This document shows positions 1 through 64,000 of a DNA stretch of 64,000 nt, in pieces. The DNA lies in the NCBI GenBank assembly GCA_903889655.1, contig CAISYL010000189.1, positions 1 to 64,000 on the forward strand, read 5' to 3'. The number at the start of each line of letters is the position of its first letter. The stretch's first letter is position 1. The position numbers were made by a program, and so were the translations under genes. Under the pieces are notes generated by a model, which saw only the letters and a program-made list of their open reading frames with translations, was not told the DNA's origin and made no database searches. Source of the stretch: an uncultured Alphaproteobacteria bacterium. GTDB lineage: Bacteria > Pseudomonadota > Alphaproteobacteria > Parvibaculales > Parvibaculaceae.

Positions 1-813
1 CGAAAGCTGCTGCTCGGTCAACGTGCCCGTCTGGGTGGTCACGAGATTGTTCTGGCTCTTGTAGAGTTCCGCCGCACGTTCCGAAGCTTCAAGCTGAGTG
101 CGCAACTCTTCGAGGCGGCCCGACAGCCAGTCGTTGGCCTGCTTTGTCGCCTGGAACTTGGCGTCGAGCTGACTGACGATATAGGCGTCCGCAATTGCAT
201 CAGCAATCTGGGCCGCCCTCGCCCGGTTCGCCGATGTATAGAGAACGTCGATCACATAGGTGACGCCCCGGCGGCGCACATCCTCATTCGCCATCAGAAT
301 GTCGGTCGCCGTATTGAGCTGCCGTTCCGCGGTATCTGGCGCCTGAGGCTCGCCTTCAGACGAAAAAAAAGACCGGATCCAGCGCGTCGGATCGACCGTT
401 TCGAGAAATGTGGCCGAGCGCATTTCCGGATTGAAATCCGGGTCGTTGACCAGGGACAGCTTCTCCACGACCCGCCGGGCGATGGTGCGCGATTTGATGA
501 TTTCGACCTCGGTGTCGATGGCCGCCGAATCCGAACTCAGCCCCGCCATCACCGCGTCGAGATTGACCACGTCCTTGCGCTGGGTGTCGATCATGACCTG
601 GGTGCTGGCCGTATAGAGCGGGGTCAGCTGGAACACCGCCACCATCACCAATGCGGTGACCACGACCACCACGCTTATGATGACATTCAGTCGCCGCCTG
701 AGGGTGCGGAAGAGCTTGACGAGATCAAGTTCCAAAAAGGTCTGATCCTCGGGAGCGTTGTACCCCCCGGGCAATGCAGTCGGACCGCCCGACCGCTGAA
801 GCGGCGCATTCAT
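1..813 (-). CDS. Wzz/GumC-like polysaccharide chain-length determinant (partial, C-terminus beyond window)
   Basis: Minus-strand reading from ATG at 813 (MNAPLQRSGGPTALPGGYNAPEDQTFLELDLVKLFRTLRRRLNVIISVVVVV...), N-terminal TM then coiled-coil region, open to window edge; next to Wza-like gene. Confidence 0.8.
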   Translation of the reverse strand, partial: MNAPLQRSGGPTALPGGYNAPEDQTFLELDLVKLFRTLRRRLNVIISVVVVVTALVMVAVFQLTPLYTASTQVMIDTQRKDVVNLDAVMAGLSSDSAAIDTEVEIIKSRTIARRVVEKLSLVNDPDFNPEMRSATFLETVDPTRWIRSFFSSEGEPQAPDTAERQLNTATDILMANEDVRRRGVTYVIDVLYTSANRARAAQIADAIADAYIVSQLDAKFQATKQANDWLSGRLEELRTQLEASERAAELYKSQNNLVTTQTGTLTEQQLS

Positions 814-912
814 AAAACCACCACATCGCGGGGCATTTCCGCCCCGTCCAGCCGCACCTGACGATCGATACCATCAACCATCAGACGTCCCGAGGCACAC
901 CAGGTGCCGTGA

Positions 913-2187
913 TCAGAGCTGACCACGAATAGTGATGCCAACCCTGTTTTGCGTGTAGTCGGCACCCGAAACATTCGAGTTGCGATCCACAATGCCATAA
1001 TTGAGGCCAACGGCGAAAAAGTTGTTAAGCAGGTAGGTCGCGCCCAACGTCGCCGAAGTCACATCGTCCTTGCGAGAAATATCACCGAAATCGTCATTCT
1101 CGTAAGCGATGTCTCCGCTCAGGACCAAATTGCGCAGGAGTTCATGATCGACACCGAGCCCGACCTGCTGGGCCTTGTAACCCGACGCCAGCGGGTCGAT
1201 CGATTCATCGATCGTCGAGTCCGCGGAAAAGCGGACCGTCGTCAGCGGCGTCACGAACCAGTTGACCTTCGCGCCATAGGCCAAGCCGCCATTGGACGAG
1301 AACTGCTCGTCATCGTAATTCTGCTTCTGGTAGCCGACAAAGACTTCGCCTTCCGCCAGCCGTGACAGCTTGAAGTCCGAACCGACGACGGCCGCATAGC
1401 CGTCCGAGCTGCGGTCGACACCATTCGTGATCTGGTTGTAGTCGCGTTTGTTCAACGATCCCTCGACATAGACGTTGGTATCGGGAGAGACGTCGTAGCC
1501 GAGACGCAGCGCACCGAGATATTCCTTACGGTCGCGGGCATCTTCATTGATCTCGGTGCCGTCGTTCCTCGGCACGTTCTTGTAGTCGTAATTGTCGTAG
1601 GTCCCGGTCAGGCTCGCCGTGACGCGGTTGAACCGCTGATGCAGACCGAGCGAGCTGTCGAAGAGATCGTATTCCGTCGGCTCGGCCGCTGATGCCAGCG
1701 AGTTCGGCGACCCACGGTCTTCATGCGCCTGCTGGTAGCCAGCATCGGCGGTGAGATAGGTGTCGCGCAGCACATCGAGCCGGCCATCCGCGCCGACGTT
1801 CCAGTCGAGGCGATTTTCCGACGAATGACTGTTGTACCAATACTGGCTGAGCCCGGCATGGAGATTGAGCGAGTGGCGCGACCACAGCGACTTGATGTTG
1901 ACCGCCGGCGATACGTTCGTAATGAAGTCGCTTTTTTCGTCGCTTTCGGTTGCGTAGATATTGTCGTTGTACTGCTCGGAGACGTCGAGCTTCGGCAACA
2001 CCAGGAAGCTGCCGGCCCGGACGCCGACGGCGTCGTAGCCCGGCCGCGCACGATCGCGAACGCTCTGCCCGCGGACATCCTGAATTTCCGTCTGCGATGA
2101 TGGAGTGATCTCATCTGCAAAGGCCGCACCGGACGCACCCAGAAGAGAGACGACCGGAACGATCAGGCAAAGATGCGCGTGCTTCAT
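913..2187 (-). CDS. Outer membrane beta-barrel protein of exopolysaccharide locus (BBP2-like)
   Basis: Signal peptide from internal Met (MKHAHLCLIVPVVSLLGASGAAFA); aromatic/alternating beta-strand pattern (FLVLPKLDVSEQYNDNIYATESDEKSDFI...). Confidence 0.75.
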   Translation of the reverse strand: MKHAHLCLIVPVVSLLGASGAAFADEITPSSQTEIQDVRGQSVRDRARPGYDAVGVRAGSFLVLPKLDVSEQYNDNIYATESDEKSDFITNVSPAVNIKSLWSRHSLNLHAGLSQYWYNSHSSENRLDWNVGADGRLDVLRDTYLTADAGYQQAHEDRGSPNSLASAAEPTEYDLFDSSLGLHQRFNRVTASLTGTYDNYDYKNVPRNDGTEINEDARDRKEYLGALRLGYDVSPDTNVYVEGSLNKRDYNQITNGVDRSSDGYAAVVGSDFKLSRLAEGEVFVGYQKQNYDDEQFSSNGGLAYGAKVNWFVTPLTTVRFSADSTIDESIDPLASGYKAQQVGLGVDHELLRNLVLSGDIAYENDDFGDISRKDDVTSATLGATYLLNNFFAVGLNYGIVDRNSNVSGADYTQNRVGITIRGQL

Positions 2188-2295
2188 GGATATCTCCAAA
2201 CAATCTAAACCGCGAACAAGCGAACGGTTAGAGGACTTCAAGGGATACGCGGGGGGTACTCGGGAACGCGCGCGACGACGGCTCGCGCACGCCCA

Positions 2296-2937
2296 TCAAT
2301 TGGGGCTTTGCTGGCCAGCCGGGTTTGCGTTGGCCTGGAGCAGGCTGTCTCCCCCGACGCTGAGACTACCCGTCTCGATCTCTGCAGCCGCATCCGCATA
2401 GGCGGTCTTGACCTCGTCGAGGTCCGACGCATCAACCTGCGCAACGATCCTGCCGGCCACGTCGACCGTTCCCGGCTCGCCCTGGAGTCGGGCGACCGCG
2501 ATCGCGAGACCACGGCCTGCGGCATGGCGATTGTCAGCGCCCATATACTGCGCCACACCAATCACATTGGCTGAAATTCCGTCCGCCCCGATGCCGCCAT
2601 TGGCGACGACTTTGCCGATCGCCTGGGCCAGGTCTTCCGACGTGATACCCGACGTACCTTCGATCGCTCCGCCAAGGGCCTTGAGAAGGGCGGGCGAAGG
2701 ACTATCGCCCAGCGCCGCCATCGCCTCGGCGGCGGTGGTCGCCGGATTGGCCGAACCCGAAATGAGGGAGGCCAAGGCTGCCTGCAGAGCCGCGCCGTTG
2801 TCGGTATCGCCGGCATGAGCCGCCACGATCTGCTGGACGTCATCCGCAACCGCCGCCTGCGCGGCGCCTGCCATCAACGCACCGCCGCCCACCAGCGACA
2901 ACGCGAGCAACACGGTGCCCATCCACTGCTTAATCAT
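2296..2937 (-). CDS. Secreted Ala/Gly-rich hypothetical protein
   Basis: 213 aa ORF with clear signal peptide (MIKQWMGTVLLALSLVGGGALMAGAAQA); between EPS export genes, same strand. Confidence 0.7.
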   Translation of the reverse strand: MIKQWMGTVLLALSLVGGGALMAGAAQAAVADDVQQIVAAHAGDTDNGAALQAALASLISGSANPATTAAEAMAALGDSPSPALLKALGGAIEGTSGITSEDLAQAIGKVVANGGIGADGISANVIGVAQYMGADNRHAAGRGLAIAVARLQGEPGTVDVAGRIVAQVDASDLDEVKTAYADAAAEIETGSLSVGGDSLLQANANPAGQQSPN

Positions 2938-3188
2938 GATACCCCCTCACACAGTTTGGACCCGGACCACAACCGAGCCTTCCCGATGAATTGTCGCCGC
3001 TCACACTATCACAGCGAAGCCCAACGAAAAAGTTGGTAAGGCTCCATTAACCGTTGCAACCTGCGGCTTTGGAGCACTTATCGCGCGTTTTTCAGATGCG
3101 TGTACCTTTGCAGCATCATGCATACACACACATCTGCCCAAGTACGTATCAAATTGACCCGTCAAGTTCAGATGCCCGACGGCAAAAG

Positions 3189-3818
3189 CTAAAAGAAGCG
3201 CTCGGGAACACGGACGATGTCACCCGGCAGGACCTTGACCTGCTGCGACGCCTGATATTGCGTCTCACCGCCTTTACCGCGGGTGATGTACACCGTGTCC
3301 GTATTGGCGCGGTAGGTAAAGCCGCCCGCCACCGCAACGGCGTTCAGCACCGTCATGTCGCTCGTGTAGGGATACTGGCCCGGCTTGTCGACCTCACCGA
3401 TGATGTAGAAGGGCCGATAGTTCAGCACTTCTGCGCTCACCTTGGGGCTCGTCAGGTAGCCTTGCGACAGCTTGTCCGAGACTTCCTTCTCGAACTGGTC
3501 GAGCGTGAGGCCCGCCGCCTGTGCCTGGCCGATCAACGGGAGGGAGACCTTGCCGGTCCCCGTTACGTCGAACTCGCCGGAGAGGTCCGGCTCGCCATAG
3601 ACGATGAGACGCAGCTTGTCGCCGGCTCCCAGTACATAGGCCGCATCGAGGGCCGCGGTCGGCGCCGGACCTGAGCCCGTTGCCTGCGCGGTCGCCGCGG
3701 CGACCGGTTGGGCCGGAGCCGAAGCGCCGCCCGCGCAAGCTCCCAATGCCAGCAGCCCCATCAGAGCCAAAACCGCCGGACCAAATCTCCGACAGCGATC
3801 CGTGCCCGCAAGTTTCAT
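3189..3818 (-). CDS. Polysaccharide biosynthesis/export lipoprotein (Wza/GumB family)
   Basis: Lipobox-like LLALGACAGG; Poly_export-like YVLGAGDKLRLIVYGEPDLSGEFDVTGTGKVSLPLIGQAQAAGLT and SLBB-like IIGEVDKPGQYPYTSDMTVLNAVAVAGGFTYRA. Confidence 0.9.
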   Translation of the reverse strand: MKLAGTDRCRRFGPAVLALMGLLALGACAGGASAPAQPVAAATAQATGSGPAPTAALDAAYVLGAGDKLRLIVYGEPDLSGEFDVTGTGKVSLPLIGQAQAAGLTLDQFEKEVSDKLSQGYLTSPKVSAEVLNYRPFYIIGEVDKPGQYPYTSDMTVLNAVAVAGGFTYRANTDTVYITRGKGGETQYQASQQVKVLPGDIVRVPERFF

Positions 3819-3900
3819 TTGCCACCCTCGACTTCAATTCCGGCAGATATGCAGATAGACAAGTTGAATTACCCCTAAACCCTCACCGGCAAACGCACGG

Positions 3901-4716
3901 CTACTCGGCAGCCGTCCCCGCGAAGACCGGCACCATAACATCGGCCGTCTGAATTATGCGCTTCTCCTGCCGCTCCAGGACGAGGCAAGTGAGCACATTG
4001 GTCATATAGGCGCCCGTATCTATACCTATTCGGTTAGGCTTGAAAACCGGCTGCTCTTTGGGCGTATGCCCATGAACGATGACTTTGCCGAACCACATGT
4101 CCGACTGCAGAAACTTGTCGCGAATCCAGAGGAGGTCGTCTTCCACCTGGTGCGCCAGCCCGATCCCCGGCGCCACGCCCGCATGGGCGAAGAAGTAATC
4201 GCCGAACTCGATGGACACCCGGAGCGATTCCAGAAACTGCCTGTGCGCGGGCGGAAGGGCACTATGAAGATGGTTTCGCGCGCGTTCGAAATCAGAGGGA
4301 TTGTCACTCAGGGTGAGATCGGTGATGCCGTAGGAATGCAGCGTCTCGAGGCCCCCGTAGTATTTCCATGTACGGCCGAAATTTGCGTCGCGGAGAAATT
4401 CGAGCATCGCCGCTTCGTGATTGCCCTTAAGAAAGACCGCTTCGAACCCGGTCATCGGCCGTGTCGTCAGCCGATCGAGCACTTGTCTCGACTGCAAGCC
4501 CCTGTCGATATAGTCGCCGAGAAATATGACGATGTTACGTGCGGGAGGGCGCTCATGCGCATCCGCTTCGATCCGCGCGAGAATGTTCGCAAGCAGGTCG
4601 TCGCGGCCATGAATGTCTCCGACAGCATAAAGCCTCATGCCGTCGGGCACCGCCGCCGGGCGGCGTTCGGTAATTCCAGCCGCTTCGCGGATTCGTTTTA
4701 CAATTCCACCAAACAA
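3901..4716 (-). CDS. PPP-family serine/threonine phosphatase / metallophosphoesterase
   Basis: Motifs GDIHGRDDL, GDYIDRG, GNHEAAML, VHGHTP. Confidence 0.85.
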   Translation of the reverse strand: MFGGIVKRIREAAGITERRPAAVPDGMRLYAVGDIHGRDDLLANILARIEADAHERPPARNIVIFLGDYIDRGLQSRQVLDRLTTRPMTGFEAVFLKGNHEAAMLEFLRDANFGRTWKYYGGLETLHSYGITDLTLSDNPSDFERARNHLHSALPPAHRQFLESLRVSIEFGDYFFAHAGVAPGIGLAHQVEDDLLWIRDKFLQSDMWFGKVIVHGHTPKEQPVFKPNRIGIDTGAYMTNVLTCLVLERQEKRIIQTADVMVPVFAGTAAE

Positions 4717-4915
4717 GTTTCGACCTGGGCTTTCGTATCGCCGTAACGGCGACCGGCGCGCCGCCGGCCTGTCCGCGGATTGGTATTCTACCCCATGCTC
4801 GCAATAAGCGAGCCCCTAAATATCGGGCGGGTCATCCCGGAGAAGCAAGAGCCGCCGCGCGAGACGATGCCGTTAACGAAGAATATGCTATGGTTTCGGA
4901 TATATACCCGTCCGT

Positions 4916-5959
4916 TTGTCCCCGGATGGTGCAGTCAACGTCCAAGGCGCAACCGTGTCACCTGCAAATACGTCCAAAGAGCCCGATACGTCCAAGGAAC
5001 CGGCAAGCTCCAGCCATCTGGTGTCCGCCCGGCGCACTCTCGATCTCGAGATAGCCGGCCTCAAGGCGCTTGCGGCGTCGCTGGACGGCGCCTTCTCCGA
5101 TGCCGTCGAACTGCTTTTTGCGGTCAAGGGCCGCACCGTCGTGACGGGCATGGGCAAGAGCGGACATGTCGGGCGGAAGATCGCAGCCACCCTCGCTTCG
5201 ACCGGAACGCCCTCACAATTCGTTCATCCGGCGGAGGCGAGCCACGGCGATCTCGGCATGATCACCCGCGACGATGCGATCCTGGCATTGTCCTGGTCGG
5301 GCGAATCCGCCGAACTCCTCAGCATCATCTCCTATGCAAAGCGCTTTTCGATCCCGCTGATCGCGATCACGGCGGAAGCTGCGAGCGCGCTCGGCAAGGC
5401 CGCCGACATCGCGCTCGTGCTGCCCAGGGCCGAAGAAGCCTGCGCCAACACCAATGCACCGACGACATCGACCACCATGCAGCTCGCCCTCGGCGACGCG
5501 CTGGCGGTCGCTCTCATCGAACGTCGCGGCTTCACGGCAAGCGATTTCCGCGTCTTCCATCCGGGCGGCAAGCTCGGCGCGCAACTGCGCCATGTCGCCG
5601 ACATCATGCACAAGGGCGACGAGATGCCCCTTGCCGGCCCCGATACGCCGATGTCCGAGGCTCTCATTGAAATGTCCCGCAAGAGCCTCGGCTGTCTCGG
5701 CATCGTGGGCAAGGATGGCATGCTTGCCGGCCTCATCACGGATGGCGACTTGCGCCGCCATATGGGGGCCGGGCTTCTCGAAAAACGCGTCGGCGAGATC
5801 ATGAATGCCTCGCCCAAGACCGTACCGCCGACCATGCTTGCATCCGAGGCGCTGAACTTCCTCAACGAAAAGAAGATCACGAGCCTCTTCGTCGTCGACA
5901 ACGGCAAGCCGGTCGGCGTCGTCCATGTCCACGACTTCCTGCGAGCAGGCGTCGTCTGA
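4916..5959 (+). CDS. kdsD: KpsF/GutQ family arabinose-5-phosphate isomerase (SIS + tandem CBS)
   Basis: SIS: VVTGMGKSGHVGRKIAATLASTGTPSQFVHPAEASHGDLGMI; CBS repeats at C-terminus; start may be internal (GTG near 4955). Confidence 0.85.
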   Translation: MSPDGAVNVQGATVSPANTSKEPDTSKEPASSSHLVSARRTLDLEIAGLKALAASLDGAFSDAVELLFAVKGRTVVTGMGKSGHVGRKIAATLASTGTPSQFVHPAEASHGDLGMITRDDAILALSWSGESAELLSIISYAKRFSIPLIAITAEAASALGKAADIALVLPRAEEACANTNAPTTSTTMQLALGDALAVALIERRGFTASDFRVFHPGGKLGAQLRHVADIMHKGDEMPLAGPDTPMSEALIEMSRKSLGCLGIVGKDGMLAGLITDGDLRRHMGAGLLEKRVGEIMNASPKTVPPTMLASEALNFLNEKKITSLFVVDNGKPVGVVHVHDFLRAGVV

Positions 5960-5965
5960 GCGACC

Positions 5966-6700
5966 TCAGATCTTCCGGACGACGAAGCCCGGCGCAAAGC
6001 GGATGACGAGCATGATGAAGCGCCACCAGAACGGCGTGTAGATCACGCCGCGCTTGCCTTTTTTCACAGCCGCCACGATATCGCCGCCCACCGCCTGTGC
6101 GGAGGCCCAGAGCGGACCCTTGGGGAAAGCATTTGTCATCGGCGTGTCGACGAACCCCGGTTTTACGACGAGGACGTTGACGCCCCGGGGAGCGAAGGCC
6201 AGCGCCATTCCCTCGCCCATGACCGACAGGAAAGCTTTCGACGCGCCATAGATGTAATTGCTGGGCCGACCGCGATCGCCGGCAACCGAGGAAATGACGA
6301 TCAGAGACCCGGAACCCTGCGCCGCCATGATGTTTCCGAGCCGGGTCATCAACGCAGCAGGGCTTTGCGTATTGATGCGCATCACGTCGAGCATCGCGGC
6401 TCCCGAGGCTTCGCAAGCCGCCTGATCCGGCAGGACGCCATGCGCGATCAACGCGACATCGATACCACCCAGCGCCGCGCGCGCCGTTTCGCAAAGTTCG
6501 TCGAGCAAGGCGAGGTCGCCGAGATCGGCCGTATGCGTCGCCACCTCCGTCGCGCCGCGCACTTCGAGATCGGCGGCGATGTCGGCCAGCGCCGTTTCGT
6601 TGCGCGCGACCAGAAAGAAGCGCGCGCCGTCGATGGCGAAGCCGCGCGCCACTTCCTGCGCTATGGCGGAGGTAGCGCCTAAAATCAGGACTCGGCTCAT
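5966..6700 (-). CDS. SDR-family oxidoreductase, DprE2-like (decaprenylphosphoryl-2-keto-ribose reductase homologue)
   Basis: Rossmann LILGATSAIAQEVA, SSVAGDRGRPSNYIYGASKAF (YxxxK); overlaps upstream DprE1-like ORF by 4 nt. Confidence 0.8.
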   Translation of the reverse strand: MSRVLILGATSAIAQEVARGFAIDGARFFLVARNETALADIAADLEVRGATEVATHTADLGDLALLDELCETARAALGGIDVALIAHGVLPDQAACEASGAAMLDVMRINTQSPAALMTRLGNIMAAQGSGSLIVISSVAGDRGRPSNYIYGASKAFLSVMGEGMALAFAPRGVNVLVVKPGFVDTPMTNAFPKGPLWASAQAVGGDIVAAVKKGKRGVIYTPFWWRFIMLVIRFAPGFVVRKI

Positions 6701-8025
6701 CGGACGTTCTCCATGACACGCCGCGCGAAACTCGAACTCATGCGCGGATCGACGAATTTGCGGAATGTCTCGAGTTGCGGATAGCCGCGCATGAAACAGG
6801 CGGGCGACATGCGGGCATCCTTGGCCGGGTAGATGCGGCCGCCCGCTTCCATCACGATGGCGTCGAGCCTGTCGAGCAGCGCGAAGGTGGCTTCGCCCTT
6901 GATGGGAAAATCGAGTGCGAGCGTCGTTCCCGGCATCGGAAACGAGAGCAGCCCCGGCGAAAGATGATCGCCGAAAACCTTGAGGACGACGAGGAACGAG
7001 CCCTGCCCGCTGCGGCTGATTTCAGCGAGCAAGGCTTCCGATACATCGCGCTGATCGCGCGTCGGCACGACGGCCTGATATTGCAGGAACCCCTTGGGTC
7101 CGTAGATGCGGTTCCAGTTGGCAATCGCATCCAGCGGATAATGAAAGGCGTCGAGAGACCAGACCTTCTCGACGATGTGGGCCCTCTGCCGGTTGTAATA
7201 GGCGGCGTTAAAAGCCTTGAGGGACAGTCCATTGATGAGCGAGATCGGCGGCGTGATCGGCACGGCGAGCGGCAGCGGCCGACCGGCCTTCAGCCCTCTT
7301 GCCTCTTCCGCATCGAGAACATTGGCGCGCAGAAAGTGTCCGCGGCCGAAGGTCTCGCCGCGGCCGAGACAGTCTATCCAGGACACCACATATTCGTGGC
7401 TCGCGGCCGATTCCGCGCTCAACACGAAAAACTCGTCGAGCCCGCCGAACTTGATCGACTGACCGCCGAGGAAAGCCGACGCCGTCGGCTTCAATTGCAA
7501 CGTCGCCTGCGTGACCAGCCCGGTGAGGCCCAGCCCTCCGATCGTCGCGGCGAACTGATCCGCGTTCTCCCATGGCGAGCAGAGAAGACGGCTCCCGTCG
7601 GATCGCAGAAGTTCGAAGCTTCTCACATGACGTCCGATCGAGCCGGCACGGTGATGGTTCTTGCCATGCACGTCGTTGGCGATGGCACCGCCGAGCGTCA
7701 CGAATTTGGTGCCGGGCGTCACCGGCAGAAACCAGCCATGCGGTAGCGCGACTTCGATGATGTCGGCCAGCGAAACGCCAGCCTCGCAGGCGATTTCGCC
7801 GGTCTGCCGGTCGAAGGAAATGAAGCGGCGAAGCGCCCGCGTCTCGATCAGCGTACCGCCGCCATTGAGACAACTGTCGCCATAGCTGCGTCCGAGGCCG
7901 TAGGGAAGAACCGAACCTTCCGCCGGTAACGGCAGCGGCGCATGACGGTCCGTCATGCGCACGACATTCTGCGTGACGCGCGGATAGCGCCCCCAGCTCA
8001 TCGCTTTCGTCGCGGCGGAATTCAT
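6697..8025 (-). CDS. FAD-binding oxidoreductase, DprE1-like (decaprenylphosphoryl-beta-D-ribose oxidase homologue)
   Basis: FAD_binding_4 motifs PYGLGRSYGDSCLN, TLGGAIANDVHGKNHH; C-terminal LDFPIK...GGRIYPAKDAR...VDPRM resembles mycobacterial DprE1. Confidence 0.82.
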   Translation of the reverse strand: MNSAATKAMSWGRYPRVTQNVVRMTDRHAPLPLPAEGSVLPYGLGRSYGDSCLNGGGTLIETRALRRFISFDRQTGEIACEAGVSLADIIEVALPHGWFLPVTPGTKFVTLGGAIANDVHGKNHHRAGSIGRHVRSFELLRSDGSRLLCSPWENADQFAATIGGLGLTGLVTQATLQLKPTASAFLGGQSIKFGGLDEFFVLSAESAASHEYVVSWIDCLGRGETFGRGHFLRANVLDAEEARGLKAGRPLPLAVPITPPISLINGLSLKAFNAAYYNRQRAHIVEKVWSLDAFHYPLDAIANWNRIYGPKGFLQYQAVVPTRDQRDVSEALLAEISRSGQGSFLVVLKVFGDHLSPGLLSFPMPGTTLALDFPIKGEATFALLDRLDAIVMEAGGRIYPAKDARMSPACFMRGYPQLETFRKFVDPRMSSSFARRVMENVR

Positions 8026-9461
8026 CCGGCGGCCGCCAGAAGAATGAGGGCGGCGATCAGGCCTATGACCCGGCTCACCGGATCTCTCAGCGCAAAGACG
8101 ATGGGATCGTCATGCATCTGACCGCGATGCGTGAGGAGCCAGACCCTGCTGATCCAGTAGAGCATCAGCGGCGCGAAGAGCCAGAGCAACTGATGGTGCG
8201 GATAGAGCGCCTGGGCTTCAGGGGCGCTTACATATAACGCAAGCACGACGACGCTCGCATAGCCCGAGGCGACGCCCAGCATCTGCATGATGATCAGATC
8301 TTCGGACTGATAGCCGCGGCCGTGCAGGAGCGTGACGCCGCGCTGGCGGCTCGACTCGATTTCGGCCACGCGCTTCACGACGCCGAGGCTGAGGAAGAGG
8401 AAAATCGACACGCCGAGGAGCCAGGGCGAGAGGCTCAGATGAACGACGACGGCGCCGGCGATGATGCGCAGCGTATAGAGCGCAGCCAGCGTAAAGACGT
8501 CGAGCAGCGCCCGGCGCTTCAGGTCGAAGGAATAGGCGACGGTGACCGCATAATAGAGTGCGAGCACGGCGGTGAAATAAAGATCGGTATGGATCGCCAG
8601 CGCGAAGCCCGCGATCAGCAGAAGCGGGATCGCGACGAGGCCCTGCTCGATCGGCAATGTCGCCGCCGCGAAGGGCCGCAGCCGCTTGCTCGGATGCCGG
8701 CGATCGGCGGCGAGATCGAGGAGATCGTTCAACAGATAGACGCTCGACGCGCAAAGACTGAAGGCCAGGAAGCCGAGGCCCACAGTCATCAGCTTCACCG
8801 GATCGAAGATCTGATGCGAGAGGACGAGCGGCGCAAAGAGAAGCGAGTTCTTCACCCATTGATGAAGGCGCAGCGCCTTGATCCAGAGCCGGAGACGCGA
8901 CCGGCTGCGTTCCTGCCTGAATACGCGGGTGAACGAGACGCGCTTCGACAGGATGCGTTCGATGTCGGCGGAACTCGCCGCGAGCATCGCCGCCTCGGCG
9001 CCCGCCCAGACCGGCATATCGACATGCGCATTGCCGATATAATCATAGCGGCCGAACCGCGCTTTCAGCGCTTCGGCCTTGGCGCGGCCGGTCATGTTGA
9101 CGCGACCATCGCTCGCGATGACGCCAGTGAAAAATCCGTGATACGCCGCAATCGCCTCGACCATCAGGCGATCCGCACCAGACGCGAGCACGATTTCCCG
9201 GCCCTCCTCGCGTTCGGCGCGAAGCCATGCGATCAGTTCCTCGTTATAGGCTAGTGCCGAAGGATCGAAGGCGATGCGCCTGGCGATTTCCGCCTTGCAA
9301 TGAGCCTTGCCTTTCAACAGCCAGAACGGCAGCAGAAAAAGGCTCAGCGGCCGCTGCTTGAGAAGGAGCAGGACCGCTTCGATAAGTGTGTCTGTCCGGG
9401 AGAAGGTGCCGTCGAGATCGACGCACAACACACATCCCGGCGCGAGAATGGCTTCGTTCAT
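8022..9461 (-). CDS. HAD-domain/UbiA prenyltransferase fusion (decaprenyl-phosphate phosphoribosyltransferase-like)
   Basis: N-terminal HAD motif CVDLDGTFSRTDT; C-terminal UbiA motif NDLLDLAADRRHPSKRLRP and SFDLKRRALLDVFTLA; multi-TM; start at internal ATG 9461. Confidence 0.82.
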   Translation of the reverse strand: MNEAILAPGCVLCVDLDGTFSRTDTLIEAVLLLLKQRPLSLFLLPFWLLKGKAHCKAEIARRIAFDPSALAYNEELIAWLRAEREEGREIVLASGADRLMVEAIAAYHGFFTGVIASDGRVNMTGRAKAEALKARFGRYDYIGNAHVDMPVWAGAEAAMLAASSADIERILSKRVSFTRVFRQERSRSRLRLWIKALRLHQWVKNSLLFAPLVLSHQIFDPVKLMTVGLGFLAFSLCASSVYLLNDLLDLAADRRHPSKRLRPFAAATLPIEQGLVAIPLLLIAGFALAIHTDLYFTAVLALYYAVTVAYSFDLKRRALLDVFTLAALYTLRIIAGAVVVHLSLSPWLLGVSIFLFLSLGVVKRVAEIESSRQRGVTLLHGRGYQSEDLIIMQMLGVASGYASVVVLALYVSAPEAQALYPHHQLLWLFAPLMLYWISRVWLLTHRGQMHDDPIVFALRDPVSRVIGLIAALILLAAAG

Positions 9462-9472
9462 AAGTGGCCCCG

Positions 9473-10444
9473 TCACCCGTTCAGGGTAACCTGCTTTCGC
9501 TCGGGCGCAACAACGAGTTCGACCGCCGCAAGGGCGCCGACTCCGATGGCGACGGCGAACCACAAGGTCGCCAGACGGCAGACCAGTGTGACCGCGATCG
9601 CCTCCGCGACGGGAAGGCCCGCCGCCGTGAGAAGACCGGTCATTGCGGCTTCCGTTCCGCCGAGACCGGCCGGCAGGAAGATCGCCGCGGCGCCGGCCAG
9701 AATGGAGAGGCCGTAAATGCCGGCAGCGACGCCGAGCCCGAGATCATGCCCGAGCGCCGAGGCGAGCAGCCACACCCCATAACCTTCGGCCCCCCAGGAG
9801 ATGACGCTCATCAGCAGAACGGCCGAGAGGCGTTTCCAGGCCAGAAGCTGGCGCGAATGCTCGAGCGTATCCGCCAGCCATTCGAGGAGCCCGCCAATGC
9901 GGCCGCCGAAGCGCGATCCGACCAGAACGAGGAAGTCCGGCGTTTCCTTGCGGGTGATGACGAGAAGCGCGAGCAACAGAAGTGCCATTGCGCAAACGAT
10001 CACCCAGACGAGGTCGGCCCGGACGGTCAACAGCAGCGCGGACAGGATGACGATGGCGAAGAGGTCCATCAATCGCTCGACGAAGAGCAGTGCGAAACTT
10101 GCCTTATAGGGCACCCCCTCCTCATTGAGGTAGAGGCAACGTACCGCCTCGCCCGCCTTGCCGGGACTTACGGTGAGCGCGAAACCGGAGAGGTACATAA
10201 GGAGGCTGCGGACAACCGGAATATCGAAGCCCCGCCAGCCGAGATAGAGCTGCCAGCGCCAGAACCGAAGCCCGTAGTTGAACAACGAGAGCGCGAAGAC
10301 GAGCATCAGCGGGAGGAGACCGATATGGCCGACCGCCTCGATGATGCGGCCGCCCTGCACCGACAGGGCGAGCCCGATGTAAGCCGCAAGCGCGACCGCG
10401 GTCACGCTTGCCGCGCTGCGCCGCCATTTCGCCGGTACTCTCAC
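9473..10444 (-). CDS. Lysylphosphatidylglycerol synthase TM-region / flippase-like membrane protein
   Basis: Multi-TM 323 aa, LPG_synthase_TM-like signatures (SLFNYGLRFWRWQLYL, GKAGEAVRCLYL, PAGLGGTEAAMTGLL); co-directional with DprE cluster. Confidence 0.75.
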   Translation of the reverse strand: MRVPAKWRRSAASVTAVALAAYIGLALSVQGGRIIEAVGHIGLLPLMLVFALSLFNYGLRFWRWQLYLGWRGFDIPVVRSLLMYLSGFALTVSPGKAGEAVRCLYLNEEGVPYKASFALLFVERLMDLFAIVILSALLLTVRADLVWVIVCAMALLLLALLVITRKETPDFLVLVGSRFGGRIGGLLEWLADTLEHSRQLLAWKRLSAVLLMSVISWGAEGYGVWLLASALGHDLGLGVAAGIYGLSILAGAAAIFLPAGLGGTEAAMTGLLTAAGLPVAEAIAVTLVCRLATLWFAVAIGVGALAAVELVVAPERKQVTLNG

Positions 10445-10865
10445 ACGAGACCTCTCGATTCAATAACGGCAGACCCTAGCAGCCAAGGGGTCACCGAGAG
10501 GTGAATATCCATCTCCAATCGACGAAGGGGTTGTCATGGGGCTGGCAATTATCTATACTGAACAAGTAGGGTAATCCTCGGTAAGTCGGCAGTCGCGGCA
10601 TAAAGCGGAACCACTCATGACGAGCCATCATTCCGACCGGACGAAACCGTCGCGTGTTCGCGACGCAAATGCCCCCGCGTGCATACCAGGTCTGGACCAT
10701 GCGGCCTGCCCCTCCCCCTCCATCGCCCGAATGTGTTGTCGCTTCGCATACTAGATGCTGAGGCGCTCGCTCCCTGAGCAGCAAAATCTTCACAGAATTT
10801 TCGTCGCGCCGATGGAGCGCGGGCCGGCAAGGCGCGTTATATGCGCGCCGGCCAGAGGAGTAATC

Positions 10866-11057
10866 ATGACCGACGCGTATGTGATCGAGATTAACGATGA
10901 GGCCGCCGGGATCGTTGTCAGAACCGGCAGAGATTATTTTTTCTACGCATCGAACCCGCGCTACGCGCAAATGGAAGGGACGAGCTACCCCTCCCCCTCG
11001 AAAGCGGAAATCGCCGCCCGTGCCCTGACGCGACCGCCGCTGGCGCGGGCGAGCTGA
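10866..11057 (+). CDS. Small hypothetical protein (63 aa)
   Basis: ATG at 10866 preceded by AGAGGAG Shine-Dalgarno; MTDAYVIEINDEAAGIVVRTGRDYFFYASNPRYAQMEG... Confidence 0.6.
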   Translation: MTDAYVIEINDEAAGIVVRTGRDYFFYASNPRYAQMEGTSYPSPSKAEIAARALTRPPLARAS

Positions 11058-11071
11058 CCCCACCCGGCAGC

Positions 11072-11104
11072 AGTACGCCGCGCCTTATCGGGGCGCGGCG
11101 TACT
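11072..11104. terminator. Perfect 13-bp stem hairpin between convergent genes
   Basis: AGTACGCCGCGCC-TTATCGG-GGCGCGGCGTACT; lies between 10866(+) and 11123(-) stops; only weak T-rich tail on + side. Confidence 0.55.
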
Positions 11105-11122
11105 CTCCGTTTCCATATTTTA

Positions 11123-12157
11123 TCAAAGCTGACTGGCGAGACGCTTCTTCACCGCCGCACCGAGGCGGGCGATCGCGAAGTCGGCGGCCGGGATGGCGCC
11201 GCCCATGGTCAGGAAACCGTGGATCTGTCCGGGGAAGAAGAGCGTCTCCACTTCGACACCCGCGCCCTTGAGCCTCGCCGCGTAGGCAGCCGCTTCATCG
11301 CGCAGGGGATCGAAACCCGCATAGAGAATGACCGCCGGCGCGACATCGGCGAATGACGAGGCAAAGAGCGGCGAGACACGCCAGTCCGCCGCGTTCGGAC
11401 CACGGCCGATATAATTGCGGCGATACCAGGCGTAGAGATCGGCCGTCAGCAGATAGCCGTCGGCGAAGGTCTGATGCGACGGAAGACTCGCGGTCAGATC
11501 CGTACACGGGTACAGCAGCAACTGGTAGGCCGGGTCGAAGCTGATCTGCGCGTCGCGCGCCGCGAGTGCCGTCACGGCGGCGATGTTCGCGCCGGCGCTG
11601 TCGCCGCCGATGCCGATGCGCGCCGGATCGAGCGAGAGCCAATGCGCATTCTTCTGCACCCAACGCGCCGCCGCGGCGGCGTCTTCGAGTGCCGCCGGAA
11701 ACGGATATTCCGGTGCAAGCCTGTAGTCGACCCAGATCACGGCCGAGCCGGTCGCGTTGGCCAGCGCGCGCACGAAGGGTTCGTAAATGGTGAGATCGCC
11801 CAGCGTCCAGCCCCCGCCATGCAGGAAGAGCAATCCGGGCAGCACATCCGATGGCTGCGATCCGGCCGGACGGAAGATCGTGAGCTTCGGCACGCCCGCC
11901 GTCGCCGGACGCAATTCGGCGACACTCTCGACCGCCTCGGCCGGCGCAAGAAGCGGTTTTCGGCTTTCGTTATAACGCTTTCTTGCCTCGATGGCGGTGA
12001 TCTCCGAGCGTGGGCCCGAATGCGCCAGGCGTGCGATGACGCCCGCCGCCGCCGGATCGAGTTCACCATCCACGCCTGGAAGAAGCGCGAATTTCCGCGA
12101 TCGCGCGTCGGCTCCGTGCGGGCCGGAGGTCTCGGGAAATATCGAAATGTCGCTCAT
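11123..12157 (-). CDS. Alpha/beta hydrolase (HSL-type lipase/esterase)
   Basis: HGGGWTLGD oxyanion motif, GIGGDSAGANIAA nucleophile elbow, C-terminal GQIHGFL. Confidence 0.88.
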   Translation of the reverse strand: MSDISIFPETSGPHGADARSRKFALLPGVDGELDPAAAGVIARLAHSGPRSEITAIEARKRYNESRKPLLAPAEAVESVAELRPATAGVPKLTIFRPAGSQPSDVLPGLLFLHGGGWTLGDLTIYEPFVRALANATGSAVIWVDYRLAPEYPFPAALEDAAAAARWVQKNAHWLSLDPARIGIGGDSAGANIAAVTALAARDAQISFDPAYQLLLYPCTDLTASLPSHQTFADGYLLTADLYAWYRRNYIGRGPNAADWRVSPLFASSFADVAPAVILYAGFDPLRDEAAAYAARLKGAGVEVETLFFPGQIHGFLTMGGAIPAADFAIARLGAAVKKRLASQL

Positions 12158-12220
12158 TGCCGAACTCCCTTCGCAACCCCCTGTTGGCCCCATCTTCATT
12201 CTCGCGCGATATCCGCCGGC

Positions 12221-13345
12221 TCAGGACGCGGCGACGTTCAACCGCACGTTGAGCGGCTCGTTCTCCCTTGCCTCGCTCGCCCGCACCAGAGGAACGACGT
12301 CCTCGGCAAACTTGTAGGCCTCTTCCAGATGCGGATAGCCCGAAAGCACGAAGGACGAGATGCCGAGCGCGCGGTATTCGTTGATGCGATCCGCCACCGT
12401 CTGCGGATCGCCGACAAGCGCCGTGCCGGCGCCGCCGCGCACGAGACCCACGCCGGCCCAGAGGTTGGGGCTGACCTCGAGATTTTCGCGCTTGCCGCCA
12501 TGCAGCGCCTGCATGCGGCGCTGCCCCTCGGAGGTATGCGTGCTGAGCGCCGCCTGATAGCGCGCGATGATGTCGTCGTTGACGTCCTTCAGAAGATCGT
12601 TCGCCGCATCCCAGGCCTTCTCGACCGTGTCGCGCACGACGACATGCAGGCGAATGCCGAACTTGAGTTCATGGCTCGCAGGACGCCCGACCGCCTTCGC
12701 AGCGGCACGCACCGCCGCGATCTTCTCGGCGACCTGTGCCGGCGGTTCGCCCCAGGTGAGATAGGTGTCGATATGCTTTGCCGCGACGCGGATGCCCGCG
12801 GGCGACGAACCGCCGAAATAGAGCGGCGGATAGGGACGCTGGACGACGGGAAAAGTGTTGATCGCATCCTCGACCTTCACATGCTTTCCGTCGAAGCTGG
12901 TTTTTCCTTCCGAGAGCAGATTACGCCAGACGGTGAGATATTCGTCGGCGAGGTCGTAGCGCTCGTCGTGATCGAGGAAGAGACCGTCGCCTCTGTGTTC
13001 GGCATTGCTGCTGCCGGAAACGACGTTGATGAGGAGCCGGCCGTTCGAGAGCCGGTCGAAGGTCGCGGCCATGCGCGCGGCGAGCGGCGCCGTGATGAGG
13101 CCGGGCCGGAGCGCGATCAGGAACTTCAGTCTCTGCGTCGCCGGAATGAGCGCGGAGGCGATGAGCCAGGCGTCCTCGCAATGCACGCCGGTCGGCAGCA
13201 GCATGCCGTCATAGCCGAGCGCGTCGACGCTGGTCGCAATCCTCTGCGCATAGTCGAGCGTGAAGGGTCGGCGCCCGGTCGGCGAGATCAGATAGCGACC
13301 GTCGCCTGCCGTCGGAAGAAACCAGAGAAAAGAAGTACGCGACAT
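12221..13345 (-). CDS. LLM-class flavin-dependent monooxygenase, SsuD-like
   Basis: [14 protein letters not shown] start, [62 protein letters not shown], typical of FMNH2-dependent alkanesulfonate monooxygenases. Confidence 0.85.
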
Positions 13346-13362
13346 CGTCACCATCCCATAAT

Positions 13363-13381
13363 GTCTATCTATTCGATAGAC
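13363..13381. promoter_or_regulatory. Perfect inverted repeat upstream of LLM monooxygenase
   Basis: GTCTATC-TATTC-GATAGAC, 7-bp arms, 5-nt spacer, about 18 nt upstream of start codon 13345. Confidence 0.5.
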
Positions 13382-13546
13382 TATATAGCCATGTAATTCG
13401 ATCGACAAGAGGCTCATCGAAAATCGGCGTCAGGCCGCACCGTCACAAATTCCACCTTGGCGGCGGCACGGCGACAGGCGAGGCTCCCTTATGTGCTCGC
13501 CCTCGAAATTGTTCGCCTGCCCTCCAGCCGCGGCCCGTCCCTCGCA

Positions 13547-14410
13547 ATGATCCACTTGTCCCTCGGCATGCTCGAAGCCCGCATCGCGCCTCTCGCGGGC
13601 GGAAGCATCGCCTCCTTCTCAGCCGCCGGGCAGGACATGCTGCGCCCCCTTCCCGTGGCGGACGAGCACGACCCGATGGCGATGGCCTGCCATCCGCTCG
13701 TGCCCTTTTCGGGACGTATCGCCTGGGGGCGGTTCACTTTCGAAGGCCGCACGGTAACGCTGCCGCCCGACCCCATCGCGCTGCCGCACGCGATCCACGG
13801 GCTCGGCTGGCGGCATCCCTGGGAGGTGACGCGAAGCGACGCGCAGGAGGCCATGCTGGCCTTCCGGCATCCGGGCGGCGACTGGCCCTGGGCCTTCGAG
13901 GCGCGGCAGCATTTCGTCCTCGACGAGACCGCGCTCACCGTCACGCTCGCCCTCATCAATCGTTCGGAAACGCGGATGCCGGCGGCACTCGGCCTTCATC
14001 CCTTCTTTCCTTCGCGGCACTCGGCGCGGCTGACGGCACGCCTCCCCTTCATGTGGGACATGACATCCGACCTGATGCCGGCGCGACGGATCGACGTGCC
14101 CGAGGGCCTCGATTTCGCCCGCGGCCGGGACCTCGCGCCGCTGTCGCTCGACGACTGCTTCGCCGGCAATGACGGCGCGTTGCTGATCGAGTGGTCGGAT
14201 CGCCGGCATGCGCTGCACATCACCCGGCCGGGGGCGGCCGACACGATCATCTATACGCCGCGGGAACACGACTTCTTCTGCGTCGAGCCTTCGACACATG
14301 TGCCGAACGGCTTCAATCTCGACGGACCGCCGGAGATCACCGGGCTGCGTGTGCTCGAACCGGGCGAGGAGACGCGGCTCGCATGCCGGTTCGAGGTTCT
14401 CTGGCGCTGA
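13547..14410 (+). CDS. Aldose 1-epimerase family protein
   Basis: GGSIASFSAAG, HPLVPFSGRI, HGLGWRHPWEV, ALGLHPFFP, FCVEPSTHVPNGFN. Confidence 0.85.
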   Translation: MIHLSLGMLEARIAPLAGGSIASFSAAGQDMLRPLPVADEHDPMAMACHPLVPFSGRIAWGRFTFEGRTVTLPPDPIALPHAIHGLGWRHPWEVTRSDAQEAMLAFRHPGGDWPWAFEARQHFVLDETALTVTLALINRSETRMPAALGLHPFFPSRHSARLTARLPFMWDMTSDLMPARRIDVPEGLDFARGRDLAPLSLDDCFAGNDGALLIEWSDRRHALHITRPGAADTIIYTPREHDFFCVEPSTHVPNGFNLDGPPEITGLRVLEPGEETRLACRFEVLWR

Positions 14411-14413
14411 TCG

Positions 14414-15361
14414 TCAGAAGACGATGCGCAGCAGCGAGAAATCGTCGGGCAGAGGCCCGTCGCCATTCAGCGATCTGATCCATTCGTGAATTTTCGTCGG
14501 CTCGTCGCCGCCCGGCGCGGCGAGGAAGTTTACGAATTCCGAAAACGGAAGCATCTCGCCCGGCCCCGTCTCGACCTCGAAAGTGCCGTCACTCAGCAGC
14601 AACAGCCGGTCGCCCGGCACGATCTCCTTCGTCACGCAGCGATAGGTGATGCCCGGAAAGGTGCCGAGCGCGACACCCTTGGCGGTAAGTTCGGCGACCT
14701 CGATTCCGTCGGCGCCGCTGCGCAGATGGATCGAGGGGGGATGGCCGGCGCTGGAGAAGCTGAGCTGTCCGGTCGAGCGCTTGTAAACGCCGTACCAGAT
14801 CGTGAAATACATGTCGTTCTGCTTCTCCATCGGAAAAGCTTCGTTGAGCGCGCCGAGAACGGCGGCGGGGTCGCGGAAGTCCGTATTGGGAAGCGCGGAG
14901 GATCTGAGCACGTTGATGGCGGTGACTGAAAGCAGCGCGGCGCCGACGCCATGACCGCAGACGTCGAGCAGATAGAAGGCCATGTGGTCGTCGTCGATCT
15001 CGTGATAGCCGAAGCTGTCGCCGCCAAGCTCGGTCGAGGGAACCAGCAGCCAGTCGGTCGCCGGGGCGGCCTCCCGCGGGGCCGGCAGGATCGATATGAC
15101 ATAACGCGTCGCGTCCGCCAGTTCCTCATCGAGCCGCTTCTGCGTCTTCTGCAGCAGGATATTCTTGTCGGCGAGTTCGTCCTCGACGGCCTCGCCATGC
15201 TCGATCGTGCCCTCGTAAAGAAGCCTGAGGTCTTCGATCTCGGCGTTCAGCCGCGCGATCTCCGCTTTGGCCTCGGCGAGTTGTGCCGAAATGGGCGGGC
15301 GCGGCGCGCGGGGTTTGCGCGGGGCGGCCTTCTTCTGACGGCTGGCGGTCTGCTTTTCCAT
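14414..15361 (-). CDS. SpoIIE/RsbU-type PP2C phosphatase with N-terminal coiled coil
   Basis: TELGGDSFGYHEIDDDHMAFYLLDVCGHGVGAALLSV, SFSSAGHPPSIHL, LLLLSDGTFEVE. Confidence 0.88.
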   Translation of the reverse strand: MEKQTASRQKKAAPRKPRAPRPPISAQLAEAKAEIARLNAEIEDLRLLYEGTIEHGEAVEDELADKNILLQKTQKRLDEELADATRYVISILPAPREAAPATDWLLVPSTELGGDSFGYHEIDDDHMAFYLLDVCGHGVGAALLSVTAINVLRSSALPNTDFRDPAAVLGALNEAFPMEKQNDMYFTIWYGVYKRSTGQLSFSSAGHPPSIHLRSGADGIEVAELTAKGVALGTFPGITYRCVTKEIVPGDRLLLLSDGTFEVETGPGEMLPFSEFVNFLAAPGGDEPTKIHEWIRSLNGDGPLPDDFSLLRIVF

Positions 15362-15570
15362 GATGAGCACTGTGATAAGTGGCCCGGGGAGCCGACGCAA
15401 GGCCGTCACAAAACTGCAGCATCCGGGTCGTCTCCGGTCTGCCGCCCGGTCCGGAAAGAGGACCGAATTTTAACCGCCATGCTGTCCACTCACTCCACTG
15501 GACATGAGGGAAAAAGCGGATACCTTCGAGCCGATCGGGGCTACCAGACTGTTTTTGCAGGACAACTTTC

Positions 15571-16086
15571 ATGAGTGCGGACGCTCGCATGCGCGACGGC
15601 GGCGCGGATTTCAAGCCGCTGTTCGAGATGGCCCTGGGGGTCGAGGCCTTTGCCTCCAACTGGGCGCATTGCGACAAGATCGCTACCTATGTCGCGCGAC
15701 TGGTGAGCCACAACCGGACCGACAGTCTGCTTTACGCGAATCTTTTTTCGTCCGCCCTCAACGAACTTCTGGAGACCGCCTTTCGCGCCCATCGCGGCGG
15801 CGGCGAACTTGCCTGCCATGTCTCGCGGTCGGGGCCTGTCGACCGCATCGAACTCACCATTCCCTGCGACGAGGTCCTGCGTGGCTTCTATACGCGCGCG
15901 ATCGAGGAGCTCAGCGGGGACGATGTGTCGGAACGCTATGTCGCCGCGCTGCTCGCCGACGGCGCGCTCGATCCCGGCATCGGCCTTCTTGAACTGGCCG
16001 TCGACTATAAGGCGCGACTCTCGCTCGAACCCGGCGACGGCGATGCCGTTCGCCTCGTTGCCGATCTCGCTCTCGAAGAGGCTTGA
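15571..16086 (+). CDS. GHKL/anti-sigma-kinase-like regulator (slr1658-type), apparently degenerate
   Basis: N-box-like LNELLETAFRA (Thr instead of Asn) and DPGIGLLELAVDYKA resembling the G-box region of the 19657 protein; genomic context with STAS and PP2C genes. Confidence 0.55.
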   Translation: MSADARMRDGGADFKPLFEMALGVEAFASNWAHCDKIATYVARLVSHNRTDSLLYANLFSSALNELLETAFRAHRGGGELACHVSRSGPVDRIELTIPCDEVLRGFYTRAIEELSGDDVSERYVAALLADGALDPGIGLLELAVDYKARLSLEPGDGDAVRLVADLALEEA

Positions 16087-16118
16087 AGCCCGATCCTGCG
16101 CCTTTGGGGGGCGCCGCC

Positions 16119-17276
16119 ATGTCATTCACGATCCGCTATGACGACAACAACCAGGAACTGATGGTTGCAGGCTCGATGAGCCCGCAAAGCGCCGGCGAGC
16201 TTGGCGAGTTGCGCAAGATCTTCGAAAAATCCGCGCGCACCGTCAACGGCACGCTCTATCTCAACGTCAAGCGGCTGATCCGGCTGAACAACATCGCCTT
16301 TCACGAGCTTGCCGGCCTCGTCGCACGGACCTGCCAGGAAAAGCCGGAGCTCAAAATCTCCGTCGTGACTTCAAGCGTGGTCGGCTGGTCGGCGCGCAAA
16401 TTCTCGAAGCTCGCTCGCATCAGCCCGAACATTTCGGTCGAGCAATACGACAAGCAGTTCTATCCCGGTCAGGACGTGTTGGAGGACGGCGGCTTCATCC
16501 CGATCCTCCGTACCCAGACCAAGATGACGTGGCGCCACGAGCGCGAAATCCTGCCGCGCCACGGCCTCAAGCCCGGCATGGCCGTTGCCGACGTCTGTTG
16601 CGGCATCGGCGACTTCGCCGCCCTCATCTATAAGGAGTTCACGCCGTCGCGCCTGATCGCCATCGATCACGCCAAGCCGAGCCTCGCCTACGCCCGCAAG
16701 GTCGCCGCCGATTTCGGCATCAAGGGCATTGAATATGTCTATGGCGATGCCTCGCAGCTTCTGCTCGACGACAACCAGTTCGATTTCGTGACCTGCCGCC
16801 ATTCGCTGCAGGTTTTCGACAGGCCGGAACTGATCCTGAAAGAGCTCTTCCGCATCTGCAAACCGGGCGGCCGCGTCTACATCTCGAATGAAAAGAATTC
16901 CCATTGCCTCGGCGAACCGCGCGCCGAGAGCATCCAATGGACCTATACCGAGGTCGCGAAGCTCTGGGACCATTTCAAAATGGACATCGAGCTCGGGCCG
17001 AAGAGCCGCCGCTACATGATGGATACGGGCTTTGAAGACATCCGCATGGAGTCCTTCATGGTCACCAATCTCGACGGCGACCCGCAGGATTTCGCCGACG
17101 TCATCCAGGCCTGGGAAGACGTCTATGCCGGCAAGATGGCGGCCGAGCGTGGCGACAGCGAAGAGTTCATCAAGAAGTTCCGTCAGGGTTTTCAGGATCA
17201 CATCTTCGCGGCCCTTCATCCCAAGGGCTATGCGGGCTGGCCGATCTGGGTGGCATCGGGGCGCAAACCGGCATGA
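16119..17276 (+). CDS. STAS-like domain fused to class I SAM-dependent methyltransferase
   Basis: N-terminal ~110 aa aligns by eye with STAS ORF at 20230 (RLNNIAFHELAGLV vs [29 protein letters not shown] vs [16 protein letters not shown]); C-terminal MT motifs VADVCCGIGDFAALIYKEF, VYGDASQLLLDDNQFDFVTCRHSLQVFDRPELILKELFRICKPGGRVYI. Confidence 0.75.
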   Translation: MSFTIRYDDNNQELMVAGSMSPQSAGELGELRKIFEKSARTVNGTLYLNVKRLIRLNNIAFHELAGLVARTCQEKPELKISVVTSSVVGWSARKFSKLARISPNISVEQYDKQFYPGQDVLEDGGFIPILRTQTKMTWRHEREILPRHGLKPGMAVADVCCGIGDFAALIYKEFTPSRLIAIDHAKPSLAYARKVAADFGIKGIEYVYGDASQLLLDDNQFDFVTCRHSLQVFDRPELILKELFRICKPGGRVYISNEKNSHCLGEPRAESIQWTYTEVAKLWDHFKMDIELGPKSRRYMMDTGFEDIRMESFMVTNLDGDPQDFADVIQAWEDVYAGKMAAERGDSEEFIKKFRQGFQDHIFAALHPKGYAGWPIWVASGRKPA

Positions 17277-19660
17277 GCGACATCACATTTCCCAACCGTA
17301 TCCGTTCATCCTTCCGGTCGCTGGCGCCGAAAAGTTTTCGCGCGAAATTCGTGCTTGTCGTCGGCGCCGCGGTGCTCTTCGACCTTCTGCTCTCCGGCAG
17401 CATCGCGCTCTGGAACGTCAATCGCCTCTCGCGCGACGCGACGCACGAGATCGAGCAGGGTCTCACCAAGGCGAGCCAGGAATATCTGCAGAACTACATC
17501 GAGACGACCGCGCTGCGCGCCGATCTGCTGCTCGACCGCGTCTTTTCGGAAGTGAGCGCCCTTGCCGGCTCGATGCAGATGCTGATCGACCATCCGCAGG
17601 TCAAGGCGCAGATCGGCAAGGCCATCTCCTCCGACCCGACCTTCCTGCCGCCGCTCGCCTATGACCCCAAAGGCGACTGGGTGCAGAACAAACCCGGCGC
17701 CCCCTCCGTCATGAGCGTCTGGGGTTATCTTCTCGGCAAGGACCACAAGCCGCGCCCCGACATTCTGAGCGACGTGCAACAGAACGCGATCTTCGACACG
17801 TTCGGCACGAGCCTGATGGCGAACGGGGCGAAGAAGCTGCAGATGTATTATGTCGGCCCGAAAGACCGGCCGATCATGCGCACGACGCCTTATTCCGCCC
17901 AGGCCGAAACCTTCGACAAACTCTATCCCGGCCACAACAAGGCGAATTTCTGGGACTTCTTCTTTCCCGGCGTCTATGAGGACTGGCAGGGCTGGATCAA
18001 GAACCCGGCCTCGCGCCCCGTCCCGACCGACATCACCGCCACGGCACCTTACGTCGACGCCATCACCGGCAATCTCATCGTGAGCTTCTTCCATCCGCTC
18101 TGGACGAAGGACCGCAAGAACGTCGACGGCATGGTCGCCGCCGACATTACGCTCGAACAGCTCGCCGACATCGTGCAGAGCGTCAAGCTTGCGGAGACGG
18201 GCTTCGGCTTTCTCACCATGTCGAACGGCAATGTGCTGGCGATCAATCCGGCCGGCGAGAAAGTGCTCGGGATCGCGAGCGCCAACGGCACCAGCGGACA
18301 GGGCGTCACCGGCACCGAGCGATCGCTGCGCAAGAGCAGCCAGAAGACCATCGCCTCGCTGGAGCTTCCGGCGAACGACGAGACCTCGATCCGGCACATC
18401 TTCCTCCACCAGAATGGCGAGGAAGTTCCCTATATCGTCGTGCTGCGGCGACTGAAGCCGATCAATCTCTGGAACGGCAGTGGCCCCGTCGTCGCCGAAA
18501 ATCTCGCCCTCGGCTTCGTCGTGCCGGAGCGCGAAATCTACGCCTCGCTCTTTTCCGCCCAGACCAAGATATCAAGCGCCACGACGCGCATCATGAAGTG
18601 GCAGGCCGGCATTCTCGTCTTCAGCCTTCTCGTGGTGCTCACCGCCGTCTTCGGCATCTCGAAGCGCATCACCGCGGGGCTGAGCCAGCTCGCGAGCGCC
18701 GCGCGGCGCCTGCGCGACAAGGATTATTCGGTGCGCGTCTCGATCCCGTCCGGCGACGAAGTCGGCGAGGTGGGGGTCGCCTTCAACAGCATGGCCGAGG
18801 AAATCCGTTATCACACCGAGAATCTCGAGAAGCTTGTCGAACAACGCACGAAACAGCTCGGCGACGCCAACGAGGAAATCCTGAAGCTCAACGAAAAGCT
18901 CAAAGGCGAGAACCTGCGCCTCGGCGCCGAACTCGACATTGCGCGGCAGGTACAGATGATGGTGCTGCCGAAGCCCGATGAGCTCGACGCCATTCCGCGG
19001 CTTGACATTGCGAGCTACATGGAACCGGCCGATGAGGTCGGCGGCGACTATTACGACGTGTTGCAGGCGGGCGCCCGCGTCAAGATCGGCATCGGCGACG
19101 TCACGGGTCACGGGCTCGAAAGCGGCGTCCTCATGCTGATGGTGCAGTCGGTCGCCCGCGCGCTACAGGAGCGCGGCGAGGACGACCCGAAGAATTTCCT
19201 CAACGTCCTCAACCGCGCCATCTACAAGAACATCGAGCGGACGGAATCCGGCAAGCATCTCTCGCTTGCCTTCATCGATTACGCGGACCGGCAGATGACG
19301 CTGTCTGGTCAACATGAGGAAGTGCTGATCGTGCGCCGGAACGGCGATGTCGAGCGCATCGATACGATCGATCTCGGCTTCCCCGTCGGCCTCGAATTCG
19401 ACATCTCCGCCTTCACGGCGACGAAGGACATCCGCTTCGATCTGGGCGATGTGATGATCCTCCATACCGACGGCGTGACGGAAGCCGAGAGCCCCAAGGG
19501 CGAGCTGTTCGGCCTCGACCGCCTCAGCGACAGCGCGCAGCGCTATGCGCATGGCAACGCCGACGACATCAAGCGCGGCATCATCGACGATCTGATGGCG
19601 CATATCGGCACCCAGAAAATTCACGACGACATCACGCTCGTCGTTCTGAAGCACAGGTGA
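17273..19660 (+). CDS. Membrane PP2C (SpoIIE) phosphatase with Cache-like sensor and HAMP domains
   Basis: N-term TM, long periplasmic region, second TM (LVFSLLVVLTAVFGI), HAMP ITAGLSQLASAARRLRDKDYSVRV, coiled coil, PP2C ADEVGGDYYDVLQ, GDVTGHGLESG, ILHTDGVTEAES. Confidence 0.88.
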   Translation: MSDITFPNRIRSSFRSLAPKSFRAKFVLVVGAAVLFDLLLSGSIALWNVNRLSRDATHEIEQGLTKASQEYLQNYIETTALRADLLLDRVFSEVSALAGSMQMLIDHPQVKAQIGKAISSDPTFLPPLAYDPKGDWVQNKPGAPSVMSVWGYLLGKDHKPRPDILSDVQQNAIFDTFGTSLMANGAKKLQMYYVGPKDRPIMRTTPYSAQAETFDKLYPGHNKANFWDFFFPGVYEDWQGWIKNPASRPVPTDITATAPYVDAITGNLIVSFFHPLWTKDRKNVDGMVAADITLEQLADIVQSVKLAETGFGFLTMSNGNVLAINPAGEKVLGIASANGTSGQGVTGTERSLRKSSQKTIASLELPANDETSIRHIFLHQNGEEVPYIVVLRRLKPINLWNGSGPVVAENLALGFVVPEREIYASLFSAQTKISSATTRIMKWQAGILVFSLLVVLTAVFGISKRITAGLSQLASAARRLRDKDYSVRVSIPSGDEVGEVGVAFNSMAEEIRYHTENLEKLVEQRTKQLGDANEEILKLNEKLKGENLRLGAELDIARQVQMMVLPKPDELDAIPRLDIASYMEPADEVGGDYYDVLQAGARVKIGIGDVTGHGLESGVLMLMVQSVARALQERGEDDPKNFLNVLNRAIYKNIERTESGKHLSLAFIDYADRQMTLSGQHEEVLIVRRNGDVERIDTIDLGFPVGLEFDISAFTATKDIRFDLGDVMILHTDGVTEAESPKGELFGLDRLSDSAQRYAHGNADDIKRGIIDDLMAHIGTQKIHDDITLVVLKHR

Positions 19661-20208
19661 AGGCGATGACGAAGAGCTATGGCGCAACGCCTCCCGCGAA
19701 GACGGACGGCCCGGCCGCTCGGCTCGTCTTTTTCGACGGCCCGCTCGACCTGAGCTGGAGCCATGCGGGCGCGACGGCGGAATTCCTCGGCGATTTCTTC
19801 TCGGGCCTTGCCGCCGCGAGCGGTGCCAACGAGAATGACGCGCGGCACAGCATCGGCTATCTCGCCAATGAACTCGTCGAGAACGCGGTGAAATTTCGCG
19901 CGGGCGGCGACGTCGCGCTCGAAGCCTCGCTCGACGGCCGGGACTTCACACTCCGGCTTTCCAATCTCGCCGCGCCGGAGACGGCCGCGCGGTTCGCGAC
20001 GCTGCTTGAGGAGATCGTTTCGCGCGATCCCGGCGAACTTCTTATCGAGCGCATCGAAGCCAATGCGGAAGACCCGGATGCCGGCGGCTCGGGGCTTGGC
20101 ATCCTGACGCTCATGAACGACTACGGCGCGGAACTCGGCTGGCGCTTCGAGCAGGCGGGCGATGCGCCCGTTCGCCTCGAAACCGTCGCGACGCTCGCGC
20201 TCTCCTGA
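19657..20208 (+). CDS. GHKL ATPase-like regulator (slr1658 superfamily-like), intact N-box
   Basis: YLANELVENAVKF (N-box), GGSGLGILTLMNDYGAELGW (G-box); overlaps upstream phosphatase stop. Confidence 0.75.
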   Translation: MKAMTKSYGATPPAKTDGPAARLVFFDGPLDLSWSHAGATAEFLGDFFSGLAAASGANENDARHSIGYLANELVENAVKFRAGGDVALEASLDGRDFTLRLSNLAAPETAARFATLLEEIVSRDPGELLIERIEANAEDPDAGGSGLGILTLMNDYGAELGWRFEQAGDAPVRLETVATLALS

Positions 20209-20229
20209 TCCTCTTCACTGAAAGCCAAG

Positions 20230-20577
20230 ATGACCACCATGGAAATCAAGACAAACGAATATCGGGTGTGGACCGACGGCGCGGCGATCTATTACGAGGG
20301 CACGATGCGGCTCTCGGGCACCGAAGCCTATGCGCCGATCCAGGAGATGATGGACAAGGTTCTGGCGGCGAAACCCGAGCGCATCACGCTCGACCTCACC
20401 GGCCTCGAATTCCTGAACAGCTCGGGCATCAACCTGCTGGCGAAGTTCACCATCGAAGTTCGCAAACAGCCCGCCATCGGCCTCGGGGTCAAGGGCTCGA
20501 CACGCATTCCGTGGCAGTCGAAATCGCTGCCGAACCTGAAGAAACTTCATCCGGCGGTCGATCTCGTCATCGCCTGA
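20230..20577 (+). CDS. STAS-domain antagonist-like protein (slr1659 superfamily-like)
   Basis: [22 protein letters not shown]; adjacent to GHKL-like gene. Confidence 0.78.
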
Positions 20578-20580
20578 CGA

Positions 20581-21366
20581 TCAACCCCACGGGCCTCGCC
20601 GGTCGTCTTCCCTTCCCTCCTCCCAGGGACCGGGCCGACGATCGAGATCGCGGCTGCCGCGGCGCGCATCGAAGACGCGGCGGGCGCCTTTTTGAAAGAG
20701 CGTCACATCGCGCTTCTTGAAAATGGGCATCAGCACCATGCCGGCGATAAAGCCGCCGACATGGGCCCAGAAGGCGACGCCGCCCTTGTCCGCATTGCTG
20801 GAGAGGCCGCTCAGGAACTGGATGACGAACCAGAAGCCCAGCACGACAAGCGACGGTACACTGATGACGCGGATGAAGAAGGGCAGCGGCATGATGATGA
20901 CGCGCACATGCGCGAAGGGCTGCAGCAGCAGATAGGCGCCGAGCACGCCGGAGATGGCGCCGCTCGCGCCGATCAGCGGCACGGTCGATTCCGGCGATTG
21001 CAGCGCCTGCGTCAGCGCCGCGATCGTTCCGCAGATGAGATAGAAGGCGAGGAACTTCACCCGCCCCATCGCCAGCTCGACATTGTCGCCGAATATCCAG
21101 AGATAGAGCATGTTGCCGCCGATATGGGCGAGGCCGCCATGCATGAACATCGAGGTGAGGATCGTCGCCCAGGCAGGAACGACGGCGGCGACATCGGGCT
21201 TGCCGAAGAGCGTCGCCGGCACCGCGCCGAATTCGAAAACCGCGCGCTCCGCCGCATTGCCCGTGAGCGACATCTGCCAGAGAAAGACAGCTATGCAGGC
21301 ACCGATGATCGACCAGGTGACGATCGGCACGCCTGGCTCCAGATTGTCGTCGGATATGGGAAACAT
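20581..21366 (-). CDS. Rhomboid-family intramembrane serine protease
   Basis: MFMHGGLAHIGGNMLYLWIFGDNVE, catalytic GASGAISGVLG, HVGGFIAGM. Confidence 0.92.
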   Translation of the reverse strand: MFPISDDNLEPGVPIVTWSIIGACIAVFLWQMSLTGNAAERAVFEFGAVPATLFGKPDVAAVVPAWATILTSMFMHGGLAHIGGNMLYLWIFGDNVELAMGRVKFLAFYLICGTIAALTQALQSPESTVPLIGASGAISGVLGAYLLLQPFAHVRVIIMPLPFFIRVISVPSLVVLGFWFVIQFLSGLSSNADKGGVAFWAHVGGFIAGMVLMPIFKKRDVTLFQKGARRVFDARRGSRDLDRRPGPWEEGREDDRRGPWG

Positions 21367-21417
21367 CGGAGCTTTCCGCCTGCGGAGATCTGTTCGTCCC
21401 CGAGACTACAGCCCGGA

Positions 21418-22113
21418 TCAGCGGAAGTCAGCGCCACCGGAGCGCTTGACTTCGACCGGCTCGAATTCGGCTTCCCTGGTCTGTTTCAGCCTTTCGGCTT
21501 CCGCCTTCGAGGCGGCGGCGAGCGGACGCGCGGCGGCAACGGCCGGCTTGTCCGATTCCTGACGGAAGAAAGTGTAGGACAGCGTGATTGTGCGGATGCT
21601 CTTGCCGGTCGCGTCGGTCAGCATCTCGGGATCGACATAAAAGACGACCGGCATGCGGGCCGTCTCGCCGGGCTTCAGCTTTTCTTCCGTGAAACAGAAG
21701 CATTGCGTCTTGGTGAAATAATAGCCGGCGGCCTCGGGTGTCACATTATAGGTGGCGCGGCCGACGATGGTCTCGTTCGAGAGGTTCTTCGCGATGAAAT
21801 AGGCGGTCGTCGGCAAGCCGATATGGGTCTTGATGAAAGACACCTCCGGCTTGAACTCCCAATTGAGCGACGGCGAGATATTGGTGTCGAAGCGCACGGT
21901 GATTTCGGGACCGATCGCATCCGACCGGGCATAGGCGTCACCATCGGTCGAGCGCTTCACAGTCACCGAGCCGCCATAGCCGGTCGCCGAGCAGAACCAG
22001 CGGTAAAGCGATGGGGAGTAAGCGACGCCCGTTGTCATCAGCGCCAGCATGGCGAGCGACAGGATGATCGATGGGAGCTTTTTGGAGCGGAGCCATGAAA
22101 ACATGGTGCGCAC
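21418..22113 (-). CDS. ctaG: Cox11/CtaG-like cytochrome c oxidase copper chaperone
   Basis: Single N-term TM, SPSLYRWFCSATGYGG, TQCFCFTEEKLKPGE copper motif, PVVFYVDPEM, TITLSYTFF. Confidence 0.85.
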   Translation of the reverse strand: MRTMFSWLRSKKLPSIILSLAMLALMTTGVAYSPSLYRWFCSATGYGGSVTVKRSTDGDAYARSDAIGPEITVRFDTNISPSLNWEFKPEVSFIKTHIGLPTTAYFIAKNLSNETIVGRATYNVTPEAAGYYFTKTQCFCFTEEKLKPGETARMPVVFYVDPEMLTDATGKSIRTITLSYTFFRQESDKPAVAAARPLAAASKAEAERLKQTREAEFEPVEVKRSGGADFR

Positions 22114-22210
22114 CCTAAGTCTCCCGGGAGGACCGGATCAAGCGCTGAATGGCCATTGACGGCCAATGGAGATTTGAATACCGGCCTCACCGCGTCACGG
22201 CTGCGGCAGT

Positions 22211-22870
22211 TTAACGCAGCTCGACGCCGGCGATCACCCGATCGAAGCCGGCCATGGGAATGCCGAAAGACAGCGATTTGCCGTTCGCGGCCACAATCGT
22301 CACCTGGGCTTTCTCCGCCCTGCCGGCCGCAGCAACGAACTTCGCATCCAGCAGGAAGGAGCCGTTGCATGCCCGCTCGACGCACACATCATAGGGCACC
22401 TTGCGCGCCGGGGCGGAGCCGAGAGCCAAATCGATGCCGCTCGACACCCGAATGCCCGTCGGCGTCTGCAGGGTCGCGGCGAGGCGCCCCTGCCTGTCCT
22501 TGCCGACGAGCCAGACCAGAAGAACCTGCTTGCTCTTCTTCTCGACGATCTGAAGCACGCCGACGCATGCCGTCTTCTTGTCCTCCCCTTGCGTCTCCTC
22601 GCGGCAGTTCACGTCCCATGCGCCGAATTTGCTGGTTTTCGTTTCGGCGTGAGCGGCGGGGGGCGACGCTTTCACGGGTTCAGCGTCGTGCGCCGCCATT
22701 TGCGGCGGGGTTTGTTTTTCCTCGATAGCGGCAACGACGGGCGCGGCCGGAGCCGTCGCCGCTCCGACGCGATGGCTGACATAGGCGGCGGCTCCAAGCA
22801 GAAGCACCACGGCCACGGAAACAGCTGCAATCGCCCGGGACTCGCGCAGCTTTCGCTCCCATTCCTTCAT
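22211..22870 (-). CDS. Invasion-associated locus B (IalB)-like periplasmic protein
   Basis: FGAWDVNCREE...CVGVLQIVEKKSKQVLLVWLVGKD, GIDLALGSAPARKVPYDVCVERACNGSFLLD. Confidence 0.8.
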   Translation of the reverse strand: MKEWERKLRESRAIAAVSVAVVLLLGAAAYVSHRVGAATAPAAPVVAAIEEKQTPPQMAAHDAEPVKASPPAAHAETKTSKFGAWDVNCREETQGEDKKTACVGVLQIVEKKSKQVLLVWLVGKDRQGRLAATLQTPTGIRVSSGIDLALGSAPARKVPYDVCVERACNGSFLLDAKFVAAAGRAEKAQVTIVAANGKSLSFGIPMAGFDRVIAGVELR

Positions 22871-22903
22871 CACGATTCTCCAACAAAGATGCACACAAAA
22901 ACG

Positions 22904-22933
22904 GAATGGACCGGCCCTTCGGCCGGTCCATTC
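22904..22933 (-). terminator. Rho-independent terminator of the large autotransporter gene
   Basis: 13-bp perfect stem GAATGGACCGGCC-CTTC-GGCCGGTCCATTC; on minus strand followed by CGTTTTTG. Confidence 0.8.
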
Positions 22934-22955
22934 GATCAATCGCGCGTGAAGCGTC

Positions 22956-25900
22956 CTACCACTCGTAGCGCACGCCGGCGGTCAATTCACCGCTGGTGTA
23001 ATCGCTCTTGAACTTCACGCCGCCGTTGACGAAGCCCGACCAGCCGCCGCCAAGTCCGAAGACATTGACGCTGCCGACCACTTCGCCGAATGCGCCGTCG
23101 AACTTGTCCTGCATGACGACGTCGCCGCCGCCGGACGTGATCGTGACCTTGTTCTCGCCGTCGAACTCATCCCACACGCGGCCGGTCAATGAGACGTCGA
23201 CCCTGGTCGCGGAGGACTGGTAAGCCGTCGTGCCGCCACGCAGACCGAGGCTGCCGCGGAAGCTGTTGGCATCCTTGAAGTCGAAGGACGCACCGGCCGC
23301 CGAGAAGCTGTCGATCGAGGTCTTGGCATAGGTCAGCGAGGCCAGAGGCTCGATGAATGTGCTCGTCGAGAGCGGGAAGCGCTGGCCCGCATCGAGTTCC
23401 ACACCGAAGGTCTTCACGTCGGGGCTCGCCGTGGCGCCGCTGAGCGAGGGCGCCGAGTAGTCGACGGTGAGCAGATCGGCCTTCACCGTCGCGTCGACGA
23501 AGAAGCCGCCCGTCAGGTAGGTGGCATAGGCGCCGAGGACCGCACCCTTGTACTTCGCCGTCGTGGGCGAAGACTTGAAATCCTGGTCCGAGGTCACATA
23601 ACCCGCCGATACGCCGCCGAGCAGCGTATCGCCTTTGCCGAACACATTGGCGCCGCCGGTGTCCGCACCGACCACGAAGCCGTAGGTGTTCTGGTTGTAA
23701 TCGGCCCGGTCCGTCATCGTCGTGCCGCCGGCCGTCACGGTCTGGCTCGTATTGCGCGACGTCCAGTGACCGAGGGCCTTGCCCCAGATGCCGGGTGTCA
23801 CCTTGCCTTCGCCGCCATTCAGTTGATCGCGAAGATCGGCCTGACGATCGAGCCAGGGCGATGTTTCATACCAGAGTCCCTGAGCTGCCGTTAGCATGGC
23901 GGGCAACTGAGCCGCTTCGTCGTCGGGCAGCGAGATCAGACGTTCTTCGCTGCCGTTGTGGACGAGCTTGTAGGCAAAGAGGCCTGGGTCGACCGCTTCC
24001 TTCGAGGCGTTGTAGAGCGGCTGCGTGGTGTCGAGCGCGAAGTCCGACGCCGACGTAGCGCCGCTGACGACCAGGATGCCGTCCGCGAAATCCGGTCCGA
24101 GGTAAGAACCCGGGCCCGAGGCGAGATTGACGATCCTGATCGCCGTCGAGCCGGCCGTCCCACCATTGGCGATGAGCCTGTCGGCGGTGTTCGCCTGCAT
24201 GCTGGTGCCGCCGAGATAGGCGTCGAGAACGAGGGTGCTCGAGCCCGAACCGGTGAAGAGGCCGTCGATCGTGACCGTGTCGACAGTATCCAGATTGTCG
24301 TCGCTCAGGTCGAGCGAGCCGGAGTTGTCGAAGTTCTCCAGACCGGTGAAGACCGTATCCCCCGTCAGGTAGAAATGGCCCGCATTGTCGACCCTGTCGG
24401 TGCCCGCGCCGAAAGCGAAGGTCGCCTCGCTGCCGGCGTGGATGTCGCCCGTCGAGGTCGTCGAGAGCGTGTCGTTGCCCCCCGTGAAGTTGTTCACACC
24501 GTCGGTGTACCAGGTGTTGGACGTGTTGTTGAACGTCGCGCCGCCCGTGCTCGACAGGTCGAAGTCGACGCGGCCGGTGATGTTTCCATCGTTCTGCACA
24601 TTGACGGAGCCTGTTCCCGTGACCGTCTTGATCGCGAGCACAGCTGGCGACGGCCCTGCACCGGTCTCTTCGATATTGCCGTCTTCGTGGTTATTGATCT
24701 GAACGGTACCGCCGGTGGTGACGACATCCACGACGGATCCATTGGATGCCTTGGCGGACGCGTCATTGTCGATGGTCACGCCACCCGTCGTCGACGATGC
24801 ACTGATCGCATGGGCGTAACCCGTCACGTCGGCATTGGTGGTGACGTGGATGGTACCCGTGCCGTAGGTCAGAGCTTCGACGCCAAAGCCGCCGGCGGAT
24901 GTAACGGTATCCTCCACGTCGACGATGATGTTGCCCGTCCCGCTGGCATTGTTGACCTTGGCCAGGATGCCGGAATTGCCGGCGTCCACCGTGCCGTCCG
25001 TCGTGACTGTCACGGCGCCCGTCAAGCCGGACGTCTGTGCGAAGATGCCGTAGTAGAAGGCGGTCTGGATGTCGCCGGTGGAAGCCGTCTTGACGTTCAC
25101 ATTGCCGTAGCCCTTGGCGACGATGCCATCGCCATGACCGGCATTGATCAAGCCGCTGTAGCCGTCTTCGGAGCCGACATCGACGTCACCCGTGCCGGTG
25201 CTGATCGCGGAGATGGCGTCATTGCTGGAACCGCCGCTGTCCGTCGTGATGGCGCCGGAGCCCGTCACGGTGATCTTGCCCGACCCGGCGCTGTTCGCCG
25301 AGATGCCCAGACCGATCGAGTAGATGTCGCCATCTGAGACGATGTCGATTTTGCCGCTGCTGCCGGCATTTTTCACGTTGGCCGTGATGCCCTTGTCGCC
25401 GACATAATTTTCCGACGAGCCGATCGCATCGTTGGTCGTGATCTTGATGTTGCCGAGGGTGGCGTTCAGGTCGGTTTCCGCCACGATGCCCTCGACGGCA
25501 TCGCCGCTGATGGTGCCGTTTTTGTGGGTCGTGATCGTCACGTCGCCGGTGCCGTCCGCGTCGGCATAGATGCCGCGGTCGCCTGTGGCGTTGATCGCCG
25601 CAGAGGTATCGATGGAGAGATCGCCATCATGCGAATAGGCCTGGATACCGTCGCCGCCATTGGTCGCGATGATGCCGTGCGTTTCGATGACGACGTCGCC
25701 GTCCGCGGTGGCGCCCCAGGACTGCCGGCCGCCATTGGCATAGATGCCCACAGCCCCGTAGGTGTGGCCGCTGTCGGCGTTGACCGTGATGTCGCCCGTA
25801 CCGGTCGTGATCGAGATCTTGCCGCCATCGCTATAGGCCGCGATACCGACATTGGAGCCCAGCAATCCGCCGGCACCGTCGCCGCCGTCGACCGTGATAT

Positions 25901-28163
25901 CCGCCACGCCGGTCTTGACCGTCACGTCGCCGGCGCCGTTGAAGGACGACAGCAAGGGGTCGTAGGTGGAGGCGAGAATGCCGATGCCCGTATCGCCGAC
26001 CACATGGATGCTCGTGCCGTCTTCGCCGCCCGTCAGATCGACGCTGACGCTGCCGGTCGCAGCGCCGCCCGTGGCGCCGCTGTTCACCGCATAGACGCCG
26101 AAGCTGTTGTCGCCGTTGACCGTCACCGAACCCGTATCGCCCGTTACGATGCTCACTGTCGGCGTACTTGCGTCGTCGTCCTCGGTCTTCTTGCTTTCGG
26201 CATAAAGGCCGTAGGCAGAGAGCGGTGCCGATGCATCGACCGTAACGCTGTCGCCGTCATTGGTCGTGATCGAGGCGTTGCCCCCGGCGCTGTAGGAATA
26301 CGCACCATAGCCCGTCGGATCGATGGTCACATCGTCGGCGACGATGACCTTGGAGTCGCCGGTGCCCAACGTGCTCGCCCGGACGCCATAGAGGCCGTCG
26401 GCATAGACCGAATTGTCGACGTTCACGGTGACGTTTCCGCTATTCGACGTGTTCGTGATGTCCGCGACGATGCCGCTGCCTGTCGTCGACACGTCGGCGT
26501 CGCCCACCGTGCCGTAGTTGGTCACGTTGATGTCGCCGGTTCCCGATCCCGAGATGATCGCGTGGATCGCGTCGCGCGACGCCAGGATCGACGTGGTCGT
26601 CGAGGTGACCTTGCCGTTGGTCGTGATGTTGATGTCGCCGCTGCCGCCCGTGATCTGCGCGCGAATGGCGTCGTCGCCACCGGTGATGGTACCGCCGGAA
26701 TGGGTGGTCACATCCTCCACGGTCACCGCCGTGCCGGTCGTGATGTCGATATTGCCGCCGGCTGCCAAGGCGTAGATGCCGTAGTCGTAGCGGCCCGTGC
26801 CGGCGCTGATGTTGTTGGCGCCGGTATTGATCTCGATGTCGCCGGTCCCGGTCTGCTTCGTCCAGATGCCGGATTCGTTATTTTGGAGCGTGCCGCCATT
26901 GGCGTTCAGATTGCCCGCCTTGTTGGTGATCGTGCCGTCTGCGTTGATCGTGATCTTGCCCGTACCCGAGGTCTGCGCCTCGATGCCGTTGCCTGCCGCC
27001 GTGATCGTGGCCGTGCTGATATAGGGCCCCTCTTCCAGCGGCACGACATCCGGAACCGTCGTGCCGAAATCGATGGTGATGGCCGCGCCGCCCGACAGGC
27101 CGATCGCCGTGATGCCGTCGTCGCCGCCATTGTCGCCGGCCGTGACCGTGCCGTCCGCGATGATGTGGATCAGGCCCGTTCCGCCGCTGACCGCCTCGAT
27201 GCCGTCATCGGAGGTCGAGTCGACGGTCGTTCCGTCCTTGGCCGTGATCGTGATCGTGCCCGCGCCGCCGGTGGTCGATGCGTAGATGCCCTCGCCGCCC
27301 GTACCCGTGCCGTTCGCCGAACCCTTGTTGAGGTCGACGATCACCTTGCCGGTCGTGTTCCCGGCCTCGATGCCGGCCGCGGCGCCGGTCACGCTTGTGC
27401 CGTTGGCCGTCACCGTCACGTCGCCGCCGGAGCCATGCGCCGTCACGCCGTACCAGTTCGGGCTGCTCACGGTGCTGCCTTCACCCAGCGTCACATCGAC
27501 GATGCCGGTGCCGGCGTTCGAGGCGCTGATGGCGGAATTCACGCCGCCGGTGACGTCATCATCGCCAATGGTCACGTTGACGTCGGCGTTGGTCAGGCCG
27601 GTCTGGGCGGCATAGATGCCGTAGCTGCTGCCCGAAATCGTGTTCGTCTTGTCCTGCACGACATGCGTGAACCAGTTGGTGTCCACCGTGTTGACGCCGA
27701 CGCCGCCGCCGTTCGACACCACCGTGATGGCGGTGCCCGTCGTCGAGGTGACGCTGCCCGCCGTGCCGTCCGTCGTGAAATAGACCTGCGCGGGAAAGCC
27801 GTTGCCGTCGACATGGATGCCGTCGGCCGGGTTCATATTGTCGTTCTCGACGATCGTCGCATGATCGATGTCGACCGCGATCGCGCTGGTCGCCGAATAT
27901 GAGATATTCGTGTCAATCAGGGTGCCGGAGCAGGTCTGGGTGCCGCTCGTCCCGCCGGAGCAGGCCGCAAGGGCCGGTTGCGAGCCGAGCATCAGCCCCG
28001 CCGCGCCAGCAAGAATACCCGTTCCGAGCGCCGTCGTGATCAGAAGAGGCCGCCCCGCATTGCACCGTAGACCGATGATGTTTTCGGCCTGGCTTTTACC
28101 GGATTCGGACGCAACTCTAGAGACAGCGCCGATCACTCGGCGCAGCATGATACCGCGGAACAT
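22956..28163 (-). CDS. Large autotransporter (beta-helix repeat passenger + C-terminal beta-barrel)
   Basis: About 1735 aa; extended signal peptide ending LAAC; Gly/Thr/Asp/Asn-rich repeats; C-terminal barrel from GIWGKALGHWTSRN... ending FKSDYTSGELTAGVRYEW. Confidence 0.88.
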   Translation of the reverse strand: MFRGIMLRRVIGAVSRVASESGKSQAENIIGLRCNAGRPLLITTALGTGILAGAAGLMLGSQPALAACSGGTSGTQTCSGTLIDTNISYSATSAIAVDIDHATIVENDNMNPADGIHVDGNGFPAQVYFTTDGTAGSVTSTTGTAITVVSNGGGVGVNTVDTNWFTHVVQDKTNTISGSSYGIYAAQTGLTNADVNVTIGDDDVTGGVNSAISASNAGTGIVDVTLGEGSTVSSPNWYGVTAHGSGGDVTVTANGTSVTGAAAGIEAGNTTGKVIVDLNKGSANGTGTGGEGIYASTTGGAGTITITAKDGTTVDSTSDDGIEAVSGGTGLIHIIADGTVTAGDNGGDDGITAIGLSGGAAITIDFGTTVPDVVPLEEGPYISTATITAAGNGIEAQTSGTGKITINADGTITNKAGNLNANGGTLQNNESGIWTKQTGTGDIEINTGANNISAGTGRYDYGIYALAAGGNIDITTGTAVTVEDVTTHSGGTITGGDDAIRAQITGGSGDINITTNGKVTSTTTSILASRDAIHAIISGSGTGDINVTNYGTVGDADVSTTGSGIVADITNTSNSGNVTVNVDNSVYADGLYGVRASTLGTGDSKVIVADDVTIDPTGYGAYSYSAGGNASITTNDGDSVTVDASAPLSAYGLYAESKKTEDDDASTPTVSIVTGDTGSVTVNGDNSFGVYAVNSGATGGAATGSVSVDLTGGEDGTSIHVVGDTGIGILASTYDPLLSSFNGAGDVTVKTGVADITVDGGDGAGGLLGSNVGIAAYSDGGKISITTGTGDITVNADSGHTYGAVGIYANGGRQSWGATADGDVVIETHGIIATNGGDGIQAYSHDGDLSIDTSAAINATGDRGIYADADGTGDVTITTHKNGTISGDAVEGIVAETDLNATLGNIKITTNDAIGSSENYVGDKGITANVKNAGSSGKIDIVSDGDIYSIGLGISANSAGSGKITVTGSGAITTDSGGSSNDAISAISTGTGDVDVGSEDGYSGLINAGHGDGIVAKGYGNVNVKTASTGDIQTAFYYGIFAQTSGLTGAVTVTTDGTVDAGNSGILAKVNNASGTGNIIVDVEDTVTSAGGFGVEALTYGTGTIHVTTNADVTGYAHAISASSTTGGVTIDNDASAKASNGSVVDVVTTGGTVQINNHEDGNIEETGAGPSPAVLAIKTVTGTGSVNVQNDGNITGRVDFDLSSTGGATFNNTSNTWYTDGVNNFTGGNDTLSTTSTGDIHAGSEATFAFGAGTDRVDNAGHFYLTGDTVFTGLENFDNSGSLDLSDDNLDTVDTVTIDGLFTGSGSSTLVLDAYLGGTSMQANTADRLIANGGTAGSTAIRIVNLASGPGSYLGPDFADGILVVSGATSASDFALDTTQPLYNASKEAVDPGLFAYKLVHNGSEERLISLPDDEAAQLPAMLTAAQGLWYETSPWLDRQADLRDQLNGGEGKVTPGIWGKALGHWTSRNTSQTVTAGGTTMTDRADYNQNTYGFVVGADTGGANVFGKGDTLLGGVSAGYVTSDQDFKSSPTTAKYKGAVLGAYATYLTGGFFVDATVKADLLTVDYSAPSLSGATASPDVKTFGVELDAGQRFPLSTSTFIEPLASLTYAKTSIDSFSAAGASFDFKDANSFRGSLGLRGGTTAYQSSATRVDVSLTGRVWDEFDGENKVTITSGGGDVVMQDKFDGAFGEVVGSVNVFGLGGGWSGFVNGGVKFKSDYTSGELTAGVRYEW

Positions 28164-28595
28164 GAAGACCCCCACCAGATTGCCGCATATCGGTATCGGT
28201 GGAAGGAACCCTTCCACGCCGATTACGGTTAAAGAATGGTGGAGACCATCTTCCAGAACATCGAAGTCCGCAAGGCCTCGTCAGGCGAAAGACACGTCAG
28301 TTTCCGGAGCAAAATTGTCGCATACGGAGTTTTGCCTTTGATTGAGAAACAGAAAATCGATTTTTACGAGCCCACACTATTCATACTCAAAATGGGTTTT
28401 ACGATAGTCACCATGCGGATAAATTCCGTCAAAGCCTCTTCGTCGGGTTCACATCGGCGGCGACGTTTCGCGTCACGAGTCGTCGACCGCCCGGACGGCC
28501 GCCACGTCGCCCCGATTTTTCGGCATCGTGAAATGTGTTATTCACTCATCAGGGCGCATCAAGACGCTTGGCATCGATGACTTGGGGAGACGTGC

Positions 28596-30704
28596 GTGAT
28601 ACGACGAGTTCACCTTTGGCCGGCACTTTGTATTGCCTTCGCAAGTTTGAATGTGCCGTGTCTCTCCGCCCAAGCAGGAGAGGCCGGAGCGGCAAGGATC
28701 GACCAGCCCGGCGCCCAGATCGAGGAGATCGTTGTCACTGCCACGGGCTATGGCGAGAACCGGGCGACCCATCCGGGTAATATTTCCAAGATACCGGGCA
28801 GCGACATCCGCTTCGCGGAGACGCTGCAACCCGCCGAGCTTCTCAACCGCGTGCCGGGTGTCGACATTCAGCAGGGAAGCGGCGTCGAGCATCTGACCGC
28901 CATCCGTTCGCCGGTGCTGACGGGAACGGCGGGGGCTGCCTCCTTCCTCTTTCTTGAAGACGGCGTGCCGATGCGCGCGGCGGGCTTTGCCAATGTCAAC
29001 GAGCTGATGGACGCGCTGACGGAGGAAGCCGGCGCGATCGAGATCGTCCGCGGGCCGGGCAGCGCACTCTATGGCTCCAATGCCGAGCACGGCCTCATCA
29101 ATATCCTGAGCCGCGCGCCCTCGCCCACGCCGGAAGCCGAACTCACCGGCCTTATCGGACCGCATGGCGTGCGCGAACTCGACGGCACGGCGAGCACCAC
29201 CGTTCAGGATGGCAACACCTCGCACGGGTTGCGCGGCAGTTTCGTACTGAAAGAGGATGGCGGTTTCCGCGACGCCTCCGGCTACAGCCAGGAGAAAGGC
29301 CAGTTCCGCTACGACTATACCGCGCCCGACACGAAGGTCCGCACGACGCTCACCACCGTCAATCTCAATCAGGAGACGGCGGGCTACATCACCGGCGTCG
29401 ACGCTTACAAGATCGACGGCGTGCGAACCTCCAACCCCAATCCCGAAGCCTATCGCGACGCATGGGCGATCCGCGCCGCCTCGCGCATCGAGCGCGACAT
29501 CAGCGACAGCGAGACGCTGGCGCTGACGCCCTACATGCGCACCAACGGCATGAATTTCCTGATGCACTTCCAGCCCGGCGAGCCGGTGGAGGAAAACGGG
29601 CACTGGTCCGGCGGGTTGCTCACGAGCTACGAGAAGCGGCTCAGCGGCGGCCACAGGATCATATTCGGCGTAGATACGGAGTATACGGACGGATATTTGC
29701 GCGAGATACAATCCGGCCCCACCGTCTCCGGCGTCTATGTCACCGGCACGCATTACGATTACGACGTGAAGTCGCTCGTCGTCGCACCTTATCTCCACAC
29801 CGTCTGGAAGCTCGACGATGCGACGGAGCTGACGGCGGGCCTGCGCTACGAGTTTACGCGCTACGACTACACCAACAACACGGCGACGGGCGTTACCGGC
29901 CGTTTCCTGCGCCCTGCCGACCGCACCGATAATTTCTCGAACCTGACGCCGAAGCTCGGCCTCACCCATGTCTTCAACGACGCGTTCATCGGCTTTGCCA
30001 ATCTCGCCCGCGCCGCCCGCGCGCCGCAGACCGCAGACCTCTATCGCCTTCAGACCGGACAGAGCCCCGACGCGATCAAGTCCGAAGTGCTCGACAGCCT
30101 CGAAGTCGGTGCACGCGGAACGATCGACCGCCTCACCTACGAGATCGCCGCCTATTTCATGAAGAAGAACAACTTCGCATTTCGCGATTCAAACGGCGAC
30201 AACATCACGAACGGCAAGACCGAGCACATCGGCTTCGAGGCCGAGATCGCCACTCCGCTCATCTGGAATTTCGACATCGCCGCGTCGGGGAGCTATGCGC
30301 GCCACACCTACGACTTCACCGACATCATCACCAAGCCCGGCTATGCCTCGGAATCGATCCTTCCCGGCAACGACATCGACACGGCACCGCGCACCGTCGC
30401 CGATGTCCGGCTCGGCTACGGCTTCAACCGGGGGCTCGGTCGCGCCGAATTCGAATGGGTGCATCTCGGCGCCTACTGGATGGACGCCGCCAATACCCAA
30501 CGCTATCCGGGCCATGACCTCTTCAATCTGAGGGCCGAATATCGCCTCAGCGAGAATCTGTCGGTCTTCAGCCGGCTCGAAAACATCTTCGACAAACGCT
30601 ATGCGGACCGCGCCGACTATTTCTGCAAGCCCGGTTCCTGCGACCAGCGTTTCTTCCCCGGTGACGGCCGTGGTCTTTATGCCGGCGCGACCGTCCGCTT
30701 CTGA
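28596..30704 (+). CDS. TonB-dependent outer-membrane receptor
   Basis: TonB box-like IEEIVVTATGYG, plug LLNRVPGVDIQQGSG...IEIVRGPGSALYGSNAEHGLINILSRAP, C-terminal LENIFDKRYADR...GLYAGATVRF; GTG start. Confidence 0.92.
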   Translation: MIRRVHLWPALCIAFASLNVPCLSAQAGEAGAARIDQPGAQIEEIVVTATGYGENRATHPGNISKIPGSDIRFAETLQPAELLNRVPGVDIQQGSGVEHLTAIRSPVLTGTAGAASFLFLEDGVPMRAAGFANVNELMDALTEEAGAIEIVRGPGSALYGSNAEHGLINILSRAPSPTPEAELTGLIGPHGVRELDGTASTTVQDGNTSHGLRGSFVLKEDGGFRDASGYSQEKGQFRYDYTAPDTKVRTTLTTVNLNQETAGYITGVDAYKIDGVRTSNPNPEAYRDAWAIRAASRIERDISDSETLALTPYMRTNGMNFLMHFQPGEPVEENGHWSGGLLTSYEKRLSGGHRIIFGVDTEYTDGYLREIQSGPTVSGVYVTGTHYDYDVKSLVVAPYLHTVWKLDDATELTAGLRYEFTRYDYTNNTATGVTGRFLRPADRTDNFSNLTPKLGLTHVFNDAFIGFANLARAARAPQTADLYRLQTGQSPDAIKSEVLDSLEVGARGTIDRLTYEIAAYFMKKNNFAFRDSNGDNITNGKTEHIGFEAEIATPLIWNFDIAASGSYARHTYDFTDIITKPGYASESILPGNDIDTAPRTVADVRLGYGFNRGLGRAEFEWVHLGAYWMDAANTQRYPGHDLFNLRAEYRLSENLSVFSRLENIFDKRYADRADYFCKPGSCDQRFFPGDGRGLYAGATVRF

Positions 30705-30760
30705 TTCGGCTCAGCCCTTGAGGGCTGGACGCCCCGCCGCCTTGCTCTAAGCTTGGCACC

Positions 30761-32206
30761 ATGCAGTTCATTGTCGACATCTGGCCGGCGCTCGCGGCCA
30801 CTATCCAGTTCGCGGCCATGGCGGCAACGGCCGCGCATGCCATGCTGACGAAAAGCGACGTACGCTCGGCCGCGGGCTGGGTCGGCTTCATCCTTCTCGT
30901 GCCTTTTCTCGGCTGGCTGATCTATCTCCTTTTCGGCGTCAATCGCATCCAGCGGCGCGCGCGCGAGCTGCGCGGCGTCCGGCGCGGCAAGGCGCTGCCG
31001 GCGCCCGTCCCGGTGGCGCGCGGAAGCCTGCCCGCCGAACAGGAAGAGCAACGCCGGGAACTCGAGAGCTTCGCCCGTTTCGGCCAGAAGGTTCTGCCCG
31101 AGAGCTTCGAGCCCGGGAACACCGTCGACGTGCTGACCAACGGCGACGAGGCCTATCCGGCCATGATCGAGGCGATCGAACAGGCGACCCGCTCGATCGC
31201 CCTGTCGACCTACATCTTCAACAACGACGGAGCGGGGCGTCTTTTCGTCGACGCGCTTGCGCGCGCCGTCGAGCGCGGCGTCAGGGTGCGCCTCCTCATC
31301 GATGGCGTCGGCTCGTGGTATTCGCGGCCCTCGATCATTCCGCTGCTCACCGAACGCGGCATCAATTACGCACGCTTTCTCCATTCGTTCATGCCGTGGC
31401 AGATGCCCTATCTCAACATGCGCAACCATCAGAAAATCCTGGTGGTGGACGGTCAGCATGGTTTCACCGGAGGCATGAACATCGCGATCGGCAATCTTGT
31501 CGCGGAAAATCCACGCAAGCCGATCCTCGATTATCACTTCAGGGTCGACGGTCCGGTGGTCGCTCAACTGATGCGCACCTTCGCCCATGAATGGGAGTTC
31601 ACGACGGGCGAAATCCTGAGCGGCCCGGACTGGTTTCCACCGATCCCGCATATGGGCGATCTCGTCGCCCGCGCGCTGCCGGCCGGGCCCGACATGGGGC
31701 TCAATCCCATCCGCTGGACGCTGCTCGGCGCGCTGGCCGAAGCGCGCCAGAGCATCCGCATCGTCACCCCCTATTTCCTGCCCGACACGACACTCGCCAC
31801 CAACCTGTCGCTCGCCGCCATGCGCGGCGTCGAGGTCGATATCATTCTTCCGAAGACGAACAACCTGCCCTTCGTCGACTGGGCGGCGACACCGTCGCTT
31901 CTCTGGCTCATCGAGGCCGGGTGCCGGGTCTGGAAGACCGAGAGCCATTTCGAGCATTCCAAGCTCATGACCGTCGACGGCATCTGGTCGACGGTCGGCT
32001 CCGCCAACTGGGACGGGCGGAGCCTTCGCCTCAATTTCGAGCTCAATCTGGAATGCTATGGCAGTTCCTTCGCCCGGCGCCTCGACCGGGCCATCGACGC
32101 CAAGATCGCCTCGGCCCGTCCGGTGACGCTGGCCGATATCAGCGGGCGATCTTTCCCGACGAAGCTTCGTGACGCCGCCATCCGCCTCGCCTCGCCCTAT
32201 CTCTGA
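30761..32206 (+). CDS. cls: Cardiolipin synthase (PLD family)
   Basis: Two HKD motifs: NHQKILVVDGQHGFTGGMNI and HSKLMTVDGIWSTVGSANWD; two N-terminal TMs. Confidence 0.92.
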   Translation: MQFIVDIWPALAATIQFAAMAATAAHAMLTKSDVRSAAGWVGFILLVPFLGWLIYLLFGVNRIQRRARELRGVRRGKALPAPVPVARGSLPAEQEEQRRELESFARFGQKVLPESFEPGNTVDVLTNGDEAYPAMIEAIEQATRSIALSTYIFNNDGAGRLFVDALARAVERGVRVRLLIDGVGSWYSRPSIIPLLTERGINYARFLHSFMPWQMPYLNMRNHQKILVVDGQHGFTGGMNIAIGNLVAENPRKPILDYHFRVDGPVVAQLMRTFAHEWEFTTGEILSGPDWFPPIPHMGDLVARALPAGPDMGLNPIRWTLLGALAEARQSIRIVTPYFLPDTTLATNLSLAAMRGVEVDIILPKTNNLPFVDWAATPSLLWLIEAGCRVWKTESHFEHSKLMTVDGIWSTVGSANWDGRSLRLNFELNLECYGSSFARRLDRAIDAKIASARPVTLADISGRSFPTKLRDAAIRLASPYL

Positions 32207-32306
32207 GCCGGTCTCGTCCCCTGCGGCGTCGCCGTCCTTGCGCCATTGTGGAGCCAAGCTAAGCTTCGGGCGTATAATCATTTCAATCAGCAGAGGGAGC
32301 GAAGAC

Positions 32307-32576
32307 ATGGCCGACAAGAACGCCACCGCGGCGGAGATCGCCGAGCTCCAGGCGGAGGTCGAGCGGCTGACCAAAGCGCTCGAGGAAGCCAAGGCGCTCA
32401 TCGCCGAGGATGTCGGCGAGCATGAGCACACCGCTCGTGAAACGGCGGAAGAGATCGGTGAACGCGTTCAGGAGGGGTTGTCGGACCTTCAGAAGCAGAT
32501 CGGCGAAAATCCCGTGCCCAGCGCCCTCATCGCCTTCGGTATCGGTTTCCTTCTCGGCCGCGTCTTCACGCGATAG
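32307..32576 (+). CDS. DUF883/ElaB/YqjD-like membrane-anchored protein
   Basis: Coiled-coil N-term and C-terminal glycine-rich TM (ENPVPSALIAFGIGFLLGRVFTR). Confidence 0.8.
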   Translation: MADKNATAAEIAELQAEVERLTKALEEAKALIAEDVGEHEHTARETAEEIGERVQEGLSDLQKQIGENPVPSALIAFGIGFLLGRVFTR

Positions 32577-32585
32577 GAGCTTTCC

Positions 32586-33095
32586 ATGCTGGACCCCACA
32601 CCCAATATGCGGCGCCTCGCCGAGGCCGAGCTTCTCCGCGCCGAGCTCGAAGCGCGGCGCCTTGCCCGTCGCGCCTGCTGGGTCGGCGGCGGTATCCTCT
32701 TCGCCGCGCTCGCCGTCATCATGCTGACGGTGGCCGCCTTCCTGGCGCTTGCCGAGGTCTACGGCTTTACATGGGCGGCCGCCATCACCGGCGTCGGGCT
32801 GGTGCTCCTTGCCCTCATTTCGCTCCTGCTCGCGAGCCACAAGCAACAGGGCCGCGCCGCGCGGCTCGAGATGGAACTCGCCAATCGCGCCGTCGAAGAC
32901 GCGCGGCGCGAAATCCGTCGCGATTTCGACGTGATCGAAAAGCGCCTCGATCAGCTCAGCATGGGGCTGATGGGCATCTTCAAGGGCTCGACCGCCAGCC
33001 TGCCGATCCTGACGCTCGTGCTCGGCGCGGTCGCGGCCGTGAGCCCGATGCTTCGCCGCTTCATCATGCCGTTCCTGAAAAAAACCGAGCCATGA
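32586..33095 (+). CDS. Holin-superfamily-III/DUF1469-like membrane protein
   Basis: Two adjacent TM segments after RAELEARRLARRACWVGGGILFAALAVIMLTVAAFLALAE; C-terminal membrane segment. Confidence 0.6.
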   Translation: MLDPTPNMRRLAEAELLRAELEARRLARRACWVGGGILFAALAVIMLTVAAFLALAEVYGFTWAAAITGVGLVLLALISLLLASHKQQGRAARLEMELANRAVEDARREIRRDFDVIEKRLDQLSMGLMGIFKGSTASLPILTLVLGAVAAVSPMLRRFIMPFLKKTEP

Positions 33096-33586
33096 AACAG
33101 ATCGCTCCCGTTTTCGCTGTCGCGCTGCTGCTTGCAGCCTGCGCCCAGGACACCGCGCCACAACCGGAAGTGACGGTGAAGAAGCCGGAGCCCCTCATCC
33201 ACATTCCGGTCGACGATCGCGGGTCCGGCGTCATCGGGCCGGGCGGCGGCGCCATCATCGGATCGATCGTCGCCGGCGCCGGCAGCGGCGCAAAGATCGG
33301 CATCTTCTCCGGTCTCGTCATCGGCTATGCCCTTGGCGGATCGAACGGGCCGAGTCTCGCGGGCTTTGCCGCCGACGAGCAGCGCCGCGCGATGGCGCAA
33401 GTCATGCAGGTTCCGGTCGGCGAAACCGTCCGCTGGCGGACCGCCGCCGATCAGGCGTCCGGCGAGATCACGCCCGTCCGGGAATATCGCGACAAGGACG
33501 GAAGGCGCTGCCGCGACTTCACCGAAACCCGCAGCGTCCGCGCGACGCATGGCCAGTACAGCGGCACGGCCTGCCTGCCGGGTTAA
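33092..33586 (+). CDS. Glycine-zipper lipoprotein (17-kDa surface-antigen-like)
   Basis: Lipobox LLLAACAQ; glycine zipper GGGAIIGSIVAGAGSGAKIGIFSGLVIGYALGG; C-terminal CRDFTETRSV...GTACLPG. Confidence 0.75.
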   Translation: MKQIAPVFAVALLLAACAQDTAPQPEVTVKKPEPLIHIPVDDRGSGVIGPGGGAIIGSIVAGAGSGAKIGIFSGLVIGYALGGSNGPSLAGFAADEQRRAMAQVMQVPVGETVRWRTAADQASGEITPVREYRDKDGRRCRDFTETRSVRATHGQYSGTACLPG

Positions 33587-33658
33587 GGTATCGACCTGAT
33601 TCCGGACGGAGAATCATGGACATCTCTGTCTTGGGGACGCGGCAACGGGGGAAGAAGC

Positions 33659-34918
33659 ATGAGAAGACCGGGCAGGACCGTCTTTGTCACGATTGCCCTG
33701 CTCGTCCTCTGGGCGGCATTCGTCGCCGGCGGCGCGCGGGAGGGCTGGTGGCGCGCGATGCCCGCTGCGAGAGGCGATAACGAGGGTTTCCTCCGCTGGG
33801 CCGAAGGTCGATACGCGGCGGAATCGAAAGGCAACATTGCAATCGTCTTGCTCGACGGCGGTCATGTTGCGGGAACTTTTTACGCCTCGCACGGCCGACC
33901 GATCGACGGCCGCTCCATCTTCCAGGTCGCCTCGATGAGCAAGTGGCTCACCGCCTGGTGCGTCATGGCTCTAGTCGAACAACACCGCATCGATCTCGAC
34001 GCGCCCGTGTCGCGATATCTGACCAGATGGCACTTGCCGCCCGGCGAATTCGACAACAACGCGGTCACGGTGCGCAAACTGCTCAGCCACACGGCGGGTC
34101 TGACCGACGGCCTTGGCTTCCGTGGATTCGCACCGGGGCAAGCCTTGCCTACGATCGAGCAGGAGTTGACGCACGCTGCGGACGCACAACCGGGTGCAGG
34201 CGGCATAACGCGTGTCGGCGCGCGGCCGGGAACAGACTGGCGTTATTCCGGCGGCGGCTATCTGTTGCTGCAGCTTCTTATCGAAGAGGTGACGCGAGAG
34301 CCGTTCAACGACGTCATGCGCCGCATGATTTTTCGACCTCTTGGCATGACGCAGTCAACCTTCATCGATCCGGATCCAGCGCATCTCGTCGACTTTTATG
34401 ATGCCGACGGGTCGAAAGTGAACCACAGCAAGTTCGTCGCGCTTGCAGCGGCTTCGCTTTATACGTCGACCGAAGACATGACCCGCTTCATCGCTGCCCA
34501 GTTTCCGGGAACGGATGGCGCTCTGCCCGGCAGGGGCGTATTGAGCCCCATGACGCTCGAAGCCATGCAGCGCCCGCAAGCTTTCCTCTATGGCATTCCG
34601 GTCTGGGGACTGGGCGAAACTCTCTACGTTCCCAACGGAACTGGCGGTTACGTGATCGGGCACGACGGGAACAACTACCCTGCGATCAACACCACCGCGC
34701 GCCTCGATCCGGCAACGGGCGACGCTCTCCTCGTCCTCGAAACCGGCAACGCCACGCTTGCAAGAGAAATCGGCGGCGAGTGGACTTTCTGGCGCGCGGG
34801 GTCCGTCGGGCTCGACACGCTGGTGATGTTCGATCTGCGCGCCATCCTTGTTCTATTTGCATCAGGTGCGCTGGTGATCTTGATCGGCAGCTTCGGATGG
34901 TATCGCAGGCGAAGATAG
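33659..34918 (+). CDS. Serine hydrolase / class C beta-lactamase-like protein
   Basis: FQVASMSKWLTAW (SxxK), YSGGGYLLLQLLIEE (YxN-like), C-terminal TM. Confidence 0.88.
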   Translation: MRRPGRTVFVTIALLVLWAAFVAGGAREGWWRAMPAARGDNEGFLRWAEGRYAAESKGNIAIVLLDGGHVAGTFYASHGRPIDGRSIFQVASMSKWLTAWCVMALVEQHRIDLDAPVSRYLTRWHLPPGEFDNNAVTVRKLLSHTAGLTDGLGFRGFAPGQALPTIEQELTHAADAQPGAGGITRVGARPGTDWRYSGGGYLLLQLLIEEVTREPFNDVMRRMIFRPLGMTQSTFIDPDPAHLVDFYDADGSKVNHSKFVALAAASLYTSTEDMTRFIAAQFPGTDGALPGRGVLSPMTLEAMQRPQAFLYGIPVWGLGETLYVPNGTGGYVIGHDGNNYPAINTTARLDPATGDALLVLETGNATLAREIGGEWTFWRAGSVGLDTLVMFDLRAILVLFASGALVILIGSFGWYRRRR

Positions 34919-34954
34919 CTCCGGGACCGGCATCGGGACGCACGGCCTCGCGAG

Positions 34955-35407
34955 CTAGTGTACCGCTTCGACCTTCAGCACGCCGCCATCGACACCCGTC
35001 ACATGCACAGAGGTTCCCGCCGGCAGTTCTGGCCCCTCGGCGAGCCATAGCGAGTCGCCGATGCGGATTTTTCCGCGACCGTTCCGGATCTCCTGCTCGA
35101 GCGTGAAGGTGCGGCCGACATAGGTCTGGGCGCGCTGATTCAGCAGCGGATGATCGCTTTCGACCTCATGCCGCGCGAAGTAGCGGCGCGACAGCCAGAC
35201 CGCGATGACGGAGAGGATCGCGAAGAGCGCGACCTGTGCCGTCAGCGGAATGTCGACGACAAGCACGATCAGGCCGACGGCGGCGGCCGCAGCCGCGAGC
35301 CAGACGAAGAAGATGCCCGGCACGATGAGTTCGAGGATGCCGAGCACGGCGGCGATGATCCACCAGGCCCAGAGCCCGAACTCGCCGAGCGTCAGACTGT
35401 CTTCCAT
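34955..35407 (-). CDS. NfeD-family membrane protein
   Basis: WWIIAAVLGILELIVPGIFFVWLAAAAAAVGLI; C-terminal OB-like RNGRGKIRIGDSLWLAEGPELPAGTSVHVTGVDGGVLKVE; downstream of SPFH gene. Confidence 0.88.
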   Translation of the reverse strand: MEDSLTLGEFGLWAWWIIAAVLGILELIVPGIFFVWLAAAAAAVGLIVLVVDIPLTAQVALFAILSVIAVWLSRRYFARHEVESDHPLLNQRAQTYVGRTFTLEQEIRNGRGKIRIGDSLWLAEGPELPAGTSVHVTGVDGGVLKVEAVH

Positions 35408-35410
35408 GGC

Positions 35411-36388
<978 letters not shown>

Positions 36389-36495
36389 GAAGGCCTCCCC
36401 TGCTGCTCCCGAACCCGCTGTCGATTATATAGCAGAACCGCATAGGCGGATGCTTCGGATTCCGGCTAGTCTAGCCGCCAAACCGGAGGCCATTC

Positions 36496-37092
36496 ATGAA
36501 ACTGTTTTCCTCACCGACCTCGCCTTTCGTCCGGAAAGTTCGTGTGGTCATTCGCGAAAAGGGCGCGGCCGATCTGGTGACGGAGGAAGTGGTCGTCGCA
36601 CGGCAGGACCCGCCGGCGCTTCATGCGGCCAATCCGCTCGGCAAGATTCCGGCGCTCGTTCTCGACGACGGATTGACGCTCTTCGACAGCCCGCTGATCT
36701 GCGAATATCTCGACACGACGCTGCCGGGGCCGGTGCTGCTGCCGGCGGCCGGACCCGAACGCTGGCGCGTGCTGCGCCTGCAGGCCGCCGCCGACGGCAT
36801 CGCGGATGCCGCCGTCGCCATCGCCTACGAGATGCTGCGTCCCGAGAATGAGCGGTCCCCGAGCTGGATCGAACGCTGGCGCAACGCCGTCATCCGCTCG
36901 CTCGACTTCCTCGAAGGCGAGGCCGGCACCTCGATCAACTCGCTCGATCTCGGCCATATCGCGATCGGCGCGGCGCTCGGTTATCTCGATCTGCGTTTCG
37001 GCGAGCTGAGCTGGCGCAACGGGCGGCCCAATCTCGAAGCGGTCTTCGACGCCTTGAGCACACGCCCGTCTTTCAAGGATACAGCGACCTGA
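36496..37092 (+). CDS. Glutathione S-transferase family protein
   Basis: MKLFSSPTSPFVRKVRVVIREKG, NPLGKIPALVLDDGLTLFDSPLICEYLD. Confidence 0.92.
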   Translation: MKLFSSPTSPFVRKVRVVIREKGAADLVTEEVVVARQDPPALHAANPLGKIPALVLDDGLTLFDSPLICEYLDTTLPGPVLLPAAGPERWRVLRLQAAADGIADAAVAIAYEMLRPENERSPSWIERWRNAVIRSLDFLEGEAGTSINSLDLGHIAIGAALGYLDLRFGELSWRNGRPNLEAVFDALSTRPSFKDTAT

Positions 37093-37110
37093 ATTCCGGC
37101 CTGAGAGCCG

Positions 37111-38193
37111 TCAGCGCCAGGGCTCGACCAGAATCTTCGCGTGGATTTCCGGGTTCGCGAGATCGGCGAAGGCCTGCTTCACCCCTTCGACGCCCACTTC
37201 GCCGGTGACGAGCGGCGCGACATCGATCTGTCCTTCCGCGATATGGCGGAGCGATTGCGCGAACTCTTCCGGCGAATAGGCCAGCACGAATTGCAGGTTG
37301 AGTTCCTTGCTGATCGCAAAGAAGGGCTCGAAGCGGTCCTGCTCCATACAGACGCCGACGACGATAATGCGCGCATTGCGCGGCGCGCCTTCGAGCACCT
37401 GCTGGATGACGCCGGGCACGCCGACGCATTCGAAGATCACGCCCGGTCGCATCTGCGGCCCGAGGCCCATCAGCGTCATCAGGTTCTGCGGGTCGTAGCC
37501 TTCCGGCGTCGCCTCTTCGGCCCAGCGTTTGTAGGGCGATTTCTCGGCCGGATCGACGATGATGTCGGCCCCCATCTTCTCGGCAAGCGCACGGCGGGCC
37601 GGGCTGAAATCGGCGGCGATGATCGGTCCGACACCGGCGATCTTGAGGCCCGCGATGACGGCGAGGCCGACCGGACCGCAGCCGATGACGAGCGGAATGT
37701 CTTCCTTCGTCAATTTCGCCTTCTGCACAGCATGCCAGCCGACGGCCATCGGTTCGGTCAGCGCGGCATGTTCGGCGCTGAGGCCGTTCGGCACTTCCAG
37801 AAGCAGCATCTCGCTCAGCACCATCTGCTCGGCATAACCGCCCGGCACGTCGTTCGAATAGCCGATGGTCTTCACGCCGCTCGCGTCGAAGGTCACCGGG
37901 AAGGAGCAGACCCGCGTGCCGGCTTTCAGCGTCTTTGCCGAACCGGGGCCGTGATCGAGAATCTCGGCGCAGAACTCATGGCCAAAAACGATGTCACGGG
38001 TGAGGTCCATGCTCGACTTCACGCCCTGGCGTTCGGCGAACTCGACCATGCGCGGCGCGTGATGGAAGGCGTGAAGATCGGACCCGCAGATACCGCAGGC
38101 GAGCGTCTTCACCAGCACCTGACCGGCGGCAGGCTCGGGATCAGGCAGCGTGTCGACGACGAGATCGCCGTTGCGGAAAATGGCAGCGCGCAT
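37111..38193 (-). CDS. Zinc-binding alcohol dehydrogenase family protein
   Basis: LACGICGSDLHAFHH, FGHEFCAEILDHGPG, PLVIGCGPVGLAVIAGLKIAGVG. Confidence 0.9.
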   Translation of the reverse strand: MRAAIFRNGDLVVDTLPDPEPAAGQVLVKTLACGICGSDLHAFHHAPRMVEFAERQGVKSSMDLTRDIVFGHEFCAEILDHGPGSAKTLKAGTRVCSFPVTFDASGVKTIGYSNDVPGGYAEQMVLSEMLLLEVPNGLSAEHAALTEPMAVGWHAVQKAKLTKEDIPLVIGCGPVGLAVIAGLKIAGVGPIIAADFSPARRALAEKMGADIIVDPAEKSPYKRWAEEATPEGYDPQNLMTLMGLGPQMRPGVIFECVGVPGVIQQVLEGAPRNARIIVVGVCMEQDRFEPFFAISKELNLQFVLAYSPEEFAQSLRHIAEGQIDVAPLVTGEVGVEGVKQAFADLANPEIHAKILVEPWR

Positions 38194-38315
38194 GGGTATT
38201 CCTCCTCGAATTCGGTCACGCGTCTGAAGCGCGCTTCAATTTGATTTGACGCTATGCAAGCAGGCGGAGCGGTCGGGCGCAAGCCCGGCGGCAATCCCAG
38301 CCGGACGACGTCGCG

Positions 38316-38603
38316 TCAGACGCGCTTTCCGGCGCGGCGTGCGCGGACATGGTTGGCCGTCGCGATGATGAAAATGGGCAGCGCGAGCACGAAGGTCACC
38401 GCATTGCCCGCGATCAGCGCCGCATCGTGCAGCAGCAGGCCGTAAAGCAGCCAACAGAAGACACCGGTCACGAAGCCCGCATACATGAGGACGGAGATGC
38501 CCTCCGTGTTGCGCGTCCTGATCGTCTTCAATGCCTGCGGCAGGAAGGCGATGGTGGTGAGGAAGGCAGCCGCGTAACCGAGATACATTGTGTTCATGTC
38601 CAA
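38316..38603 (-). CDS. SemiSWEET (PQ-loop) transporter
   Basis: 95 aa, 3 TM, LTTIAFLPQALKTIRTRNTEGISVLMYAGFVTGVFCWLLYGLL. Confidence 0.88.
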   Translation of the reverse strand: MDMNTMYLGYAAAFLTTIAFLPQALKTIRTRNTEGISVLMYAGFVTGVFCWLLYGLLLHDAALIAGNAVTFVLALPIFIIATANHVRARRAGKRV

Positions 38604-38606
38604 AAC

Positions 38607-39779
38607 TCAGGAAACGACGATCCCCGCCGCGCCGCAAAGGATGACGACGGCCCACGGCGGCGCCTTCGCCATGGCGAGCATGGCCCAGGCGGCAGCCGCC
38701 AGCGCCAGATCGGCCGGGCCGTGGATCGCGGCCGTGATGACCGGCGTGTAGAGGGCGGCAGCCAGAATGCCGACGACCGCCGCATTGACCCCCATCAGCG
38801 CAGCGCGAGCGCCCGCGAGATGCGAAAGCCTCACCCAGAAGGGCATGACGCCCGGCACCAGCAGGAACGAAGAGGCGAACATGCCCGCAAGACAGATCGC
38901 GGCGCCGGCAAGCCCGCGCGGGCCCTGGTCGAGCGCCGCGCCGACATAGGCGGAAAATGTGAAGAGCGGACCCGGTACGGCCTGCGCCGCGCCATAACCG
39001 GCGAGAAAGGCGTCGCGCGAGATGAAGCCGCGCGGCACCAGATCGGCTTCGAGAAGCGGCAGCACGACATGGCCGCCGCCGAACACGAGCGCGCCGGCAC
39101 GATAGAAGATGTCGAAAAGCTGAAGGCCCGCGCCGCCTTTCGCCGCAAGCGCCGGTAGCAGCACGAGAAGCGCGAAGAAGATCGCGATCAGCACCGCGCC
39201 GGCTCGCCGTCCGAGCGGGCTCGTCAGCGGCACATGCCGGCCGAGTTCGCCTGGCTTCAGGAAGGCAAAGCCGACAAGGCCGCCCGCCAGCAACACGCCG
39301 ATCTGTCCGACCGTCGTCGGTATTAAAAGCACGACGATGGCGGACATCGCTGCCATCAGCCCACGCGGCATGTCAGGCGTCAGCATGCGCGCCATCTGGA
39401 TGACGGCCTGCGCGACGACGGCGACGGCGGCGATCATCAATCCATGCGTGACGCCCTGCGCGACGGGACCGTGCAGCGCCGTTGCGCCATAGGCGACCGC
39501 GACGAGGATCACGGCGGAGGGAAGCGTGAAGGCCGTCCAGGCCGCCACCATGCCCGGAAAGCCCGCCCGCATCAGACCAAGCCCCATGCCGACCTGGCTG
39601 CTTGCCGGCCCCGGCAGGAACTGAGCCATCGCCACGAGATCGGCATAGGCCTTGTCGTCGAGCCAGCGCCGCCGGCTCACGAATTCCTCGCGGAAATAGC
39701 CGAGATGGGCGACAGGACCGCCGAAAGCGGTGAAGCCGAGCTTCAAAAAAGCCCGGAAGACTTCGGCAACGTTTCCCAC
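38607..39779 (-). CDS. chrA: Chromate transporter (long-chain, duplicated)
   Basis: LGFTAFGGPVAHLGYFREEFVSRRRWLDDKAYADLVAMAQFLPGPASSQVGMGLG and second half LVFGGGHVVLPLLEADLVPRG...YGAAQAVPGPLFTFSAYVGA. Confidence 0.92.
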   Translation of the reverse strand: MGNVAEVFRAFLKLGFTAFGGPVAHLGYFREEFVSRRRWLDDKAYADLVAMAQFLPGPASSQVGMGLGLMRAGFPGMVAAWTAFTLPSAVILVAVAYGATALHGPVAQGVTHGLMIAAVAVVAQAVIQMARMLTPDMPRGLMAAMSAIVVLLIPTTVGQIGVLLAGGLVGFAFLKPGELGRHVPLTSPLGRRAGAVLIAIFFALLVLLPALAAKGGAGLQLFDIFYRAGALVFGGGHVVLPLLEADLVPRGFISRDAFLAGYGAAQAVPGPLFTFSAYVGAALDQGPRGLAGAAICLAGMFASSFLLVPGVMPFWVRLSHLAGARAALMGVNAAVVGILAAALYTPVITAAIHGPADLALAAAAWAMLAMAKAPPWAVVILCGAAGIVVS

Positions 39780-39818
39780 TGGCGTCCCCTCGCAGGCCAG
39801 CCCCCTGGCCTTCTTCCC

Positions 39819-39848
39819 CTTGATAGCAACGTATTTGTTGCCATCAAG
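39819..39848. promoter_or_regulatory. Near-perfect inverted repeat upstream of chrA-like gene
   Basis: CTTGAT-a-GCAAC-GTATTT-GTTGC-c-ATCAAG; 12-bp arms with one mismatch, 40-70 nt upstream of the 39779 start. Confidence 0.55.
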
Positions 39849-39861
39849 GCAAGAGTTGATG

Positions 39862-40956
39862 TCAGTCCGCCGCCCAGCCTTGCAGCACCGCGGCGTCGTG
39901 GCGGACGCGCTCCGGCGAGCCGAGCAACTGCCGGTTGAGGCCGATGCGCTTGAACCAGTAATGCAGACCGAGCAGGTCGGTGAAGCCCATGCCGCCGTGG
40001 ACCTCGGTCGCGGTGCGGGCGACGAAGCGTCCGACTTCCGAGAGATGCGCCTTGGCGTGCGCGGCCATCAGCGAGCTTTCGGCCGGGATTTCATCGAAGG
40101 CATGCGCGGCATACCAGACAAGCGAGCGGCCGGGTTCGAGTTCGGCGGCCATCTCCGCGCACATATGCTTCACCGCCTGGAAGGAGCCGATGACCCGACC
40201 GAACTGCTTTCGCTCTTTCGCGTAGTCGACCGCTTTTTCGATCATTCGCCAGCCCGCGCCAAGCGTATCGGCGGCGAGCATTACGCGACCCGCATCGAGC
40301 ATGCGGCGCGTCGTTGCCTGCGCATCACCGGAGACGAGCGGCTCGGCCTCGACATTGTGGAAGTCGAGCTCGCCGATCGAGCGCGTAAGATCGATGGTGG
40401 TGAGTTGGGTCTTTTTCAGACCGGCGGCGTCCCCCCAGACGAGGTGAAGTCCGCCCGTTCTGTCGCCGACGACGAAGACATCGGCGCCGCCGAAATCGAG
40501 CACGAAAAGCGCCTTGCCATTGAGCTTGCCATTCGAGGCCGTGACACCGGCGCCTTCGCGCGCACCCGCGCCGCGTTCGGAAATCGCAATGCCTGCGACC
40601 GCCTCGCCGCCCGCGAGCTTCGGCAGGAAGGCCCGCTGTTGAGCCGGGCTGCCGGCGCCCATAAGCGCGAGCGGCGCCATGACCGCCGTGCCGATGAAGG
40701 GGACCGGCGCGACATGGCGGCCAAGCGCCTCGGCGATCAACGCGGCATCAAGGAGCTTCAGGCCCATGCCGCCTTCGTCTTCCGGCACAACGATGCCCGG
40801 CACGCCGAGATCGACGAGCGCCGCCCGGATATCGGCGGCATAGGCTTCATGCGCCGCCGCCGATTTGCGTACGCGTTCGAGCGACGAGACCTTTTCGAGC
40901 GTCCGGTCGACGCTGTCCTGCATCAGCCGCTGGTCTTCCGACAATCCGAATTCCAT
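39862..40956 (-). CDS. Acyl-CoA dehydrogenase family protein (lacks GGTxQIQR-type C-terminal motif)
   Basis: MEFGLSEDQRLMQDSVDRTLEK, IAISERGAGAREG, TATEVHGGMGFTDLLGLHYWFKR. Confidence 0.88.
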   Translation of the reverse strand: MEFGLSEDQRLMQDSVDRTLEKVSSLERVRKSAAAHEAYAADIRAALVDLGVPGIVVPEDEGGMGLKLLDAALIAEALGRHVAPVPFIGTAVMAPLALMGAGSPAQQRAFLPKLAGGEAVAGIAISERGAGAREGAGVTASNGKLNGKALFVLDFGGADVFVVGDRTGGLHLVWGDAAGLKKTQLTTIDLTRSIGELDFHNVEAEPLVSGDAQATTRRMLDAGRVMLAADTLGAGWRMIEKAVDYAKERKQFGRVIGSFQAVKHMCAEMAAELEPGRSLVWYAAHAFDEIPAESSLMAAHAKAHLSEVGRFVARTATEVHGGMGFTDLLGLHYWFKRIGLNRQLLGSPERVRHDAAVLQGWAAD

Positions 40957-40966
40957 GGGATGCCCC

Positions 40967-42157
40967 TTATGCCTTTTCGAGCTTCGGTTCGGCATTGTCC
41001 TTCGCGAGCTTGGGCTCGCGTGGCATGCCGAGGCCGCGCTCCGAAATGATGTTCTTCTGAATCTGCGCCGTGCCCCCGCCGATAATGAGGCCGAGGTCGA
41101 ACATGTACCGGTGCTGCCATGTTCCCCACGCACGCAAATGCGGAGACTGTCCATAGAGAACGCCGATTTCACCCAGCGCGTCGATGGCGAGCGCCGCAAG
41201 TTGATGATTGAGTTCGCAGCCCTGCAGCTTGACGATGAGACGTGCGATGCCGGGGTCTTCCTTCTTCGCCGACGCCGTCAGCAGCCTCAGCCCGTGAAAC
41301 TGCATCGCGTGAACGCGCGCCTGCAGTTGCAGCAGACGGTCGCGATAGAGCGGATTGTCGATCAGCCGCTCGCCATCGACCGTCTCCTCCTGCATCAGCG
41401 CGACGATTTCCTTCAGGCGCGAACCCGCCTGGTTCGGATCGCCGAGCATGCCGCGTTCATGTTTCAGCGTCGCATTGGCGACATACCAGCCCTGGCCGCG
41501 TCCCGCGACGATGTCCTTTTTCGGCACCCGCACATCGGTGAAGAAGACCTCGTTGAATTCCGCGAGGCCGGTCATGGTGACGAGCGGGCGCACCTCGATG
41601 CCCGGCGTCTTCATCGAGAAGATGAGATAGGAGATGCCCTCATGCTTGGGCTTGTCCGGCTCCGTGCGCACGAGGCAGAAGATCATGTCGGCGGCTTGCG
41701 CTGTCGATGTCCATATCTTCTGGCCGTTAATGACGAAATCGTCGCCATCCTCCACGGCCTTCGTCTGCAGCGAGGCGAGATCGGAGCCCGAGCCCGGCTC
41801 GGAATAGCCCTGGCACCAGACAATCTCGCCCTTCAGCGTCGGCTCGATCCATTTCCTCTTCTGCTCTTCGGTGCCCAGTTCGAGCAGCGTCGGAACCAGC
41901 ATCGAGATGCCCTGGTTCGCGATGCCCATCGGTACGCGCGCGCTGGCGAACTCCTCGGCGATGATGCGCGACTTCAGAATGTCGGGCTCGGCGCCGTAGC
42001 CGCCATATTCCTTCGGGATCGTGCGGGCGGCATAGCCATGCGCCATCAGCAGGCGCTGCCACTCGTTGCGGCGCGAGGCCTTGTCGCGATGCTTCGCGAT
42101 GAAGTCGCGCACTTCCTGACGGAAGGCTTCGTATTCCGGCCCGTAGGCGAGATCCAT
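40967..42157 (-). CDS. Acyl-CoA dehydrogenase
   Basis: WCQGYSEPGSGSDLASLQTKAVEDGDDFVINGQKIWTSTAQAAD and C-terminal IIGGGTAQIQKNIISERGLGMPREPK. Confidence 0.92.
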   Translation of the reverse strand: MDLAYGPEYEAFRQEVRDFIAKHRDKASRRNEWQRLLMAHGYAARTIPKEYGGYGAEPDILKSRIIAEEFASARVPMGIANQGISMLVPTLLELGTEEQKRKWIEPTLKGEIVWCQGYSEPGSGSDLASLQTKAVEDGDDFVINGQKIWTSTAQAADMIFCLVRTEPDKPKHEGISYLIFSMKTPGIEVRPLVTMTGLAEFNEVFFTDVRVPKKDIVAGRGQGWYVANATLKHERGMLGDPNQAGSRLKEIVALMQEETVDGERLIDNPLYRDRLLQLQARVHAMQFHGLRLLTASAKKEDPGIARLIVKLQGCELNHQLAALAIDALGEIGVLYGQSPHLRAWGTWQHRYMFDLGLIIGGGTAQIQKNIISERGLGMPREPKLAKDNAEPKLEKA

Positions 42158-42309
42158 GGTGTCCTCCTGCTCGGACGGCGCCGTGCCCGTTCCAGCCGGT
42201 CGGCGCGCTTCTCGTTATGGGGGAGTGTAGCGCCGGAAAATGACGCGTCCAGCCGCACGCGGCGGGGACCGCGCGGCTCAGGTAAACCTTGCGTCAAAGA
42301 GGATGGAGA

Positions 42310-44571
42310 TCAGGCCGCCGATCCGCCGCGCAGAGCCCGGGGCGTGCTCGGAACGACGGCGGTCGCCTCGCGGATCGCCGCATCCGGATGGAGCCCGTTC
42401 GGCGCATGGCGCAGGAAGAGTTCGAATTCCGCCGCCGGCATCGGACGACCGAGGAAATAGCCCTGCGCTTCGTCGCAGCCGAGATTGCGCAGGATTTCAA
42501 GCTGTGCCGCGTCCTCGACGCCTTCTGCAAGCACATTGACGCTCAGGCTGTGAGCGAGATCGATGATGACCTTCGGGATCACCTTGCCGTCGCGCAGATC
42601 GGCGATGTCGCGCACGAAGCTGCGGTCGATCTTCAGCCGTTTCACCGGGAAGCGCTTCAGATAGGCGAGCGAGGAATAGCCCGTGCCGAAATCGTCGATG
42701 CCGATGCCGACGCCGAGGCTGCGCAGCCGGCGCAGCGTGCCGATGACCACATCGACGTCGCGCATCACCATGCTCTCGGTAACTTCGAGTTCGAGATATT
42801 GGGGCGAGATTGCGTGGCGCACCAGCGTGTTCGCCACGATATCGGTGAGATCGGGGCGACGCAGATCGACGGCGGAGACGTTGACCGCAACGCCGACTTT
42901 CGGAAGGCCCGCGTCCTGCCAGGCGCGGTTCTGCCGGCAGGCCTCGTCGAGCACCCATTTGGTCACTTCGGCGATAAAGCCGCAACGCTCGGCAACGGGA
43001 ATGAACAGGTCGGGCGCGACGAGACCGCGCTCCGGATGCTGCCAGCGGATCAACGCCTCCGCGCCGCTGATGCGGCCCGTGCGGATGTCGACCTTGGGCT
43101 GATAGAAGAGCACGAACTGCTTCTGCGCCAGCGCGACGCGCAGATCGCGCTCGATCGAATTGCGCTCCATCGCACGCAGATGGAGTTCGTGGCGATAGAG
43201 AATGCAGGCGCTCGCGCCTTCGAGTTTGGCGCGGGAAAGCGCGAGATCGGCATTCTTCATCAACACGTCGGGATCGCGGCCGTCCTGCGGATAGATCGTG
43301 AGGCCGACGCAGGCCGTCTGGTGCAACTCGTGCGCGCCGATGCGGAAGGGCACGCCGACGGCGCGGATGAAGCGATTTGCATATTCGACCGCCTCCTCCG
43401 GACCGGCGATGCCGGTCAGGATGACGCCGAATTCATCGGCGCCGAGACGCGCGACGGCGTCGCCCTTGCGCTGGCAGTTCTTCAGAATTTCGGCCGTGCG
43501 CTGCAGGATGACGTCGCCGGAATCGTGTCCCAGCGTGTCGTTGATGTCCTTGAACTTGTCGAGATTGAGGATCACCACGCCGACCGTGCCGCCATCGACT
43601 TCGGCTTGGCCGAGGACATGGGCGAGCCGCGACTTGAAATGGCTCCGGTTGCCGAGACCCGTCAGGCTGTCGGTGCGGGCGAGATCGGCAAGCCTCGTTT
43701 CGTTCTCGCTCGTCGCCTCGAAAGCTTCGGTCAATGCGGCGGCCACGATGGCGATTTCATCGCGCGGCCCTCTCGATGGCACGAACTTCGCCGCTCCCCG
43801 ACGCTCCGCATAGGCGCGCAACGTTTCGATCGGCGCGATCAGAACACGCTGTATCAGAAGAGAGAGCATCAGCACCGCGACGACGGCCGACGCGGCGAGC
43901 CAGACGAGAATGCTCCATGCCGTCTGCTGCAAGCCGGTCATGGCAGCCGAGACATTGAGGCGGAAGAAGAGTTTGCCGACGTCTCCGGTGGGAAGCGTTA
44001 CGAGGACCATGAAATCGGCGGCGTCCGTGTCGGCGCGGTCGAGGCGTTTGCCGCTCTCGGGCTTGCGCATGAACTCGTCCCTGAGCGCCTGATCGGGAAG
44101 GGCAGCCACCGGCACGCCGCGCCATGCGGATTGCGACGAAGCAACGACATTGTTGTCGGCGTCGATAATCGTCACGAGGCCGATGCGCGGTGTGTTGGAG
44201 ATGGCGTCGACGATGAATTGAAGATCGGCCGGCCCCCGCGCGCGCTTCACCGAGTTGCCGAGCACCTCTCCCAGCCCGATGGCGCGCGCCCGGATCAGCG
44301 ATTCGACCTGTGCGCTATAGAGGTGGAAAACGAAGAAGCCGCTCATCAGCACAAGTGTCGTGCCCACCACGGTCATCAGGGCGAAGACCTTGAAGCGGAT
44401 GGCGAGAAAGGTGCTGCTCACTTGCGCCATGTACGCGCCGAACCAGCCTCTCGCGAACATGTCGGCGCTCTCGGCGCGCCATGCCCGGAAATCGGACGGG
44501 AGGCCGACGTCCTCCGGCGACGCGACATCCCTGTCGCGTCCGGCGTCGCGATGTGTGACCGCCCGCTCCAT
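42310..44571 (-). CDS. Membrane GGDEF-EAL protein (GADEF variant; EAL looks intact)
   Basis: TM/HAMP-like N-term, DSLTGLGNRSHF, RLGADEFGVIL, GAEALIRWQHPERG, DDFGTGYSSLAYLKRFPVKRLKIDRSFV. Confidence 0.92.
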   Translation of the reverse strand: MERAVTHRDAGRDRDVASPEDVGLPSDFRAWRAESADMFARGWFGAYMAQVSSTFLAIRFKVFALMTVVGTTLVLMSGFFVFHLYSAQVESLIRARAIGLGEVLGNSVKRARGPADLQFIVDAISNTPRIGLVTIIDADNNVVASSQSAWRGVPVAALPDQALRDEFMRKPESGKRLDRADTDAADFMVLVTLPTGDVGKLFFRLNVSAAMTGLQQTAWSILVWLAASAVVAVLMLSLLIQRVLIAPIETLRAYAERRGAAKFVPSRGPRDEIAIVAAALTEAFEATSENETRLADLARTDSLTGLGNRSHFKSRLAHVLGQAEVDGGTVGVVILNLDKFKDINDTLGHDSGDVILQRTAEILKNCQRKGDAVARLGADEFGVILTGIAGPEEAVEYANRFIRAVGVPFRIGAHELHQTACVGLTIYPQDGRDPDVLMKNADLALSRAKLEGASACILYRHELHLRAMERNSIERDLRVALAQKQFVLFYQPKVDIRTGRISGAEALIRWQHPERGLVAPDLFIPVAERCGFIAEVTKWVLDEACRQNRAWQDAGLPKVGVAVNVSAVDLRRPDLTDIVANTLVRHAISPQYLELEVTESMVMRDVDVVIGTLRRLRSLGVGIGIDDFGTGYSSLAYLKRFPVKRLKIDRSFVRDIADLRDGKVIPKVIIDLAHSLSVNVLAEGVEDAAQLEILRNLGCDEAQGYFLGRPMPAAEFELFLRHAPNGLHPDAAIREATAVVPSTPRALRGGSAA

Positions 44572-44690
44572 ACCAGACCTGATCTACTGCATGGTCGACC
44601 CCGGCCGCCCCGGCCCGGCTCTCCATGCAAACTGAACCCGGTTGTTTATAAAGAAGCGAGAACTAAGAATAGGTTACGTCCGATGTGGCG

Positions 44691-45482
44691 CTATTTGACT
44701 CGAATTGGAGTCGTTGCCGGGGCAGCGATGGTCACGCCGCTTGCCGGCGCGCACGGACGATCGACCAGCCGGACGCCTTTCATCCACAGCCGGAACGCTT
44801 CCCAGTGAATGCCGGCCACCACTTTCAGCGTCAGCAGAGGGTGCGTTAGGAATGTGTTAAGAAGTGCGGCATCGGTGAAGGGGCGCGCCTCGCCCGCGAA
44901 AGACGCGGTGAGCAATGGACCATCCGCGTCGCTTTCGCGGATGGTGAGGCCGAAGCGATCGCCGGGTCGCACCAAAGTGAATTCGTAACTTCCCGCGACG
45001 GCGATGAAAGGCGAGACGAAAAAGGCCTTGGCGCAGCCCTGACGGACAACCGCAGCCTCCCCGCCCGCAACCGGGACGAGATATGAGTGACGATCGCCGA
45101 AAGTATTCGAGACTTCATAGAGAACGGCGGCAAGATCGCCGCTCCCGTCATGACAGAGATAGACCGTGATCGGATTGAACGCGTAGCCGAGCACGCGCGG
45201 CATCGAGAGCACGAGAATCCGACCGCCCGCTGCAATGCCCGCGCGCGCAAGCTGCATCTCGATCCAGGGCCGGAGCGGCCTTCCGTCGCGCGCGCCATGA
45301 TCGCAATCGTAAAAGCTGAACAAGCCGAAACGGTTGTGCGCGAACAGACGCGAACGCGAGCCGAGCTCCGGCAGCTCATCGATGTCGAGCAGCATGTAGA
45401 AGACGCGGTAAGAAAGCTCGTGCCGCCGCGGCCGCAGACGCCGATGAAAGACCTTGCCGACATAGAGGCATGAGCCAGGCAT
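44691..45482 (-). CDS. DUF1365 domain protein
   Basis: CLYVGKVFHRRLRPRRHELSYRVFYMLLDIDELPEL, PRVLGYAFNPITVYLCHDGSG, KAFFVSPF; start overlaps stop of upstream FAD gene (TGATG). Confidence 0.88.
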   Translation of the reverse strand: MPGSCLYVGKVFHRRLRPRRHELSYRVFYMLLDIDELPELGSRSRLFAHNRFGLFSFYDCDHGARDGRPLRPWIEMQLARAGIAAGGRILVLSMPRVLGYAFNPITVYLCHDGSGDLAAVLYEVSNTFGDRHSYLVPVAGGEAAVVRQGCAKAFFVSPFIAVAGSYEFTLVRPGDRFGLTIRESDADGPLLTASFAGEARPFTDAALLNTFLTHPLLTLKVVAGIHWEAFRLWMKGVRLVDRPCAPASGVTIAAPATTPIRVK

Positions 45483-46879
45483 CACAGAACGGCCTCCGCC
45501 GGTCGCGGGGATTTCGCCCCGCACGGAACGAGCGAGATGCGACCCGACGGATTGTCGACTGTCCAGGGCCGTGCGACACCTCCCAGTTCCTCCGCTACCG
45601 CGAGTCCTGCCTGCAGGCCGTCCTCGTGAAAGCCCGAACCGAAATAGGCGCCGCAGAACCAGGTGCGTCGCGTCCCCTGCAATTGCCAGAGGTCGCGCTG
45701 GGCCGCGAGCGCCCCCGCGTCGAAAACCGGATGATCGTAGGCGATGCGCACCACGACGCCTGCCGGGTCGGGCTCATGAGACGGATTGAGCGTGACGAAG
45801 AGCTCCCGCGATGTCGGCAAATTCTGGAGGCGGTTCATCCAGTAGGTCACACAGACCGGCGCGGCATTTTCGTCCCCGCCTTCGCTACCGCCCATATAGT
45901 TCCAGCTCGACCAGACGCGGCGCGTTTTCGGCATGAAAGACACGTCGGAGTGAAGCCAAGCGATGTTGCGTTGATAGGGGATGCCGCCAAGGAGCCGCCT
46001 CTCGCGCTCGTCGGCGTCGCCCAGCATTGCCAGCGCCTCGTCGCTATGGGTCGCGATGACGACGTGATCGTAGCGCGCTTTTTTCCCGCGCATGTCGGCG
46101 ACCGTGACGCCCGTTTCGTCGCGGAGGATGGAGGCGATGCCCGTTCCGAGACGGAGCTTGCCTGCAATGGGTTCGATCAGGCGTTTCACATATTCCCTCG
46201 AACCGCCGGCAACGGTGCGCCAGAGAGGGCGTCCCGTCAGCCGCATCAATCCATGATTGTCGAAGAAGCGCAGGAATGCCAGCGCCGGGAATTCCTCCAC
46301 GCGGGCGAGCGGCAGCGACCAGATCGCCGCACACATCGGCAACAGGTGATCCTCGCGCAGAGCGGCGGAATAGCCCTGCTCGCGCAGAAACTCTCCCAGT
46401 GGCTTGCGGTCGAGGCCCGATTGATCGAGAAGTCCCGGCGCAAAACGATAGAGCCGGGTGATTTCGGCAAGCATGCGCCACATACGCGGCCGGAAGAGAT
46501 TGCGCCGGTCGCCGAACAATCCATTGAAACCCGAACCGGAATATTCGAAACGGTTGCCCGCATCGTCGGCGATCGAAGCCGCGAAGGACATTTCGCTCGG
46601 TTCGGTCTCCACGCCGAGCGCTTCGAACAAGGCGGTGAGGTTCGGGTAGTTGAGTTCATTATAGACGATGAAGCCCGTATCCACGGCGACATCGCCTTCG
46701 GGACAAGGCGCGACGAGGGTGTTCGAGTGGCCGCCGGGGCGATCCTCCTTTTCGTAGACCGTTACGTCATGGGCACGTGAAAGGAGCCATGCCGCCGACA
46801 GGCCCGAGACGCCCGTGCCGATGACCGCGATCCGCAGCCCCCGCTTCGAGGGGCCGACATTGTCTTGATAGGGGGCCAT
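45482..46879 (-). CDS. FAD-dependent amine oxidase-like oxidoreductase
   Basis: [63 protein letters not shown]; typical partner of DUF1365. Confidence 0.9.
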
Positions 46880-46915
46880 GCCGTCCTCTGTGCTTTCCGG
46901 GAAAGTCCGCACTCT

Positions 46916-46944
46916 CGATACGAGCCCGCGCGTCTCGCGGATCA
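46916..46944 (-). promoter_or_regulatory. Candidate RpoE-type promoter for FAD/DUF1365 operon
   Basis: Minus strand TGATCC-N18-TATCG, -10 about 37 nt upstream of ATG 46879; -35 matches exactly, -10 partially. Confidence 0.4.
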
Positions 46945-47020
46945 CAGGCCGGACCGCACCCAACCGAACGGTTGTTTCATGGACGATCAACTGAGCCTAG
47001 GATCGAGCCGCACAAACAGG

Positions 47021-47049
47021 TGATCCGGAGCCCAGCCGTCGGCGTAAGA
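47021..47049 (+). promoter_or_regulatory. RpoE (ECF11-like) promoter upstream of sigma/anti-sigma operon
   Basis: TGATCC-N18-TAAGA, exact match to the remembered R. sphaeroides RpoE consensus. Confidence 0.7.
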
Positions 47050-47139
47050 CGCTTCATGCCGATGGAACGCGCCCTGACCGTCCAAACTGCCCGACCCGTC
47101 CGTGCCCTGCACGCGACGCATTGGAGAAAGCCAGGTCCG

Positions 47140-47757
47140 ATGGCGCAAGACCCGAGGGGAGCCGGCCCCGGCGGCATACCGGACCGGCGTCCGACGGCAA
47201 TCATGGAAGCTGACCCCAAGGCCATGGCGCTGCTGATAGAAGCCATCGCCAAGCGGAAGGACAAGACGGCCTTTGCAAGCCTCTTTGGCTATTATGCGCC
47301 GCGCCTCAAATCCTATCTCCGTCGGCTCAAGGTCGAGGAGAAGCAGGCGGAAGACCTCGCCCAGGAGGTGATGTTGACCGTGTGGCGGAAGGCCGAGCTT
47401 TTCGACCCGGCCAAGGCATCCGTCGGCACCTGGATATTCACGATCGCACGCAATCGCTTCATCGATGCCAAGCGGCGCGAAAAGCGGCCTGAACTCGATC
47501 CGGACGACCCCTCGTTTCAACCGGAGGCGCCGCGCGCGGCCGATGCGGAAGTCGCGGCCGGCGAGATCGGCATTCGCGTCCGTGCCGCCCTCTCCGCCTT
47601 GCCGCCCGACCAGGCGCGGGTCGTCACGCTCTCCTTTATCGACGCACTTCCCCATTCCGAGATTGCCGCGCAGCTTTCGATCCCGCTCGGCACCGTCAAA
47701 TCGCGCTTGAGACTTGCCTTCGCCCGCCTGCGCTCAGCGTTGGAGGACATGCAATGA
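47140..47757 (+). CDS. rpoE: RpoE-type ECF sigma factor
   Basis: Sigma2 FASLFGYYAPRLKSYLRRLKVEEKQAEDLAQEVMLTVWRKAELFDPAKASVGTWIFTIARNRFID; sigma4 ALPPDQARVVTLSFIDALPHSEIAAQLSIPLGTVKSRLRLAFARLR; start chosen downstream of promoter. Confidence 0.9.
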   Translation: MAQDPRGAGPGGIPDRRPTAIMEADPKAMALLIEAIAKRKDKTAFASLFGYYAPRLKSYLRRLKVEEKQAEDLAQEVMLTVWRKAELFDPAKASVGTWIFTIARNRFIDAKRREKRPELDPDDPSFQPEAPRAADAEVAAGEIGIRVRAALSALPPDQARVVTLSFIDALPHSEIAAQLSIPLGTVKSRLRLAFARLRSALEDMQ

Positions 47758-48407
47758 CCGTCACACATCGTCTCGGTGCTGAATGGATCACCGCCTATAC
47801 GGCGGGTGGTCTCTCGGAAGGGCAGTCGCTCTTCGTCGCCTCGCATCTGGCCTTCCTGCCCGATTCCCGACAGACGATCGCCGCCGCCGAAGCGATCGGC
47901 GGTGTGCTGCTTGAAGAACTCATGCCGGAGGACATGGCGCCCGACGCTCTCGTGCGCACGCTCGCCCGTCTCGATGAAACCGTCCCACCCATGACAGGCG
48001 CGCCTCGCCCGAGTGTGCGCAGCGCGGTGCTGCCGGAGCCCTTGCAGAGCTGGCTCGGCTGCGATGTCGACGACCTCAAATGGGGATTTCTCGGGCCGGG
48101 CATGCGCAAGGCGATGCTTTGGCGCGGCGGCCATGACGAGCGGCTCTGGATGCTGCGTGCCAAACCGGGCGTCCGTATTCCACGCCACGGCCACAACGGT
48201 ACCGAACTGACACTGGTGCTCTCCGGCAGCATCACCGATCAGCACGGCACGTTCCGGCGCGGGGATGTCGAGGAGACGGATGGCAAAGACTTGCACGGGC
48301 TCACTGCCGGCCCCGACGAGGAGTGCATCTGCCTCGCCATCACCGAAGGGCCCGTCCGCTTCGAGGGGCTGATCGCCCGGCTCATCCAGCCTTTCATCGG
48401 CCTCTGA
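47754..48407 (+). CDS. chrR: ChrR-family cupin anti-sigma factor (N-terminal Cys ligands absent)
   Basis: Overlaps sigma stop; MTVTHRLGAEWITAYTAGGLSEGQSLFVASHLAFLPDSR; cupin HGHNGTE and LHGLTAGPDEECICLAIT. Confidence 0.85.
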   Translation: MTVTHRLGAEWITAYTAGGLSEGQSLFVASHLAFLPDSRQTIAAAEAIGGVLLEELMPEDMAPDALVRTLARLDETVPPMTGAPRPSVRSAVLPEPLQSWLGCDVDDLKWGFLGPGMRKAMLWRGGHDERLWMLRAKPGVRIPRHGHNGTELTLVLSGSITDQHGTFRRGDVEETDGKDLHGLTAGPDEECICLAITEGPVRFEGLIARLIQPFIGL

Positions 48408-48558
48408 CGTTCATCCCCGGAGCCAGGCTTCTTGCGACATATTCGCCGTGGCGGCGGCCGGCGGTCCGCAGGCCGGCGAAGCCAGCTTCAAACCGCCGCC
48501 CATTGAGGCTAGGCTCCTTCCGGGGCGAGACGATCAGCAAATCCGGAAAGCCAGCCGC

Positions 48559-49371
48559 ATGCCCAGCAAGGGACATAACAAGAAACATAAAATCCGTCTC
48601 CATGACGACGACGATGGAAACGGACACTACAAGAGAGAGCTTTACGACCTTCAGGTCGAGCTGGTGAAGCTGCATAAAGATGTCATCGCCAACAACCGCA
48701 AGCTCCTCATTGTCTTCGAGGGTCGCGACGGCGCCGGCAAGGACGGCACGATCAAGCGCATCACGGAGCATCTCAGCCCGCGCGAAACGCGCGTCGTGGC
48801 GCTCGGCAAGCCATCCGACCGCGAGACGTCGCAATGGTATTTCCAGCGCTATGCGCGCTATCTGCCGGCGGCGCAGGAAATCGTGTTCTTCAATCGGAGC
48901 TGGTACAACCGCGCCGGTGTCGAACATGTCATGGGTTTCTGCACAGCCGAGGAACACGAAGTCTTTCTCGCGACCGTTCCCTCCTTCGAGGAGATGCTGA
49001 TCGGCGCAGGTATTACGCTGCTCAAATATTATCTCGACATCGACAAGGCGGAGCAGAAGAAGCGTCTCGAGGCGCGGCGCAAGGATCCGCTGAAGCAATG
49101 GAAGCTGTCGCCCGTCGACAATGCGGCGCTGAAGCACTGGGCCGACTACAGCCGCGCGCGCGACGTCATGTTCGCCCGCACACATACACTGCATGCCCCC
49201 TGGCATGTCGTCTGCGCCAATGACAAGCGCGAGGCGCGGCTCAACGTGATCCGCGATATCCTCAATCGCATCGACTATGACGGCAAGAAGCAGAAGCAGG
49301 CGACACCGGACGTGAACATCGTCTTCCCCTTCGACCCCGTGCATCTCAAAGACAAGCGGATATCGAAGTGA
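48559..49371 (+). CDS. ppk2: Polyphosphate kinase 2 family protein
   Basis: LIVFEGRDGAGKDGTIKRITEHLSPRETRVVAL, QWYFQRYARYLPAAQEIVFFNRSWYNRAGVEHVMGFC. Confidence 0.93.
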   Translation: MPSKGHNKKHKIRLHDDDDGNGHYKRELYDLQVELVKLHKDVIANNRKLLIVFEGRDGAGKDGTIKRITEHLSPRETRVVALGKPSDRETSQWYFQRYARYLPAAQEIVFFNRSWYNRAGVEHVMGFCTAEEHEVFLATVPSFEEMLIGAGITLLKYYLDIDKAEQKKRLEARRKDPLKQWKLSPVDNAALKHWADYSRARDVMFARTHTLHAPWHVVCANDKREARLNVIRDILNRIDYDGKKQKQATPDVNIVFPFDPVHLKDKRISK

Positions 49372-50687
49372 CGCCGCTCTTCGCACCGCTCGCGATCGAA
49401 CCCGAGCGCTTCGCAGCGCTACTGGCTCTCGGGTTCTTTCTCGGCCTCGCCTTCGAGGAATATTTCGCCAAGAGCCGCATCAAGCCGCCGGGTGGCGTGC
49501 GCACTTTTCCGCTGCTGGCGCTTTGCGGCGCGCTGCTTTACACGCTCGAGCCGCAGCACGGACTACTCCTCCTTGGCGGTCTCGGCATTCTCGGCGCCTG
49601 GCTTTCGATCTATTACGCGCGACGGTTACAGAACCAGCTTGCGGAGACCGAGGATCAGGCGCCCGCCGACCGCCGGCTCGATGCCGGCATCATGGCGCCG
49701 ACAGGCAACGTGCTCGCTTTTCTGATCGGTCCCATCGCACTTGCCGAACCGCTCTGGGTCGCGGTCAGCGTCGCGGTTGCCGCCGTGCTCTTCACTGGCG
49801 CGCGCGAACGCCTGCATGCGCTGGCGACGACGCTCGGCTCCGAGGAACTCGTCACGCTCGGCAAATTCCTGATCGTCATCGGCATCGTGCTTCCGCTCGT
49901 GCCCAATACGCCGGTCACAAGCCTGACGCCGATCACGCCCTACGAAGTGTGGCTTGCCGTCGTCGCCGTCTCGACGCTTTCCTATGCGAGCTATCTGGTG
50001 CAGCGGTTTCTCGCGCCGACCCATGGGGTGCTGATCTCGGCGGCGCTCGGCGGCCTTTATTCCTCGACTGCGACGACCGTCGTGCTGTCGCGGCGCGCCC
50101 ATGCAATGGCCGGAACGTCCGCCCGGATCCAGTCGGCCATCGTTCTAGCGACGGCGATCATGTTCCTGCGCATCATCGTCGTCGTCTCACTCTTCAGCCT
50201 GCCGCTGGCACTGAAGCTGCTGCCGGCGGTCGCCATCCTCTGCGTGAGCGGCCTCGCGATCACCGCCTGGCTGATGTGGCCGGCGGCAAAGCCGGACGGC
50301 GAAGCCCCGCAGGCGTCGATGCCCACCAATCCGCTGGAACTTTCGACCGCCATCATCTTCTCGGTCCTCTTCATTGCGCTGTCGATCGCCGTCGAGTGGG
50401 CGAAAACCCGTTTCGGCGAAAGCGGGCTCTTCGGTCTTGGCCTCCTTGCCGGCTTCACGGACGTTGACCCGTTCGTGCTGAGCGTCGCGCAGGGCGCGTC
50501 GCGCGCCATCGATCTCGATCTTGCCGCGGCCGCGATCCTGGTCGCCGCCTCCGCCAATAATTTCCTGAAAGCGAGTTACACGCTGGGCTTTGCCGGGCGG
50601 ACGACCGGATTGAAACCGGCCCTTGCGCTCTTTGCGCTTTCGGCCGGCGGCATCGTCGCGGTTTTCTTCGTGCTCGGCCGGGTGTGA
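49368..50687 (+). CDS. MgtC/SapB-like plus DUF4010 membrane protein
   Basis: GFFLGLAFEEYFA...GGVRTFPLLALCGALLY (MgtC-like), C-terminal GLLAGFTDVDPFVLSVAQGAS...AAAILVAASANNFLKASY (DUF4010); GTGA overlap with ppk2. Confidence 0.82.
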   Translation: MTPLFAPLAIEPERFAALLALGFFLGLAFEEYFAKSRIKPPGGVRTFPLLALCGALLYTLEPQHGLLLLGGLGILGAWLSIYYARRLQNQLAETEDQAPADRRLDAGIMAPTGNVLAFLIGPIALAEPLWVAVSVAVAAVLFTGARERLHALATTLGSEELVTLGKFLIVIGIVLPLVPNTPVTSLTPITPYEVWLAVVAVSTLSYASYLVQRFLAPTHGVLISAALGGLYSSTATTVVLSRRAHAMAGTSARIQSAIVLATAIMFLRIIVVVSLFSLPLALKLLPAVAILCVSGLAITAWLMWPAAKPDGEAPQASMPTNPLELSTAIIFSVLFIALSIAVEWAKTRFGESGLFGLGLLAGFTDVDPFVLSVAQGASRAIDLDLAAAAILVAASANNFLKASYTLGFAGRTTGLKPALALFALSAGGIVAVFFVLGRV

Positions 50688-51892
50688 TGAAAGACATCGC
50701 CTCGACCGGCATGGGCAAAGGCATGATGCGCGGCCTGCCCGCGAGCGTCTGGGCCCTCGGCCTTGTCAGCCTCTTCATGGACATGTCTTCCGAACTCGTT
50801 CATGCGCTGCTGCCGGTCTTTCTCGTCTCCGGGCTCGGCGCCAGCATGGTCGCTGTCGGTCTCATCGAAGGCATGGCTGAAGCGACGGCTTCCATTACGA
50901 AAGTCTTTTCGGGCGTTCTCAGCGACTGGCTCGGCCGGCGCAAGCTGCTCGCCGTCATCGGCTATGGGCTCGCCGCGCTGACCAAGCCGCTCTTTCCGCT
51001 CGCAGCAACCATCGACGCCGTCATCGCCGCGCGCTTCATCGACCGCGTCGGCAAAGGCATACGCGGTGCGCCGCGCGATGCCCTCATCGCCGACATCGTT
51101 CCACCGGAACGGCGAGGTGCCGCTTACGGATTGCGGCAGGCCCTGGATACGGCGGGCGCCGTGGCGGGGCCGCTCCTTGCCATTCTCTTCATGTCGCTCC
51201 TGAACGACGACATCAGGGCCGTCTTCTGGGCGGCGACGGCGCCGGCGTTCATCGCCGTGCTGATCCTCATCTTCGCGGTGCGGGAGCCCACGCATCATGA
51301 AATCACGAAGCCGAAAGCGCCCTTGCAGCTCGCCAGCCTGAAACAGTTCGACGGTCTCTACTGGGGCGTCGTCGCCGTCGGTGCGGTGCTGACGCTGGCG
51401 CGTTTCTCGGAGGCTTTTCTGGTGCTGCGTGCGCAGGCCTCGGGACTTGCCGTGGCCTATGTGCCGTTCGTCATGGTGGTGATGAGCAGCGTCTATACGC
51501 TTGCAGCCTATCCGGCGGGCGTTCTCGCCGACCGGCTCGACCGGCGGTCGCTGCTCGCGCTCGGCTTCGCCGTCCTGATCGCGGCCGACATCGTGCTGGC
51601 GCGGGCCACCGTTCCCCTCATGGTCTTCGCGGGCGTCGCGCTCTGGGGTCTCCACATGGGGCTTACACAAGGACTTCTGTCGGCCCTTGTCGCCGACGCC
51701 GCGCCGACTTCGCTGCGGGGAAGCGCCTTCGGCATTTTCAATCTGGTGTCAGGTGTCGTATTGCTCGCGGCAAGCGCCCTTGCGGGCTGGTTGTGGGAAA
51801 GCCACGGCCCGGCCGCAACCTTCTATGCGGGCGCGACCATTACCGCCGCCGGACTTGCCGCCCTTCTCGTCATCAGGAGTCGTTCCGCTTGA
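50687..51892 (+). CDS. MFS transporter
   Basis: 12-TM pattern; VFSGVLSDWLGRRKLLAVIGYGLAALTKPLF, IDRVGKGIRGAPRDALIADIV. Confidence 0.9.
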   Translation: MKDIASTGMGKGMMRGLPASVWALGLVSLFMDMSSELVHALLPVFLVSGLGASMVAVGLIEGMAEATASITKVFSGVLSDWLGRRKLLAVIGYGLAALTKPLFPLAATIDAVIAARFIDRVGKGIRGAPRDALIADIVPPERRGAAYGLRQALDTAGAVAGPLLAILFMSLLNDDIRAVFWAATAPAFIAVLILIFAVREPTHHEITKPKAPLQLASLKQFDGLYWGVVAVGAVLTLARFSEAFLVLRAQASGLAVAYVPFVMVVMSSVYTLAAYPAGVLADRLDRRSLLALGFAVLIAADIVLARATVPLMVFAGVALWGLHMGLTQGLLSALVADAAPTSLRGSAFGIFNLVSGVVLLAASALAGWLWESHGPAATFYAGATITAAGLAALLVIRSRSA

Positions 51893-52725
51893 ACTATCGC
51901 CACGCCTATCACGCCGGCAATTTCGCCGACGTGATGAAGCACGCCGCGCTGACGCTCGTGATCGAGCATCTGAAACAGAAGGAGAAGCCCTTCTTCCTGC
52001 TCGATACGCATGCCGGAACCGGCCTGACCGATCTTGGCGGCGAAGAAGCCCGGAAGACCGGCGAATTTCAGGACGGTATCGCGCGCATTCTCGCCGATCC
52101 GAACCCGCACCCTGCTCTGGCGCCTTATCTCGCGACACTCGCCCGCCTCGGCTGCATGGGGCCGGCGCCGATGTCCTATCCCGGCTCGCCCCTCATCGCG
52201 CGCGAACTCTCGCGTCCGGGCGACCGGCTCGCCTTCTGCGAACTGCATCCGGACGATGCAGGCGCGCTCAAGATACTTTTCCGCCGCGACGGCCAGGCCA
52301 GCGTCCACGAGATGAACGGCTATACGGCTCTGAAATCGATGCTGCCGCCGAAGGAACGCCGCGGCCTCGTGCTGATCGACCCACCCTTCGAAGCCCGGGA
52401 CGAATTCGACACGGTGCTCGCAAGCCTCGCCGACGCCACCGCACGCTGGGCGACGGGCACTTATCTCATCTGGTATCCGGTGAAGGACCCGAGCGTTTCA
52501 GGCGCCTTTCTCGACGAACTGGAGCGGAACGGCCCTGCCAAAACGCTGATGGCGGAACTTTACATCCGCGCGGTCGATGCTGCGCAGCTTTCGGGCTGCG
52601 GCCTCGTCATCGTCAATCCGCCCTGGACGCTGAAGGACACGCTTGCCGATCTTTATGGCTGGCTGGCGGACAGACTCGCGCAGGGACCGGGGGCGCGGGC
52701 CCGCGTCGAATGGTTGAGACCCTGA
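51889..52725 (+). CDS. rlmJ: 23S rRNA (adenine(2030)-N6)-methyltransferase
   Basis: NYRHAYHAGNFADVMKHAALTLVIEHLKQKEKPFFLLDTHAGTGLTDL, GLVLIDPPFE; TTG start overlapping upstream stop (TTGA). Confidence 0.92.
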   Translation: MNYRHAYHAGNFADVMKHAALTLVIEHLKQKEKPFFLLDTHAGTGLTDLGGEEARKTGEFQDGIARILADPNPHPALAPYLATLARLGCMGPAPMSYPGSPLIARELSRPGDRLAFCELHPDDAGALKILFRRDGQASVHEMNGYTALKSMLPPKERRGLVLIDPPFEARDEFDTVLASLADATARWATGTYLIWYPVKDPSVSGAFLDELERNGPAKTLMAELYIRAVDAAQLSGCGLVIVNPPWTLKDTLADLYGWLADRLAQGPGARARVEWLRP

Positions 52726-52731
52726 TAAAAA

Positions 52732-52760
52732 GGCCCGCCGGAATGTATGTCCGGCGGGCC
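52732..52760 (-). terminator. Rho-independent terminator of phytase-like autotransporter gene
   Basis: 11-bp perfect stem GGCCCGCCGGA-ATGTATG-TCCGGCGGGCC; T-run (TTTTT) on minus strand side. Confidence 0.85.
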
Positions 52761-52782
52761 AGGTCGCTGCGAAGATCGAAAA

Positions 52783-55308
52783 TCAGAACTGAATGTTCAG
52801 ACCCACGTTGATGAGGCTCGCGACGCCGCCTTCCTTGCCGACGCGGGCGTCATAGCCGAGGGTCCAGCCGACCGTCTGCCCCTTGCCGATGCTGCCCTGG
52901 GCACCGACGCCGAGGCGCACATCGTCCTCGTTCTGCGTGGGCACCGTGACCGAGGCACTGCCCAGGCCGTCGGCAACGCTCGCCAGTGCGAGGTTCACCG
53001 TGTCGTCGCTCTTGTCGAGAACGAAGTCGTAAGCGGCATGTCCCGTCAGCGTCACATCGTCGAAGGGAACGATGATCTCGCCGCCGAGACCGAGTGTCGT
53101 CTGATCAACCGAACGGTCGGAATAGGCAATGTTGCCGCCCGCTGCGCCATGTTCGGTGTAGCCGTCGATATCGGCCTTGAGGTAGCTCAGCGACGCGACC
53201 GGGCCGAGTTTCGTCATGCCGCCGACGCCGATCATGTAGCCGACCTCACCATAGGCGGTCTGCGCGGTACCCTTCGTGCTGCCCGTCGCGGAAAGGCCAT
53301 AGGCCGCCGGACGGGTGATCTCGCTGAAGTCGATCCAGGGCAGGTAGCCATAGGCCGCCGATGCGAAGAAGCCGCCCGTGTCGTAGGTGCCATAGACGCC
53401 GAGCGAGACCGAACGCGATTCGGTGCGGAAGCCCGAACTGGGTTCAAGATCGCCGCCGCCGAAGCCGAGCACGCCGCCGACGATGACGCCCTTGCCGAGA
53501 TTGGCGTCGGCGCCGATCGTGCCGCGGAGATCGCTGACATGGTTCACGTAGTCATGGTGACGATCGTCGGAGTTGTAGAGGCCCGTTCCCCAAACGTTGA
53601 AGTTCGCGATCGTGCCGCCGCTCGCCGCCGCGCCGCGCAGAACGCCGAGGCGATCCTGAATCGGCGTGAGAGATTCCTCCGCGGCCGAAATGCCGGCATC
53701 GCCCGCCATCGTCGTGGTCACCGCGCCCGCGCCGACCATGTAATCGTAGAATTCGGGATCGACGGCCGTCGGCAATGTCACCTGATAGACGAGGATCATG
53801 TTGTCGTTGTTGTAGCTGGACGAGCAGTCGATGCCGCTCATCGTGCAGGAGGTCGAGACATAGTCGTTATCGTTCGAGACGAAGAGCAGGAAGTCCTGCG
53901 GATGCTTCTCATCGAGCTTCGGCATGAGAGACATGCCTTCCCACTTTTCCGACCAGGAGACCGGGTTATGCGGATCCGCGTTCGATGTGGTGAGCCCGAA
54001 GTTGGCAAGCTGCGTCGGGTTCAGCATGTTGACGAGTTGCGTCGTCGAGACCGGCGTGATGTCCGAATTCAGCACGACGCTGCCGCCGACAAGACTGTCG
54101 ACCGGCGTGTAGGAAGTTTCATAGTTCGTGCCGGCGAGATTGGTCGCTCCACGAGTGTCGACGAGAAGGATGCTGCGATAAGTGAAGTTGTTTGTGGCGC
54201 CTGTTCCGAGACCCGTGCCGCCGTCGCGTGCGAGCGTCAGGAACTGGTAGTCGTTGATTGCCAGCGCTTCGCTCTGCGCCGCCGTGCGGTTCACCGCGCC
54301 GCCCGTGCCGCCGAAGGTATAAGTCGGCAGTTGCAGAACGTAATGGCCGACCGGATTGTCCGGCGTCGCATCGCCTTTCGAGATGTCATAGACGAGGACG
54401 CGGGTGTCGGTGCGGTTCGCCTGATTGGAGTTCTGGGTATCCTGCACCGTCGCGCTCTGGAGCACTGCGATGACGTATTTGCCGTCCGGCGTCACGGACA
54501 TGCCTTCGAGGCCCTGATTGTTGCGACGGCCGCCATCGGTCGGCGGGTTGAGCGAGTTGTAGTTGAGATCGCCGCCGGTGAAGGGTTGCAGCGCCTTGGG
54601 CGGCTGGATCACGCCCTGAAGCTTACCGTCCGCGCTGAAGTAGTAGATCGCTGCGGCGTATTCGTCGCTAATGTAAAAGCTGCCATCGGAGCGGAAGGAA
54701 ATCGCCTCCGCGTCGATCGAAACCTTGCCGGCGCCCGTTCCCGATGCAGGGCTCGGCAGCACGATCCCGTTTTCGGTCTTGGTGCCCGCCCCCGGATCGG
54801 CGCCGGTGAAAGGATTACCGTTGAAGTCGAGAAGCTCGATGCCGCCGGTCTGGTCGTAGGTGAGCTGATCCTGCGAACTCGTCGAGGCCGGCAGATTGGG
54901 GCCCGAATAAGGCGTAAAGGTCGAATCGAAGCTGTTGAGACGGGCCGGATAGTCGAAGAAAAGCGGCACGGAGGGATCGTTGCGGCCGCGATCGGGCAGC
55001 GTGTACATCGAGAAGGAATAATTGCCATTGCTGTCGACGCGCCAGGTCGAGCGCTGGATGGCAAGGCTCGAGAACGAGCCGAGCGTGTCGCCGAGGAAAT
55101 CGGTTTCGTTCGCCGAAAGCCGGCCGGTGCCGACGAGGCCCCAACTCGTGAAGGTGTTGCCACCCAAGGTCGTCGTTTCAGCGGTGCCGCTCGGCGTGTT
55201 GTCGATATTGGGCGTGGTGTAGGACGGTGCCGCGGCGAGCGCGGGATGCGCAGCGAGCACGACAAGGCTGGCTGCCGCGAGCAAAGCGCGGCGAGCGGAA
55301 GGTCGCAT
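52783..55308 (-). CDS. Esterase-like-activity-of-phytase domain fused to autotransporter beta-barrel
   Basis: Signal peptide ...LVVLAAHPALAA; DGSFYISDEYAAAIYYFSADGKLQGVIQPP, EGMSVTPDGKYVIAVLQSA; C-terminal barrel (GTIGADANLGKGVIVGGVLGFGGG...GLNIQF). Confidence 0.82.
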   Translation of the reverse strand: MRPSARRALLAAASLVVLAAHPALAAAPSYTTPNIDNTPSGTAETTTLGGNTFTSWGLVGTGRLSANETDFLGDTLGSFSSLAIQRSTWRVDSNGNYSFSMYTLPDRGRNDPSVPLFFDYPARLNSFDSTFTPYSGPNLPASTSSQDQLTYDQTGGIELLDFNGNPFTGADPGAGTKTENGIVLPSPASGTGAGKVSIDAEAISFRSDGSFYISDEYAAAIYYFSADGKLQGVIQPPKALQPFTGGDLNYNSLNPPTDGGRRNNQGLEGMSVTPDGKYVIAVLQSATVQDTQNSNQANRTDTRVLVYDISKGDATPDNPVGHYVLQLPTYTFGGTGGAVNRTAAQSEALAINDYQFLTLARDGGTGLGTGATNNFTYRSILLVDTRGATNLAGTNYETSYTPVDSLVGGSVVLNSDITPVSTTQLVNMLNPTQLANFGLTTSNADPHNPVSWSEKWEGMSLMPKLDEKHPQDFLLFVSNDNDYVSTSCTMSGIDCSSSYNNDNMILVYQVTLPTAVDPEFYDYMVGAGAVTTTMAGDAGISAAEESLTPIQDRLGVLRGAAASGGTIANFNVWGTGLYNSDDRHHDYVNHVSDLRGTIGADANLGKGVIVGGVLGFGGGDLEPSSGFRTESRSVSLGVYGTYDTGGFFASAAYGYLPWIDFSEITRPAAYGLSATGSTKGTAQTAYGEVGYMIGVGGMTKLGPVASLSYLKADIDGYTEHGAAGGNIAYSDRSVDQTTLGLGGEIIVPFDDVTLTGHAAYDFVLDKSDDTVNLALASVADGLGSASVTVPTQNEDDVRLGVGAQGSIGKGQTVGWTLGYDARVGKEGGVASLINVGLNIQF

Positions 55309-55507
55309 GGAAGCCCCCAGATGGTTAAACAGATGATGTTGCGAATGACTTTTGACAGCCGCGCATTACATTTCCGTAATACCGTGACGGCGTTCTGGTG
55401 AATGCTTGTTGACACCCCTGTTACAAACCGGATGACCGCAACCGAACATCGCGTCTATAAAGACGCCGGCCGGTCACACAAAAAAATGCCGGCGGCTGGA
55501 GGAGTTT

Positions 55508-56818
55508 GTGATGGACGGGGGGAGCCTCGCGGGGACCGATGCTGCGGCGGCGCGGCTTGCCGCCGAAACGGCCTATCACGCCGAGGTCGAGCGCAACCTG
55601 CCGCGCAATTATGCCGCCAATCTTGCCCACGGACTTCTTGGGCAGACGGGGTTCCGCCTCGTCACCGCGCCGACCTTCGTGCCGGCCTATATCTATCTGC
55701 TCTCGGGCTCCGAATTCGCCGTCGGCCTCGCGCTCGCGGCGCAATGGCTCGGCAACGCGCTCTCCTCGACACTCGGCGCGACGCTCGTCGAGCACCGGAA
55801 GCGTGTGCTCTCGATGGGCCTTCTGGTCGGCTGGGGCATGCGCGGCGGCGTGCTCGGCCTTGCCCTCAGCGGCTATTTCCTGCCCGATCGCTGGGCGCTC
55901 GTCTTCGCCTGCCTCTTTCTCGGCATGTTCGGCCTCTTCAATGGGGTGCAGTCGGTCATCTTCCAGCTGCTGATGGCGAAGGTGATCCCGCTGCGCCTGC
56001 GCGGGCGGCTCACCGGCTTTCGCAATTTTGCAGCAGGGCTGACGGCTTCGGGCGTCGCTTATGTGGGCGGCAAATATTTCGTCGAGGCGCATGCACTGGG
56101 CAATGGCTATGCGACGACATTTCTCGCCGCCTTCGTGCTGACCTCCGTCGGGCTCACCATGCTGATGCTGGTGCGCGAACCCGATTCGCCCGAGGTGCGC
56201 CCACGCACGAGCTTCCTGCTGCGCATGCGCGAGATACCGGACATTCTGCGCGCCGACAGCGAACTTGGACGGTTCGTTCTCGCCTCCGGCCTGGCCGCGC
56301 TCGGGACGCTGGCCGTGCCGTTCTATGTGCTCTATGCGGGCAGGGCGATCGGGCTATCCGGCACCACGCTCGGCGCGCTGTCCACCGCATTCCTGCTCTC
56401 GCAGACGGGCGCCAATCTGATCTGGGGGTCGCTGGCCGACCGGGTCGGCAATCGCATCGTCTTCCTCGCCTCGGTGGGGCTCTGGGCGCTTTCGACTGTC
56501 GTGTTGATGGGCATGAGTTCGCTCTGGCCGCTCGTCGCGGTCTTCGCCGGGCTCGGCGCCGGACAGGCCGGCTTTCAGAACAGCACGCAGAACATGATCC
56601 TCGAATTCGGCGTGCGCGAGGATCTCGCCATGCGGATCGCGATCATGAACACCGCGACCTCGGCAATGATGGCGGTCGGCCCGCTGCTCGGCGGCCTCAT
56701 CGCCCACGGCACATCGTTTATCGCGGTTTTTTCAATCTCGTCGCTGATGCTGAGCGCGGCTTTTGCGCTTGTGCTTTTCACCGTGAGCGAGCCCCGCCAG
56801 CGCGACCTCTTTCACTGA
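55508..56818 (+). CDS. MFS transporter
   Basis: 12-TM pattern, QWLGNALSSTLGATLVEHRKRVLSMGLLVGWGMRGG, GSLADRVGNRIVFLASVGLWAL. Confidence 0.85.
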   Translation: MMDGGSLAGTDAAAARLAAETAYHAEVERNLPRNYAANLAHGLLGQTGFRLVTAPTFVPAYIYLLSGSEFAVGLALAAQWLGNALSSTLGATLVEHRKRVLSMGLLVGWGMRGGVLGLALSGYFLPDRWALVFACLFLGMFGLFNGVQSVIFQLLMAKVIPLRLRGRLTGFRNFAAGLTASGVAYVGGKYFVEAHALGNGYATTFLAAFVLTSVGLTMLMLVREPDSPEVRPRTSFLLRMREIPDILRADSELGRFVLASGLAALGTLAVPFYVLYAGRAIGLSGTTLGALSTAFLLSQTGANLIWGSLADRVGNRIVFLASVGLWALSTVVLMGMSSLWPLVAVFAGLGAGQAGFQNSTQNMILEFGVREDLAMRIAIMNTATSAMMAVGPLLGGLIAHGTSFIAVFSISSLMLSAAFALVLFTVSEPRQRDLFH

Positions 56819-58426
56819 GGCGGGTGCCGCGCCGCCTGCTCGCCAGCGCGCGACCTCGGCGAGTTCGGCCTCCGGCCGCTCGCGCGTGACGGACAGCGCG
56901 CCGGCGAAGATGCGGCCGCCATCGCCGTCAAGCGTCAACTCGTCGCCCTCGTGGAATTCACGGTCGCCAATGAGGCAAAGCCCTTTCTCCGGCAGGATGC
57001 GCAGGCCCGCACAGCCGACGAGGCAGACCTTGCCAAGCTGGCGCGCCACCACGGCCGCATGAGATGTACGCCCGCCGGACGCCGTGAGCACGCCCGCCGC
57101 CGCGGCGATGCCCTCGATATCGCCGGTCGATATGTCGTCGCGCACGAGAAGCACGGGCTTGCCCTCGGCGGCGAAGATAGAGGCGCGCTTCGGATCGAAG
57201 ACGATGTGTCCTATGGCCGTGCCGATGCTCGCCGGAACGGCGGTCGCCAGCGGCGTGGCGTCGCCGCCGGCAAAACGCAGGCGCTCCAGCCTGTCGAGCG
57301 CAATGCCGTCCAGATGCTTCAAGGCTTCCTCGGGCGCGATCAATCCCTCGGCCACCATGTCGACCGCCATGCGCAGCGCCGCCCAGGGCGTGCGCTTGCC
57401 GTTGCGGGTCTGGAGGAGATAGAGGCGACCTTCCTCGACGGTAAATTCGAAATCCTGCATGTCGCGGAATTCGGTTTCGAGGATGCTCTTCATGCGCTGG
57501 AGTTCGGCCGCGACGGCGGGCAGACGGCGCGGAAGATGCTCCGTATCACGGACCGCATGACGGCCCGAGACGACGTCCTCGCCCTGCGCATTGAACAGGA
57601 AATCGAGATAGGTGCGGTTCTCGCCGGTCGCAGGATCGCGCGTGAAGCCGACGCCCGCACCCGAACTCGCGCCCATATTGCCGAAGACCATGGCCTGCAC
57701 GGTGACGGCCGTGCCCATATTCGCGTCGATGCCGTTCAACGCCCGGTAGCGCTTCGCCTTGTCGCTCATCCATGAGCGGAACACGGCCTCGACGGCGGCG
57801 AGAAGCTGCTCCATCGGGTCTTGCGGGAAGGGATCGCCCGTCAGAGCGAGGGATAGCGTCAGTGATTCCTGGGCAATGGCGGCAAGCGCCATGCTGTCGA
57901 GATCGCGAATGCTCGCCAGCCCCTCCTCCGCCGCCCGCGCCTCGGCCAGCGCGTCGAAAGGCGTTGCGTCCACGTCGCGCACGACCTCGGTGAAATCGCG
58001 GACGAGACGGCGATAGCTGTCCTGCACCTGGCGCGGATTGCCGGTCATGCGCAGGAAGCCGCGTGCGGTCTGTTCGGTCAGGCCGATATTGAGGATCGTC
58101 TCCATCATGCCCGGCATCGAGACCGGCGCGCCGGAGCGCACGGAAACGAAAAGCGGACGGCGCTCGCGACCGAAGCCGCGCCCCGTCGCCGCTTCGAGTT
58201 CGCGCAAACCGCGCGCCAGCAACTCGCGCGTCCCGTCGGGAAGCTTTCCGCCGTCGAGATAGGATCGGCAGATCTCGGTGCCAAGCACGAAGGCCGGCGG
58301 CACGTTGAGGCCGAGCCGCGCGAGCCGCATCAGACCATAGGCCTTTGAGCCCATGGTTCCGGCACTCGCCGAAGCCGGCACGGGCTTTCCGGGCATGACG
58401 AAAAAGAGGTGTTCGTCGAGGGACAT
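56732..58426 (-). CDS. PPDK-like PEP/pyruvate-binding protein with swivelling phosphohistidine domain, lacking C-terminal TIM barrel
   Basis: SVRSGAPVSMPGMMETILNIGL, DSYRRLVRDFTEVV, MVFGNMGASSGAGVGFTRDPATGENRTYLDFLFNAQGEDVVSG, TASGGRTSHAAVVARQLGKVC; ends about 100 aa after the His motif. Confidence 0.85.
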   Translation of the reverse strand: MSLDEHLFFVMPGKPVPASASAGTMGSKAYGLMRLARLGLNVPPAFVLGTEICRSYLDGGKLPDGTRELLARGLRELEAATGRGFGRERRPLFVSVRSGAPVSMPGMMETILNIGLTEQTARGFLRMTGNPRQVQDSYRRLVRDFTEVVRDVDATPFDALAEARAAEEGLASIRDLDSMALAAIAQESLTLSLALTGDPFPQDPMEQLLAAVEAVFRSWMSDKAKRYRALNGIDANMGTAVTVQAMVFGNMGASSGAGVGFTRDPATGENRTYLDFLFNAQGEDVVSGRHAVRDTEHLPRRLPAVAAELQRMKSILETEFRDMQDFEFTVEEGRLYLLQTRNGKRTPWAALRMAVDMVAEGLIAPEEALKHLDGIALDRLERLRFAGGDATPLATAVPASIGTAIGHIVFDPKRASIFAAEGKPVLLVRDDISTGDIEGIAAAAGVLTASGGRTSHAAVVARQLGKVCLVGCAGLRILPEKGLCLIGDREFHEGDELTLDGDGGRIFAGALSVTRERPEAELAEVARWRAGGAAPASVKEVALAGLAHGEKHKRKSRAQHQRRD

Positions 58427-58428
58427 CT

Positions 58429-60438
58429 TCAACCGGCCATGACGTCGTTGACGAGATGATCGCGCAACATCAATGCCGTGCGCGACAAGGCATCCGCCGC
58501 CTCCTCGAGAAGACGGGCAAGCGTTCCGACGAGTTCGAGAACGCGGAAATCCGGCGCCTCCATCAGGAGCAGGCCGCGCGCCGTGCGCTCGACCTTGTCC
58601 GTCTCGTGCTCGATGGCGGTGAGGCGGTCGACTGCCTGCAGGAAATCGTCGAAATCCTCGCGCGCGCCGTCGCGACGCACTTGCGCCGCCGCGCCGAAAA
58701 GCTTCACCAGTTCCTGCGCGCCTTCGACCAGAAGTTCGGCGAGCCTGCCGACCGGTGCGAGAAGATCGGGCGATGTCTGAAGTTTCGGCAGAAAGGCCGC
58801 GATGAAGGCCGCTTCTTCGAGCGCGTCGGCGGCATCGTCCGCTTCATGCAAGAGGTCGCGATAGATTTCGGGCTTGTGCATCCGGCGCACCAGCGAGCGT
58901 ACGCGGTTGACCAGCGCGTCCGCTTCCTGTTCCCAATGCTGGGCGCGTGAGGCGGCGGCATCGAAATCGTGGCCGCCTTCGCCGAAGCGCAGCAGTCCAT
59001 CGCGCAAGCCGGTTGCGAGTTCGAAGACGAGCGCCGCATGAGAAGACGCGATCGAGAGCAGGCTTTCCTGCGCACCGCGGAAGCGCCGCGCGAGTTCCGT
59101 CTTCACCTCGTCGCGGATGAAGCGTTCGGAGCGGCCGGCGATCAGGCCTTCCGTCACCGTGCGCAGGACGAATTTCAGATAGTCGACCGCCTGCTCCGCG
59201 CCCAGCGCTTCGTGGAGCTTTTCTCCGTAATGGATCGTCTGCTGCGCGAATTCGATCGCCTCGTAGAGAAGCCGTTCGCCGCCGAGCATCAGGAAGCCGC
59301 GATGGCCGATATTGTTTTCGGCCGCCCATTTCAGCAGGCGGACGCCGTCATCCTTGCGCAGGAATTCACGCAGCAGCTTGCGCGTGTGGTTCCAGTCGAT
59401 CAGGAAGACGATGCGCGAGCCGAGAAAGGCGAGATAGCGTTCGAGCGCCGTCTGATCGGCGGCATCGAACCGGCCGATGCAGAGATAATAATTCTCCTTG
59501 CCGTTGACCTCTTCGCCCTGGCGCGTGCGCGTGTCGTCCCATTGCACGGCGAAGGGCTTGAAGAGGCTCTGGAAAAAAGCGGCGCGTTGCGTATGGATGT
59601 CCGTATAGGTCAGCGTGACCGCCAGACCTTCCACATGAATGACGAGAACATGCGCGTCATTGGTGCCGATGTCGTTCTGGACGATCAGCTTGCCGCCGGC
59701 GCGCGTTGCCGTCGTGCCGAGGCCTGGATGATCGAATTTGAGCGGCGCGGTTTCGTTGAGACCGCGCATGAAGGCGGCGACCAGCGGACGGTCCGCCTCT
59801 TCGACGCGCCAGACGCGGGCGCCGTCGATGCTCTCTTCGGACAATTCGGCCTGCAGCGCATTGAGCGCCTTGTGGAGGTCCATCACCAGAATATGAAGGC
59901 TGTCGCCGCGCGCGCGGTCGGCGGAGGTAATCGCGTCGACGATCCCGGCGGCGACGAGGTCGTTCTCGAAGGGCGGCAAGGCTTTCGTCAGCGCCGCTTC
60001 CCGTGCCGCAAAATCCGCGCCGGCCGGGACGCCCGCCAATGCCAGCGGCGCGCGCATCGTCGCGATCTCGCCAAGCACAGAATGCCGCAAGGCTTCCGCG
60101 CCCGGCAGATGAAGGGCACCGTCCAGTGCGCGCCGCGCATCGGCGAGCGCAGTGTCCAGTGTCGCATCCACGACGCCGGCCGCGCGCCGCTCGGCGGAAA
60201 GATCGACGGCGGCACCGTCCGGCCGGTCGGCGCGATGCTCGGCCGTCTGCAACAGGGTCAGCAGGAATTTGACGCGGTCGTTCGCGGCCAGCGCCTGCGC
60301 CAGAAGGTCCGGCAACAGCAGCGCCCGCTCGCCGAGTTCGTCGATCATTACTGACTTGGTGGGCACGTCGGACTCCGCAAGACCCTGAACATCACCTTTG
60401 TGGGTGATATGCGGCGCCGCCGCCTTGATCTTGCGCAA
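58429..60438 (-). CDS. Large hypothetical protein with C-terminal DUF47/PhoU-like region
   Basis: 669 aa; C-terminal helical ...EQEADALVNRVRSLVRRMHKPEIYRDLLHEADDAADALEEAAFIAAFLP...AIEHETDKVERTARGLLL resembles DUF47; abuts the PPDK-like gene. Confidence 0.65.
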   Translation of the reverse strand: MRKIKAAAPHITHKGDVQGLAESDVPTKSVMIDELGERALLLPDLLAQALAANDRVKFLLTLLQTAEHRADRPDGAAVDLSAERRAAGVVDATLDTALADARRALDGALHLPGAEALRHSVLGEIATMRAPLALAGVPAGADFAAREAALTKALPPFENDLVAAGIVDAITSADRARGDSLHILVMDLHKALNALQAELSEESIDGARVWRVEEADRPLVAAFMRGLNETAPLKFDHPGLGTTATRAGGKLIVQNDIGTNDAHVLVIHVEGLAVTLTYTDIHTQRAAFFQSLFKPFAVQWDDTRTRQGEEVNGKENYYLCIGRFDAADQTALERYLAFLGSRIVFLIDWNHTRKLLREFLRKDDGVRLLKWAAENNIGHRGFLMLGGERLLYEAIEFAQQTIHYGEKLHEALGAEQAVDYLKFVLRTVTEGLIAGRSERFIRDEVKTELARRFRGAQESLLSIASSHAALVFELATGLRDGLLRFGEGGHDFDAAASRAQHWEQEADALVNRVRSLVRRMHKPEIYRDLLHEADDAADALEEAAFIAAFLPKLQTSPDLLAPVGRLAELLVEGAQELVKLFGAAAQVRRDGAREDFDDFLQAVDRLTAIEHETDKVERTARGLLLMEAPDFRVLELVGTLARLLEEAADALSRTALMLRDHLVNDVMAG

Positions 60439-60518
60439 GCGCCTGCCGCTTCATTCTCTCGCGCGGCGTGAAGAAAATATGACGATATCCCTCAGCTTTT
60501 GTCGCGGGACCAGGTGTC

Positions 60519-62126
60519 TCACCTACCGGGCAAGCGCCGGAACCGCGCGGCGAACCGGACCAGGCCAACTGCCAGCCTTGCCATGCCGGGCGACATTCGA
60601 GCTTCGACGGCACGCCAATTCGGCGGCAACACCCCCTCCTCGCGGAAGCTTTCGATGAATGCGAAGCGCGCGGCGACAGTCTCGGTTGCTGCGGCGGAGT
60701 TCCGGCTAAGGTGCATGACGCTCGACCCCACGCCCTCATAGAGCGGCCAGTGGGGAAGCCCTTCGCCATTGGGATCGCCAGTTCGCGAGAAATTGATCCA
60801 GTAGCGCCGCATCAGTTTCGAAAACGCGCGATCGCCTGCTTCGGGCGCCACGCCCTTCGCCCGAAAAGGGTTGCCCGTAAGATTACCGAAGACAAAGGGA
60901 ATGTCCGCCGTATGGATCGGCTGCGGACTGAAGCCCGAAGCATAGTGGAACTCATAGATATAGGTGGGTGCGCCCTTTGCGCGGTGAGCGCCGCCCCAGC
61001 TCCATATCTGCTGCGAGATCACGAGATCGCCGATGAGCATATCAGCCGAGCGTTTCGCTTCCCGCCCATCTCGCGACGGATAGACGGCATCGAAATCCGC
61101 CATGCGCGCCGCGCCGAATTGCCTTGCGGCCGCGGCACGAAAACGCCGGGGCGTCGTCGGCAATCCACGGCTCGTGAAATAGAAATGCTCATCCCTGTTC
61201 CAGCCGGCAAGCAGCGGAACCGACATCTGTTTTCCTTGTGCAAAAATTCGACCTGGCACGTCGGGCACGACATACCCGTCGACGGATGGCGAGAAGGCCG
61301 TCGTGCCGGGATCGGTGAGAAAGTTCCAGATGCCGGCCGCATTGACGCGCGATGCAGACATCGCACGCATGTCTTCGATATTCGCCGCACCGAGCTTGCG
61401 CATCAGCGCGAGGCCACGCGTGCGGGCTTCCTCGGCACTCGCGAGCGGCCCGTGTTCCGAATCCCACCACGCGCCGCTCTGACCGATAGCGCGATGGAAG
61501 AGCCCATGCGCGAGAGGTGAGGCCATCAGAAGGCCGATCGCGTGCGCGCCGGCGGATTCGCCGAAGATCGTGACGCAATCCGGGTCGCCGCCAAATTGCG
61601 CGATGTTTTCCTTCACCCAGCGCAGCGCGGCAATCATGTCCAGAAGCGCGAAATTGCCGGAAGGCTCCCCTTCGCGATCAAGCTCTGGATGAGCGAGAAA
61701 ACCGAAAACGCCGAGCCGATAGTTGATGCTGACAAGGACAACGCCATCCGCGGCAAAATGCGTGCCGTCATTCCCCGCCATCGCAGAAGAGCCGAACTGG
61801 AAGCCGCCGCCATGTATCCAAACCATAACGGGTCGCCGCTCTTCCGCGTCGCGCGCGGCGGTCCACACATTGAGCGTCAGGCAGTCTTCGCTTTCAGAGG
61901 GTCTGAATATTTCGCCGGCCGGCATCGGCATGGCGAGCGATCCTGCGCCGAAGACCATCGCATCGCGTATACCTGCCCAGGACACAGGCGGTTCGGGATC
62001 GCGCCAGCGGAGGCGCCCGACGGGTGGCGCTGCGTAGGGAATACCCTTGAACGCGAGAACCCCCGCCTCGTCACGCCTCGCGCCGCGAATGCGGCCCGAT
62101 GCGAGTTCGATCTCCTGCATCAGCAT
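60519..62126 (-). CDS. Carboxylesterase family (type B) protein
   Basis: EDCLTLNVWTAARDAEERRPVMVWIHGGGFQFGSS, TIFGESAGAHAIGLLMASP. Confidence 0.92.
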   Translation of the reverse strand: MLMQEIELASGRIRGARRDEAGVLAFKGIPYAAPPVGRLRWRDPEPPVSWAGIRDAMVFGAGSLAMPMPAGEIFRPSESEDCLTLNVWTAARDAEERRPVMVWIHGGGFQFGSSAMAGNDGTHFAADGVVLVSINYRLGVFGFLAHPELDREGEPSGNFALLDMIAALRWVKENIAQFGGDPDCVTIFGESAGAHAIGLLMASPLAHGLFHRAIGQSGAWWDSEHGPLASAEEARTRGLALMRKLGAANIEDMRAMSASRVNAAGIWNFLTDPGTTAFSPSVDGYVVPDVPGRIFAQGKQMSVPLLAGWNRDEHFYFTSRGLPTTPRRFRAAAARQFGAARMADFDAVYPSRDGREAKRSADMLIGDLVISQQIWSWGGAHRAKGAPTYIYEFHYASGFSPQPIHTADIPFVFGNLTGNPFRAKGVAPEAGDRAFSKLMRRYWINFSRTGDPNGEGLPHWPLYEGVGSSVMHLSRNSAAATETVAARFAFIESFREEGVLPPNWRAVEARMSPGMARLAVGLVRFAARFRRLPGR

Positions 62127-62159
62127 CGCCGTCCTCCCTACCCCGCCGAGAAGCGGCGG

Positions 62160-63122
62160 CTAGAACCTGTCGAGGTCCTTCGCGAAGGTCACGGGCCCCT
62201 TGTAATTCGCCGCGATTTCCTTGCCGGCCTGGGGGATCGCCTCGTCGGGCAAGGCGTCATGCGTCAGCACCAGCGCCTTCACATGCGCACGCGAAGCCAG
62301 AAGCCCGACCTCCGTGGGCGAGAGATGCTCCTTGCTGAAGTGAGTCTTGATCGAGCCCTCGACGAAGAAGGGCACGTAACGCTTTGCCTCGATCCTCGCG
62401 AGCGCGATGTCGGGGTCCATGATCTCGCTGACCAGAAGGTCTGCATTGGCTGCAAGTTTTTCGACGGCCGCGCTCGGTCCGGTGTCGCCGGTAAAGACGA
62501 TGGAGCGATCCGGCATGTCGAAGCGATAGGAGAGCGAGACATATTTCTTCGCCTCTTCGCTGCCCGGCGCGAAGCCGTAATGCGAATTCTCCGCCGCCGT
62601 CACCTTGACCTCGCCGACCGAAAACTTCGCCCCATCGCCGATCTCGACCACCGTGTAGATCTTTTCGGGCGCGGTCTTCATCCAGGACCAGAGCGCGCTC
62701 GGCGTTTCGTCATTGGGCGCCATGCCGGCGATCAGCGCATCGACCACGCGCTTCGTGCCCGGCGGTCCGTAGATGGTGACGGGATCGGTGACCAACGCCT
62801 GATAGCGCAGGCTCAGAAAGGCATAGAGACCGCTCGTATGGTCGAAGTGCAGATGGCTGATGATGACCGTCTGCACCTTCGAGATGTCGACGCCGGCCTT
62901 GACGAGTTGCCACGAAGCGGCATCGCCCGCGTCGACCAGGATGTTCTGCCCGCCATATTGAAGAAAGTTGGACGGCTCCGCGCGCCGGGGATTCGGAATG
63001 GGTCCGCTGTTCGTGCCGAGCGTGACATAGACCGATTTCGGCGCATCGGCCGCCGATGCGTGCATTGGCGCCAGCGCCAGACCGAGCGCCAGAAGCCCGC
63101 CGCGAGCCGATGAAAACTTCAT
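62160..63122 (-). CDS. MBL-fold metallo-hydrolase, secreted
   Basis: Signal peptide MKFSSARGGLLALGLALAPMHASA; VIISHLHFDHTSGLYAF; IVFTGDTGPSAAVEKLA. Confidence 0.88.
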   Translation of the reverse strand: MKFSSARGGLLALGLALAPMHASAADAPKSVYVTLGTNSGPIPNPRRAEPSNFLQYGGQNILVDAGDAASWQLVKAGVDISKVQTVIISHLHFDHTSGLYAFLSLRYQALVTDPVTIYGPPGTKRVVDALIAGMAPNDETPSALWSWMKTAPEKIYTVVEIGDGAKFSVGEVKVTAAENSHYGFAPGSEEAKKYVSLSYRFDMPDRSIVFTGDTGPSAAVEKLAANADLLVSEIMDPDIALARIEAKRYVPFFVEGSIKTHFSKEHLSPTEVGLLASRAHVKALVLTHDALPDEAIPQAGKEIAANYKGPVTFAKDLDRF

Positions 63123-63247
63123 ATATCCCACTCCCCGAATGAACCCGTCGACAAGCTGGCCCTGCCAGCCCGGCGAATGCGGCGCATTCTTGATCGAATG
63201 CGAATGACGGTCAGTCAAAGGAGCGCAGGGTGCGGAAAGCCAAAGAA

Positions 63248-63275
63248 AAACCGGCGCCCCTGCGGGCGCCGGTTT
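63248..63275 (-). terminator. Rho-independent terminator of aldehyde dehydrogenase gene
   Basis: AAACCGGCGCCC-CTGC-GGGCGCCGGTTT with minus-strand T-run (TTTTTCTTTG). Confidence 0.82.
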
Positions 63276-63299
63276 CGCATTCCGATCCTGACGAGCAGA

Positions 63300-64000
63300 T
63301 CAGGCGGCGTTGAAGCCGAGGACGGCCTTCACCTCGAGGAACTCCTCGAAGCCGAACTCGCCCCATTCGCGACCATTGCCCGACTGCTTGTAGCCACCGA
63401 AGGGCGCATTGAGGTCCGGACCGGCGAGGTTCAGGTGCACGTTGCCCGTGCGGAGCCGCGCGGCCACCTTCTTCGCATGCTCGGGCTCGCCCTGCACGTA
63501 GCCGGAGAGGCCGTAGACCGTGTCGTTGGCGATACGGACCGCGTCTTCTTCGTCCTTGTAGGGAAGAATCGTGAGCACCGGCCCGAAGATTTCCTCGCGC
63601 GCGATGGTCATGTCGTTCGTGACGTTCGCAAAAACCGTCGGGCGGACATAGTAGCCCTTGTTCAGTCCGTCCGGACGGCCGGGACCGCCGGCGACGAGCG
63701 TCGCACCTTCCTCGATGCCCTTCTGGATGAGCGCCTGGATCTTGTTGTACTGCACTTCCGAAACCACCGGGCCGATGGTCGTGCCTTCGGCCGTCGGATC
63801 GCCGGCCTTCACGCTTTCGGCGGCCGCCTTCGCAATCGCGATCACCTCGTCCTGGCGCGCGGCCGGAACCAGCATGCGCGACGGCGCGTTACAGGACTGA
63901 CCCGAGTTCGACATCATGCCGAAGACCGAGCCCGTCACCGCCTTCTTGAAATCGGCGTCGTCGAGAACGATGTTGGCCGACTTGCCGCCGAGTTCGAGCG
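63300..64000 (-). CDS. Aldehyde dehydrogenase family protein (partial at window edge)
   Basis: [20 protein letters not shown] (catalytic Cys), [54 protein letters not shown]. Confidence 0.92.

Follow-up and report, generated by a model that had tools for sequence, protein, structure and literature searches.

The window, i.e., the whole stretch of 64,000 nucleotides that was analysed, carries six adjacent genes whose positions and domains, as proposed for 14414-20577 in the first-pass annotation of this DNA, were borne out by the list of open reading frames and a profile search (Table 1). The five forward-strand genes are designated S, T, U, W and V after their orthologues in Sinorhizobium meliloti, a nodule bacterium. 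Two gene overlaps had been described on that strand; the one at 17273-17276 stands, whereas that at 19657-19660 requires a GTG start for W, and the ATG at 19666, whose Met (M4) is at least 90% conserved in the alignment, is the likelier start. The cluster is free of sigma factor genes, as had also been claimed: in the profile search of the window the nearest Sigma70_r2 match lies at 47281, 26.7 kb away, and a sigma factor was rejected as the controlled target given that none is encoded within the cluster. The GC content of the module (62.3% versus 64.1 and 63.1% in the flanks) is uninformative on foreign origin, and base composition was discarded as a sign of it. Elsewhere in the window, a 1753-aa open reading frame (22956-28217, reverse strand) has a repetitive translation that looks autotransporter-like and gave no Pfam match at 1e-5.

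Table 1. Features of the six-gene module, with positions in the window and profile scores
Feature	Position	Strand	Remarks
Soluble PP2C/SpoIIE phosphatase, N-terminal coiled coil	14414..15409	-	divergent; SpoIIE 134.9 bits
Divergent intergenic region, 161 bp	15410..15570		sequence read; presumed promoters of both transcripts
S: GHKL pseudokinase, BgrS orthologue	15571..16086	+	slr1658 superfamily 48.2 bits
T: STAS-methyltransferase fusion, BgrT orthologue	16119..17276	+	slr1659 STAS 35.2 bits, Methyltransf_11 67.1 bits
U: membrane Cache-HAMP-PP2C phosphatase, BgrU orthologue	17273..19660	+	dCache_1 32.8, HAMP 51.7, SpoIIE 125.4 bits
W: GHKL kinase, intact N-box and GSGLG, BgrW orthologue	19666..20208	+	slr1658 superfamily 158.9 bits
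V: stand-alone STAS, BgrV orthologue	20230..20577	+	slr1659 superfamily 141.7 bits; probable true start 20239
Whole six-gene unit	14411..20580		flanked directly by the genes for aldose epimerase (end at 14410) and rhomboid (stop at 20581)

The genes of the window and those of loci with an upstream GGDEF-EAL gene match the region 458.8-465.6 kb of pSymB in S. meliloti 1021 colinearly and one-to-one, with identities to the window proteins of 44% (S), 65% (T), 63% (U), 47% (W) and 64% (V). The bgrRSTUWV operon of S. meliloti was reportedly described by Baena et al. in 2019, and SMb20447 is presumably the locus tag of bgrR, pointing to its place on pSymB. In the passages that two citing papers devote to it, the BgrSTUWV partner switch controls the diguanylate cyclase BgrR, and BgrU and BgrW are the phosphatase/kinase couple acting on the STAS protein BgrV (PMC7647112, PMC8457831). 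Because the gene order and these published roles fit R-S-T-U-W-V, the window is read as bgrSTUWV minus bgrR, and as regards the bgr relationship alone we are nearly certain that the module is a BgrR-less variant of this switch; the identification draws on sequence, on gene order and on what the two papers say of the genes' roles. The earlier proposal of a partner-switching module is thereby supported, the S. meliloti orthologues being a published switch in so far as those passages describe it.

The likeness to bgrRSTUWV comprises five colinear orthologues, among them the membrane PP2C, the kinase and the STAS protein with roles published in those passages, and the residues by which U and W would set the phosphorylation of V are conserved. 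The difference is that bgrR is absent and the divergent soluble PP2C gene stands in its place, where rhizobial operons have the GGDEF-EAL gene, and that the genome lacks BgsA, the mixed-linkage glucan synthase and downstream effector. A GGDEF-EAL gene, expected as the first gene of the operon, was not found upstream in the window, and the genome to which the window belongs gave no BgrR orthologue, the best match having 41% identity in the catalytic domains only and all matches beginning at residue 94 or later. As the BgsA query we used a 669-aa GT2-like open reading frame on pSymB, which we take to be BgsA from its size and place; no orthologue was found in the genome, the best match being 27% over the glycosyltransferase part. 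Control of mixed-linkage glucan in the window organism was rejected, as neither a BgrR nor a BgsA orthologue is present. The window also encodes, at 42310-44571 on the reverse strand and about 22 kb from the module, a GGDEF-EAL protein of 753 aa whose N-terminal part is not orthologous to that of BgrR.

The W and V proteins exceed the curated cut-off of 100 bits for the slr1658/slr1659 superfamilies (NCBIfam NF047703, NF047705), whereas the matches of S and of T's STAS domain fall short of it, their kinship being backed by hhalign (S versus W, 96.3%). W had been noted for an intact N-box, and indeed it has the sequence NELVENAVKF there; the N-box Glu and Asn are kept in 85/85 sequences and GSGLG is nearly invariant. 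V carries the motif Asn63-Ser64-Ser65-Gly66, in which both Ser are invariant in 85/85. In S, the N-box Asn is replaced by V, T, L, I or M in all 85 readable rows and GSGLG is lost; its model (pLDDT 88.8) has a GHKL fold, with SpoIIAB (1tid) and SiaB (6kko) as the nearest folds. The initial description of S as GHKL-like therefore holds for the fold and a weak slr1658 match, but not for the kinase residues, which are lost in all readable orthologues. The S and T pair, having neither the N-box Asn nor a conserved acceptor Ser/Thr, does not qualify as an active kinase with its substrate. Because the STAS domain of T is without the acceptor Ser and S without the N-box Asn, only the W/V pair can, to judge by these residues, be a phospho-switch. 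In S. meliloti records the S gene is annotated as 'ubiquinone biosynthesis methyltransferase UbiE' (e.g., L108:7841-8359, CP050561.1), which looks like a misannotation, because both the family profile and the fold of S are GHKL.

The fusion protein T consists of a STAS domain (about residues 1-110), a conserved linker (111-148) and a class I SAM methyltransferase domain (149-385), and in the profile search its slr1659-type STAS match (E 1.3e-8) precedes a UbiE-like methyltransferase. The lack of a STAS fold in residues 1-110 of the protein starting at 16119 had been set beforehand as a refutation test, and the AlphaFold2 model from 42 orthologues (mean pLDDT 84.9, low-confidence hinge at 112-117) has its strands and helices in the STAS order there; its methyltransferase part has a class I fold, with 3mgg as the nearest structure. 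Profile-profile alignment of the fused with the stand-alone STAS domain (hhalign, probability 94.6, E 7e-8) confirmed the register, in which the phospho-acceptor falls on residue 58 counted from 16119. This position is occupied by N in 72, M in 11 and S in 3 of 86 fusions; a Thr adjoins the lost acceptor position in 34/86, and the window has Asn58 with Ile59 instead. With the acceptor lost in 83/86, the idea that the fused STAS domain is itself under direct phospho-control was rejected. The wiring of the SpoIIAB/SpoIIAA kind that had been suggested for the fusion is inapplicable, because its STAS domain lacks a conserved acceptor and the neighbouring GHKL protein is a pseudokinase. If T is regulated at all, proteins would compete through the pseudokinase, and phosphorylation of the STAS domain that T carries would not be the means.

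The SAM-site residues D158, G162, G164, D183 and D210 of T are invariant in 42 rows, and N57, S85, S86 and W90 of its STAS domain in 24 sequences. Within the loci carrying the soluble PP2C gene, mean pairwise conservation is 78% for the methyltransferase domain versus 53% for the STAS domain. The nearest structures (3mgg, UbiE-like and phosphoethanolamine methyltransferases) were considered as guides to the methyltransferase substrate, and none is fixed by them. No STAS-methyltransferase partner switch came up in a literature search, and a review of STAS-only proteins does not contain the searched terms.

As for the phosphatases, U matches the SiaA model with 125.3 bits over residues 444-792, which is below the SiaA cut-off, and also matches SiaA (6k4e) and Rv1364c (3ke6); its dCache_1 match is weak and also below the cut-off. 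The catalytic Asp motifs of the soluble PP2C (GGD, DVCGHG, SDG, PDD) are kept in 15 aligned sequences. An RsbW-like gene on contig 138 of the same genome was rejected as its partner, since it sits in a STAS cluster of its own and no link was found. The region concerned (L106:5024-8639, contig C138) encodes an RsbW-like protein, two STAS-like proteins and an apparent Na/Pi-cotransporter-like protein.

We scanned 84,980 genomes and compared 85 loci, i.e., the best 80 of 219 relatives plus five loci from a phylum sample. Co-occurrence of the genes had been set in advance as a test of the module, and the order S-T-U-W-V is complete in 83 of these 85; L023 ends at a contig edge, and in L022 no gene next to the fusion is recognisable as the first GHKL gene. 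With these two incomplete loci included, T was found together with other module genes in all 85 (best 80 of 219 plus five). In a class-wide sample, the four genomes (4/4) with an above-cut-off slr1659 STAS carry a STAS frame of about 400 aa some 4.1-4.2 kb upstream. The gene preceding the core differs: among the 85 loci (best 80 of 219 plus five), it is only a GGDEF-EAL gene in 67, adjoining the core and on its strand, and only the soluble PP2C gene in 14, in divergent orientation; none has both and four have neither. In the tree of T, the GGDEF-EAL type forms one side of a single branch with support of 100/100 and the window lies on the other side, its closest neighbours being gammaproteobacterial MAGs; the supported set also takes in a Chthoniobacteraceae MAG, and misbinning may explain where these MAGs are placed.

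Within the boundaries originally drawn, the six genes behave as a single unit in gain and loss: in the congeners G748 and G689, which have empty sites without the module, the epimerase gene adjoins the rhomboid gene, and in the window the module separates the two. The congener G751 has the same six genes elsewhere (73% identity for the soluble PP2C, 87% for the fusion), in a region with none of the tested flanking genes of the window, and is the only one of 26 congeners with the membrane phosphatase U.

Gene content, order and orthology, the motifs lost and retained and the behaviour as one unit are demonstrated; in the mechanism that we build on them, all contacts between proteins, the direction in which control runs, the ligand and the substrate that is methylated are putative. 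U would sense an extracytoplasmic ligand and dephosphorylate Ser64 of V, which W would phosphorylate, and S and T would form a second GHKL/STAS pair not open to phosphorylation of the usual kind. V in its unphosphorylated form and the STAS domain of T may compete for the same GHKL protein, most likely S, and the phosphorylation state of V would thus leave the methyltransferase bound or free; the divergent soluble PP2C would act as a second phosphatase input. We give this whole mechanism, with the methyltransferase as the output, a probability of roughly 0.45. With neither a BgrR nor a BgsA orthologue, the genome lacks the known output path, and for this reason, together with its conserved SAM site, T would be the likeliest output. 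The earlier suggestion that a methyltransferase is regulated rather than transcription is plausible for this variant, but the known output of the orthologous S. meliloti operon, as the citing papers present it, is a cyclase. Moreover, S and T are equally conserved in loci that have BgrR, which argues against T as the output, and they may therefore regulate the cyclase instead.

An alternative is that the target of V is a diguanylate cyclase or phosphodiesterase encoded elsewhere in the genome, as in SiaABCD and Bgr, with S and T as accessory regulators and methylation tuning a component rather than being the output. BgrR is the published output of the orthologous operon in the passages cited above, in 67/85 loci (best 80 of 219 plus five) the next gene upstream, on the same strand, encodes a GGDEF-EAL protein, and the genome holds several GGDEF-EAL proteins, one of them 22 kb off in the window, so V could have a target encoded elsewhere. 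We nevertheless consider this alternative doubtful, as the GGDEF-EAL proteins of the genome do not match the N-terminal part of the BgrR-like protein, the 14 loci of the PP2C type have no GGDEF-EAL gene directly upstream and a BgsA orthologue is absent.

It is more improbable that the soluble PP2C is a pivot feeding a second switch of the RsbU/RsbW/RsbV type, which would control a type VI secretion (T6SS) cluster in several relatives and would have its partners elsewhere in the case of the window. An extra classical HATPase_c_2 and STAS pair is present in 7/14 PP2C-type loci (L017:7406-8227, L043:14469-15257, L045:7359-8200 and four others). TssF lies within 10 kb of the module in 9/14 PP2C-type loci (L016, L017, L018, L025, L045, L065, L075, L077 and L082), in two different arrangements, versus 0/67 GGDEF-type loci, although the Fisher p of 7.7e-9 is optimistic and overstates independence because the loci are related. 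In L017 the module is placed between upstream TssA, TssC and TssF genes and a downstream ClpV-like AAA gene. The window, however, has no extra GHKL/STAS pair beside its PP2C gene, TssF was not found in its genome, and T6SS control was accordingly rejected for this organism. In L016, the stretch 14696-17005 (reverse strand), which separates the module from the T6SS genes, holds a protein kinase gene and a gene for a methyltransferase with a MethyTransf_Reg domain.

That the fused STAS is a constitutive structural or dimerisation domain of a co-transcribed methyltransferase uncontrolled by the switch is very unlikely, since each of the 85 loci (two of them incomplete; best 80 of 219 plus five) has T alongside the other genes, as has the different locus of G751, and the STAS positions listed above are invariant, even though conservation of this domain is far lower than that of the methyltransferase and its acceptor residue is missing.

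The proposed switch with T as its output resembles SiaABCD of Pseudomonas aeruginosa in its HAMP-PP2C, its GHKL kinase and its STAS-like substrate with an N-[T/S]-S phospho-motif, in having an enzyme, not a sigma factor, for its output, and in the likeness of the S model to SiaB (PMC7647112, PMC8457831). SiaC is phosphorylated at T68 of N67-T68-S69 (PMC8457831), which corresponds to N63-S64-S65 of V; however, V is a slr1659-type STAS protein without a match to DUF1987, the family of SiaC, and the operon of the window lacks the SiaD cyclase and adds the pair of pseudokinase and STAS-methyltransferase. The logic of phosphatase, GHKL kinase and STAS protein is shared with SpoIIE/SpoIIAB/SpoIIAA and RsbU/RsbW/RsbV, but the cluster is without a sigma factor and its enzyme-attached pair has lost the kinase and acceptor residues. 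To our knowledge, the cyanobacterial slr1658/slr1659 proteins form a single pair without a methyltransferase fusion. A broader generalization, which we regard as tentative and rather unlikely, is a partner switch with a methylation output in which the conserved pseudokinase and the non-phosphorylatable STAS domain make up a second, phosphorylation-free relay, coupled according to lineage to c-di-GMP enzymes, a further RsbW/RsbV-like pair or type VI secretion.

As far as the citing papers describe it, the control of a diguanylate cyclase by bgr is known; here the same core occurs without the cyclase, as a six-gene unit. The type VI secretion genes near the module in relatives provide a lead for the control of this system in rhizobia and Roseibium. 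The five-gene core without the cyclase is a natural experiment on the roles of S and T, its least understood members. If T is indeed the output, methylation would join transcription and c-di-GMP among the targets of partner switching.
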